Part shown: piece after piece, positions 1 to 34,055 of the stretch | How the letters are laid out: the number at the start of each line of letters is the position of its first letter | How positions within the stretch are numbered: the first letter of the stretch is position 1 | Source: a virus | Length of the DNA: 34,055 nucleotides | Reading direction: 5' to 3' (one strand) | Virus record (IMG/VR): IMGVR_UViG_3300030117_008021 | Location: 35,055-69,109 of that record | Position numbers and translations under genes: made by a program | Notes under the pieces: model-generated | Seen by the model: the letters and a program-made list of their open reading frames with translations, nothing else | What the model was told of the DNA's origin: nothing | The model's database searches: none

Positions 1-679
1 TTTCCATTAAACAGTTTTTAGCGATATTAGATTTTACAATAAGTCCAACTTCATCATTATGAAATTCTTCAACAAACCATTTTACTGTATTCGGTAAGTT
101 TTTTCTAGGTCCAAATTGCGCCATACATAAGAAGTTGAAATCATATTCTAGATCTAAATCAAGCTGTGGGCATTCTCCAAAATTTTTTGTAGGATAGTTA
201 GCAACATCTATTTCTGTAGTAAGCTCAAAATTAAGGTGCTCTCCTGTTGCTTCATTAACTGCTGAATACTGAGTATTTTCGTATGTTGTTTTTGAATGGG
301 TAGAGACCACCACGATACGATCCATTTCATTACCTTTTGATAGCCACTGGTGTGCTACTTTGGTGGTTTCCATTCCAGCTGTAAAACCTACATTAATTGG
401 TGCTAATTTTTCCCATTCATTTGGAATTGTTACCTGAAAACTTGCATCAAACTTTCCACCTTGTTGAACATAGCCAATAGTTTTTTCAACATTTTGATCA
501 ATCCATAGTCTTTCATCATCGGTTTCGCTCACCCAGGACGTTTGGCCCCACTGCAAGGGTTGAATATAAATATCAAACAAATCAGGCCGAGATCTTAACG
601 CTCTTAATGCGAATCTAGATTGTTCTCCATAGCCGGATCGAGTCAGCAACGGTCCTTTAAAAAATAACTTTGTCTTCAT
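1..679 (-). CDS. Glycosyltransferase, GT4-like (3' end cut by window)
   Basis: Read in the minus frame from ATG at 679, which overlaps the stop of the upstream glycosyltransferase as ATGA. The visible 226 codons start MKTKLFFKGPLLTRSGYGEQ, the usual glycine-rich N-terminal loop of GT-B glycosyltransferases (S-G-Y-G). A later stretch, QFGPRKNLPNTVKWF, matches the start of the donor-binding second domain. The frame is still open at base 1, so the C-terminus with the usual E-x7-E motif is outside the window. By family it should transfer a sugar from a nucleotide donor. The acceptor (host glycan, phage DNA or virion protein) cannot be told. It is translationally coupled to the next GT4 gene, and the two probably act in one pathway. 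Confidence 0.75.
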   Translation of the reverse strand, partial: MKTKLFFKGPLLTRSGYGEQSRFALRALRSRPDLFDIYIQPLQWGQTSWVSETDDERLWIDQNVEKTIGYVQQGGKFDASFQVTIPNEWEKLAPINVGFTAGMETTKVAHQWLSKGNEMDRIVVVSTHSKTTYENTQYSAVNEATGEHLNFELTTEIDVANYPTKNFGECPQLDLDLEYDFNFLCMAQFGPRKNLPNTVKWFVEEFHNDEVGLIVKSNIAKNCLME

Positions 680-1965
680 GCTACCTCCAATAAATGCCAG
701 CGCTTATAATTTTTTCTAGTTTCCCATGAACCATGAGTTTCAACGATTTTATCCATTAATTCAACCCATGAATTATTGAATTTTTCAAAGCTGTAGTTGT
801 TTTTTACATGCTTTATACCAAGTTCTGACATTTTTTTATACTTTGCTGGGCTAATATTAAGTGCTTTTTTCAAAGTATTACTAAAGTCTTCTTGGTTTAT
901 TCTATCTTCATAAATATATGGTACTTGTAGCGAGCCAATTACAGCTTTACTAGAAGGTTGAATACCCCAACCAAACCAATTTTTACCATCAGTAACTTGC
1001 TCCTGAAGGCCTCCAGTCATGTTAACAATTATTGGAGTTCCGCAAGAAAGGGATTCTAACGTTGCTAGTCCAAAACCTTCGGCATCTGAAATATTAATTG
1101 TAAAATCTGCTGCATTATACATGGATGCTAAATTAGCACTATCAATTTTTTGTGTTGATAATAAAACTTGACCATCATTAACACCTAAATGATTAATAAT
1201 ATGTGGCAAGTCTTGACCATGCGGATCTCTTGCATCTGTGTGCATTAATAAAGTTGCTTTGTCGTGACCCACATCATCAAGAAATTCTTTAAACCACCAA
1301 ATAAGAGTGCCGCTTTGTTTTCGGCGGGCATTCCTATTATTCCAGAAAAAAACTGTCTTGTCAGGATTTTTAAGATTAACGCTAGCATCTTGTATTCTAG
1401 CTTTAACCTCATTAATTGCTAAAACTTGATCTGGATTTTTGTTTGAGTATTGCATAAACACATTTGAATCAACGGCATGTGGCAAATAACATGAGGAAAC
1501 TTTTGGTGCTACATCAGTTACGACACCATGAGTAACTTTTGAAATACATACCACTTCGTCTGTTGAGCGATAAAAAGCACCATTAAATACTGGTGCTGGC
1601 CAGTTGTCCCATACATGGTAATACACCATAGGCACGTGGCATCTCACTTCATTTTCAATTTCCCAAAGCCATCCATAAAATCTTGGATCTGTCATAAACC
1701 ATAGCACATCTGGTCTTTCTTTTTGTAAAATTGAACGAATCATTTCATGGTTACCATATCCGTCGACAGGATAAATTATCCAATCTTCTCCATATGGATC
1801 TACTTTTACAGGATTATAATTATTGTGCTTCATGGCGCCACCAAGACAAACAAATTTATATCTATCTGTTTTTAATAGCGCTTCAATAAAATACTTTGTT
1901 TGAGTGCCAACACCAGAAGGTGATAGCGGATGGTCAGATATGACCAAAATTTTCTTTTTTGTCAT
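676..1965 (-). CDS. Glycosyltransferase family 4 protein
   Basis: 429 residues, a normal GT4 length. The N-terminus MTKKKILVISDHPLSPSGVG has the first Rossmann strand followed by the S-G-V-G loop. The C-terminal domain contains NISDAEGFGLATLESLSCG, the E-x7-E donor-binding motif of retaining GT-B enzymes. The start ATG at 1965 follows AGGAATAA. The gene lies 7 bases after the RecB-like nuclease gene and its stop overlaps the start of a second glycosyltransferase, so the two are likely co-expressed. The family transfers sugars from NDP-sugar donors. Whether it acts on DNA bases, lipopolysaccharide or virion proteins is not visible. No membrane segment is seen, so it is probably cytoplasmic. 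Confidence 0.85.
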   Translation of the reverse strand: MTKKKILVISDHPLSPSGVGTQTKYFIEALLKTDRYKFVCLGGAMKHNNYNPVKVDPYGEDWIIYPVDGYGNHEMIRSILQKERPDVLWFMTDPRFYGWLWEIENEVRCHVPMVYYHVWDNWPAPVFNGAFYRSTDEVVCISKVTHGVVTDVAPKVSSCYLPHAVDSNVFMQYSNKNPDQVLAINEVKARIQDASVNLKNPDKTVFFWNNRNARRKQSGTLIWWFKEFLDDVGHDKATLLMHTDARDPHGQDLPHIINHLGVNDGQVLLSTQKIDSANLASMYNAADFTINISDAEGFGLATLESLSCGTPIIVNMTGGLQEQVTDGKNWFGWGIQPSSKAVIGSLQVPYIYEDRINQEDFSNTLKKALNISPAKYKKMSELGIKHVKNNYSFEKFNNSWVELMDKIVETHGSWETRKNYKRWHLLEVA

Positions 1966-1972
1966 TTATTCC

Positions 1973-2737
1973 TCATGGACATTCTTTGGTGTGTCTAAAT
2001 GTACATCGCTCACACGAAAGCCTATTTTTAATGTACCGCTTATTTTTAATATTGTATAATGCTTTATGCAATAGTTTAAGGGCGTTCTCAGTTTTTCTTG
2101 GACCGCTCGTCACCCTAAATAGTTCAACTCTGTTTTTCTTTGCAGTTCTTTTAAGGAGCGCAAAATGTGTTTCTACATTTTTTGGATCAATCTCCATCTT
2201 TTGTGCAAAGAAATGTTTGTAAAGCGTAAGTTGATAAGTCGTCATTTTTTCGCTACGGCGACGAGAGTCCCAACCCCAAGAACAGGTTTTCCAGTCAAAT
2301 ATATGTACTTTACCATCTGGTGTTGAAACAATCGCATCAATAAAGCCCTTGAACTTATAATCGTTTTGACCATCAATAGGCTCATAAAGCGGAAGCTCTA
2401 CTGCTTCAACTTTGTATTCTCCGAAGTAGTCCGAGACTGCTTCCTCAATTTCTGGAAGTAGAGCTTTCCCTTGTCCCACCATTTGATCAACCAATCCGCT
2501 ATCCACAGGCACATCGTCTCCGAGGTCAGCAATACAATCATTAAAGCTACGAACAAAAAATCTTTCATCGTTAATTTGTTCCTTTAATAGTTTTTTCTCG
2601 CATACAGCATGAATAGCTGTTCCAAATGCAGTAAATTCGTTTCCTTTAAAGCCTTTTAATTTGTCAACACGTGTAAGTTTATGATAAAACGCACAAGTTA
2701 CCCAATCTTTAAGTTCAGAATATGATATATGTGGCAA
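1973..2737 (-). CDS. PD-(D/E)XK nuclease, RecB/Cas4-like with Fe-S cysteines
   Basis: 254 residues. It shows the RecB/Cas4 motif order: G-T-A-I-H near residue 43, D134 in GFID, D148-x-K150 in FDWK, and a QxxxY-type motif at 169-173. One cysteine near the N-terminus (C15) and three at the C-terminus (C242, C245, C253) match the four ligands of the 4Fe-4S cluster of Cas4/AddB-type nucleases. The start is a TTG at 2737 right after a strong GGAGGG ribosome site; no ATG fits. A sigma70-type promoter lies just upstream (2760-2788), so the gene probably starts its own transcript, continuing into the glycosyltransferases. Members cut or resect DNA ends in recombination, replication or host-DNA breakdown. 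No CRISPR genes are nearby, so a spacer-acquisition role is not supported. Confidence 0.82.
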   Translation of the reverse strand: MPHISYSELKDWVTCAFYHKLTRVDKLKGFKGNEFTAFGTAIHAVCEKKLLKEQINDERFFVRSFNDCIADLGDDVPVDSGLVDQMVGQGKALLPEIEEAVSDYFGEYKVEAVELPLYEPIDGQNDYKFKGFIDAIVSTPDGKVHIFDWKTCSWGWDSRRRSEKMTTYQLTLYKHFFAQKMEIDPKNVETHFALLKRTAKKNRVELFRVTSGPRKTENALKLLHKALYNIKNKRYIKNRLSCERCTFRHTKECP

Positions 2738-2759
2738 AATCCCTCCAGATCTATACTAT

Positions 2760-2788
2760 AGTATAACAACTTTTTTATTAGTTGTCAA
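2760..2788 (-). promoter_or_regulatory. Sigma70-type promoter for the nuclease gene
   Basis: On the minus strand the -35 box is TTGACA (2783-2788), the spacer is exactly 17 bases, and the -10 box is TATACT (2760-2765). The spacer contains a dyad, ACAACT...AGTTGT. The -35 box sits in the last codons of the upstream zincin gene. Transcription should start about 2752-2754, giving a leader of about 16 bases that includes GGAGGG before the TTG start. It shares AAGTDGTTATANT with the promoters at 7622 and 11135. Confidence 0.8.
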
Positions 2789-3473
2789 GTTCTTCTGGAT
2801 TTTGCAGTAAAACTAATTTTTTGTATAGTTCTGGGCTAACTTTTTGTAAAAATCCATGTTCATCGGGATGCAAATAAAATTCAGTAAACCCTGTAGCATA
2901 ATATTCTCTTAGTGACGTTATTGCGTATGGTGTTATAAACACCCCAGCAATCACCGTTGATAATTTATCGTACCCGATTTTTTCGTACAAAAACATATCT
3001 AATTCTTCATTATATTCAGAACTCATAAAAACAGATAATGGAATTTTATATCCCATTTTCCATAAAATATCATGCACATATTTTCTTTTTTTTAGAAATT
3101 CATTTTCAATTTTTTTATCACCATAAAGAAAATATCCGTGTGGCTCTTCTAATGAATGAGAAATTTCGTGAATAACATCATCATACAAATCTGCAAAATC
3201 GTCTTGAATATTAGATATATATAATGTTCCACCTTCGTAAAAAGCATTCAGGCTTCTTTCTTCGAACTCATCAAACCAACCAAAAATAATCATTTCTATT
3301 TCTGAACGCAAATGCATAGGAACAATTGATTCTACTTTAGAAATTACTTTTTCAACGTCAACGTTATCGACAGGATCTTTGAAAAATACGTGTAAGCCTG
3401 ATGATGTATAAAAATCAGACTGCTCACTTAGCATCTGATTTTGTTTCTGGATGATATAATCCTTGAGCATCAT
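2778..3473 (-). CDS. Putative zinc metallopeptidase (HExxH)
   Basis: 231 residues. The zinc-binding motif is H102-E103-I-S-H106, with a following REYYATGFTEFY segment that offers a glutamate (E190 or E198) as third ligand, as in zincin peptidases. No signal peptide or membrane segment is seen, so it probably acts in the cytoplasm or in the particle. The start at 3473 (ATGATG, preceded by AGGAATTA) overlaps the upstream gene by about 50 bases. A later ATG at 3434 would reduce the overlap but lacks a ribosome site. The substrate is unknown. It is unrelated in sequence to the other HExxH protein at 19649-20623. Confidence 0.65.
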   Translation of the reverse strand: MMLKDYIIQKQNQMLSEQSDFYTSSGLHVFFKDPVDNVDVEKVISKVESIVPMHLRSEIEMIIFGWFDEFEERSLNAFYEGGTLYISNIQDDFADLYDDVIHEISHSLEEPHGYFLYGDKKIENEFLKKRKYVHDILWKMGYKIPLSVFMSSEYNEELDMFLYEKIGYDKLSTVIAGVFITPYAITSLREYYATGFTEFYLHPDEHGFLQKVSPELYKKLVLLQNPEELDN

Positions 3474-3708
3474 TAATTCCTAGTTGATATCCACGAAGAA
3501 AATTTTCTTCCGCAAAGGCAAAGGCAAATTCGGGAAAGTCAACTGCTAAAACTTCCGAAATCATCTGAACTGTTACTTCTTCTTTATCCAGCTTTGTTCC
3601 AACATATTCGACAAGAATGTTTTTTAGTTCTGTGTCTTTTTGTACGGGCATCGCTAGGGTTGGATTTGTGTGTATTTCTTTTTCTGTGACTATTTTTTCA
3701 TTTGACAT
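3424..3708 (-). CDS. Hypothetical protein, 94 residues
   Basis: I do not recognise it. It starts MSNEKIVTEKEIHTNPTLAM and has an acidic, helical-looking middle and an aromatic C-terminal part (FPEFAFAFAEENFLRGYQLG). No membrane segment, cysteine pair or catalytic motif is visible. The start ATG at 3708 has AAGGAG upstream, and the gene follows phoH in the same direction with a 33-base gap. Its 3' end overlaps the zincin gene in another frame. Confidence 0.6.
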   Translation of the reverse strand: MSNEKIVTEKEIHTNPTLAMPVQKDTELKNILVEYVGTKLDKEEVTVQMISEVLAVDFPEFAFAFAEENFLRGYQLGINDAQGLYHPETKSDAK

Positions 3709-3738
3709 AAGTTTTTTAACTCCTTAACCAGTATATCA

Positions 3739-3746
3739 TATTTATA
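3739..3746 (-). promoter_or_regulatory. Possible T4-type late promoter (TATAAATA)
   Basis: The minus strand reads TATAAATA, the exact -10 consensus of T4 late promoters read by a gp55-type sigma factor. It lies 31 bases upstream of the ATG at 3708, a sensible distance. The same 8-mer occurs elsewhere in this AT-rich window, including on the silent plus strand, so a chance match is quite possible. Confidence 0.25.
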
Positions 3747-5076
3747 AAACTTTTGAAGCTAACGTTGCTAGCTCGCTTCTTTCGCCTTTGCGAAATGTTA
3801 CATGACCAGCAATTGGATATTGTTTAAAGCTTTCAATTGAGTGTGCTAGACCATTTGATGTTTCGTTAACGTAGATATTATCTATTTGTTCAATATCACC
3901 TGTTAAGATAATTTTAGTTCCATCACCAATACGAGTAATAATAGTTTTAATTTCATGTTTTGTTAAATTTTGCGCTTCATCAATTACAACAAACGCGTTA
4001 GCAATCGAACGGCCGCGGATATATGTAAGGGCTTCAATTTCAATCTTGCCCTTTTCCATATACATCTCTAAACTTGTCCTGTCTCCCATCAAAAATTTTA
4101 GGTTATCTTGAATGGGCATCAGCCATGGCAGCATTTTTTCTTCCATGGTGCCTGGGAGAAATCCAATATCTTTTCCAAGTGGCTGTACAGGTCTAGAAAC
4201 TATAAGACGCGAGTAATGATTGTTTTCGGAGCGTAAACCAATTGTTTGTTGTAGACCAGCAGCTATAGCCATTAAAGTTTTACCGCTTCCGGCTCGACCA
4301 ATCAAAGAAACAATTTTAATGTTAGGATCCATTAATAAATCCATAGCAAAAGCTTGTTCCTTATTTCTTGAATTAATATTCCAATCCGGTAGCTTATCAT
4401 GAATTATTTTTTTCAACGGCATGTGGTGACTTTGAAAGCGAGCTAAAGCGGTTTTTTTCTCATTAGCGTTAGATACCATCATAAGAAACTGATTTGGGTG
4501 CCACAATTCATTTACTTCATCTTCTTCAATAAGAATATCTTCACTATCATAAAAACGATCGATAATTTGATCATCTACTAGGTGCTCAACAAAACCGCTA
4601 TACAGCTGATCAGATGATTCTGCTGCTTTTTCGGTGATATAATCTTCCGCAATCATGCCAATAGAATCACAAATAACACGCATGTTAATATCTCTTGATA
4701 CCACAATCATTTTTCGATTTGGTTGTTCATGCTGAATTGCTTTTGCTGTGGCCAATATAACATGATCAGGAATTCTGATATCTAAATCAGGAGGAAAAAT
4801 AGAACCACTTAGCGATGCATACGACATAACTTTTACTATGCCTTTGCCTTTTCCTAATCGAACTCCTTTTTGAAGATCACCTGTTTTTCTTAATTCATCT
4901 AAAGTTCTTATAATGCGTCTGGCATTTGAGCCTACAGAATCTTGACGTTTTTTATGTTTGTCAATTTCTTCAAGAACTTTTAAAGGAATAAATATATCGT
5001 GATTATCAAAACGAAATACAGCGTCTGCATCCGTTAGGTAAACACTTGTGTCTAATAGATAGTTCTTTTTTGCCAT
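3742..5076 (-). CDS. phoH: PIN-PhoH fusion ATPase (PhoH2-like)
   Basis: 444 residues in two domains. Residues 1-150 are a PIN-type nuclease domain, with acidic residues D9, E37, D104 and D129 in the expected order (LLDTSVYL at the start, VVSRDINMR near 129). Residues 230-440 are a PhoH P-loop ATPase with Walker A GRAGSGKT (260-267) and Walker B FVVIDEAQN (362-370), followed by the family sequence TGDIEQID. PIN-PhoH (PhoH2) proteins are described as ATP-dependent RNA helicase/RNases. phoH is common in marine phages, but its role there is unsettled. The stop is followed at 3739 by a late-promoter-like TATAAATA, and the start at 5076 abuts the thymidine kinase stop, so the two are probably one transcript. 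Confidence 0.88.
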   Translation of the reverse strand: MAKKNYLLDTSVYLTDADAVFRFDNHDIFIPLKVLEEIDKHKKRQDSVGSNARRIIRTLDELRKTGDLQKGVRLGKGKGIVKVMSYASLSGSIFPPDLDIRIPDHVILATAKAIQHEQPNRKMIVVSRDINMRVICDSIGMIAEDYITEKAAESSDQLYSGFVEHLVDDQIIDRFYDSEDILIEEDEVNELWHPNQFLMMVSNANEKKTALARFQSHHMPLKKIIHDKLPDWNINSRNKEQAFAMDLLMDPNIKIVSLIGRAGSGKTLMAIAAGLQQTIGLRSENNHYSRLIVSRPVQPLGKDIGFLPGTMEEKMLPWLMPIQDNLKFLMGDRTSLEMYMEKGKIEIEALTYIRGRSIANAFVVIDEAQNLTKHEIKTIITRIGDGTKIILTGDIEQIDNIYVNETSNGLAHSIESFKQYPIAGHVTFRKGERSELATLASKVL

Positions 5077-5640
5077 CTATTTTAAGTAGTCATCTGAATT
5101 AAAGTGGCTATGATGTTTCCAACAGCGAGGCTCATAAAGTTCGGCGCCTCCAACTGTTATCTCAGCAATATCTTCTACTTTTTTATGTGTGTAGTATGCA
5201 TCTTGGCCACAGACTGTACATACAGCAGGGCACTTTTCAATATGAGTTGCCCACGGAAACATAGCTTCAACCTCGTCAAATGCCTTTCCAGTCGCAGATA
5301 AATCTAAAGACGATACTACAATCGTTTTACCTTTTTTAAACAAGTCAATCAACACCCAGGACGCCCCAGGTATCATAAACGCCTCATCCACAGCAATAAC
5401 ATCGTAATCATCATGATGAGTAATATATTGATGTATTTCAGTTCCGCTATTTACAACGCGTGCCGGCATAGATCCGCCGGAATGTGTGACGATACTAGTT
5501 TCACAATAGCGATTGTCAATACCAGGCTTAAACGCAATAATATTGCGCTTTTGATACTTATAGCGATCTAATACCGCAAACAAGCGGGTTGTTTTTGATC
5601 CAAACATAGGTCCAGTAAAAATAATAAACTTTGGATTCAT
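5077..5640 (-). CDS. tdk: Thymidine kinase
   Basis: 187 residues from ATG 5640, which has GAGGGTATT upstream. A longer frame to 5697 would run into tRNA-Gly and is rejected. Type II thymidine kinase features are present: P-loop GPMFGSKTT (10-18; the usual form is GPMFSGKTT, so S and G are swapped), the DE pair in VIAVDEAF (85-86), and zinc cysteines C137, C141 and C144 with C173 or nearby His. It phosphorylates thymidine to dTMP, feeding phage DNA synthesis. It sits between tRNA-Gly and phoH. The swapped P-loop residues deserve a check, because they touch the phosphate-binding loop. Confidence 0.88.
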   Translation of the reverse strand: MNPKFIIFTGPMFGSKTTRLFAVLDRYKYQKRNIIAFKPGIDNRYCETSIVTHSGGSMPARVVNSGTEIHQYITHHDDYDVIAVDEAFMIPGASWVLIDLFKKGKTIVVSSLDLSATGKAFDEVEAMFPWATHIEKCPAVCTVCGQDAYYTHKKVEDIAEITVGGAELYEPRCWKHHSHFNSDDYLK

Positions 5641-5652
5641 AATACCCTCAAG

Positions 5653-5727
5653 TGGAGCGAGTGACTGGATTTGAACCAGCGACAGCCACGTTGGCAACGT
5701 GGGGCTCTACCACTGAGCTACACTCGC
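5653..5727 (-). tRNA. tRNA-Gly (GCC)
   Basis: The minus strand folds as a full tRNA: acceptor GCGAGTG/CACTCGC, a D arm with AGCTCAGTGGTAGAGC, anticodon stem CCACG/CGTGG with loop TTGCCAA (anticodon GCC), and T arm GCTGG-TTCAAAT-CCAGT. A discriminator T and a genome-encoded CCA follow. It lies one base after tRNA-Thr, so both probably come from one precursor, and 12 bases upstream of the thymidine kinase gene. Confidence 0.95.
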
Positions 5728-5728
5728 G

Positions 5729-5804
5729 TGGAGCCACTTATAGGAGTCGAACCTACGACCTGCTGATTACAAATCAGCTGCTCTACCAACTGAGCTAAAG
5801 TGGC
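5729..5804 (-). tRNA. tRNA-Thr (UGU)
   Basis: Minus-strand cloverleaf with acceptor GCCACTT/AAGTGGC, a D arm, anticodon stem GCTGA/TCAGC around loop TTTGTAA (anticodon TGT), a T arm with GGTTCGACTCC, and encoded CCA. ACA is a common Thr codon in an AT-rich phage. The neighbouring Thr-rich lipoprotein (5883-6110) uses many Thr codons, which may or may not be relevant. Confidence 0.95.
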
Positions 5805-5805
5805 A

Positions 5806-5840
5806 AAAGAACCGGTTTTTTAGCGTCCATGGAAAACCGG
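5806..5840 (-). terminator. Possible terminator hairpin before the tRNAs
   Basis: A perfect 8-base inverted repeat, CCGGTTTT (5833-5840) and AAAACCGG (5812-5819), with a 13-base loop, is followed on the minus strand by TTCTTTT. It could end the lipoprotein transcript or be a processed leader hairpin of the tRNA precursor. The U tract is short, and a second weak stem (5848-5869) lies next to it. Confidence 0.4.
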
Positions 5841-5882
5841 AAAACCCCTGCCTACGTGAGGATCGGCAGCCACCTATCGTTA

Positions 5883-6110
5883 TTAATCCGACGATACAGC
5901 GGATTCGCCACTTGGGGTAGTGGTCTTTGCGGGGGTTGCAGGCGTAGTGCCTTCAGTAGTGGTACCAGTTGTATTGGTACCATCGGTAGTAGTTGTTTCT
6001 GTCGCGGTAGTTTCCGTTTCAGTTGTTTCAGTTGTGGTATTGTCTGTGGTTTCAGTTGTCTCTGTCTCAGCACAACCAACCAACACAGCCAACGCAATAA
6101 TCGCTCTCAT
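5883..6110 (-). CDS. Short Thr-rich lipoprotein
   Basis: 75 residues from ATG 6110, preceded by AGGAGATATT. It has a minimal signal peptide, MRAIIALAVLVGC, with lipobox LVGC (lipidated Cys13). The rest is almost all Thr, Glu, Gly and Ser, with repeated T-E-T-T and T-T-T-E units and no hydrophobic core. That is typical of a flexible, possibly O-glycosylated surface linker. It should be anchored in the outer or inner membrane of the host. The low-complexity DNA (about 5960-6075) may change length by slippage. A spanin subunit or a superinfection-blocking lipoprotein are possible roles, but nothing proves either. Confidence 0.7.
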   Translation of the reverse strand: MRAIIALAVLVGCAETETTETTDNTTTETTETETTATETTTTDGTNTTGTTTEGTTPATPAKTTTPSGESAVSSD

Positions 6111-6120
6111 AATATCTCCT

Positions 6121-6594
6121 CTAGTTAAGCGTAATTGTTCCATTTTCGGTAGGAACAGATACCGTCCAGTGGCCAACAAATGGCGACTCCATAATAAGAT
6201 CTTCAACGGGAACCTTAACTTCAGCAGTAAGCGTACAAAATCCTCGTTTATAATCAAACTTTTCAATTGAAGAATCAATAAAATCAAAATCGTAAAAGTT
6301 TTCACGAATGGTTTCGCTAACGAATTCTGAAAAACCAAAACTTCCTCGTTCATATTCATCAAGAAATCCACCATCGCGAAGCTCTTGAATAATATTAGTG
6401 CCAAACGGAGTAGTTACCGTAAGTCCAGGCGTAGCAATAAGTTCAGCAAACTGTTCTACTACATCTGTGTTTGACAAGGCAGTATCTACCTCGTCTTCGT
6501 TCATAAGAAACACATCGGTTCCTTCACTATATGTAAGTGTTGCCATAGCATTTGGTGCTGTGCGCAAGCTCTTCAGCTTTTCAGTAAATGACAT
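6121..6594 (-). CDS. Hypothetical protein, 157 residues
   Basis: I do not recognise the family. It starts MSFTEKLKSLRTAPNAMATL from ATG 6594 with a clear AGGAGGATTA ribosome site. It is acidic, without signal peptide or membrane segment, and ends in a beta-rich part (TLTAEVKVPVEDLIMES, then GHWTVSVPTENGTITLN). It looks like a soluble phage protein of mixed alpha/beta fold. The gene is 10 bases upstream of the lipoprotein gene, so the two are probably co-transcribed. Confidence 0.7.
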   Translation of the reverse strand: MSFTEKLKSLRTAPNAMATLTYSEGTDVFLMNEDEVDTALSNTDVVEQFAELIATPGLTVTTPFGTNIIQELRDGGFLDEYERGSFGFSEFVSETIRENFYDFDFIDSSIEKFDYKRGFCTLTAEVKVPVEDLIMESPFVGHWTVSVPTENGTITLN

Positions 6595-6611
6595 TAATCC
6601 TCCTTTAGTCT

Positions 6612-6815
6612 TTACTTGTTTTTAATTGCTTCTACAAGGCCTTTCATATCATTACTAACGGCTGTTTTAAAAGTAGAAATATCTGTTTTAATTACATGAA
6701 TATCATCAACCAATTCGCTAACTCTTGTACGAAGCCTTGAAATTTCGCTTGATTGTTCTGCAATTGTTTTCTTTAATTGCTTTGTTGTTCTATTGTCTGT
6801 TGTAGGTGTTGCCAT
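6612..6815 (-). CDS. Small coiled-coil protein
   Basis: 67 residues. I choose ATG 6815 (MATPTTDNRTTKQ) because AAAGGAGAAACAA precedes it; the frame is open further upstream but lacks a site. Residues 10-60 are a continuous heptad-like helix (IAEQSSEISRLRTRVSELV), so it probably oligomerises. No other motif is visible. The function is unknown. Confidence 0.65.
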   Translation of the reverse strand: MATPTTDNRTTKQLKKTIAEQSSEISRLRTRVSELVDDIHVIKTDISTFKTAVSNDMKGLVEAIKNK

Positions 6816-6855
6816 TTGTTTCTCCTTTTTAAATGAACAAAATTCTTTAAGTTTT

Positions 6856-7116
6856 TTAAACACGTTTCTCGATCCACACTATTGTATATTCATCTTTAGT
6901 GGGCGGAGAAACATCTAATTTAGTTTTATCATTAATATCTAAAGGCATCAAGCAAGATTTTAAAACTTTAATTGGAATTTTACCGCCTCCAGAAACCCAA
7001 GATACATATTGAGCGTTACAATTTGCTTTAATTACTAACTTGGTGTCACTTGGATAAATAAAATTTTTGTGGCCACGTTGTGAAGTGTAGCACACAGTAT
7101 TTTCTTTAATAATCAT
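6856..7116 (-). CDS. Hypothetical protein, 86 residues
   Basis: Unrecognised. The chosen start is ATG 7116 (MIIKENTVCYTSQ), with GGGAATAAA just upstream; a GTG at 7149 would overlap HNH more deeply. The sequence is beta-rich and basic, with three cysteines (C9, C33 and C55), and ends in TIVWIEKRV. It overlaps neither neighbour meaningfully and follows the HNH gene in the same transcript. Confidence 0.55.
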   Translation of the reverse strand: MIIKENTVCYTSQRGHKNFIYPSDTKLVIKANCNAQYVSWVSGGGKIPIKVLKSCLMPLDINDKTKLDVSPPTKDEYTIVWIEKRV

Positions 7117-7117
7117 T

Positions 7118-7609
7118 TTATTCCCATAAATAGTTTTTCCACAAATCACTAATCTTTGATGTATTTTTTAAAACACTAGTTTTAGGTTTTGTTGGTCGAC
7201 GTATTGGTATCATACCACATTCTTTTGGTGTTCTGCAACCTTTTTTTTGATTACATTTTTTACATGCCGCTACTAAATTAGTCCAACTTTTTTCTCCGCC
7301 GCGGCTTTTTGGAATAACATGATCAACTGTTAAGTTTTCTGTTGAAAATACTTTTGAGCAGTATTGACATCTATTATTATCTCTCCAAATAATATTTTGT
7401 CGATTACAAGAAATGCCGCCAAAACGATATCGAATAACTTTTGTTAACACAATTACAGCAGGTATTTTAAAAGATTTGGAGGGAGAGCAAATTTCTTTTG
7501 CATAATTTTCAATCGCTTTAGCTTTTCCGATAATACACAATACCAAAGCTTCTACAGCGTCAATAACTTCTACAGGACGATATGTGGCATCTAGTTTTAG
7601 TGCTTTCAT
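7118..7609 (-). CDS. HNH endonuclease
   Basis: 163 residues from ATG 7609. The HNH core is C81-x2-C84, D96-H97 in TVDHVIPKSRGG, N111 in WTNLVAAC, and C116-x2-C119, the zinc-finger form of the fold. The N-terminal 70 residues resemble those of many free-standing phage HNH proteins. An ATG at 7621 is also in frame, but it directly abuts the promoter -10 box, so it would lie upstream of the RNA start; 7609 gives a leader of only about 5-7 bases. HNH proteins nick or cut DNA as homing enzymes, packaging nickases or restriction nucleases. No intron is seen next to it. Confidence 0.85.
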   Translation of the reverse strand: MKALKLDATYRPVEVIDAVEALVLCIIGKAKAIENYAKEICSPSKSFKIPAVIVLTKVIRYRFGGISCNRQNIIWRDNNRCQYCSKVFSTENLTVDHVIPKSRGGEKSWTNLVAACKKCNQKKGCRTPKECGMIPIRRPTKPKTSVLKNTSKISDLWKNYLWE

Positions 7610-7621
7610 AGGCTCATCCAT

Positions 7622-7650
7622 ACTATAACTACTTTAAAAGCAGCTGTCAA
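7622..7650 (-). promoter_or_regulatory. Sigma70-type promoter for the HNH gene
   Basis: TTGACA (7645-7650), a 17-base spacer and TATAGT (7622-7627) on the minus strand. The spacer holds an imperfect dyad, CTGCTTT/AAAGTAG. It shares TTGACA-RCT and AAGTNGTTATANT with the promoter at 2760-2788. The RNA start would fall at about 7614-7616, nearly on the HNH start codon, implying a leaderless or almost leaderless message. Confidence 0.78.
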
Positions 7651-7653
7651 GTA

Positions 7654-8166
7654 TTATCTATCAGAATGTTTTGTAGATGTTCTAACTGGAGGGGCTAAAG
7701 ATTGGTCAAAGTTTCTAGAGTTTTGTACTAATTCTGAAGAACTTGCAAGTTTTTTATCTCCACCAACTCCCCACAATAAATCAATATTTAATTCTTTACA
7801 AACGTCGACTTCTGGGGTATTAGTTCTCCCACGATCACCACCATTAGCAAAAAAATCAGGCTTTAATCTACGAATAGCTTCGCAAACTGTCCCATCAGTA
7901 TCATCAACAGAATCAACCAAAACAACGCCTTTAATTGCATTTAAAATTTCCGCTCTTTGTTCAAATGTCATAAAAACAAAACCTTTTTTACGATAAAGCC
8001 AATCATCGGAATTAGCAACAACTATAACATCTCCAAAATTTGCTGCGTCTCTAATCATTCGAATGTGGCCAGCGTGAACGGGATCAAATCCTCCTGAGAC
8101 CATTACAGTTGGTTTTTCTTCAGGGACGTATGAGTTGTTGTCAAACATTTTTTCATGAACTGTCAT
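7654..8166 (-). CDS. Cytidylyltransferase-like nucleotidyltransferase (RfaE/TagD type)
   Basis: 170 residues. The nucleotide-binding signature GGFDPVHAGHI holds H31-x2-H34, the HxGH motif of the family. The C-terminal SSSEL (142-146) matches the SSTxL signature. The closest family feel is the C-terminal domain of HldE/RfaE (ADP-heptose synthesis) or glycerol-3-phosphate cytidylyltransferase. It would join a nucleotide to a sugar- or polyol-phosphate, making an activated donor for glycosyltransferases such as those at 1-1965. The start ATG 8166 follows AAGGAAAATAAA. The exact substrate cannot be read from sequence. Confidence 0.85.
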   Translation of the reverse strand: MTVHEKMFDNNSYVPEEKPTVMVSGGFDPVHAGHIRMIRDAANFGDVIVVANSDDWLYRKKGFVFMTFEQRAEILNAIKGVVLVDSVDDTDGTVCEAIRRLKPDFFANGGDRGRTNTPEVDVCKELNIDLLWGVGGDKKLASSSELVQNSRNFDQSLAPPVRTSTKHSDR

Positions 8167-8167
8167 T

Positions 8168-8359
8168 TTATTTTCCTTTCTTTTGTTCCGGGAAGTATTT
8201 TTTTACTTTAAATTGTGTTCCGCCTGGCCCACATCGCCTAACTCTTACTTCCAAAAATCCTGTATCATCATTATCTAACAATACACTTCTTAACTCATTT
8301 GCATCTTGATACGTATCAAAAATTCTAACTTTTTCCCACTTCTTTGGTGTTTTTTCCAT
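8168..8359 (-). CDS. Hypothetical protein, 63 residues
   Basis: Small basic protein starting MEKTPKKWEKVRIFDTYQDA. The pattern (beta strand, helix 'YQDANELRSVLL', strands FLEVRVRRCG and FKVKKYF) suggests a compact alpha/beta fold. No catalytic motif or membrane segment. It abuts both neighbours with gaps of one base, typical of a packed phage operon. Confidence 0.6.
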   Translation of the reverse strand: MEKTPKKWEKVRIFDTYQDANELRSVLLDNDDTGFLEVRVRRCGPGGTQFKVKKYFPEQKKGK

Positions 8360-8360
8360 T

Positions 8361-8690
8361 TTAATTTCCTCCCGGTGCTGGTACTACCCATGGTGATGTA
8401 GATAAATCTTGTTTCTGCTCGCAATCACAACCAAAAACGGATACTGAATCCATGCGGTTGCCGTTAGAACTACAAGATGTTTCACATTGTTTAATAACTT
8501 CTTCATCTACTTGACAAGAGTTTACAAATACAATTGTAACGACTGTAAGGCAAATGTAAAGTATACTTTTACCTATAAAAGATAAATCTAGCGATTCAAA
8601 AGGATCTGGTGGTCTTCTACTTGATTTGTCGTAATCTGATGTATCGCCCAGATTCTTCGTCGTAGATGAGTCGTTGTTTGGATATCTCAT
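8361..8690 (-). CDS. Membrane or lipoprotein-like protein, possible o-spanin
   Basis: 109 residues. A polar N-terminal 35 residues precede a hydrophobic segment, ILYICLTVVTIVFVNSC, that ends in a lipobox-like V-N-S-C. After it come five more cysteines (QCETSCSSNGNR, FGCDCEQ) and a Pro/Gly end. The gene overlaps the upstream membrane/coiled-coil gene by 74 bases in a different frame, the arrangement of Rz/Rz1 spanin pairs. The start at 8690 lacks a good ribosome site, as expected for a coupled or embedded gene. A Cys-rich single-pass membrane protein of another kind is equally possible. Confidence 0.5.
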   Translation of the reverse strand: MRYPNNDSSTTKNLGDTSDYDKSSRRPPDPFESLDLSFIGKSILYICLTVVTIVFVNSCQVDEEVIKQCETSCSSNGNRMDSVSVFGCDCEQKQDLSTSPWVVPAPGGN

Positions 8691-8913
8691 CTATTACGTG
8701 CTCTCTAAATATGTTTGTGACTGGTTTCTCATTTAATTCCGCCTGTCTTTCGGATTGATACTCTTGTTGCATCTGATCCAACATACATTGTACCTTATGA
8801 TTTAATTCTTGTGTTCTATATTTTTCGTTTTTTCTAAATTGCATAAATTTATAACCAAAATATGCAAAAGTAAGGCAATTAATGCCCAAGATTAATAATA
8901 AAAATTCTAACAT
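8617..8913 (-). CDS. N-terminal membrane anchor plus coiled coil, possible i-spanin
   Basis: 98 residues. One N-terminal membrane helix (LEFLLLILGINCLTFAYFGY) is followed by a charged, helical region with heptad pattern (residues 28-75). That is the layout of an i-spanin (Rz-like), which spans the periplasm and helps fuse membranes at lysis. The following gene overlaps its last 74 bases in another frame and carries a lipobox-like sequence. No endolysin is recognised beside it, so the assignment is tentative. Confidence 0.5.
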   Translation of the reverse strand: MLEFLLLILGINCLTFAYFGYKFMQFRKNEKYRTQELNHKVQCMLDQMQQEYQSERQAELNEKPVTNIFREHVIDEISKQRLIYDEESGRYIRLRQIK

Positions 8914-8923
8914 ATTGTCCTCC

Positions 8924-9949
8924 CTAAACAGCAGTATCTAATCCGGTATCTCCGGTGTCACCTCCTTCATCTGGAAAATAACGATACCCTACTTCTACTA
9001 AATCATTCCCGCCCGGTATGACCGTAAAGTAAATAGTATTATCTGTAGAAGAGTAATACCAATCATAATTTAAAGCGCCATTTATAAAAACTCTTATCGA
9101 TTCTTCAATAGGTTCATAAGTTAATTGAATGTATTCATGAGGCTCTAAACGAGAAGCTGCATCTATGACTCCAGCGCTCCAATCCTCAGAACAAATATCT
9201 ACAATTTGTCCCATAAAATGATTGGTAGCTTCCATATATCTATCACCTATGTTATAGGTACTTGGAGTTCTTTCACATACTGAGTCTTCTTGCTCTACAT
9301 TTACAATACTAGATAAATACGCTGATCCATTTCTTTGAGTTTGATACCAAGAAATAAACCCATCAACAGTTGGAAAATGATCGTCACTTTGTTCTTCTTC
9401 ATCGGACACAAAAACAATTAATAATGCTGCATCATGCCGCAACCATGTTTGAGCATAAGCATTATTCATCAAATACTCATACGCCGCATCAAAACCTTCC
9501 TCACGATGGCCTCGACCCATGTTACTATACATACCCTCAGCATCTACAATATCATCACCGGGAACTAATGGAAACTGAGCTTCAATAGATGCTTCTCCTG
9601 GATCATTAGACATCATGGCTAATCGCCATCCGCTTTCTGGAAGAGCTAACAACATTGCTTCTATTCCTGCTAACAACTCTTCATCGTAAGCGTTCATAGA
9701 ACCAGATGTATCGATAACCCAAAGAATGTCTACACCATCAACTGATTGAGGTTGAATAAACGAATCTACCCAAACAAGTCCTGGATCTGTTGGCACTTCT
9801 TCATAAATATAAACAGGAACTTCAATTTCTTCATAAACAACATGTATTCCCGAGCCTTCACCAACAAGATGATAATCCATATTAGTTGTGCAGCCAGTTA
9901 AAACGGCTGCTACAAATACTAGCAGTTGTTTAAATAATTTGAGTGCCAT
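8924..9949 (-). CDS. Von Willebrand factor A domain lipoprotein
   Basis: 341 residues. The signal peptide MALKLFKQLLVFVAAVLTGC has lipobox LTGC (Cys20). A vWA domain follows from about residue 74, with the metal-ion site motif D80-T-S-G-S84 and a later strand, LLIVFVSDEEEQSDD, that supplies the distal MIDAS acidic residue. The C-terminus has an acidic G-D-T-G-D-T-G tail. vWA domains bind protein partners through a divalent metal. A lipidated, surface-exposed one in a phage is unusual and suggests a role at the host envelope, such as adhesion or superinfection blocking. The ribosome site (TAGGG) directly touches the ATG, so translation may be weak. Confidence 0.8.
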   Translation of the reverse strand: MALKLFKQLLVFVAAVLTGCTTNMDYHLVGEGSGIHVVYEEIEVPVYIYEEVPTDPGLVWVDSFIQPQSVDGVDILWVIDTSGSMNAYDEELLAGIEAMLLALPESGWRLAMMSNDPGEASIEAQFPLVPGDDIVDAEGMYSNMGRGHREEGFDAAYEYLMNNAYAQTWLRHDAALLIVFVSDEEEQSDDHFPTVDGFISWYQTQRNGSAYLSSIVNVEQEDSVCERTPSTYNIGDRYMEATNHFMGQIVDICSEDWSAGVIDAASRLEPHEYIQLTYEPIEESIRVFINGALNYDWYYSSTDNTIYFTVIPGGNDLVEVGYRYFPDEGGDTGDTGLDTAV

Positions 9950-9953
9950 CCCT

Positions 9954-9964
9954 ATTAGTACGTA
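9954..9964 (-). repeat. 11-base repeat TACGTACTAAT, copy 1
   Basis: The minus strand reads TACGTACTAAT, then AGGG and the vWA start codon. An identical 11-mer stands upstream of the papain-like gene at 10494-10504. Both copies follow an AAGACG sequence at different distances. It may be a promoter or regulator site. Confidence 0.45.
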
Positions 9965-10004
9965 GGGGACGACTTACTAAAAACGTCTTCTTTGTTAAAT
10001 TTTA

Positions 10005-10466
10005 TTATTTAAGAGAAATAATATCGTACAAAGTTGCGGGAGAAATTTTAGCTCTTTCAAAAATTCTAGCCTTTTTCCAGTCGATCACCCGGCTTACTCT
10101 CAAAGCATGCGCAATCCATTCACTACAATACCATCTTCCTTTATGTTTAATTTTAAATGGAACAATATGAGAAAGTATCATACCCCACCAATCATATCGG
10201 CATCCTTGTGTGCGTTCAAAAAATTCTTTTATTGTCGCTACTTGATCTTCTGTAACTTTAAGAGTAACAAAGTCCCAATTTTGTGGTTCCCAGTTTTCTC
10301 TTTTTATAGCAGACAACTTTGATAATGAAAAAGGCCCAATACGAATCCAAGTAACGCCGTCAGGTAAAATTAGCTCAGCATGAGAGTAAGGACTTTTCGT
10401 CCACCATCTAACGATTTTATTAAATAAATCGCCCCTGCCTTTATAAAATGCTACTTTTATTTCCAT
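10005..10466 (-). CDS. NlpC/P60- or YiiX-like cysteine hydrolase
   Basis: 153 residues. The early histidine motif S-P-Y-S-H29-A-E-L and late nucleophile motif W-Y-C114-S-E-W occur in the His-then-Cys order of circularly permuted papain-like (YiiX/LRAT-type) NlpC/P60 enzymes. These act as peptidases, amidases or acyltransferases on peptidoglycan or lipids. No signal peptide is visible, so export would need another route, and an intracellular or virion role is possible. The ATG at 10466 lacks a ribosome site of its own. A 9-codon mini-ORF that starts ATGGAGGCG ends in TAA overlapping this ATG, so coupled translation is possible. Confidence 0.72.
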   Translation of the reverse strand: MEIKVAFYKGRGDLFNKIVRWWTKSPYSHAELILPDGVTWIRIGPFSLSKLSAIKRENWEPQNWDFVTLKVTEDQVATIKEFFERTQGCRYDWWGMILSHIVPFKIKHKGRWYCSEWIAHALRVSRVIDWKKARIFERAKISPATLYDIISLK

Positions 10467-10493
10467 TAATTTTGATTCGTAATAAACGCCTCC

Positions 10494-10504
10494 ATTAGTA
10501 CGTA
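10494..10504 (-). repeat. 11-base repeat TACGTACTAAT, copy 2
   Basis: Same 11-mer as at 9954-9964, here 28 bases upstream of the papain-like gene and below the hsp20 terminator. Because the terminator should isolate this gene from hsp20, the repeat probably belongs to a new promoter or regulator site. The spacing to the gene differs between the copies (about 5 versus 28 bases). Confidence 0.45.
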
Positions 10505-10546
10505 TTGAGATCGTCTTTAAATGATACCAAAAATTTTAAGTTTTTT

Positions 10547-10578
10547 ATAAAAAAAAATGGGGGGCGAAAAGCCCCCCG
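10547..10578 (-). terminator. Strong rho-independent terminator after hsp20
   Basis: The minus strand carries GGGGGGC-TTTTC-GCCCCCC (stem arms 10571-10577 and 10559-10565) followed directly by ATTTTTTTTT. A seven-pair all-GC stem with a long U tract is a textbook intrinsic terminator. It lies 7 bases past the hsp20 stop. Confidence 0.95.
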
Positions 10579-10584
10579 AGAAAG

Positions 10585-11070
10585 TCACGAAATTTCTATC
10601 TTTCGCACCGTTCTTTCTTCTTCTGTTGGTACGACTTTTGGGATGGTCAAAGTAAGAATTCCGTTGTCATAATTGCCTTTAATTTGTGACTCATCCAAAT
10701 TGTCTCCAAGACGGAAGGAGCGTTGAAATGCGGATCGTTTGATTTCACGCTTAACATACTGTCCGTCTTTTATGTCTTCGTGTTGATTGCTGGTGCCTTG
10801 AATAGTTAGCACACCTTCTGCAACTTCAACCGATACGTCTTCTCGTCGCATACCGGGAATAGCTGCCTCAATTAACACGCTTTGGTCATTATTAATGACA
10901 TTCACCTTTGGGTAAGAGCCTTTATGAAAAAAGTCTTCTCCCAAATCTCTCGATACAGTTGGAAACATACTTCCAAGCATATCATCAAAAAGTCGATCGA
11001 ACGGAGTCAAAAACTCGTTCTTCGAAAATGCCCTAGGGGCAAGGTTATTTCGCCTTACTATTGTAGTCAT
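10585..11070 (-). CDS. Small heat shock protein, Hsp20 family
   Basis: 161 residues, normal for bacterial IbpA-type proteins. The alpha-crystallin domain runs from about residue 50 to 150, with the conserved A-x-x-x-G-x-L hallmark visible near the end as NYDNGILTLTIPK, and with VLIEAAIPGMRREDVSVEV at its start. It holds unfolding proteins as a large oligomer, without ATP. ATG 11070 follows AAGGAGAAATATT. It has its own promoter (11133-11162) and a strong terminator, so it is a single-gene transcript. Confidence 0.93.
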   Translation of the reverse strand: MTTIVRRNNLAPRAFSKNEFLTPFDRLFDDMLGSMFPTVSRDLGEDFFHKGSYPKVNVINNDQSVLIEAAIPGMRREDVSVEVAEGVLTIQGTSNQHEDIKDGQYVKREIKRSAFQRSFRLGDNLDESQIKGNYDNGILTLTIPKVVPTEEERTVRKIEIS

Positions 11071-11132
11071 AATATTTCTCCTTATCTGTTTAGTATAAGC
11101 TTGTTAGCAGTCGTATTGATCTACTAACGTCT

Positions 11133-11162
11133 ATAATATAACCACTTATTATAAGTAGTCAA
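11133..11162 (-). promoter_or_regulatory. Sigma70-type promoter for hsp20
   Basis: TTGACT (11157-11162), a 16-base spacer and TATATT (11135-11140), or TATTAT (11133-11138) with 18. The spacer is a perfect small dyad, ACTTAT-A-ATAAGT, a possible operator. The AAGTGGTTATATT stretch matches the consensus of the promoters at 2760 and 7622. The leader is about 57 bases long. Confidence 0.75.
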
Positions 11163-11410
11163 GCTTTTTTTGGTTTTTTTACACTTACAACGGAAGAAAC
11201 CAGCTCCACAAGAACATCAGGCATCTCTTCTTGTGTGCCGGTTTCAAACCACATAATAGTAAGTCTATCGTGAATAACTCTTTCATTCATATGAAATGTA
11301 GAGTCTACTGCAACAACTAGCCCAGTCATTTGTTCATCGTATCCTATTGTAATAAATTCTTTTTCTCTTACAATATCACCGACACGAAACTGGTATCCGT
11401 CGTCATTCAC
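11159..11410 (-). CDS. Hypothetical SH3-like protein, 83 residues
   Basis: Starts MNDDGYQFRVGDIVREKEFI. The 'F-x-V-G-D-I-V' opening followed by short strands (TGLVVAVDS, RLTIMWFETG, VLVELVSSVV) resembles the small SH3-barrel proteins common in marine phages. Proteins at 20941-21219 and 33578-33832 have the same style. Its last bases overlap the hsp20 -35 box. The function is unknown. Confidence 0.6.
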   Translation of the reverse strand: MNDDGYQFRVGDIVREKEFITIGYDEQMTGLVVAVDSTFHMNERVIHDRLTIMWFETGTQEEMPDVLVELVSSVVSVKKPKKA

Positions 11411-11424
11411 ATAGTAATTATAAT

Positions 11425-12201
11425 TTACAAATCGTATCTATCTAAATAAACCATATCTTTACCAAGTATTTGTTTAAAAAAGTTAAATGATATTTGTTTA
11501 CTTTCAAAATCGTATTTTTTTTGATAAAAATCTATTGTTTTAGAGTCGGACTCTGGTTTATTTTTAGATTTTTCAACATATTTTTTTAATGATTGTTTTT
11601 TATTAATATCAATTTTATTAAAAAATTTAGTATAACTAAGTTTATCGATGTTTGATTTTAAACCATAAAATTCTGTTAATTCATTAATTTTATCATTAGT
11701 GTTTATTAAAAGATCCTCATAATAAATTACTTTCTTTTCGCCTTTATGTTGATTGAAGAAATCAAAATATGATTTATATGCTGATGTAAGGTCTTTTAAA
11801 AATAAATCTGTATATTCATAAAACGATAATGATTGTGTTGGCATTCTAGGAAGATGTGTTCCATCTTCTAAAATATCATAAACCATTTTACCAGCTTGAA
11901 AAAGACTATCATCATTAAAAAACGCTGATTCTCTAAAAAAAATAATTTTTTTATTTTTATGAATATTTTGCGTATACATTACATTAAAACTATTTTTTGA
12001 AATAGCTCGCAAACATAACTCTAGCGGGTTTCTTATCAGAAAGCACACATTTTCGTTGTTATTGCTAACAGATATCAAATCTTGTATGTGATGTATTCTT
12101 TTAGGTAGTAAAATATCTTCTGTTTCAGTAATATTTTCAATACAATATCTAGCTAAATTGCTACCAGAACTTGGATAAGATACCAGCCAATTTTTGAACA
12201 T
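11425..12201 (-). CDS. Sulfotransferase-like protein
   Basis: 258 residues. The N-terminal SYPSSGSNLARYC (8-20) matches the PAPS 5'-phosphosulfate loop (TYPKSGT-like), and FLIRNPLELCLRAIS (54-68) matches the 3'-phosphate-binding motif (RNPxDxxxS-like). A catalytic base cannot be placed with certainty. Sulfotransferases move sulfate from PAPS to a hydroxyl or amine, usually of a sugar or lipid. In a phage it may decorate a host surface glycan or a glycan made by the glycosyltransferases elsewhere in this window. The gene is strongly AT-rich, with a Lys/Asn-heavy product, more so than its neighbours, which may reflect recent gain. Confidence 0.72.
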   Translation of the reverse strand: MFKNWLVSYPSSGSNLARYCIENITETEDILLPKRIHHIQDLISVSNNNENVCFLIRNPLELCLRAISKNSFNVMYTQNIHKNKKIIFFRESAFFNDDSLFQAGKMVYDILEDGTHLPRMPTQSLSFYEYTDLFLKDLTSAYKSYFDFFNQHKGEKKVIYYEDLLINTNDKINELTEFYGLKSNIDKLSYTKFFNKIDINKKQSLKKYVEKSKNKPESDSKTIDFYQKKYDFESKQISFNFFKQILGKDMVYLDRYDL

Positions 12202-12674
12202 TATTCAGTATCATCAATATCTACAATTTCAACATCAAATTTAAGACTATGTTCACACAAAGGATGATTATGGTCTAACATTACATTTTCATTATCGAAC
12301 GCCAACACTATAGCGCTTATTGTGTTGCCAGAATCTTGATTTTTACCACTAACTGGCATGCCACAAACAAGGTTTATATCGTCTGGAAATAAATTTCTAG
12401 GAACTGCAAAAATAGCATTTGGGTTACGATGACCATGTGCGTCTTCTACTGAAAGTTCAATAGACTTTTTTTCACCCGTGGTCATTCCAACTAAAGCGTT
12501 TTCTAATGATGATAATAACATTCCGTTACCAAGAGCTACTTTGAAGGGCTCTGGCTTGCCTTCAGACTCTCCATATACACCTTTGCTATTCCACGTGTTA
12601 ACAAAAATTGAACCATCAGAAGATGTGCCTTTAAAATGTAATGTGATTTTTGAATTTTTCGTTACTTTGTTCAT
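12201..12674 (-). CDS. SlyD-like FKBP-type peptidyl-prolyl isomerase
   Basis: 157 residues. It has the SlyD architecture: an FKBP half (ITLHFKGTSSDGSIF, then ALVGMTTGEKKSIEL), an inserted 'flap' domain (about 80-125), and the diagnostic return strand with DHNHPLCEHSLKFDVEI (135-151). SlyD proteins isomerise prolyl bonds and act as chaperones. The metal-binding His-rich tail of bacterial SlyD is missing. It overlaps the sulfotransferase start and the preceding gene's stop, so it is part of one operon. With Hsp20 nearby it may help fold virion proteins. Confidence 0.88.
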   Translation of the reverse strand: MNKVTKNSKITLHFKGTSSDGSIFVNTWNSKGVYGESEGKPEPFKVALGNGMLLSSLENALVGMTTGEKKSIELSVEDAHGHRNPNAIFAVPRNLFPDDINLVCGMPVSGKNQDSGNTISAIVLAFDNENVMLDHNHPLCEHSLKFDVEIVDIDDTE

Positions 12675-12874
12675 TTTTTACTCTTTTTTTTGTTGCGACT
12701 ATTAACTGCTTTTTCTATTTCTTCTGTTGGAAGGTCCATGCCTTCTTTTAACTCCCACAGAGCTTTTTCAATTTCATCTGTAACATCATCATCTAAGTCG
12801 CCATCAATAATGTGTACTTTTTCTACTTGTTTGTATTGTATCTTATTTCGTATATTTTGTATAAATTTATTCAT
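12671..12874 (-). CDS. Hypothetical acidic/basic protein, 67 residues
   Basis: Start ATG 12874 (MNKFIQNIRNKIQYKQVEKV), overlapping the stop of the small membrane gene. It has a basic N-terminus, an acidic middle (DGDLDDDVTDEIEKALWELK) and a Lys-rich end (NKKKSKK). It looks helical and soluble. Unrecognised. It is probably translated by coupling to its upstream neighbour. Confidence 0.55.
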   Translation of the reverse strand: MNKFIQNIRNKIQYKQVEKVHIIDGDLDDDVTDEIEKALWELKEGMDLPTEEIEKAVNSRNKKKSKK

Positions 12875-13034
12875 TTTTATTAGCCTTAACATAATTTCCA
12901 AAGCAATAACCAGATGCCAAAACGCAAACACCTGCGAGGATCCAATTTTGATCAGATAGTAACGCGATAGCAAATACGCCGTTTATTGCGGAGCACCCTA
13001 GGCTAGTATATTTTGAACTTAAAAATTCTCTCAT
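12867..13034 (-). CDS. Small membrane protein, 55 residues
   Basis: Read directly from the minus strand: ATG 13034 (MREFLSSKYTSLGCSAINGV) to TAA at 12867-12869. Two hydrophobic stretches, AINGVFAIALL and WILAGVCVLASGYCFG, suggest a hairpin of two membrane helices, with a charged end (KANKNE). The start overlaps the stop of the beta-barrel-like gene, and its stop overlaps the next start by 8 bases, which supports it being real. A holin-like role is possible but unproven. Confidence 0.6.
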   Translation of the reverse strand: MREFLSSKYTSLGCSAINGVFAIALLSDQNWILAGVCVLASGYCFGNYVKANKNE

Positions 13035-13552
13035 TACCAATTTACTCCTGTTGTTGCCGCGATTCTATAATATCCATTAATGTCTGGAATATATACCAAA
13101 TGAATTGGAACACTAAAGTGTCCTGCGGCCTGTGTCCAGCCAATAGCTGAGACAAGATGAATATAATTATTATCATCTGCTGGGTCATAGATAGTTACGT
13201 TTGCTCCTACAGCCAACTGAAGAGCATTATTAATTTCAAACCCAACTAGTGCATTACCTGAAGGAACAATAACGCTTTGTTCTAAACCGCTAATAGTAAC
13301 ATTTTCAATAAAAAGCAAATCTAGCCAATCACCGCCAGACATTGTTTGCTGAGTTTCAAATCCAATTGCAAACATATGTGGACTTCTAAGTCTTTCACTT
13401 TCGTCACCCCCATTCACATAGTTGTATCCAAAACGCAAGCCTTTGCGGGTTGTCCAGTCTGCACTATCTCTAACTGAAACAGCGTGATCGTCTGCGACTG
13501 CTGTAGTTGTAAGCGTTAATCCAATAACGCATGCTAGTAATTTCTTAATCAT
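13034..13552 (-). CDS. Exported beta-barrel-like outer membrane protein
   Basis: 172 residues from ATG 13552. The signal peptide MIKKLLACVIGLTLTTTAVA is cut probably before DDHA. The mature part has alternating strand patterns with many aromatics and ends in VNW, the terminal aromatic that the BAM complex reads in outer membrane barrels. It is short, about the size of an eight-stranded barrel. A phage-coded outer membrane protein could alter receptors or block superinfection. It follows the tmRNA by 19 bases and may be read from the same promoter. A longer frame into the tmRNA 3' end (to 13627) is rejected. Confidence 0.68.
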   Translation of the reverse strand: MIKKLLACVIGLTLTTTAVADDHAVSVRDSADWTTRKGLRFGYNYVNGGDESERLRSPHMFAIGFETQQTMSGGDWLDLLFIENVTISGLEQSVIVPSGNALVGFEINNALQLAVGANVTIYDPADDNNYIHLVSAIGWTQAAGHFSVPIHLVYIPDINGYYRIAATTGVNW

Positions 13553-13571
13553 TTTATTCTCCTTGATTAAA

Positions 13572-13908
13572 TGGTGGAAGCGGCGGGAGTCGAACCCGCG
13601 TCCACGATACCTCAAAAGGCAAGTCATTCACAAGCTTAGTCAATTTACTATCACCTATTGACAAAGATAGATGGCTATAAGATATCGCTTACCACCCTGT
13701 TGCGATAAATAGTTTGATTTTTATAACTTGTCTGTTATTTTGATTAGATTGGATAGAAGGCTCTAATCAGCCTCCTCGATTAAGCCGCTAAGCGTGCTGC
13801 TTCGAAATGTGTGTTGTTATTTGCAACTATTGTTTTGAACTATTAAGGTTGTATCTTACCTACTTGCACTCGACTTCATCCTTACCCTGTCGAAGCCATT
13901 TCGCTCCC
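13572..13908 (-). ncRNA. ssrA: tmRNA (one-piece, phage-encoded)
   Basis: 337 bases. The tRNA-like ends pair as GGGAGCG (5', 13908-13902) with CGCTTCC (3', followed by ACCA). The 5' part has ATGGCTTCGACAGGG, as in bacterial tmRNAs, and the 3' part has the T arm GCGGG-TTCGACT-CCCGC. The encoded tag runs from GCA at 13824 to TAA at 13780 and reads ANNNTHFEAARLAA, ending in LAA like most ClpXP-directed tags. TAGTT precedes the resume codon, much as in E. coli. tmRNA with SmpB frees stalled ribosomes and tags the partial protein. No SmpB gene is in the window, so host SmpB would be needed. Alanine charging should read the acceptor region. Confidence 0.96.
13780..13824 (-). other. tmRNA tag-peptide reading frame
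   Basis: Fifteen codons inside the tmRNA, GCA to TAA, give the tag ANNNTHFEAARLAA. The first codon is Ala and the last residues are L-A-A, the ClpX-recognised end. The middle (N-N-N-T-H-F-E) is unlike the acidic E. coli tag, so SspB binding may differ. Confidence 0.93.
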
Positions 13909-14029
13909 ATAAAAGCCAACCGAATGTGGTTCTTTTGCTCCCCACTCGCTAGTCTCCCAATTATTTTATATCTTTATGAGACATCCAGATATTAACTTAT
14001 TTTAGTTTTAAACGGTCGGTTTAAATTTT
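13909..14029 (-). other. tmRNA 5' region without a gene
   Basis: No coding frame is seen. Just before the tmRNA 5' end a hairpin can form (AACC/GGTT flanked by AAAAG/CTTTT, about 13911-13931), fitting an RNase P precursor leader. Further up is an AT-rich dyad, TTTAAAC-CGACC-GTTTAAA (stop side of the regulator gene). A clear promoter for the tmRNA is not visible; GATATAAAATAATT is only a weak candidate. Confidence 0.35.
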
Positions 14030-14377
14030 TCAAACATCGTTGAAGTATGATTCTACATCATATCTTCTGAGCAATTTCTTAAATTCTACATAGGTAAGAT
14101 CTAAAAATCTTGCTGCATCTTTTTTAGATTTAGTTGTTGAGATAGCAAATTTTAAAATTGCTTCCTGAACAATCTTATTAGAATTTCTCCAAATATCAAA
14201 TCCATATAACCTGTTATTAATAAGATTACAAGAAAGTTCTAACTTGATAGCTATAAGGTCTTCTAATGTGAGATTAGAAATTAACACTAATAAACTATCA
14301 TTTAACTTGTTTTGATCTCTTAATTTAGTTATAATGCTTTTATTGATTGTTGTTGAAAGCTTTTGTTTGTTTGCCAT
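14030..14377 (-). CDS. Fis-type helix-turn-helix DNA-binding protein
   Basis: 115 residues from ATG 14377 (MANKQKLSTTINKS). The last 40 residues, with TTKSKKDAARFLDLTYVEF then KKLLRRYDV, match the Fis/NtrC C-terminal helix-turn-helix pattern (A-A-R-x-L as first helix, then the recognition helix ending K-L-L-R-R-Y). The N-terminal part is helical and may dimerise. A Fis-type protein bends DNA or activates transcription. A dyad (TTGTCACTTGACAA, 14410-14423) over its own -35 box suggests self-regulation. No ribosome site precedes the ATG; the RNA start should be within a few bases, so the message may be leaderless. Confidence 0.7.
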   Translation of the reverse strand: MANKQKLSTTINKSIITKLRDQNKLNDSLLVLISNLTLEDLIAIKLELSCNLINNRLYGFDIWRNSNKIVQEAILKFAISTTKSKKDAARFLDLTYVEFKKLLRRYDVESYFNDV

Positions 14378-14387
14378 CACATATATA

Positions 14388-14423
14388 AAGGTAACTGATT
14401 TAAGAAAGCTTGTCAAGTGACAA
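14388..14423 (-). promoter_or_regulatory. Weak promoter with operator-like dyad before the Fis-type gene
   Basis: TTGACA (14411-14416) with TACCTT (14388-14393) at 17 bases. The -35 box lies within the perfect dyad TTGTCA-CT-TGACAA (14410-14423), followed by the palindrome ACAATTGT (14420-14427). The -10 box is poor, as is typical of promoters that need an activator. It shares TTGACA-(A)GCT with the promoters at 2760 and 7622. Confidence 0.5.
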
Positions 14424-14452
14424 TTGTGAAAAAAGTGTTTTTACAAGTGTTT

Positions 14453-15418
14453 TCAAACAGCTTCAGGTTGTGTTTGCTTATTATCTCCTTTAACCATATC
14501 ATATCCTGCTTTTGCAACAGGCGCTATAGTTTTACCAGCTTTCCATAAACCTGATATCATTCTTAAAGCACCAAGACCTCCAGCTGTCAAAACACCTAAA
14601 CCAGGAAAAGCTATATTTAAAGCAACACCAGATGCCATGCCAATCAACAATTTTGTAAACCAACCTTCTTCTATTAATTCCATTATGGTAAAATTACCTG
14701 CCAGCGCTGCCAAAATAATCGTTGGTTGAAACATAGGACTTTGCCCGTTGACAAGAGCAAAAATCCATAAACCCAGCAATATACCACAAATACCAAGCCT
14801 AGTAAGATAGCCTTTTGAATTTCCAGTTACTTGATCATAACAAAGATTAGCTTTTCTTTCTTCTGGATCGCAAACTTCATCTTCGTTGCCTTTCTTATCA
14901 CCCATAATTTCTACTTCTTCTTTTTTAATATTGTTAATCCAAATTTTGACAGCTTCAGTTGCTTTATCGGCGGCTGGTACTTTTTTTACAATAGCAAAAA
15001 GATCTTTTTGAATTGCCTTAATAAGGCCATATGCGGTATCGAAAATTTCTTTAAAACTTGATAGAGACCAATCTATAATTTCAAAAAGTTTATAAAATAA
15101 TCCATTCCATGAAGTAAGTAATTTATAAAAGCCTTTGGCTGATGTGCCAATTGCTTTGGCTAGATTTTTTACTGTTTTCCAAATATTTGAAAACCACCCT
15201 TTTTTAGGAACACCTTCTTCTTTATCTTCTTGATCTACTTCAAAAAGAAAATTGTGTTTGGTTGATTCTGATAAAACCATAAACTTTTCGGCTCTTTGGC
15301 AAAACTTTTCATATCTTTCATCAAGTTTTTCTAAATCTATCGATGAAGAATTAGCGTAATGGCGCCAGTTCTCCATGATTAAATTCATAGAATTGCAGTT
15401 TAAAGTTTTTGTTCTCAT
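14453..15418 (-). CDS. Membrane-embedded putative virion protein with MENWR peptide
   Basis: 321 residues. The N-terminus carries MNLIMENWRHYA at residues 11-22, related to the MKLLMENWR peptides of the 25608-27083 genes. Amphipathic helices follow (about 85-160), then three hydrophobic segments: ICGILLGLWIFALVNG, TIILAALAGNFTI and LLIGMASGVALNIAFPGLG. An (L/I)xE site in FLFE60 could be a prohead-protease cleavage point. The layout (targeting peptide, helical linker, membrane part) suggests a protein packaged in the head and delivered to the host membrane. It is adjacent to, and built like, the gene at 15433-16821. No enzyme motif is seen. Confidence 0.62.
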   Translation of the reverse strand: MRTKTLNCNSMNLIMENWRHYANSSSIDLEKLDERYEKFCQRAEKFMVLSESTKHNFLFEVDQEDKEEGVPKKGWFSNIWKTVKNLAKAIGTSAKGFYKLLTSWNGLFYKLFEIIDWSLSSFKEIFDTAYGLIKAIQKDLFAIVKKVPAADKATEAVKIWINNIKKEEVEIMGDKKGNEDEVCDPEERKANLCYDQVTGNSKGYLTRLGICGILLGLWIFALVNGQSPMFQPTIILAALAGNFTIMELIEEGWFTKLLIGMASGVALNIAFPGLGVLTAGGLGALRMISGLWKAGKTIAPVAKAGYDMVKGDNKQTQPEAV

Positions 15419-15432
15419 AATATTTTAGGTAC

Positions 15433-16821
15433 TTATCTAGCAATTTCAACAACTTTTGGTATTAAATCGTCTCTGCCGGCGTTTCTTAAGGCTTGAGTAA
15501 GCTTTTGAACGTAAGGTATATATCCTGTTGGACCATGCGGATTCGGTCTTTTTTCCATTAAAGCTTTTACTCCTTCAAGAATGTCTTCATCGCTTAAAAC
15601 TTCTATTTGTGGAGGAACCTGATCACCGATCGGATATTTAAAAATTTTCTCAAACATCGATGCAGTTTCAGTTGCATTCATAGCTGCTTCAGCGCCAGCG
15701 CCAGCCGCACCAAATTCAGGGTGATCGCCTACCTTTCCAGATTCAAACCACTCTATATGCCCTTCAGCTTTTGCTTTTGCTTGTTCATATGACTGTTTAT
15801 ATCCATCTAATCGTGCATATATTTGATCTGTGTTATCATATGCATCTTCAAGCGCTTTTTGCTCTTCTGGTTTTATTTCTCCATAACCCATGGCTGGTTC
15901 CCCTGCGGCCTCCCAATCTGCTTTAGCTTGCTTTGCTGTTTGTACGGCATCAATATATTCTTGTTTTTGTTCTCTCATTACTTTTACAGCTGCTAATGAT
16001 GCTGTATCGCCATATTCAAAAACTGCACGAAAATCATTTAAATCAACTACTTCGCCTCTTTTTGCTGCGTTATAACAAGCAGTTAATGATGCTTGAGCTT
16101 GTGTATATGCTTGAGCCTCTGCTTTGTCAACACCTCCTTTAGCTTCTTCAAGAAACCCCATCGCTCTTTGATAATCACCTTCAGACAAAACTTCACCAGC
16201 GACAATACATTTACCTTCTACTTCTGTTACTGCACCAATTGCTTGTGTACATAAAGGCTGGTCGCCGGCCGCTTCTGATTTATTTCGTAATTTTTCAAGA
16301 TAATTTACAACTATGGTAGCAATTGCAACAAGAGCAAGTATTACCAAGCCAGCCACAACTATTTTAAAAAGTGTTGGAAATTTAGTTTTGAATTTAACAA
16401 CAAGTTTGAAAATCCAAGACATTACTTTCCATACTACATTTTTTGCTTTTTTTACAAATCTTCCAAACATGTTGACACCCTTGTTAACAATATTTGATAA
16501 TTTGTTTACAATTCCTGGCGATGGAACTTCTTGCTCTTTTAGTAAAGAAGCTTTGTAAATGCGATTAAATTCTTGCACTTCATAAAGCCAAGATTTTTCT
16601 AGTATAGATTCAAGTTGTTTTTCTGTAAGTTTTTTAGAATCAAATTTACGCTCTATTTCGTCTAACAACACGACTGTTGGAACAGAATTGTTACTTTCAA
16701 ATAAATAAACTTTATTATCTGCTGGTCCTCCCATATCATCTAATACGTTTTGAAATCTTCTAAAGTTTTCCATAATCATATGCATGGAATTAGGATTATT
16801 ATTTAATGGTTTTCTTCTCAT
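15433..16821 (-). CDS. Putative virion protein with MENFR peptide, one TM helix, Ala-rich helical tail
   Basis: 462 residues. Residues 13-23 read MHMIMENFRRF, a divergent copy of the shared MENWR peptide. YLFE42 offers an LxE cleavage site. One strong membrane helix, FKIVVAGLVILALVAIATIV, lies near residue 160, and the rest is Ala/Glu-rich helix (QAYTQAQASLTA and similar), probably elongated. The first six residues and overall plan resemble the 14453-15418 product, suggesting paralogy. Its start overlaps the stop of the acidic protein gene by 4 bases. The role is unknown; internal head or ejected protein is my best inference. Confidence 0.62.
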   Translation of the reverse strand: MRRKPLNNNPNSMHMIMENFRRFQNVLDDMGGPADNKVYLFESNNSVPTVVLLDEIERKFDSKKLTEKQLESILEKSWLYEVQEFNRIYKASLLKEQEVPSPGIVNKLSNIVNKGVNMFGRFVKKAKNVVWKVMSWIFKLVVKFKTKFPTLFKIVVAGLVILALVAIATIVVNYLEKLRNKSEAAGDQPLCTQAIGAVTEVEGKCIVAGEVLSEGDYQRAMGFLEEAKGGVDKAEAQAYTQAQASLTACYNAAKRGEVVDLNDFRAVFEYGDTASLAAVKVMREQKQEYIDAVQTAKQAKADWEAAGEPAMGYGEIKPEEQKALEDAYDNTDQIYARLDGYKQSYEQAKAKAEGHIEWFESGKVGDHPEFGAAGAGAEAAMNATETASMFEKIFKYPIGDQVPPQIEVLSDEDILEGVKALMEKRPNPHGPTGYIPYVQKLTQALRNAGRDDLIPKVVEIAR

Positions 16822-17600
16822 AGTTCAAACTCCAGTTCTTCTTCTCCGCCTAAATCCAATTCATCTCCACCGGCTGGCTCTTCTTGTTTGGCTGTATCAT
16901 ATGCTTGATTGCTTGGCTCATCAACCTTTCCGGCTAATTCGCCTTCAAACTTATCAAAATAAAGTTTAAGATTGGCAATTAAGTAATCATAAAACAATTC
17001 TTGATCTTCTGGATTAGAAAGTAGTTCATAAGAATCAATAATGCTATTTTCAACCTTTTTAAAACTATTGTAAGCCATATTGCGACCGGTTTCATCGCCC
17101 TCTACACCAGCACCAAAATCATCACGTGGATCAGTCTCGTCAGACTCTTCTTCAGCTTTCTTTTCTGCGTCTGTGCGAATGTCAATAAATTTATCATCCT
17201 CACCAGTTATGTCAATATCAATAACTTCATCTAAATCTTGTGCCTTATCATCAGCTTTATTATTAATTTTTGCGGGAGTAAGTGTGTTAATAACAGCATT
17301 AATAATATGTGCCCTAAAGGATTGTCTTTGAGATTCATCAGTGGTTAGAGATTTGAAGTCTGCTTCTAAAACAGGAATAATTTTCTTTAATAGTTCTTCA
17401 AGAACATTAATTCCAGTTGATTTATTTGGCGCTGGATCTACATCAGGTGTAGAAGACTCAGACAGCATGCTTTTTAATTCTAATCTAAGTAACTTTTTTA
17501 ATGACTTACGAATTTCTTTTTCTTCGTTTAGTTTTTTTGCCTTGACATGTCGAATCAAATAACGTATATTTTCTCTTAAAACTTGTTCATCTTTATTCAT
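16818..17600 (-). CDS. Acidic hypothetical protein, 260 residues
   Basis: Basic helical N-terminus MNKDEQVLRENIRYLIRHVK, then a very acidic middle (DLDEVIDIDITGEDDKFIDI) and an acidic C-terminus ending GGEEELEFEL. Its N-terminal L-R-E-N-x-R pattern resembles the MENWR peptide, with L8-R-E10 a possible cleavage site. Acidic, helix-rich phage proteins of this kind can be scaffold or internal proteins, but I do not recognise this family. The gene overlaps the ligase-NMNAT gene by 4 bases (ATGA) and the next gene by 4, so it is coupled on both sides. Confidence 0.6.
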   Translation of the reverse strand: MNKDEQVLRENIRYLIRHVKAKKLNEEKEIRKSLKKLLRLELKSMLSESSTPDVDPAPNKSTGINVLEELLKKIIPVLEADFKSLTTDESQRQSFRAHIINAVINTLTPAKINNKADDKAQDLDEVIDIDITGEDDKFIDIRTDAEKKAEEESDETDPRDDFGAGVEGDETGRNMAYNSFKKVENSIIDSYELLSNPEDQELFYDYLIANLKLYFDKFEGELAGKVDEPSNQAYDTAKQEEPAGGDELDLGGEEELEFEL

Positions 17601-19645
17601 TTTGCGATGCCTCTTTCCATAATTAGTTTAATAATATCGTCAACAAGATTTAAGTCAATATTTTCTTGTCTAATAATAGAGTTTTGTTTTTTCTTTTTAC
17701 TACCACCAGCAACATTACCACCTGCCATACCTGATAATTCTTCTAAATTTTCTATTCCTAAAATTTTTAAAACACCATCAACATTATCGCCAGCAAAATC
17801 CATTAGTTGTTCTTTATTTGCTGAAATATCTCCTAAGAGATTTCTCATATCCGTGGCGCTAAAAGGTTCACCACTTGGTCTAATAAGAGGTTCAACCGCA
17901 CTTTCCATTGGAGGTACAAGATTTAAATCACTTCCTACGTATCGATCAGCTCCCGTCCAACGTTTTGCGTCTCCGCCTTTATTACTAGCGCCTAAAATAA
18001 TTGTATCTCCAGCACTAATCGGATCCATGCCCATTTTTTCTGCAGCTTTTTCTCGCTGCCCGGCCTTTCCGCTAATTTCATAAGCTGCGTTTATTGGAGA
18101 AGCGTGAGATGATTCATAGACTTCTACTTTTGGATTGGCTCCCACAAACAGATTCCAGATTTGACGAGAGTGATCAGCGGTGATTTCTTTTCCATTTGGA
18201 AGTTTTCTAGCATTTTTAGTAGGGGCTGAAATCAAAACTATAACTCGATTAGCAACTTGAGCATATTGCTCTACCATGTTAACATGGCCCATGTGAGGTG
18301 GTTTAAAAGCGCCTGGAACAATTGCAATCGTTTCATTCTGCACAGGCTCGTTTTCAAATTCCACATCAACAACAGGATCTTCTAGTTCATCTTCAATTTC
18401 TAAAACTAATTCATCTTCAAGTTCTTCTGACATGCCAGAACGTCTTGCTCGACCAATAATTTGATTTGCCATGGCAAAAGCGCCAGTTAATTTATAAATG
18501 CGATCAGAACCTGGAGGGTATTCAAATACAACGCCTTCAAGAGATGATGCAAGGTTTTCTATTTTACCTAATTTTGCCAATTGTTTATCAACTAGCTCAC
18601 CCATTTTTTCATCACCAGAGCTTTGTAAACTTTTTAAATATACAATTGACTGTTGAAGTTCACTACGCATGCGCTCAACTTCTTCATCATGCTCATCAAC
18701 AAAAAAGCTTTTAACACCGCGCAAAACTTCAATAGCAAAATCACTAATTGCAATTTCTAATGGTCTCAATACAGAAGCAATATATTTTCTTGATTTTGTT
18801 TTTGAGCCTAAGTTTGAAACAACTGATTGTAGCTCTTTAGGTAAACCTTTCTTCAATCCTGTAACTTTAATACCACGTTCTTTGGCTCCATCTGGATCTA
18901 ACATTAGCATCAAAAGAGGCTCCAAAATGTTTTCTGGGAGTCCAACCTGCTCAGTATATTTTTTAACAACTAAACCAACATAATCACCTAATGTTGCATT
19001 CATACCTACAGGAGATGCAAATCCTTGTATTTTAGATGCAACTTCTTCAAGTGCTGAGCCATCTGCTAATTTTTTTAAAGCAATTATTTTAGGACCGTGT
19101 ATGTTCCAATCTTCTTCGCCGACATTTTGTTTACCCCCGTCTACTGCTTTAACTAAAGAATAAAACTTTTCTTTTGCTAAGCTTCGTTGTTCTGAGCTTT
19201 CGTCATCTCCAAAATATTGCAATCCGTGCAAAACTATATTAGGTGCAGAATAAGATATAATGTTAGGGTTTGCAGGATACATTATCTCCATGTTAACGTA
19301 TCTCTGTCCGTTTGAAAAAATATCCTCAAGTGTTTCTGGGCTAAGCTTTTTTAAAGCGGCTGAAATAGCTTTAAAGCCGTTTGTAAAAGCATTTTCTGCT
19401 GGGTGTCCCTTCCATTTGCTAATATATTCATCGGTAGTCATACCACCTTTTTGCACATCGCCATTATTGCGAGCTGTGCGTATTTCTCCATTAGCAACAG
19501 TTAAAAATAAATTTTGACCATCAACTTTTTCAGTAGTATTTTTTATATCTGCGGCCGCAACTTTAGAAAGAATGCTAACTATCTCATTAAAAGTTAGATC
19601 CAAGTCTTCTGATAAATGGGCCATGTGCCCAGCGACACCGCCCAT
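17597..19645 (-). CDS. Fusion: ATP-dependent ligase-like domain plus NMNAT-like nucleotidyltransferase
   Basis: 682 residues. The N-terminal part has ligase/capping nucleotidyltransferase motifs: K40-V-D-G43 (motif I, lysine that takes AMP), RTARN (56-60), VNMEIMYP (117-124, motif III-like), LEGVVFEY (369-376, motif IV) and K385 in YKLTG (motif V). A long insert separates III and IV. The C-terminal part (about 438-640) is a Rossmann nucleotidyltransferase with PGAFKPPHMGHVNM (H451-x2-H454) and PFSATDMRNLL, like the S-x-T-x-x-R motif of NMN adenylyltransferases. It may ligate RNA ends and make NAD. An acidic linker joins the halves. Start at 19645 (MGGVAGHMAHL), with AAGG upstream; M8 is an alternative. 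Confidence 0.75.
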   Translation of the reverse strand: MGGVAGHMAHLSEDLDLTFNEIVSILSKVAAADIKNTTEKVDGQNLFLTVANGEIRTARNNGDVQKGGMTTDEYISKWKGHPAENAFTNGFKAISAALKKLSPETLEDIFSNGQRYVNMEIMYPANPNIISYSAPNIVLHGLQYFGDDESSEQRSLAKEKFYSLVKAVDGGKQNVGEEDWNIHGPKIIALKKLADGSALEEVASKIQGFASPVGMNATLGDYVGLVVKKYTEQVGLPENILEPLLMLMLDPDGAKERGIKVTGLKKGLPKELQSVVSNLGSKTKSRKYIASVLRPLEIAISDFAIEVLRGVKSFFVDEHDEEVERMRSELQQSIVYLKSLQSSGDEKMGELVDKQLAKLGKIENLASSLEGVVFEYPPGSDRIYKLTGAFAMANQIIGRARRSGMSEELEDELVLEIEDELEDPVVDVEFENEPVQNETIAIVPGAFKPPHMGHVNMVEQYAQVANRVIVLISAPTKNARKLPNGKEITADHSRQIWNLFVGANPKVEVYESSHASPINAAYEISGKAGQREKAAEKMGMDPISAGDTIILGASNKGGDAKRWTGADRYVGSDLNLVPPMESAVEPLIRPSGEPFSATDMRNLLGDISANKEQLMDFAGDNVDGVLKILGIENLEELSGMAGGNVAGGSKKKKQNSIIRQENIDLNLVDDIIKLIMERGIAK

Positions 19646-19648
19646 AAC

Positions 19649-20623
19649 TTATGCCTTTGTAGCTTTATTAAAAGCGTTAGTTAACGATTCTTTAATTTGT
19701 TCTGAAGTGTATCCAGCATCATGAAGACGTTTAACTGACTCACGAACACGATCGGCATGCCCCATACGTCGCTCATCGCCTTGCTCAGAGTTTTCGCTAC
19801 GATTTGCTCGGCCGCCTTCTTCCAATTCGTCATCGTCTTCGTCTCTTTTTCCGGGACCACCATGACCTTCAGCTAAACTAGCATTAGTAACTTGAATATC
19901 TTCAGCAGCTACGTTTTCAAGTATAGTACCGTCAGATAATTTCATATCATAGTGCGTTACCCGACCAAGCTCTTCATTATAATTATGCTTCACAGCTTCT
20001 GCCATTTCAATTGTTCCATTATGTTGAACACCGCCATGATGCACACAATAATGATTAGGTGCAAAAATCTGCTCTCCTTCCTCATTTACAACCTTTTTAT
20101 GTTGATCATTTTCTAAATTTTCTGCAAGAGGTTTGAACTCAAACCCAAATCTTTCCATTAGGAGACCATTAAGCTCCTGATTTTTCCAATTTTTTGTAGA
20201 CATTGAACTTTTATCTCCTTTTTGTAAATGTTCGTAGTAAATAGTGCCTTTTTGGCTGTCTTCCCAATCTCTAAACACAATAGATGCTTGATATGCTTCA
20301 ATTTCCATGTTTCTCATGTGCGGATCCGCTTGCGCATAGCCTTGTTCGCCCATATTTGTTACTTTATCAAACTCTCCGTTGCAATTTTGTGTATGATGCA
20401 TCAGTTCATGCGCAAGAGAGCGCATAATATCTTTAGGGTGCCTATCGGTTATATAAAGCGTAATTGACTCATTTTGAGGGTCATAAAAGCCTGTTTTACC
20501 CATAGGATTAGCTGCATTTTGTTGATTTTGACGCAAAAATAGCTTTGGAGGTCGATCAAACCCCATTTGCTGCTGTGCAAACGGCATAAATCGTTGAATT
20601 AGCGGCTTTAACACGTCAATCAT
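19649..20623 (-). CDS. Zinc metallopeptidase-like protein (HELMHH)
   Basis: 324 residues. The zinc motif is H72-E73-L-M-H76-H77 in AHELMHHTQ, with E107/E109 in MEIEAY as likely third ligand, the gluzincin order. The region after residue 150 is different: NGLLMERFGFEF (147-158) resembles the MENWR peptides, then beta strands, an acidic linker (DEDDDELEEGGR) and a helical end with TSEQIKESLTNAF. It may be a processing protease or an internal virion enzyme. The start at 20623 overlaps the VOC gene stop by 8 bases. It precedes the ligase-NMNAT gene by 3 bases. Confidence 0.68.
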   Translation of the reverse strand: MIDVLKPLIQRFMPFAQQQMGFDRPPKLFLRQNQQNAANPMGKTGFYDPQNESITLYITDRHPKDIMRSLAHELMHHTQNCNGEFDKVTNMGEQGYAQADPHMRNMEIEAYQASIVFRDWEDSQKGTIYYEHLQKGDKSSMSTKNWKNQELNGLLMERFGFEFKPLAENLENDQHKKVVNEEGEQIFAPNHYCVHHGGVQHNGTIEMAEAVKHNYNEELGRVTHYDMKLSDGTILENVAAEDIQVTNASLAEGHGGPGKRDEDDDELEEGGRANRSENSEQGDERRMGHADRVRESVKRLHDAGYTSEQIKESLTNAFNKATKA

Positions 20624-20957
20624 CTAAAAATACTTCCTTTTGCTCGTCAGAGTACCAAATATACTCTAAATAGTTCCCAAACGGGTCTTTTACGTAAACT
20701 CCGGTCGTTCCATCACGATGGTATACTACTTCTCCCATTTCTAACGGCAAATCTTCCTTTTTTTCGACTAAAATACCAAAATGTGCGTATGGATAGTGTT
20801 TTTTGTCAATTAAGGCGATGTTTGTGTTCGAAACGGTCATTCTGATGTATTTTGAATCGCGAAAAGTTACTTTTCCAGCTAATTTTTCGGTATACCACTC
20901 TTCTGCGACCTTTAAATTGTCTACTAGTATGGCTATGTGGTCAACAATTGACATCAT
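20616..20957 (-). CDS. VOC family (glyoxalase/bleomycin-resistance) protein
   Basis: 113 residues. The N-terminus has VDHIAILVDNLKVAEEWYTE (H of the VOC metal site), the middle HFGILVEKK, and the end GVYVKDPFGNYLEYIWY, with E in the usual metal-ligand place. The pattern is that of one VOC module (two beta-alpha-beta3 units). Members isomerise methylglyoxal adducts, bind antibiotics or open rings; the substrate here is unknown. Such genes occur in some phages as possible detoxifiers. The start is ATGATG at 20957/20954. Confidence 0.8.
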   Translation of the reverse strand: MMSIVDHIAILVDNLKVAEEWYTEKLAGKVTFRDSKYIRMTVSNTNIALIDKKHYPYAHFGILVEKKEDLPLEMGEVVYHRDGTTGVYVKDPFGNYLEYIWYSDEQKEVFLDD

Positions 20958-21219
20958 TAGTTAATTCCTCTGGATTGGACTTAGAAACTAGTTTTAAACT
21001 TGCTGTAAAGAAGTCAATTTCTGATGTTGTATCATTTACAGGCTTAACTGTTGAAATAGACACCAATCTTCCTGATCTAATTTCATTTTTGATCTCAATA
21101 ACAATTCCATAGTGAGAATCCCAGCCATTAATGTCGCGATTCCACGTTGACCACTCTACAATATCGCCGATATCGAAGATTTTTGCTGTTAATTCACCAA
21201 AAGTATCTTTTTCATTCAT
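20941..21219 (-). CDS. Hypothetical SH3-like protein, 92 residues
   Basis: Starts MNEKDTFGELTAKIFDIGDI. The segment IGDIVEWSTWNRD followed by HYGIVIEIKNEIRSGRLVSI looks like a small SH3/KOW-type barrel with the G-D-I-V entry also seen at 11159-11410. No catalytic motif. It overlaps the VOC gene by 17 bases and the preceding gene by 8. Confidence 0.55.
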   Translation of the reverse strand: MNEKDTFGELTAKIFDIGDIVEWSTWNRDINGWDSHYGIVIEIKNEIRSGRLVSISTVKPVNDTTSEIDFFTASLKLVSKSNPEELTNDVNC

Positions 21220-21406
21220 TATTCAGTTCACAATCCACGTCATAACTAGCACTAACGTCGGATAACCGCTGAAATTCATTAAGCTCCTCATTAAAGACTA
21301 TAATTTCTTTTTCTTTAAGATTAATAGTTCTATATTTTCGCGTTCTACGATTGACAATTTCAACTTCATTAATTAATTGTGTGATTTTTTTCTTTTTTCT
21401 CGCCAT
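21212..21406 (-). CDS. Hypothetical protein, 64 residues
   Basis: Basic N-terminus (MARKKKKITQLINEVEIVNRR), then strands TRKYRTINLKEKEIIVF and an acidic end (DVDCELNNE). Short and soluble. Unrecognised. It overlaps the next gene by 8 bases in a packed cluster. Confidence 0.5.
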   Translation of the reverse strand: MARKKKKITQLINEVEIVNRRTRKYRTINLKEKEIIVFNEELNEFQRLSDVSASYDVDCELNNE

Positions 21407-21410
21407 TTTA

Positions 21411-21548
21411 TCAATTGTTTAGTTTTGAAGCGAAAATTAAAGCTAAAAGAGTCACAGTTGCAAATTCAAAATCCCAAATTCCATAAACAATCCACGAACT
21501 TAAAATTATCGCTATTGTTTGCCAAAATTTTCCAAAATTAAATAACAT
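21411..21548 (-). CDS. Small membrane protein, 45 residues
   Basis: Read directly from the minus strand: ATG 21548 (MLFNFGKFWQTIAIILSSWI) to TGA at 21411-21413. Two hydrophobic runs, TIAIILSSWIVYGIW and FATVTLLALIFA, are split by D-F-E. The start overlaps the stop of the upstream gene and the gene ends 4 bases before the next, which supports translation. Too short to assign. Confidence 0.5.
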   Translation of the reverse strand: MLFNFGKFWQTIAIILSSWIVYGIWDFEFATVTLLALIFASKLNN

Positions 21549-21841
21549 TAATCATATCCTGTGTGTATTAATTCTTCCGGTTCTATACAAATCATATCTC
21601 CAGCATGTGTATAAATAAGAGTCCTTCCAAAACTATCGTAGTTTTCATATAATATGAAAGCTTTTACTCCTCTAAATATTTTTTTATGTGTTCTGCGTGC
21701 AGGATCCCAGCACCACATTTCTCCTGAGCCCCCTATAGCAACTTCAGGAATTAACTCGTCTTCTTCAGTAAGATTACCAGAAATTTGTTTAATGATTTTT
21801 TTTACTAAATCGTTTTTAGAATCAGTTTGTTTTTTAGCCAT
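21548..21841 (-). CDS. Hypothetical protein, 97 residues
   Basis: Lys-rich N-terminus with MAKKQTDSKNDLVKKIIKQI, an acidic turn (LTEEDELIPE), then G-G-S-G-E-M-W-C-W-D-P-A-R-R and beta-rich segments (KAFILYENYDS, RTLIYTHAGDMICIE). Probably soluble. No family recognised. It lies 19 bases after the XhlA-like gene. Confidence 0.55.
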   Translation of the reverse strand: MAKKQTDSKNDLVKKIIKQISGNLTEEDELIPEVAIGGSGEMWCWDPARRTHKKIFRGVKAFILYENYDSFGRTLIYTHAGDMICIEPEELIHTGYD

Positions 21842-21860
21842 TAATATAACTAGAAAAACA

Positions 21861-22181
21861 TTACATAAAACGAGAAACTAAAACAGCAACTGCCATAGCA
21901 AATTGAACAACCATAAATATTGTAACAGCTTTTGTCTTAAATGTTCTCAAATTTTCTAATTCTCTCATCGCATATTTCATTTGAGATGGAGAAACAACTT
22001 CATCAATCTTATCCTTCCAATTTTTTAATTCTTCTAATCGATCTTCTTTTGCTTTAATTTTTGTAATTTGCTCTTTAACATCTTGAAGCTCTTTGCGCAT
22101 GCTTTCAATGCCAACATTAAGAGTTTCTAATTGTTGTATTACTAACTTAGAATATGTTTCCCAACCTTGATTACTAGACAT
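21861..22181 (-). CDS. XhlA-like coiled coil with C-terminal membrane anchor
   Basis: 106 residues. Residues 10-75 form a long coiled coil (IESMRKELQDVKEQITKIKA), and residues 84-105 a single C-terminal membrane helix (AVTIFMVVQFAMAVAVLVSR). This plan is that of XhlA-type holin accessory proteins, or of tail-anchored phage proteins. It directly follows the fibre-like gene with a 1-base gap, so expression is tied to late genes. A lysis role is plausible but not proven; no holin or endolysin is recognised beside it. Confidence 0.55.
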   Translation of the reverse strand: MSSNQGWETYSKLVIQQLETLNVGIESMRKELQDVKEQITKIKAKEDRLEELKNWKDKIDEVVSPSQMKYAMRELENLRTFKTKAVTIFMVVQFAMAVAVLVSRFM

Positions 22182-22182
22182 T

Positions 22183-25100
22183 TTATAATCCTGTCATATC
22201 ATATTCCCAAATACAGGCTAAAGAGACTCTTCCTGGATTCGCTGCAGGATCTACGCCAATACCAATAAGACTGCCGGCCTCATAATGTTGCGATCCGGTT
22301 GTGTTAAAAACACCTACTGCATTAGCTTCATCGGGCATTGAAACAGTAACATCTTCAACAAAAGGTTGATTTGAGACAGTTAAGCCAGAGCCGGTGTGTA
22401 TTGAAATAGTAACGTTTCCGTTTTGGGCATCTTCAAATTTTGCTAAAACTCTTACTAACCTTCCATTAAAAGGAGCAACCATCGAGTTGGTATATACAGC
22501 GCTTCCAAAATTTACCTCACCAGCATTCATAAAACTTATAAATTTAAAAGCATGGCTACTTCCATTTTCGTAATAATGTCTTGTGTGGTGAATTTGTCTA
22601 CCCCTAAGTTGTTTATCTTCAGTAATGACAGTAGTGTTGCCGACCTGATAGCCTCCTTCAAAATCAGCAGTAAATCCGCTAATTTCACCGGAACCTGAAA
22701 TAGTAGTGGCACCGGCAATCGCACCAGCATTCGTGATACCACCGCTATTAACATTAACAGCGTTACAAGAAAGCTGGGCATCTTCATCAAAGCCTCGGTT
22801 ACCTGCGCCACCAACGGTTAATGTTAGTCCAGATACTCCTCCAGATGCTGACAATGCAGAAAAGTTTGTTGTTACATTTTGTAAAACTTTGTCTTCTGTA
22901 ATAACAACTGAACCGCCAACGGTTAAGCCGCCTTCAAACGTTCCGGTAAAACCAGAAACTGCACCTGATCCAGAAATTGTAGTAGCACCAGCAATAGAGC
23001 CGGCATTACTTATACCAGCACTATTGTTATTGATACCATTAACAGAAAGTCCTGCGTCTTCATCAAATCCTCTATTACCAGCACCACCAATTGTTAAGGA
23101 TAATCCTGATAATCCTGCTGAACTAGAACATGCTCCAGAAACGTTAAGAGTTCCTTCAAAAAATGCATTACCAGCTGCTTGAAATGTGCCAGAGCCTGAG
23201 ATATTTCCATCAACAATAACATCTCCACCTGCAGGATCTAAAGTAATGTCTCCATCAATAGTAAATGTAAGATTGGCGGCTGTAGCATCATCATCGACGG
23301 TTGTGATTGTGGTTGCACCATGGGTAGTAGTTTGAATTTGAAAATAGTCACCACTATCAGCTGAGCTTTCAATTCTAAGATCGACACCGCCATCTTCAAC
23401 GTCAAGCTGAATTCCGTAATTGATGTCGCCACCACCTGCTTCAATCCTTGCACCTTGGACAAGGCTAGTGCCATTTGTTCCGCCTTGCGCGTTAATAAGT
23501 GCACCATATACAATAGGAGTTCCGGCATTAGCGGCATGCGTAAGTGTCGGCGTGACATGTATACCATACATAGTGTTATTACCATTGGTAGCTGTGGTGT
23601 TATCCATATCAATTTGGATACCATACATGGTATTATCTGATGTGGAAGCGCCGGTTTTATCCCAGTCTATATCTAAACCAACCACAGAGGCTTCGGTGGT
23701 GTCCGAGTAATTCTTGTCTATTTTTACTCCTGTTTTTCCACCATCTGACTGAATTGCAAGTGCTTGAGCGTTAATTGCATCAGCATGATTTTGAATTATA
23801 AGCGCGGTGTTTCTTGTTCCTGTGTTTGATGAATTGTCATCAACATAAAGAGCGTTACCTGTCGTTAATCCATCAGCACCAATAGCAAGTGCTCTTGCTG
23901 TTGTTAAGTCGTTTGCTGTTATATTAACTACATTTGCATCAACATTACCAGCATTAATATCAAGACATTGCTTGTCTGTGTCGTTGTTATTTAATTGTAC
24001 AAGAGGTACCCCGGAAGCACCGGCAGAAGCATGATTTTTTACTTCCAGTGTGGCGCCGGGAGATCCCGTGTTGTCGCCAATACTCATCCTATTAGTAGAA
24101 CCCTCAATAAAAAGCATATGAGACTCGTCAGCAGTTTCAACTCTGAAGTCAATGTCAACGCCGCCCTCATTAAAAGTTACTTCGTCTTGAGAATCATCCT
24201 CGGTAAGATCTAGAAAATTCACGCCGCCGGCTTGAAAGTTTATGTCGTCATCTGTAAAGGAGATGAAAGTGTCAGCATCCCCGGCGTGATCTATCTTATC
24301 GCCAACCGAAACAGTACCTGACACAGCTAGCGTGCTACCAAGAAAAGCAGCACCAACGCTTTGAAGAGTGCCGGAACCTGAAATATTACGATATCCGCTA
24401 ATATCTCCACTACCATCAAGAACCATTGCTTTACTAGCTGCAGCAGTTCCAGGGGTAACACTATCTAAAACTCCAATTTCAGCAGCGCTAATTGTTGTAC
24501 TATCAATTGTTAAACTAGTATCGCAAGTAATTGTTCCATCAAAATCAGCGTTACCACTAACGTTGAGAGCGGCACCAAGAAATGTATTTCCAACTGCTTG
24601 TAACGTACCAGAACCTGAAACATTTCCTGCAGCATCGCAAGCCCATACATTACTATTGCTGTTGTTTCTAATTTTTACAGCTTCTGTATCAGCGCTATCG
24701 GATGCCAAAACAAATCTAATATCTTTACTAGTTGCTTCGTTATCAATAGTTATATGACCGCTGGTATTTTTAATTTTAGAATTGCCATCATGTTTAATGC
24801 TTAAATCACCTCCCGCTCCTAACAAAATAGGATAATCGTCTACATTAACAGACAGCCCTTGAGATGCTGTCAAACTACCAGAAACTGTTATAATATCACT
24901 TGCGGCATTTCCTAATACAACATTTCCTTCTACATCGAGAATTCCAGTAAAATATCCATTTGCCGCGTAAATATTTGTAGATGCAGTTAAGCTTCTTACA
25001 TTTGTAATGTCTTTGTCTGCACTGATAATTGTAGAACCGCCTACTGCAACGCCTTCTTCAAAAGAGCCGCTTAAGCTACTAACTCCTAAAGAGCTTGTAA

Positions 25101-25590
25101 TATAACCAACAGCCTTAAGAGTATTACCATCAAATGTAAGGTTTGCTTCAGCATTAATATTATTTGCATCTACAGAGGTAACAACTCTATTGTTTCCTTG
25201 ATTTGCTTGTGTTAAGCCTCCTGCTAGCAAATTAGTTGTTGTTCCCTCAGAGTCTTTAAAATATAATTTTGTTGTGCCACTATCATCTGCAGCATACAAG
25301 CGTCCAAAATTAGATGCTGGATTTCCAGGTGCTGACATCTCTGAAATATCAACATATTTGTCTGCCATAGTAAAATTACCAGACAAATTTAAATTACCGC
25401 CAAGAAACGAATTTCCAACGGCTTCTAAATCTACTGAACTTGAAATAGAACTATTGTCTATCACTACTCTTGCTATATTGTTAGTTTTAAACCCAATAGA
25501 ATCACTTTCAAAATCAATTTGAGTGTCCACATCATCTTCGTTTTTGATATCTCCAAATCCGCGAGGACCTTTAGAGTTGTTATATGCCAT
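22183..25590 (-). CDS. Long repeat-rich fibre/structural protein
   Basis: 1135 residues from ATG 25590 with AGGAGATATTTA. Several copies of a Ser/Gly motif (variants of GSGTLQAVGNTFLGAALNVS) recur along residues 45-830. A central, more varied part includes the NNTMYGIHVTPTLTHAAN type repeats. Two 92-residue units close the repeat part (see the 22622-23173 entry). The last 130 residues form a separate globular end, from about YYENGSSHAFKF to WEYDMTGL. The strand-turn pattern suggests a beta-helical or trimeric fibre that binds the host or forms a baseplate/tail decoration. No catalytic motif is seen. The centre (about 23460-24300) appears richer in GC than the flanks, hinting at mosaic origin. 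Confidence 0.78.
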   Translation of the reverse strand: MAYNNSKGPRGFGDIKNEDDVDTQIDFESDSIGFKTNNIARVVIDNSSISSSVDLEAVGNSFLGGNLNLSGNFTMADKYVDISEMSAPGNPASNFGRLYAADDSGTTKLYFKDSEGTTTNLLAGGLTQANQGNNRVVTSVDANNINAEANLTFDGNTLKAVGYITSSLGVSSLSGSFEEGVAVGGSTIISADKDITNVRSLTASTNIYAANGYFTGILDVEGNVVLGNAASDIITVSGSLTASQGLSVNVDDYPILLGAGGDLSIKHDGNSKIKNTSGHITIDNEATSKDIRFVLASDSADTEAVKIRNNSNSNVWACDAAGNVSGSGTLQAVGNTFLGAALNVSGNADFDGTITCDTSLTIDSTTISAAEIGVLDSVTPGTAAASKAMVLDGSGDISGYRNISGSGTLQSVGAAFLGSTLAVSGTVSVGDKIDHAGDADTFISFTDDDINFQAGGVNFLDLTEDDSQDEVTFNEGGVDIDFRVETADESHMLFIEGSTNRMSIGDNTGSPGATLEVKNHASAGASGVPLVQLNNNDTDKQCLDINAGNVDANVVNITANDLTTARALAIGADGLTTGNALYVDDNSSNTGTRNTALIIQNHADAINAQALAIQSDGGKTGVKIDKNYSDTTEASVVGLDIDWDKTGASTSDNTMYGIQIDMDNTTATNGNNTMYGIHVTPTLTHAANAGTPIVYGALINAQGGTNGTSLVQGARIEAGGGDINYGIQLDVEDGGVDLRIESSADSGDYFQIQTTTHGATTITTVDDDATAANLTFTIDGDITLDPAGGDVIVDGNISGSGTFQAAGNAFFEGTLNVSGACSSSAGLSGLSLTIGGAGNRGFDEDAGLSVNGINNNSAGISNAGSIAGATTISGSGAVSGFTGTFEGGLTVGGSVVITEDKVLQNVTTNFSALSASGGVSGLTLTVGGAGNRGFDEDAQLSCNAVNVNSGGITNAGAIAGATTISGSGEISGFTADFEGGYQVGNTTVITEDKQLRGRQIHHTRHYYENGSSHAFKFISFMNAGEVNFGSAVYTNSMVAPFNGRLVRVLAKFEDAQNGNVTISIHTGSGLTVSNQPFVEDVTVSMPDEANAVGVFNTTGSQHYEAGSLIGIGVDPAANPGRVSLACIWEYDMTGL
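22622..23173 (-). repeat. Two 276-base tandem repeats in the fibre-like gene
   Basis: Two in-frame units of about 276 bases (92 residues) line up at a constant offset of 276: the GGAGNRGFDEDA and AGATTISGSG stretches both occur at 22781 and 23057 (and neighbouring positions). DNA identity is clear but imperfect, and the units have diverged. Recombination between them could add or remove one unit and so change fibre length. Confidence 0.7.
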
Positions 25591-25607
25591 TAAATATCTC
25601 CTATTTA

Positions 25608-26270
25608 CTATCCACGTATGTAATTATATAGTTCTTGATCTGATACTTCATCTTTTCTATGATTGTGGTTTTTAATTTGTTGCATTAGTTCTGTATCACT
25701 CATTTTAAATAATACTTGTGGCCCAATTCCACTTTGCATGTTTGCATTTAAAGTTAAAGATAATAATGCATCAGCAATTGCTACAGAGGCTTCTTTGCCT
25801 GAGCTTTCTTTAATAAGTCCTTCGCGCTTTGCATAATCTGGAATAAACACTTGCGTTTCACCACCTAGTAAATGATCAGGAATGTCTTTACGAGAGTAAG
25901 AAGGAATTTCTATTTCTTCCTCTTCTTTTTCTTCAGGGTATTTCAAGCCGTATTTTTTCATGTATTCTTGTTCGCTTTTTGTAAGCGCTTCAAACGTTCT
26001 GCCTTTGAGTGCTCTTTGTAAAAGTATTTCAAGAACATCTTGTTCGGTAATGTCTGGGTCTTGATTAAAGACTTTAATCATTCTCCATACCATTGGAACA
26101 CGCGCCATTAACATAGCGGCCTGCCTATTAACAAATACTCTTGGGTTTTCTACTTCGGGATAAAATTCACTTTTTCCCATTTTATCAAGAACTGTATTAA
26201 CTGCTGCGTCCTTCTCAAACACACTAATCTCTGTTAAATACTGTCGCCAATTTTCAAATAGGAGTTTCAT
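25608..26270 (-). CDS. Capsid-targeting-like peptide plus unknown 206-residue domain
   Basis: 220 residues starting MKLLFENWRQYLTE, the same first 14 residues in type as the next two genes upstream, with LTE14 as a possible prohead-protease cut. The rest is helical with charged stretches (EKEEEEIEIPSYSRKDIPDH). No catalytic motif, cysteine pair or membrane helix is recognised. By analogy with T4 internal proteins it could be packaged and injected, but its function is unknown. GAGGTTATAA upstream of ATG 26270 acts as ribosome site. It overlaps the ADP-ribosyltransferase-like gene by 17 bases. Confidence 0.65.
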   Translation of the reverse strand: MKLLFENWRQYLTEISVFEKDAAVNTVLDKMGKSEFYPEVENPRVFVNRQAAMLMARVPMVWRMIKVFNQDPDITEQDVLEILLQRALKGRTFEALTKSEQEYMKKYGLKYPEEKEEEEIEIPSYSRKDIPDHLLGGETQVFIPDYAKREGLIKESSGKEASVAIADALLSLTLNANMQSGIGPQVLFKMSDTELMQQIKNHNHRKDEVSDQELYNYIRG

Positions 26271-26634
26271 TTATAACCTCCACTTGATCATAATCCTTGA
26301 TGAAAACATAACCACCGGGAAGCTCGACGTAATCATCACCTATAACTTTCATAGTTATAACCTTGCCATATCCTTCAGCATTTTCTCTATCTTTTGTCGC
26401 GTTAATCCCAATGGTTGCCTCTTTCGCCCATTGAGGGAGTTCTGTCTCCTCATCGAAACCTCTTTCTATAGCGTAGTTCATCACTTCTGAGTCTTTGGGA
26501 ATAATGTCCTTGGTAAGAGACAACTGCCCGGTTTCCAAATATTTATCATATACAAAATCTGGTATACCTCGATATACAATCAGGTCTTCACCCTCATTCA
26601 AATACTCTCGCCAATTTTCCATTAAGAGTTTCAT
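26254..26634 (-). CDS. ADP-ribosyltransferase-like protein with capsid-targeting-like peptide
   Basis: 126 residues. After MKLLMENWREYLNE (possible cut after LNE14), the body fits a small R-S-E ADP-ribosyltransferase: R22 in VYRGIP, an N-A-T-K-D-R-E-N-A-E-G-Y-G stretch (78-90) in the S/T-x-x position, and Q117-V-E119 as the Q-x-E end motif. These enzymes move ADP-ribose from NAD to an arginine (or other residue) of a target protein. T4 Alt is a capsid-packaged ADP-ribosyltransferase that modifies host RNA polymerase, a close functional parallel. The fold assignment is by motif order only. The stop and start overlap neighbours by 4-17 bases, so the three genes are coupled. Confidence 0.6.
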   Translation of the reverse strand: MKLLMENWREYLNEGEDLIVYRGIPDFVYDKYLETGQLSLTKDIIPKDSEVMNYAIERGFDEETELPQWAKEATIGINATKDRENAEGYGKVITMKVIGDDYVELPGGYVFIKDYDQVEVINETPI

Positions 26635-27083
26635 CTTAAAACTTCCTCAACTTTTCCACAAACCTCAATAGGATCAATTGGTTTGTAGTCTTGCTCTCCA
26701 AATTCATTAGACATTGCTGGTTTACCACCAGCTTCTGGATTGGTGGCAATTGTGATATGCGGAAGACCTTCAATTTTGTTATAAAGGTTTTGACTTTCTG
26801 CATCAACTCTCACGGCAATAACGCGCTCATTTTGCGCTATACCTGTAATCGTTAAACATCCTTCATAAAATTGATCAGTTGGCAAACGTTGCTTTTGTTC
26901 TGTCGGCGGGATCATCGTCATGTGATGTGCATATACCTTCCAACCTTCGGGCGCTAGCTGTGCTAGTTTTTGATGCGAGGCTTCATCTAAAATAAATCCC
27001 GTATACTCAATTGATTTTGCCATGTCGTGCCCCATGGCAACTTCATTTACATACTTCCGCCAATTTTCCATTAAAAGTTTCAT
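26631..27083 (-). CDS. 2H phosphoesterase-like protein with capsid-targeting-like peptide
   Basis: 150 residues. MKLLMENWRKYVNE (possible cut after VNE14) precedes a domain with two H-x-T motifs: H54-M-T56 in AHHMTMIP and H109-I-T111 in LPHITIAT, the paired catalytic motifs of 2H phosphoesterases (LigT/CPDase superfamily). Such enzymes open 2',3'-cyclic phosphates or cut cyclic oligonucleotides. T4 Acb1, an anti-CBASS enzyme of about 150 residues, is in the same superfamily. A role against host cyclic-nucleotide defence or in RNA end repair is inferred. It overlaps the ADP-ribosyltransferase-like gene by 4 bases, and abuts the LamG-like gene. Confidence 0.65.
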   Translation of the reverse strand: MKLLMENWRKYVNEVAMGHDMAKSIEYTGFILDEASHQKLAQLAPEGWKVYAHHMTMIPPTEQKQRLPTDQFYEGCLTITGIAQNERVIAVRVDAESQNLYNKIEGLPHITIATNPEAGGKPAMSNEFGEQDYKPIDPIEVCGKVEEVLR

Positions 27084-28522
27084 TATCGACCATATCCTTT
27101 TGGTGTTTTATTCCAGCCCGGTGTTCCTAAAGGTGGTAAATTATTTATAGCTGTGTCAATTTTTGTTCCGTGTGAAGCATTAGTTAATTTTCCATGCCAG
27201 CCATATGGACCTAAATCTTTAACTGTAATTCCATTTCCTTCATTAAATCTCCAATATGCTACAAGGCCATCTCCACCTGAACTTTTGTGGTTATAGCCAG
27301 TTCCATTATCATATACATCCCTAATCCAATTGTTATCTTTAACTTCATTATAAATAGCTATTTCATCAAGTCCACACGCATTTCCATTATTATATTTAAC
27401 ATTTCTTAATCCTGATTCTGAATCTGTTCCACTAGCTACTACCGCCCTCATGCCAAAAGCTAAACCGCGCGCCATCTGAGCACCAGTATGGCTCGTCCAG
27501 TTCACAGATTGTTTTCCTTCACCAAATCCCCCATATATATGATATCCATTTATGTAAAATTTTTGGAGCATATTCCCATCATCATCAGGGTTATCAGTAC
27601 CGGCATATGTTACTACAATATGATACCAGTTGCCCAGTATTAATTTATTACCAGAGCCAGGGGCTGTTCCTTCACCATTATTTAATAATGTGTTTGATAA
27701 TTCTGAATTACCTGAATCATCAAACATATCAGCCCAAGTTGTGTTATTTACTTCTGAAGTGCCTATTTCAAACCATGGTTTTGACGCATTTCTTATTCCA
27801 AAACCAAATCTGGAATGTTCATCTCTTTTCCAACCAATTGAAAATGAATCACTATAGGATTCATCTGGTCTCCACCAATAAGATATAGTAAATCCTGATT
27901 CTGCAAGTGGCTTTCTACCAGAGCCTTCCGCAAAACCTCTATTTGTGGGATCATTAGGGGTAAACGATGTTGCAACCAAATCTGCCCGCGCAGCTGCTGC
28001 ATCATTACCGGTAAATGATAAGAAATAATTGGGCAAAATTTTGCGGGCCTTACCGCGAGTTCTGTGGCGCCGTTTTGCTAGTAAATTATCTCGTTTAAAA
28101 ATTTCCATCGCTCGCTCATAATCTAAATCAGCGAGTTTAAGATTAAGAGGATCCGACAACCAACTATTCCAATCAAGTTCTTGAAGAGAGGGCTCGCGTT
28201 TTTTAATTATAACTCTTATTTGTTCAAGTATCTCACTCTTTTGCTGTAATCGGTTAACCTTAGCTATCAAAGTATCAACTTGTTCATTCCATTTTTGTTC
28301 TTGTAGTTTTTGTTTTTTTTGAATATATTTTTGACGAAGGCGTTTGTCTTCCTGTTGTTTTAAAAAAAGTTTTTTACGTGCAGCGATTTCTTTCTGCTCG
28401 CGGACTTCGGCTTCTGCTTTAGCAACGCGTTGTGCCTCTTTCTCGGCCTCTAATTTGGCTTCTTTTGCCCATTTTCTTTCCAGTTGTTTTTGTTTGCGCT
28501 TCATATACTCTATAGTTATCAT
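27083..28522 (-). CDS. Coiled coil plus LamG-like (concanavalin) structural protein
   Basis: 479 residues from ATG 28522, which has GGAG 9 bases upstream and overlaps the previous stop as ATGA; a GTG at 28537 is less likely. Residues 1-110 are a charged, Lys/Glu/Gln-rich coiled coil (KLEAEKEAQRVAKAEAEVRE). Residues 170-480 show the LamG/concanavalin jelly-roll pattern: FTISYWWRP, LILGNWYHIVVTYAG, NGYHIYG, GLDEIAIYN and GLVAYWRFNEGNG. Such domains bind glycans or act as virion decoration or host-recognition modules. A TATAAATA lies inside the 3' end (27142-27149), which could serve the cargo genes downstream, but is probably chance. Confidence 0.75.
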   Translation of the reverse strand: MITIEYMKRKQKQLERKWAKEAKLEAEKEAQRVAKAEAEVREQKEIAARKKLFLKQQEDKRLRQKYIQKKQKLQEQKWNEQVDTLIAKVNRLQQKSEILEQIRVIIKKREPSLQELDWNSWLSDPLNLKLADLDYERAMEIFKRDNLLAKRRHRTRGKARKILPNYFLSFTGNDAAAARADLVATSFTPNDPTNRGFAEGSGRKPLAESGFTISYWWRPDESYSDSFSIGWKRDEHSRFGFGIRNASKPWFEIGTSEVNNTTWADMFDDSGNSELSNTLLNNGEGTAPGSGNKLILGNWYHIVVTYAGTDNPDDDGNMLQKFYINGYHIYGGFGEGKQSVNWTSHTGAQMARGLAFGMRAVVASGTDSESGLRNVKYNNGNACGLDEIAIYNEVKDNNWIRDVYDNGTGYNHKSSGGDGLVAYWRFNEGNGITVKDLGPYGWHGKLTNASHGTKIDTAINNLPPLGTPGWNKTPKGYGR

Positions 28523-30954
28523 ATAAATCTTCTCCACACTTCTCCGAGATTTTTAAGATCATCAAAGTTGCGTTGTTTTTCAGCAGGAGGCTGCCCAAGT
28601 TTAACGCCATTATTGTAAGCTTCTTCTCGTAAAGCGCCCATAAATGCCTTTGCAATTTCGTCTTCATCATCCATATCACCAGTAACTAGTTCATAAAACT
28701 GTGCTACAAGGTCGTCAGGGGTGTCTGCGTTGACGTGAAAAGTTATACTATAGCGAACTTCGCCTCCGACTTCTACTGCGCTCTTGTTACGAATAGAGAG
28801 CCAATATTCGCCGCCTGTTTCTTCTCTAGCCTGCGCAGTTAAGTATCCCCTAAGACGAAGCGCAAACTCTCTACGATCTACGAGATCGAACAAAATTCTT
28901 GGTTCAATTCCTAACTCTTCGGGATCAAAATCATAAGATACTGTGGCCCATGCTTCGTATGACTCAGTATAGTGTTCTTTGTCATATTCTACATCCCATT
29001 CATAGGCGCCAATCTCTTTATTCTCAATTTTTTGTGCTAAGCTTATATAAGCGTGACCTTCGAGCCAGCCTTGTTCTTTCGCATATTGTTCTACAAGTGC
29101 TATAAACATGTCTCGTTTATTATCAAGCTGGTTAATGCCCTCACAAAAGTGCTCAAAACCGTCAGCATCAAATACTATTTTTTGACCTCCCATGTTTGGT
29201 ACTAGTTTATTATTAAACTCACAACGCCAAACAATTTCTGGATGCTCTTCTGTTCCGCCCCGATAAATTGCGCCCTTGTCGTCATCAAACAGATCTCCAG
29301 ATGCTCCTTCTGGATCGTAGTAATATTGATTTAAATAATCGGCGATATCTTGACCCTTAACTACATTTGGAAGCTGCTTCCATTCCGATATATCCCAAGT
29401 AAGCATTATTTTTCCTTCTGGGATAACATACCAATCGCCTTCACCCGAATCATCTCTAACGTAAAAGTCGACTTTGCAATTAGCATACATCCCAGAGTTC
29501 CACTTTTCTCTAACTTCAGCACAGTCGCGCTTAAGTAAAGCTTCAACATCGCCGACCCATTCAGGCGGCATATCTTGTTCTGTTTCTTGATTTTGTCTGA
29601 CTTGACCCATAAAATATTCTACGGGAAGATTAATAAGATTTGATAATAGTTTTTTACGGCCGCCGTATCCTTGTGTGTCTTCATAAGAACCTCCATAAAT
29701 TTCAAAATTATCTAAGTTAATTTTTCCATCTTTCTTTGGAAGTTTATCAAATACACCTTCTTGTTTTTGTCTCGCCCAACTGGTTACGGTACTAATAAGA
29801 CCAGGAACCTTGAGACCATATACAAAATTTTCAGGCACGGCTAATTCTTTGCCATATTCCTCTTCTTCTCCATCAAAGTCGCGATAATAACGAAACTGCC
29901 TTAATCTTGTTCGAGAAACTGGATCTAGCTCTAAATTTGAACCATTTAAGTATCGGGCTTGCTCAATAAAAATTTCATCATACTCTTCAAGTTCTTGCTC
30001 GGCGCTTTCTACGTTGCCTGTATTTGTTGCTGAGAGTAATTCTTCAGTTTCCACCACATAAGCAATCGCTCCGTGACCCTGCGCTTCAGCAACTGCGCAC
30101 TTATAATATTCTTGTTTGCCTCCCGCACGACTTGAAGGTGTGTGGCATGATGTTATATTGTCAAAATCGGACATACGCATAACATCTATAGGATGTCGCG
30201 TTAAAATAATAGAATATTGGTCATTTTCAAGATTTTCGATGTTATCTTTGATGTATTCTGCGTTTTTCATCCAATATTCGCCTAATCTTTCAAAGTTTTC
30301 AATATTTTTAGTTCCAAATTTCCAATCTCTATCTGGTCCAAGGTACCAATTTAGATTAGACTCTAATACGTACAAATATTTACGCTCTTTATCGTCTAAT
30401 GCCTTTTCAATTTCCTCACCAGTAAGATTTTGTGGTTGCGATACTTCTCTATCTCCATACTCAAATGTCCAATCCATTGCTTTTTGATGTAATGCGTTTA
30501 ATTTTCTACCATCATCGGCCATTTTTTTAAAAAATTTACCAATTTTCATTTGTATTTTCTTAACACGGTCTGCTTTCCACTCTCTACCTTGAAGGCGAGC
30601 TAAATCAGCATCAAGCGATTCGTCTCTAAACTCCTTTTCAGCATAAATTAAACCTTTTTCCCACTCAATATCGTATCCAAGTTCGTTTTGCAGCAAGTTT
30701 ACAAACTGTCCAAGCTCTGTAGACGTGTCTGTTGTTGGAAATGGTATAACAAGACGTGTTTTATCACCAAAAATTTCATCAAAAGCTAAAACTCCCTTTG
30801 GATTATCCGCAAGTTTTTGCAAAATTGCTTCGACACCCTTCATTTCAGAGTCAGAAATCTCTCTAAGTAAAACTTCGGTTGTCAAATCGGAATTTTTCGA
30901 GATTTTTTCAAGCAAAAGTATTGCTTTTTGTAAAATTTGCTCATCAGTCAGCAT
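28519..30954 (-). CDS. Large unknown protein, 811 residues
   Basis: I recognise no domain. It is acidic, mixed helix and strand. A Cys-containing stretch with SDFDNITSCHTPSS (about residue 262) and YYKCAVAEAQGHGAIAYVV follows. A coiled region lies near the N-terminus, and the end is DDLKNLGEVWRRFI. The Cys/His content around 265-300 might bind metal or form a cysteine active site, but no known signature fits. Its size and place, directly upstream of the LamG-like and cargo genes, suggest a virion or infection protein. ATG 30954 has a weak AAGG site. Confidence 0.7.
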   Translation of the reverse strand: MLTDEQILQKAILLLEKISKNSDLTTEVLLREISDSEMKGVEAILQKLADNPKGVLAFDEIFGDKTRLVIPFPTTDTSTELGQFVNLLQNELGYDIEWEKGLIYAEKEFRDESLDADLARLQGREWKADRVKKIQMKIGKFFKKMADDGRKLNALHQKAMDWTFEYGDREVSQPQNLTGEEIEKALDDKERKYLYVLESNLNWYLGPDRDWKFGTKNIENFERLGEYWMKNAEYIKDNIENLENDQYSIILTRHPIDVMRMSDFDNITSCHTPSSRAGGKQEYYKCAVAEAQGHGAIAYVVETEELLSATNTGNVESAEQELEEYDEIFIEQARYLNGSNLELDPVSRTRLRQFRYYRDFDGEEEEYGKELAVPENFVYGLKVPGLISTVTSWARQKQEGVFDKLPKKDGKINLDNFEIYGGSYEDTQGYGGRKKLLSNLINLPVEYFMGQVRQNQETEQDMPPEWVGDVEALLKRDCAEVREKWNSGMYANCKVDFYVRDDSGEGDWYVIPEGKIMLTWDISEWKQLPNVVKGQDIADYLNQYYYDPEGASGDLFDDDKGAIYRGGTEEHPEIVWRCEFNNKLVPNMGGQKIVFDADGFEHFCEGINQLDNKRDMFIALVEQYAKEQGWLEGHAYISLAQKIENKEIGAYEWDVEYDKEHYTESYEAWATVSYDFDPEELGIEPRILFDLVDRREFALRLRGYLTAQAREETGGEYWLSIRNKSAVEVGGEVRYSITFHVNADTPDDLVAQFYELVTGDMDDEDEIAKAFMGALREEAYNNGVKLGQPPAEKQRNFDDLKNLGEVWRRFI

Positions 30955-30957
30955 AAA

Positions 30958-32211
30958 TTACTTACCTTTTTTACTATATTTACCTGAACACTTCCATTTT
31001 TGTCTAGAAAGGCATAAAGGCGTCCCTCTATCTTTTCCAGAGCAATCTTTTCCGTGAGATTTCATATCTCCATAAGATCTAGCGCAGTATGCGTTACCTT
31101 TTCCAGTTCCAGGTTTAATTCTTGGACCCCCACCTTTTGCTTTGCCCGATTGACCATAAGAAACACACCTTCCTTTGACTCTTCTGGCAAATTTTTTACC
31201 TTTAGATGGTTTGCATGCCTTCTTTTTCTTGGCTTCTTTAAGTTCTTGTTCTTCATCTAAAAGCCCATAGTATAGTGCTTCCTCTAACATGCTTTCAATT
31301 TCTTCATAAAGAGCAATTGATATCTTTTTATTTTCGTCGCCATAAGTTTTACAAGGATCTTGGCCACACCCACAGTTTTTCATCTCATAAAGGTCTTTGT
31401 TTTCTTCTACGGGCACACAATTTGGAACCATTTTGCCGCCTTTATCTTTCATTCCTACTTGTTTATAGCCGTCCCAGCATTTTTCTGTTAGTACTGCTTC
31501 CTCTACTTTCTTATCTTTAGGGTCTTCTGTCTGATCTAGGATTTTTTTGATGCGATCAGACTGGCCTTTATGCATTTTTGAAGCTCCTGCAAGCTCATCA
31601 CTAATTTTTTCAAGCTCTTTTTCGTGTTTAGCTGAGTGAGTTTCAAGTAAAACTTGCGACAATTCATCTTCAATCATAATTTGAAGTGATTCTTTCTTAG
31701 AGTTACCCCAATTTTTAGCGCCAACCTTGCGACATTTAACCAAAGCACCGGATGCATATGCACTTGGCCACACTTTATAGCGAGATTTTACCTTATGATA
31801 GCATGCATCTTTTTTACCAGACTTCTTTTTCTTCTTTTTCTTTTCATCAAGAACAGCTTCAAGCTCTTCAGCTACAATTTTTTCTAAACTCATGTATAAA
31901 TCCTCATTTTTCTTTGATTTTTTCTTTTTTTTCTTGTCAGTAGAGACATACGTTGGCTTTGCAGCGCCTGATTTTTGTGGCTGGCCAGGATCTGCTTCTC
32001 TTTTTCTTCGTTGTGCAGATTCGCGTTCTTTCTTAGACATGCTAGCGCGCTTTGCAGACGATACACACTTAGGTGTAGTTTTCTGTCCAGGCTGTCTTGC
32101 ACATGGTTTTCCTGAAACTACTTGAACCCAGCCCGGCTTTCCGCCTTTTGATTTAGATTTGCTAAACCAATCTCTTAAATTTTCAACTATTTCGTCGTAA
32201 AGATCTTCCAT
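30958..32211 (-). CDS. Lys/Cys-rich DUF5872-like protein
   Basis: 417 residues from ATG 32211 (MEDLYDEIVENLRDW), chosen over an upstream TTG because AGGATTTGATAAAA gives correct spacing. Three small Cys-containing modules are separated by poly-Lys/Glu linkers: KPGWVQVVSGKPCARQPGQK then KCVSS (DUF5872-like); DACYHKVKSRYKVWPSAYAS then KCRKVGAKNWG; and a C-terminal part with KWKCSGKYSKKGK. Such Lys-rich, Cys-pair proteins are frequent in marine phages and giant viruses and may bind DNA or RNA. I-V-E10 is a possible prohead cut. It overlaps the Nudix gene by 29 bases. Confidence 0.68.
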   Translation of the reverse strand: MEDLYDEIVENLRDWFSKSKSKGGKPGWVQVVSGKPCARQPGQKTTPKCVSSAKRASMSKKERESAQRRKREADPGQPQKSGAAKPTYVSTDKKKKKKSKKNEDLYMSLEKIVAEELEAVLDEKKKKKKKSGKKDACYHKVKSRYKVWPSAYASGALVKCRKVGAKNWGNSKKESLQIMIEDELSQVLLETHSAKHEKELEKISDELAGASKMHKGQSDRIKKILDQTEDPKDKKVEEAVLTEKCWDGYKQVGMKDKGGKMVPNCVPVEENKDLYEMKNCGCGQDPCKTYGDENKKISIALYEEIESMLEEALYYGLLDEEQELKEAKKKKACKPSKGKKFARRVKGRCVSYGQSGKAKGGGPRIKPGTGKGNAYCARSYGDMKSHGKDCSGKDRGTPLCLSRQKWKCSGKYSKKGK

Positions 32212-32659
32212 TTTTATCAAATCCTGCTAATTTTAAAGCTTTCTTCAATAAATAGTTAGGTATTTCGCTATTCTCAAGCTCTTTTATCTCTTCGATTGTT
32301 AGCCATTTATAAGCGTCATGCTCAATTTCACCCGTCTCTGGATTGGGTCTGTCAACATTTACGTTTCCGCTCCACTTTTGAGTCAAAAAATAGTGTTTGT
32401 CAGGCTTTGGTTCGCCTAAGTATGTCAAATCAGAGATTTTGCATGTTAGACCAGCCTCTTCATTAAGCTCTCTGACAGCACCGGCCTCGATAGAACCGTC
32501 TTTTTCATCAACATGACCCCCTGGAAGTGTCCATTCACCCTCTCGATCATCAATATCGGAGCGCCTAATAACAAGAAATTGTTGCTCATCGTTAAGACAG
32601 GCAACAACTCCTACTGTTTTTAACTCACCTTCGGTGAGAAATTTGTTCCATTTGGTCAT
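32183..32659 (-). CDS. Nudix hydrolase with short N-terminal extension
   Basis: 158 residues. The Nudix box is GGHVDEKDGSIEAG then AVRELNEEAGL; it has one extra residue before the REL-x-EE-x-G core relative to the G-x5-E-x7-REU-x-EE-x-GU consensus, so catalysis should be checked. The N-terminus MTKWNKFLTEG carries a W-x-K-F-L-T-E pattern akin to the cargo peptides (cut after LTE10). Nudix enzymes cleave nucleoside diphosphates linked to another group, such as ADP-ribose, NADH, dinucleotides or mRNA caps. It overlaps the protease gene stop by 4 bases. Confidence 0.8.
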   Translation of the reverse strand: MTKWNKFLTEGELKTVGVVACLNDEQQFLVIRRSDIDDREGEWTLPGGHVDEKDGSIEAGAVRELNEEAGLTCKISDLTYLGEPKPDKHYFLTQKWSGNVNVDRPNPETGEIEHDAYKWLTIEEIKELENSEIPNYLLKKALKLAGFDKNGRSLRRNS

Positions 32660-33381
32660 TTTCTACATGCTTTAGGTTCATCTTCAAGAGCGATACATAA
32701 TTCTTTGATAGCAAGCTTCATATCTAAGTTTTGAATTGGAGAAACCCAGATCATATTTTCTTGAACTTGCAAATCCGGTCGTCTTTCGATGTCAACACCC
32801 CATAGTATACCAACAATTTCGCCGTTTGTATCATAAATAACGGATCCGCTGCAGCCAAACCATCCATAAGTATTGAGCATAAGCTGCGGGCCTGCGCCAG
32901 GAAGAGTCTCAACACCAGCTACATAGCCACGATATGTCATTAAACTGTGCCATGAAGGATGACCAGAGTAAGTAATAGCTGCACCGATGGGCGCTAACTC
33001 TTCTCTTGGGCTATATTTAAGACCTCTTCCTTCTAAGTGATTGCCTGGCCGCATCCACAACACAGCGATGTCATTTAACGGATCCGCATATACCAACATG
33101 GCTTTTTCTAAAGTATTTCCGTTCATAATAAAATACTCGCTTCCTATGCGGCCGCTCGCCACGTGTTGCGCAGTTAAAACCAATTGCATATCATGGTATT
33201 TTATAATGCTGCCGGAACCATGACCATATCCGTCAGTAATTTTGACAGCGGCTTCTCTTACCTTTTTCTCGTTTTTATTTAAGCCTTCCTCAATAGATAC
33301 TGTTTGGAAGTCTCCGGGAGGATCCGCTAATGCCATAGTCGAAACCATCAATCCCATTAATAAAGCAAATAACTTTCTCAT
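32656..33381 (-). CDS. Exported trypsin-like serine protease (S1)
   Basis: 241 residues from ATG 33381 (MRKLFALL); an earlier ATG at 33387 is too close to AAGGAG. The signal peptide is about 19-20 residues, ending ALAD. The catalytic triad is visible: H73 in LTAQHVA, D104 in DPLNDIAVL and S178 in GCSGSVI. Cysteines sit near the C-terminus (C229, C239). No PDZ domain follows, so it is a plain trypsin/DegP-core enzyme. It should act in the host periplasm, on envelope or virion proteins. A phage-coded exported protease is uncommon. Confidence 0.85.
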   Translation of the reverse strand: MRKLFALLMGLMVSTMALADPPGDFQTVSIEEGLNKNEKKVREAAVKITDGYGHGSGSIIKYHDMQLVLTAQHVASGRIGSEYFIMNGNTLEKAMLVYADPLNDIAVLWMRPGNHLEGRGLKYSPREELAPIGAAITYSGHPSWHSLMTYRGYVAGVETLPGAGPQLMLNTYGWFGCSGSVIYDTNGEIVGILWGVDIERRPDLQVQENMIWVSPIQNLDMKLAIKELCIALEDEPKACRK

Positions 33382-33395
33382 AATCATACTCCTTT

Positions 33396-33557
33396 TTAAT
33401 TATCTTTCTTATGTATGAAAATCACACCAAGGAGCAAAATATTTATTAATGATAAAACTTGAAAGTATACGCTATCATGCCATACACCAAATCCCAGCAA
33501 ACATATATTTGCTGGGATTCCTATGATCGCAGACCATTCCAAAAACTTATGTAACAA
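33396..33557 (-). CDS. Small membrane protein, 53 residues (TTG start)
   Basis: Read directly: TTG 33557, preceded by GAGG at a spacing of 8 bases, to TAA 33396-33398. It encodes two hydrophobic helices, WSAIIGIPANICLLGFGVW and VLSLINILLLGVIFI, split by H-D-S-V-Y-F, and ends HKKDN. It fills the gap between its neighbours exactly. A perfect 12-base inverted repeat lies within it. It may be holin- or superinfection-type, but nothing confirms that. Confidence 0.5.
   Translation of the reverse strand: MLHKFLEWSAIIGIPANICLLGFGVWHDSVYFQVLSLINILLLGVIFIHKKDN
33490..33519 (-). repeat. Perfect 12-base inverted repeat inside a gene
   Basis: AATCCCAGCAAA (33490-33501), a 6-base loop, and TTTGCTGGGATT (33508-33519) pair without mismatch. 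It lies within the small membrane protein frame. The stem has a mixed base composition and no U tract follows on the minus strand, so an intrinsic terminator is unlikely. Confidence 0.8.
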
Positions 33558-33577
33558 AATGTCGCCCTCATTTTTAA

Positions 33578-33832
33578 CTATGAGGTGTTTTGTCTTTTCG
33601 AAGAAATTATTTCAATTGTATTTGGTAAATGCTTCTCTATTGTACTTGTCTTGAAAACATATACATTAACATATGGAAACAAAAGAATTTGATCGAAACC
33701 CTTTTCTGCAACAACCACACCCTTTTCATAATATTCTTCACCATTGACTGTATAACGCCTAACTTGCACCAAGTCGCCTTCAAAAATATCCCATATTATC
33801 TTATCAATTTTTCTGTCTCGTTTTTCATCCAA
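33578..33832 (-). CDS. Hypothetical SH3-like protein, 84 residues (TTG start)
   Basis: Starts with TTG 33832 (MDEKRDRKIDKIIWDIFEGD); AAGG is 9 bases upstream and no ATG fits. The segment EGDLVQVRRYTVNGEEYYEKG, then GVVVAEKG, resembles the small SH3-type barrels at 11159 and 20941. Soluble. It overlaps its upstream neighbour by 37 bases in another frame. Confidence 0.5.
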   Translation of the reverse strand: MDEKRDRKIDKIIWDIFEGDLVQVRRYTVNGEEYYEKGVVVAEKGFDQILLFPYVNVYVFKTSTIEKHLPNTIEIISSKRQNTS

Positions 33833-34055
33833 TCTTGGGCGCCTTCAGTAGTATCAAATTCAGGCGACAGCGCGGCAATAAATTGATTTGAAGACATTCG
33901 CAACACGCACCATTGCCACTTCCAATTTGTGTCTCCAGACATAACTAGTGCGCCCGTGGTTCTTTTATTTTGTAGATCGAGCCCTAGCGCATTAATTTTA
34001 GTTGAAAGCACGCGATTTCTCAAAACCAAATTTTTTTCCTTTTCAACGTCCGCGC
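33796..34055 (-). CDS. Hypothetical protein (5' end outside window)
   Basis: The frame is open to the right edge, so the true start is beyond 34055; a TTG at 34029 is an internal alternative. Readable sequence: basic helical start (ADVEKEKNLVLRNRVLSTKI), then GALVMSGDTNWKWQWCVLRM and an acidic end (WMKNETEKLIR). Unrecognised. Confidence 0.55.
   Translation of the reverse strand, partial: ADVEKEKNLVLRNRVLSTKINALGLDLQNKRTTGALVMSGDTNWKWQWCVLRMSSNQFIAALSPEFDTTEGAQDWMKNETEKLIR

Follow-up and report, generated by a model that had tools for sequence, protein, structure and literature searches.

Why should three neighbouring genes of a virus begin with the same 14 residues and have nothing in common thereafter? 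The question arises from a stretch of 34,055 nucleotides, here called the window, which corresponds to positions 35055-69109 of a virus record 69,109 bases long (IMGVR_UViG_3300030117_008021) and is a fragment of a T4-type myophage. The first 10 kb of the record contain baseplate-type genes, behind which comes a large glycan-synthesis cluster; both are recognised by reading the sequence. The genes in question, and the shared peptide that we call the tag, are the following:

26631..27083 (-), tagged gene 1: 150 aa, 2H phosphoesterase body (HHMT...PHIT; Pfam tRNA_lig_CPD 3.5e-7, above cut-off)
27042..27083 (-), tag of gene 1, MKLLMENWRKYVNE, residues 1-14; cut predicted after E14
26254..26634 (-), tagged gene 2: 126 aa, no relatives of the body detected; from a reading of motifs alone, perhaps ADP-ribosyltransferase-like
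26593..26634 (-), tag of gene 2, MKLLMENWREYLNE
25608..26270 (-), tagged gene 3: 220 aa, C-terminal part in common with a tagged kinase-like protein (L226:4678-5868)
26229..26270 (-), tag of gene 3, MKLLFENWRQYLTE

The earlier note had described three consecutive minus-strand genes (27083-26631, 26634-26254 and 26270-25608) with common first 14 residues and unrelated bodies, all with L-x-E at residue 6 and (L/V)-x-E at residue 14. This is exact in every point. The genes overlap by 4 (1/2) and 17 bases (2/3), and a comparison of the three bodies among themselves revealed no similarity.

Is the shared peptide more than chance? IMG/VR viral contigs were scanned with a position-blind degenerate DNA pattern for hhhENW[RS]x[YF]hxE; the control pattern had the residue order reversed and the specified bases kept. 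The motif was met at no fewer than 120 loci with at least 161 matches, the reversed one at a single locus, which rules out a chance origin. Among the matches listed, about 159 of 161 are N-terminal. An ATG is seen not more than 12 residues upstream in 150 of the 161 listed; in most of the other 11, VK or LK directly precedes the motif, which, to judge from these residues, probably reflects GTG and TTG starts. The only clearly non-N-terminal case among the listed matches is a spurious frame of 34 residues, present in two contigs. In prokaryotes (84,980 bacterial and archaeal genomes, 257 Gb) the pattern matched 24 stretches, the majority of them inside proteins or in very small frames. Merely L203 (with a HAD-type body), L207 (two matches) and L215 look like tags, and all of them belong to metagenome-assembled genomes. 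With so few tag-like cases in 257 Gb, the tag cannot be regarded as a feature of cellular proteins. No isolate record with the exact tag was retrieved by tblastn against a phage collection of 50,697 records.

How varied are the proteins behind the tag? At least 297 distinct tagged proteins were collected from all loci. After removal of the first 16 residues, their bodies form at least 147 clusters (BLAST 1e-3), a handful of which may be chance N-termini. The alignment of 134 cluster representatives has the consensus MKLLxENWRxYLxE and no further common block. Pfam (PHROGs and PADLOC were also run) identifies among the bodies NUDIX, tRNA-ligase CPD (2H), DUF192, PGDYG, peptidase M23, guanylate kinase, zeta toxin, RNase T, protein kinase, GNAT, nucleotidyltransferase, 5'-nucleotidase and others, mostly in a single cluster each. 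A HAD body is also found, as is a portal match, which may be a chance N-terminus. The earlier note had suggested that the tag could be portable, had expected a motif search to yield N-termini only and unrelated bodies, and would have given up its reading if the motif had been as frequent internally or in non-phage proteins. The expectation was fulfilled, the IMG/VR and prokaryote scans did not meet the refuting case, and the variety of bodies, with its many enzyme families, makes the tag portable indeed.

In contigs related to the window, several tagged genes follow each other, often with 4-base overlaps, and the content of this cassette differs from phage to phage. The cassette is located beside a homologue of 28519-30954 or a repetitive tail-fibre-like gene. 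L226 and L237 have four tagged genes each, L255 three, and L250 two plus a short-tagged HAD gene; neighbouring tagged genes are commoner than expected in three of four genomes. The shared peptide could also be a by-product of plain gene duplication or of an element acting at the level of DNA or translation, e.g., a recombination site or an expression leader. Codon use in the tag is non-random (CTC CTA CTT is frequent), and tags of one contig resemble each other more closely in their DNA (0.88) than do tags of different contigs (0.78). The 158 genes, however, carry 155 distinct nucleotide versions of the tag; what is conserved is therefore the peptide rather than the DNA. Moreover, the short forms described below have just four key residues in common, and the bodies come from unrelated folds, which speaks against duplication. 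We thus find an origin of this kind hardly credible. For the T4 late-promoter motif TATAAATA there are only raw counts, which are uninformative.

Within the tag, the glutamate near its end is constrained. In 114 proteins chosen solely by MKhhhENW[RS], not by hxE, an hxE is found within residues 10-17 in 97 cases, as compared to 14-18 of 114 for later segments, and residue 11 is aromatic or H in 103. E14 is present in 113 of 151 tags; about a quarter lack it. Several of the latter have one extra residue yet keep the hxE (e.g., KYLLTE, EFILTE), a shift that accounts for only some of them.

The nearest known parallel is the signal of the T4 internal protein IPIII, MKTYQEFIAE/A (the stroke marks the cut), in which, as a review of work on the T4 head reports, residues 4 and 7 are needed for targeting and residues 8 and 10 for processing; aspartate at residue 10 blocks processing, but not targeting (PMC9026906). 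If the cut sites are aligned, W8, Y/F11, L12 and E14 of the tag fall on Y4, F7, I8 and E10 of IPIII. A core built from the four mutagenised positions, [WYF]xx[YFW][LIVM]xE, which T4 IPII and IPIII match, was counted over the open frames of four contigs, namely that of the window and three tagged ones of 190-203 kb. It occurs at 26 of 11385 positions in the first 15 residues versus 26 of 190971 elsewhere (odds ratio 16.8, p 4e-19). Replacing E by D, K or Q leaves 1, 0 and 0 N-terminal matches; aromatics two or four residues apart yield 1 and 1, i.e., no enrichment, and the reversed core yields 5 (odds ratio 2.1, not significant). Without the ENW-type tags the enrichment is lower but persists (odds ratio 4.6, p 0.002). 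The remaining matches include MKAFKEYLEE, MSFFKSWRQFLNE and MSFDKWREFLAE. These forms, like MTKWNKFLTE of the window, bridge to the T4 peptide, with which the tag has no sequence identity beyond the four positions. What mutagenesis had shown for positions 4, 7, 8 and 10 of IPIII is thereby checked independently, on the basis of sequences.

The tag shares with the IPI/IPII/IPIII signal that it is a short N-terminal peptide on unrelated proteins, with aromatic-x-x-aromatic-(I/L)-x-E spacing and an hxE cut consensus, in phages having gp21 and gp23. In contrast to the T4 signal of 10 residues, it comprises 14, and its fixed LLxENWR part is absent from T4. There, three small basic proteins are labelled; here, about ten genes per genome and a cargo that consists mostly of enzymes. 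Also, cutting and packaging of the tagged proteins are only inferred here.

Does the conserved glutamate mark a cut? Another gene of the window bears on this:

31642..31650 (-), codons of LLE ahead of THSAKHEKEL, inside gene 30958-32220; predicted internal cut site, where orthologues swap to a tag

The product of 30958-32220 contains an internal LLE/THSAKHEKELEKISDEL. In seven other contigs the orthologous body is preceded by VAE/, FLE/, LQE/, FTE/, LQE/, LSE/ or LVE/, and the upstream parts differ: some are ENW tags, some short tags, others long segments. Despite these differences, conservation in the eight orthologous bodies begins at the residue directly after hxE, as is to be expected if a protease cuts at that point. 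Peptidase_S77, the family of gp21, is detected above the curated cut-off in each of the 12 tagged contigs that reach 139 kb or more and in 17 of the 27 tagged contigs of all sizes tested. These counts stem from other tagged contigs, as the window's own fragment stops short of the head genes, and part of the coincidence is no surprise in contigs that are all T4-type and were selected by their tag. Given the four common positions, the glutamate that D, K or Q does not replace, the bodies starting behind it and the encoded prohead protease, the earlier note's reading of the peptide as a T4-type capsid-targeting sequence is supported.

In nine contigs with gp23, the propeptide of this capsid protein ends in an LxE site, ...LLENQA(K/A)(E/Q)LL(R/K)E, with A, S, N or Q as the next residue, and its spacing from EN to E equals that of the tags that are one residue longer. 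On the strength of this pattern, the tag could mimic or derive from the gp23 propeptide. In L190:16214-18004, and likewise in L191-L198, the propeptide end LLENQAKELLRE/A resembles the tag LLENWRKYLNE. Common descent of the two is not claimed, because too few residues agree.

The same helix might carry another address: the host membrane, the tail or baseplate, or a compartment made by the phage, with the glutamate belonging to the binding face and not to a cut site. LLxENWRxYL is amphipathic, the products of 14453-15418 and 15433-16821 retain the helix without an hxE (see below), and the cassette adjoins tail-fibre-like genes. A residue of a binding face, however, would not explain why E is not swapped for D or Q, why insertion variants move it yet retain hxE, why the conserved bodies begin directly behind it and why the four positions are those of the mutagenised T4 signal. 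This reading appears very unlikely to us.

Most probably, and we say so with considerable confidence, the tag is a capsid-targeting sequence of the T4-type lineage that is cut after the glutamate and delivers cargo enzymes for ejection, although core binding, cutting, packaging and ejection are all inferred. During head assembly, the amphipathic N-terminal helix would bind to the prohead core, chiefly via W8 and Y/F11, and the fused enzyme would be enclosed. Cleavage by a gp21-type prohead protease would follow, behind the glutamate of (L/I/V)-x-E14 or, in the insertion variants, one residue further on, and the mature enzyme thus freed would be ejected into the host together with the DNA. The predicted cargo of the window would be the 2H phosphoesterase, the unidentified protein that is perhaps ADP-ribosyltransferase-like, the protein with the kinase-related C-terminal part and the short-tagged Nudix enzyme.

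A targeting and cleavage signal does not by itself tell where the bodies work. They might act in the head or its assembly, as core, scaffold or DNA-organising proteins, instead of being injected effectors: IPIII has an effect on the assembly of the T4 head (PMC9026906), several of the bodies behind the tag are acidic or of low complexity, and in one contig a tag-like gene (MKLLLEHWNRYLQE) is situated within the head cluster. Yet many bodies are recognisable enzymes without any known structural role, and phages differ in what their cassettes contain, as would suit effectors more than components of an assembly. We consider an assembly role unlikely.

Beyond the three tagged genes, the window contains shorter and weaker forms:

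32183..32659 (-), Nudix hydrolase with short tag MTKWNKFLTE/G; spacing and length as in T4 MKTYQEFIAE/A
32630..32659 (-), short tag MTKWNKFLTE
15353..15388 (-), MNLIMENWRHYA, degenerate form of the tag within gene 14453-15418; retains the aromatic core but has no hxE; membership uncertain
16753..16785 (-), MHMIMENFRRF, likewise degenerate, within gene 15433-16821; again the aromatic core without an hxE; membership uncertain

Five weaker relatives had been suspected, and one of them holds: the Nudix enzyme, whose short tag is conserved across orthologues. Where the window has MTKWNKFLTE/GELKTVG, these have MKYTWNRFLTE/, MSINKWNSYLTE/, MNRKWITFLDE/, MPVNKKWSDFLNE/ and others; related Nudix proteins bear MKLLLENWQEVLNE or MKRLFENWHHFINE, and short and long tags therefore occur on the same kind of enzyme. 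The gene at 16818 was discarded, as its orthologues have ILRQSIREIIR or LRSSIRSLIRYVK there, and so was 19649, in which the match is internal. The genes at 14453 and 15433 remain uncertain, with a core that lacks the glutamate. By analogy, their products may be packaged but uncut, like the E10D variant of T4, or their tags may have decayed. These two genes are adjacent, have tag-like starts (ENWRHYA and ENFRRF, respectively) without a cut site and encode hydrophobic, membrane-like segments; 15433 occupies the position that the tagged gene L076:11625-12389 has in a 203-kb contig. The HNH-type endonuclease 7118-7621 ends ...ISDLWKNYLWE-stop, with the W-x-x-Y-L-x-E core at the extreme C-terminus, which may be chance. 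Alt and gp21 of T4 undergo C-terminal processing as well.

Of the presumed cargo of the window, 26631-27083 has a body that is a 2H phosphoesterase. H54, T56, H109 and T111, i.e., both HxT motifs, are invariant in five homologues. In the structural model (pLDDT 79) the tag is a detached helix of low confidence, and Foldseek places 2H proteins first (E 1.6e-3 for PDB, 4e-5 for viral models): fungal tRNA ligase and CNPase and, among viral models, a giant-virus RNA ligase and phage Acb1. The body thus shares two HxT motifs and the fold with tRNA ligase CPD, CNPase and Acb1, but differs from them by its tag and by an identity of just 10-22%. With so low an identity, RNA-end repair and cyclic-nucleotide cleavage cannot be distinguished; removal of RNA 2',3'-cyclic phosphates and cleavage of defence nucleotides, both inferred, are plausible activities. 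For 26254-26634, searches yielded no ADP-ribosyltransferase profile match and no PDB sequence match, and the model is poor (pLDDT 39). This protein and several other tagged ones perhaps resemble ADP-ribosyltransferases, by eye; no tool confirmed it.

A packaged ADP-ribosyltransferase would have a precedent in T4 Alt, likewise a head-borne enzyme with a short propeptide (7 residues) that is injected to act on the host (PMC9026906); no homology of the possibly ADP-ribosyltransferase-like bodies to Alt was, however, detected. A comparable arrangement is seen in the giant phages SPN3US and phiKZ, where the prohead protease removes N-terminal propeptides from ejection proteins (PMC5694885). There the propeptides mostly exceed 100 residues, whereas the tags here have 10-16.

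Taken further, the cassette could be a standardised payload system, refilled with new enzymes by recombination (perhaps with the tag DNA as homology) and letting each virion deliver several protein effectors together, ahead of the expression of any phage gene: kinases, 2H and Nudix enzymes, ADP-ribosyltransferase-like proteins and nucleases. This view is tentative, and we hold it to be somewhat less likely than not. If it is true, the tag would point out injected proteins for host takeover and anti-defence, in well over a hundred families that are mostly uncharacterised. Only for very few phages is it known what they inject in addition to DNA, because virion proteomics is needed to find it. 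A label of 14 residues, by contrast, is legible in metagenomes and marks candidate cargo in uncultured viruses; most of the body clusters have no assigned function. It could also serve, ready-made, to bring enzymes into phage heads. That T4-like phages carry varied proteins by this kind of signal has already been stated (PMC9026906); the capsid-targeting idea is here extended from a few internal proteins to an apparently general loading system. Neither the ENWR peptide nor a survey of such tags in marine phages was found in the literature searched. As far as this literature shows, the kind of signal is known from T4, while its uniformity, its spread over at least 147 clusters and its use as a cargo reader have not been described.

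The nearest isolates by gp23 include Flavobacterium phage immuto, Microcystis phage Mel-JY01 and Rhodothermus phage RM378. In immuto, four genes begin with MENFDLKKFLVEN or close variants (L279:1803, L281:3806, L281:17631 and L281:18632). The repeated N-terminus of this phage's own suggests a second tag family, i.e., a lineage-specific version of one scheme, as far as can be inferred from the peptides.

Some other genes of the window deserve mention. The product of 32656-33387 looks like a phage-encoded trypsin-like serine protease (GHGSG...GCSGSVIYD) with a signal-peptide-like N-terminus, and 8924-9949 starts like a lipoprotein and continues with a VWA-like domain (VIDTSGSMNAYDEE), which is unusual for a phage; both were identified by eye only. 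Zincin-like metallopeptidases are encoded by 2778-3473 (HEISHSLEE) and 19649-20623 (HELMHHTQN), each conserved across many tagged phages. In 17597-19645 a TEKVDGQN part, RNA-ligase/nucleotidyltransferase-like by eye, is joined to a cytidylyltransferase-like domain (Pfam); relatives of varied architecture occupy the same position in many tagged phages. Finally, bases 12362-37019 of contig G000, which cover positions 1-1965 of the window, contain an unbroken series of more than 20 sugar-nucleotide, glycosyltransferase, aminotransferase and epimerase-like genes, and a similar block is annotated in immuto.

Follow-up and report, generated by a model that had tools for sequence, protein, structure and literature searches.

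Bacteriophage T4 injects Alt and a set of internal proteins tagged with a capsid-targeting sequence (CTS) into its host; in the CTS of internal protein IPIII (MKTYQEFIAE), residues 4 and 7 serve in targeting and residues 8 and 10 in processing, and the gp21 protease cuts after L/I-x-E (PMC9026906). For 2H phosphoesterase domains, packaging via fusion to MuF or portal proteins was predicted earlier (PMC9503650, section 3.4.5), and comparative work on jumbo phages assigned 2H and HAD_SAK proteins to the clearing of RNA ends ahead of ligation (PMC7824862). The 2H enzyme Acb1 has a C-terminal lid (residues 145-152, with W147) and reads adenine by E141 (PMC9117128). Its gene in T4 (57B, coding for the untagged gp57B) lies directly beside the CTS-bearing ipI gene (L265:3592-4411), i.e., a 2H gene adjoins an internal-protein gene. 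The principle of delivery is therefore already known, and the expectation of a new mode of delivery in the initial annotation of the locus presented here was too strong. New are a variant of the leader, its breadth and its 2H cargo, which has not been described in such a form in the papers searched.

The window analysed comprises 34,055 nucleotides of a 69,109-base IMG/VR virus fragment (IMGVR_UViG_3300030117_008021). Among the features on its minus strand are a tmRNA (13572-13908; full-length Rfam match with 113.9 bits, E 5e-44; ARAGORN tag peptide ANNNTHFEAARLAA), side-by-side genes for tRNA-Gly (gcc, 5653-5727) and tRNA-Thr (tgt, 5729-5804), a PIN-PhoH-like protein recognised by eye (3742-5076) and a 682-aa protein with a nucleotidyltransferase-like domain (17597-19645), which matched NMNAT/cytidylyltransferase PHROGs with E values of 4e-5 to 2.5e-4. 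The gene for the 2H phosphoesterase (P0001, 150 aa) reads from an ATG at 27083 to 26631 on the minus strand, stop codon included, and the plus strand contains many stops there. The two H-x-T motifs reported in the initial annotation were confirmed on this strand as H54-M-T56 (26916..26924) and H109-I-T111 (26751..26759) with a spacing of 55 residues, and aligning the homologues additionally revealed a family signature, G-G-K-P-x-x-S-N, at residues 119-126 (26706..26729, minus), the S and N of which are invariant. The 34 aligned homologues share Y27, H54, T56, H109, S125 and N126 without exception and keep T111, G119-P122 and H53 at 90% or more, which argues against a chance occurrence of the motif pair. 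The protein scored 30.4 bits (E 3.5e-7) in the Pfam family PF08302 (tRNA_lig_CPD), for which 23 bits are required, and some distant 2H homologues stayed under this cut-off. The match to PF22547 (2H-SAK) was weak, with 14.9 bits under the curated cut-off of 27, and membership in the Swiss Army Knife 2H group was dropped for this reason. Searching with a small alignment, we found 38 loci with 2H relatives on viral contigs and no relatives of the 2H domain on bacterial and archaeal genome contigs, and cultured phages yielded weak relatives only (Lak, Phosso, Atu_ph07). A PDB sequence search produced no credible match, the profile matches being attributable to chance.

In the AlphaFold2 model (pLDDT 86.9), residues 24-150 make up a 2H domain predicted with confidence, and the leader forms a helix at low confidence. 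The model shows the two-lobed 2H fold, and its nearest solved structures are all 2H enzymes, which together with the invariant or near-invariant motifs upholds the assignment to the 2H superfamily. The catalytic domain of CNPase (1woj) ranked first in VIA-align (Z 12.5, 2.3 Å, 125 residues) and the fungal Trl1 KIN-CPD (6u05) second (Z 9.5), while lower scores, in a range under about Z 8 that indicates superfamily likeness only, went to Acb1 of FBB1 (7t27; Z 7.9 across 109 residues), to 1fsi, the Appr>p CPDase of Arabidopsis (Z 7.3), and, at about Z 7, to LigT-like proteins. Among predicted viral structures, the top matches came from giant viruses (proteins with lengths of 771 and 765 aa), and one of them is named RNA ligase. 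Although likeness in fold does not settle the substrate, this ranking bears on the first function offered by the initial annotation, an injected anti-CBASS enzyme. Such an Acb1-like nuclease would destroy cyclic di- or trinucleotide signals of immunity or a different cyclic oligonucleotide, e.g., the cOA of type III CRISPR. The protein indeed belongs to the same superfamily as T4 Acb1, with HxT pairs in common and a similar length, Tyr27, an invariant residue of its first strand, may match Acb1 Y12, and head-packaged 2H domains were proposed to act on signals (PMC9503650). However, hhalign against T4 Acb1 gave a probability of 3.8%, amounting to no detectable profile similarity, and aligned the HITLxYN stretch alone. 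The Acb1 lid and E141 have no counterpart, nearly all members of the family ending after the last strand, and strand 134-149 of the model ends the chain without leaving an Acb1-type lid. The structural comparison called for by the initial annotation thus placed Acb1 at a greater distance than either CNPase or Trl1.

The genetic company of the homologues points to RNA ends. Two of them are C-terminal to a fused AAA_33 kinase (L209, L218), in the same order as in Trl1 and CNPase, two others are fused behind a CCA-adding enzyme (L219, L229), and in L215 the 2H gene adjoins the gene for such an enzyme. A HAD_SAK_1 phosphatase gene is located directly downstream of the 2H gene in three loci (L222, L224, L230) and near it in two (L209, L217); some homologues are the C-terminal part of giant proteins whose N-terminal region looks kinase-like by eye. 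The adjacency of several homologues to HAD_SAK_1 and the weak 2H-SAK match are features shared with the Swiss Army Knife HAD/2H RNA repair proteins (PF10307, PF22547), from which the phage protein is set apart by its score under the 2H-SAK cut-off. CNPase and the Trl1 CPD share with it the two HxT motifs, the best fold match and, in homologues, the kinase fusions, whereas the phage form is compact (136 aa), stands alone, and has its own GGKPxxSN signature and a leader predicted to be removable. Searches of six tagged records (G000, G001, G003, G010, G011, G018) found neither an RNA ligase (Rnl1, Rnl2, RtcB), even in those of 185-205 kb, nor HAD_SAK_1. The lack of a recognisable ligase suits an anti-CBASS enzyme and weakens the case for a full repair pathway, in which the final joining would fall to a ligase of the host or to one not recognised; support is accordingly stronger for the catalytic class than for the pathway. 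Based on the Pfam match, the fold ranking, the RNA-related fusions and the HAD_SAK and CCA partners, as well as the lack of an Acb1 lid, we favour an RNA 2',3'-cyclic phosphodiesterase of the CNPase/tRNA-ligase-CPD clade, with RNA ends as the presumed substrate. The RNA-end alternative of the initial annotation has thus gained ground, and its anti-CBASS proposal fits less well; we regard the latter as unlikely, even as the strongest of the rival explanations.

The 2H protein begins with a capsid-targeting-like leader, MKLLMENWRKYVNE (27042..27083, minus), with a predicted cut after E14. The next gene on the same strand (26254..26634, 126 aa) starts with MKLLMENWREYLNE and is possibly ART-like as judged by eye (YRG...NATKDRENAEGYG...QVEVI), and a third consecutive gene (25608..26270, minus, 220 aa) starts with MKLLFENWRQYLTE. 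The window contains three copies of the degenerate DNA for MK[LIMF]3ENW[RKQNH], one at the first codons of each of these three genes, and none was present in 100 shuffles. A further rival explanation takes ADP-ribose 1'',2''-cyclic phosphate (Appr>p), or some small cyclic nucleotide akin to it, as the compound opened by the enzyme, in concert with co-injected ART-like and NUDIX proteins. A NUDIX protein of the window bears a CTS-type leader (see below), a polyvalent-type ART is encoded near the 2H gene in L217, and the Arabidopsis CPDase does align with the model. Nevertheless, the ART-like neighbour in the window is a guess by eye, which had no database match and gave an unusable structure model (pLDDT 39), 1fsi ranks well under CNPase, and the 2H fusions are to RNA enzymes. 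We consider an ADP-ribose-type substrate improbable, placing it behind the anti-CBASS function.

To define how widely the leader occurs, viral contigs were scanned with a pattern that fixed M1 to W8 and, loosely, residue 9, so that conservation at positions 1-8 is imposed by the search. The pattern was found at least 333 times in the loci fetched, on at least 191 families (4-mer overlap under 25%, scan matches listed being pooled with other loci), which bears out the cargo tag of the initial annotation. Outside the fixed pattern, position 11 is Y or F in 177 of the 191 families among the matches listed, position 12 is L, I or V in 166 and position 14 is E in 156; all three coincide in 148, the background for [YF][LIV]xE being 0.14% per position. 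Conservation stops past E14 in the tagged families listed, and [LIV]xE is present within residues 9-22 in 92% of the leaders vs. 10-23% of control stretches. The 2H protein of the window has V at position 12, as do 18 of the 191 families among the matches listed, which departs from the L/I-x-E reported for T4 gp21 and speaks somewhat against cleavage, and its orthologues in L001, L002 and L003 have I, I and L, respectively. 2H homologues without the tag begin at the tag's end point. The exact ENW leader was not found in Mel-JY01, immuto, RM378 or T4, tblastn did not match the tag in cultured phages, for which the 22-aa query is a poor test, and the leader sequence was printed in none of the open-access papers searched. 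Two ideas were discarded: TATAAATA, located 59 bases upstream of the 2H start, occurs no more often than expected by chance, whether in the window or ahead of tagged genes, and was dropped as a late promoter, and a tag confined to one clade was dropped because the tree needs at least five changes of the ENW/T4-type tag state, with several branches weak and with L201/L202 and L215 coded as untagged yet carrying another leader type.

Counted back from the glutamate, W8, Y/F11, L/I/V12 and E14 of the marine leader reproduce the spacing of Y4, F7, I8 and E10 in the T4 CTS. An N-terminal scan for [WYF]xx[WYF][LIV]xE returned four matches in T4 (0.9 expected), including IPII and IPIII, and 6-12 matches in the records G000, G001, G003, G010 and G011 (0.1-0.5 expected), a few of which are chance starts; two cultured relatives gave one match each. 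A leader of the 10-residue T4 type, MTKWNKFLTE, is present on a NUDIX hydrolase of the window (32183..32659, minus), homologues of which have short or long leaders (MTKWGKFLTE, ...SWKGFLGE, MKLLLEKWRRFLFE), and homologous nucleotidases begin with MNDKWKKYLSE or MKLLLENWRRFLNE. Because these homologues swap long and short leaders while W-x-x-[YF]-[LI]-x-E is mostly kept, the working core appears to span about seven residues, with the preceding sequence free to drift. This geometry has to be weighed against the view that the leader is not a CTS at all, but anchors the protein to some other part of the virion, or that it serves translation or recombination and has been copied from gene to gene. 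In line with copying, the leader DNAs are rather similar, preferring CTC-CTA-ATG/CTT at codons 3-5, 82 of the 191 tagged genes among the matches listed share an ATGA with the stop of the preceding gene, as would be seen in an array that arose through duplication, and a few leader-like proteins have no cut site. On the other hand, third codon positions vary synonymously while the amino acids are kept, conservation ends at the cleavage glutamate, the same geometry recovers IPII and IPIII in the T4 control, and several lineages with other leaders retain the [LIV]xE end. A leader of non-CTS type therefore seems the least probable of the rival explanations. Leader-like starts also occur in the window on two larger proteins on the minus strand, MNLIMENWRHY... 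(14453-15418) and MHMIMENFRRF... (15433-16821); these have no [LIV]xE cut site and are possibly targeted yet uncut.

A protease and capsid protein of the T4 type, gp21 (Peptidase_S77, PF03420) and gp23, are encoded in five related records (G003, G008, G009, G010, G011). With G018, which also contains gp21, the six gp21 records include all four over 180 kb; the related records without gp21 and gp23 are fragments of up to 103 kb, and neither was seen in the window's own 69-kb fragment. The gp23 proteins of G003 and G011 have an LLRE/A site ahead of the conserved core. By eye, the gp23 propeptide in L026 and L029, LLENQAKELLRE/A, resembles the leader (LLMENWRKYLNE), which may mimic the scaffold-binding region of the capsid protein. 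As in IPI, IPII, IPIII and Alt, which T4 injects, a short N-terminal leader ending in aliphatic-x-E is thus attached to diverse proteins, with aromatics at E-6 and E-3 as in the CTS and a gp21-type protease in related records; it differs by its usual length of 14 residues, its ENW core, its presence on at least 191 families instead of a handful, and its 2H cargo. MuF- and portal-fused 2H domains (PMC9503650) are likewise predicted to be packaged and injected, but as fusions to structural proteins, whereas a small, presumably cleaved leader would serve here. The packaging supposed by the initial annotation is likely in view of the CTS geometry and the gp21 genes of related records, and prohead targeting, cleavage and injection of the 2H protein would follow the T4 example.

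Around 2H homologues elsewhere, consecutive unrelated genes share another leader, and the 2H gene wears the local one, e.g., MKSFKQYIxE in L231, MxLLREYIRELLxE in L200 or M[NK]FKxW[LI] in L205. The version in L201 and L215, MxWxx[IL]LK, ends in K and has no E; it may differ from the signals of gp21 type and be processed by another protease or by none. Leaders therefore vary by phage lineage while the 2H cargo is retained. Pfam and PHROGs searches over 150 tagged families identified protein kinases, GNATs, NUDIX proteins, a DEDDh exonuclease, an M23 peptidase, HAD nucleotidases, PNK-like and ParB-like proteins, a papain-like toxin domain and two CPD-type 2H members, and left the majority of the families without a match. 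One tagged protein (L240:4001-4516) contains FHVTLAH and FHVSLAN motifs of a different 2H-like kind, so the tagging of 2H cargo has apparently happened repeatedly.

The explanation we prefer, on balance somewhat probable, is a two-part protein consisting of a capsid-targeting leader cut by a gp21-type protease and an injected 2H enzyme acting on RNA 2',3'-cyclic phosphates. Residues 1-14 would dock the protein into the core of the assembling prohead, where the phage's prohead protease would cut after E14, and the remaining 136 residues, a compact phosphoesterase, would be packed alongside the DNA and set free in the host. There, the targets of the enzyme would be the 2',3'-cyclic phosphates that metal-independent RNases of the host leave on tRNAs or other RNAs, and it would hydrolyse them with the two histidines acting as general acid and base and the threonines holding the phosphate; CNPase-like chemistry would yield a 2'-phosphate. 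In this way, the phage might heal the damage of anticodon nucleases, or silence its alarm, before expressing its own genes.

In a wider sense, and with about even chances of being correct, uncultivated T4-like phages may possess a plug-in injection system, in which any gene gaining a leader of about 14 codons is packed and delivered. Leaders would be specific to lineages, and the cargo (2H/CPD proteins, HAD nucleotidases, kinases, GNATs, NUDIX and ART-like proteins, exonucleases) would move between them, with the 2H enzyme as an injected first responder against RNA-cutting immunity. If true, RNA-end processing, hitherto thought to be made during infection, would arrive together with the DNA. 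T4 provides few such injected proteins for comparison, whereas a 14-residue rule would then reveal, with no need for virion proteomics, the arsenal that a broad group of uncultivated phages injects, comprising about 190 families, most of them unknown.
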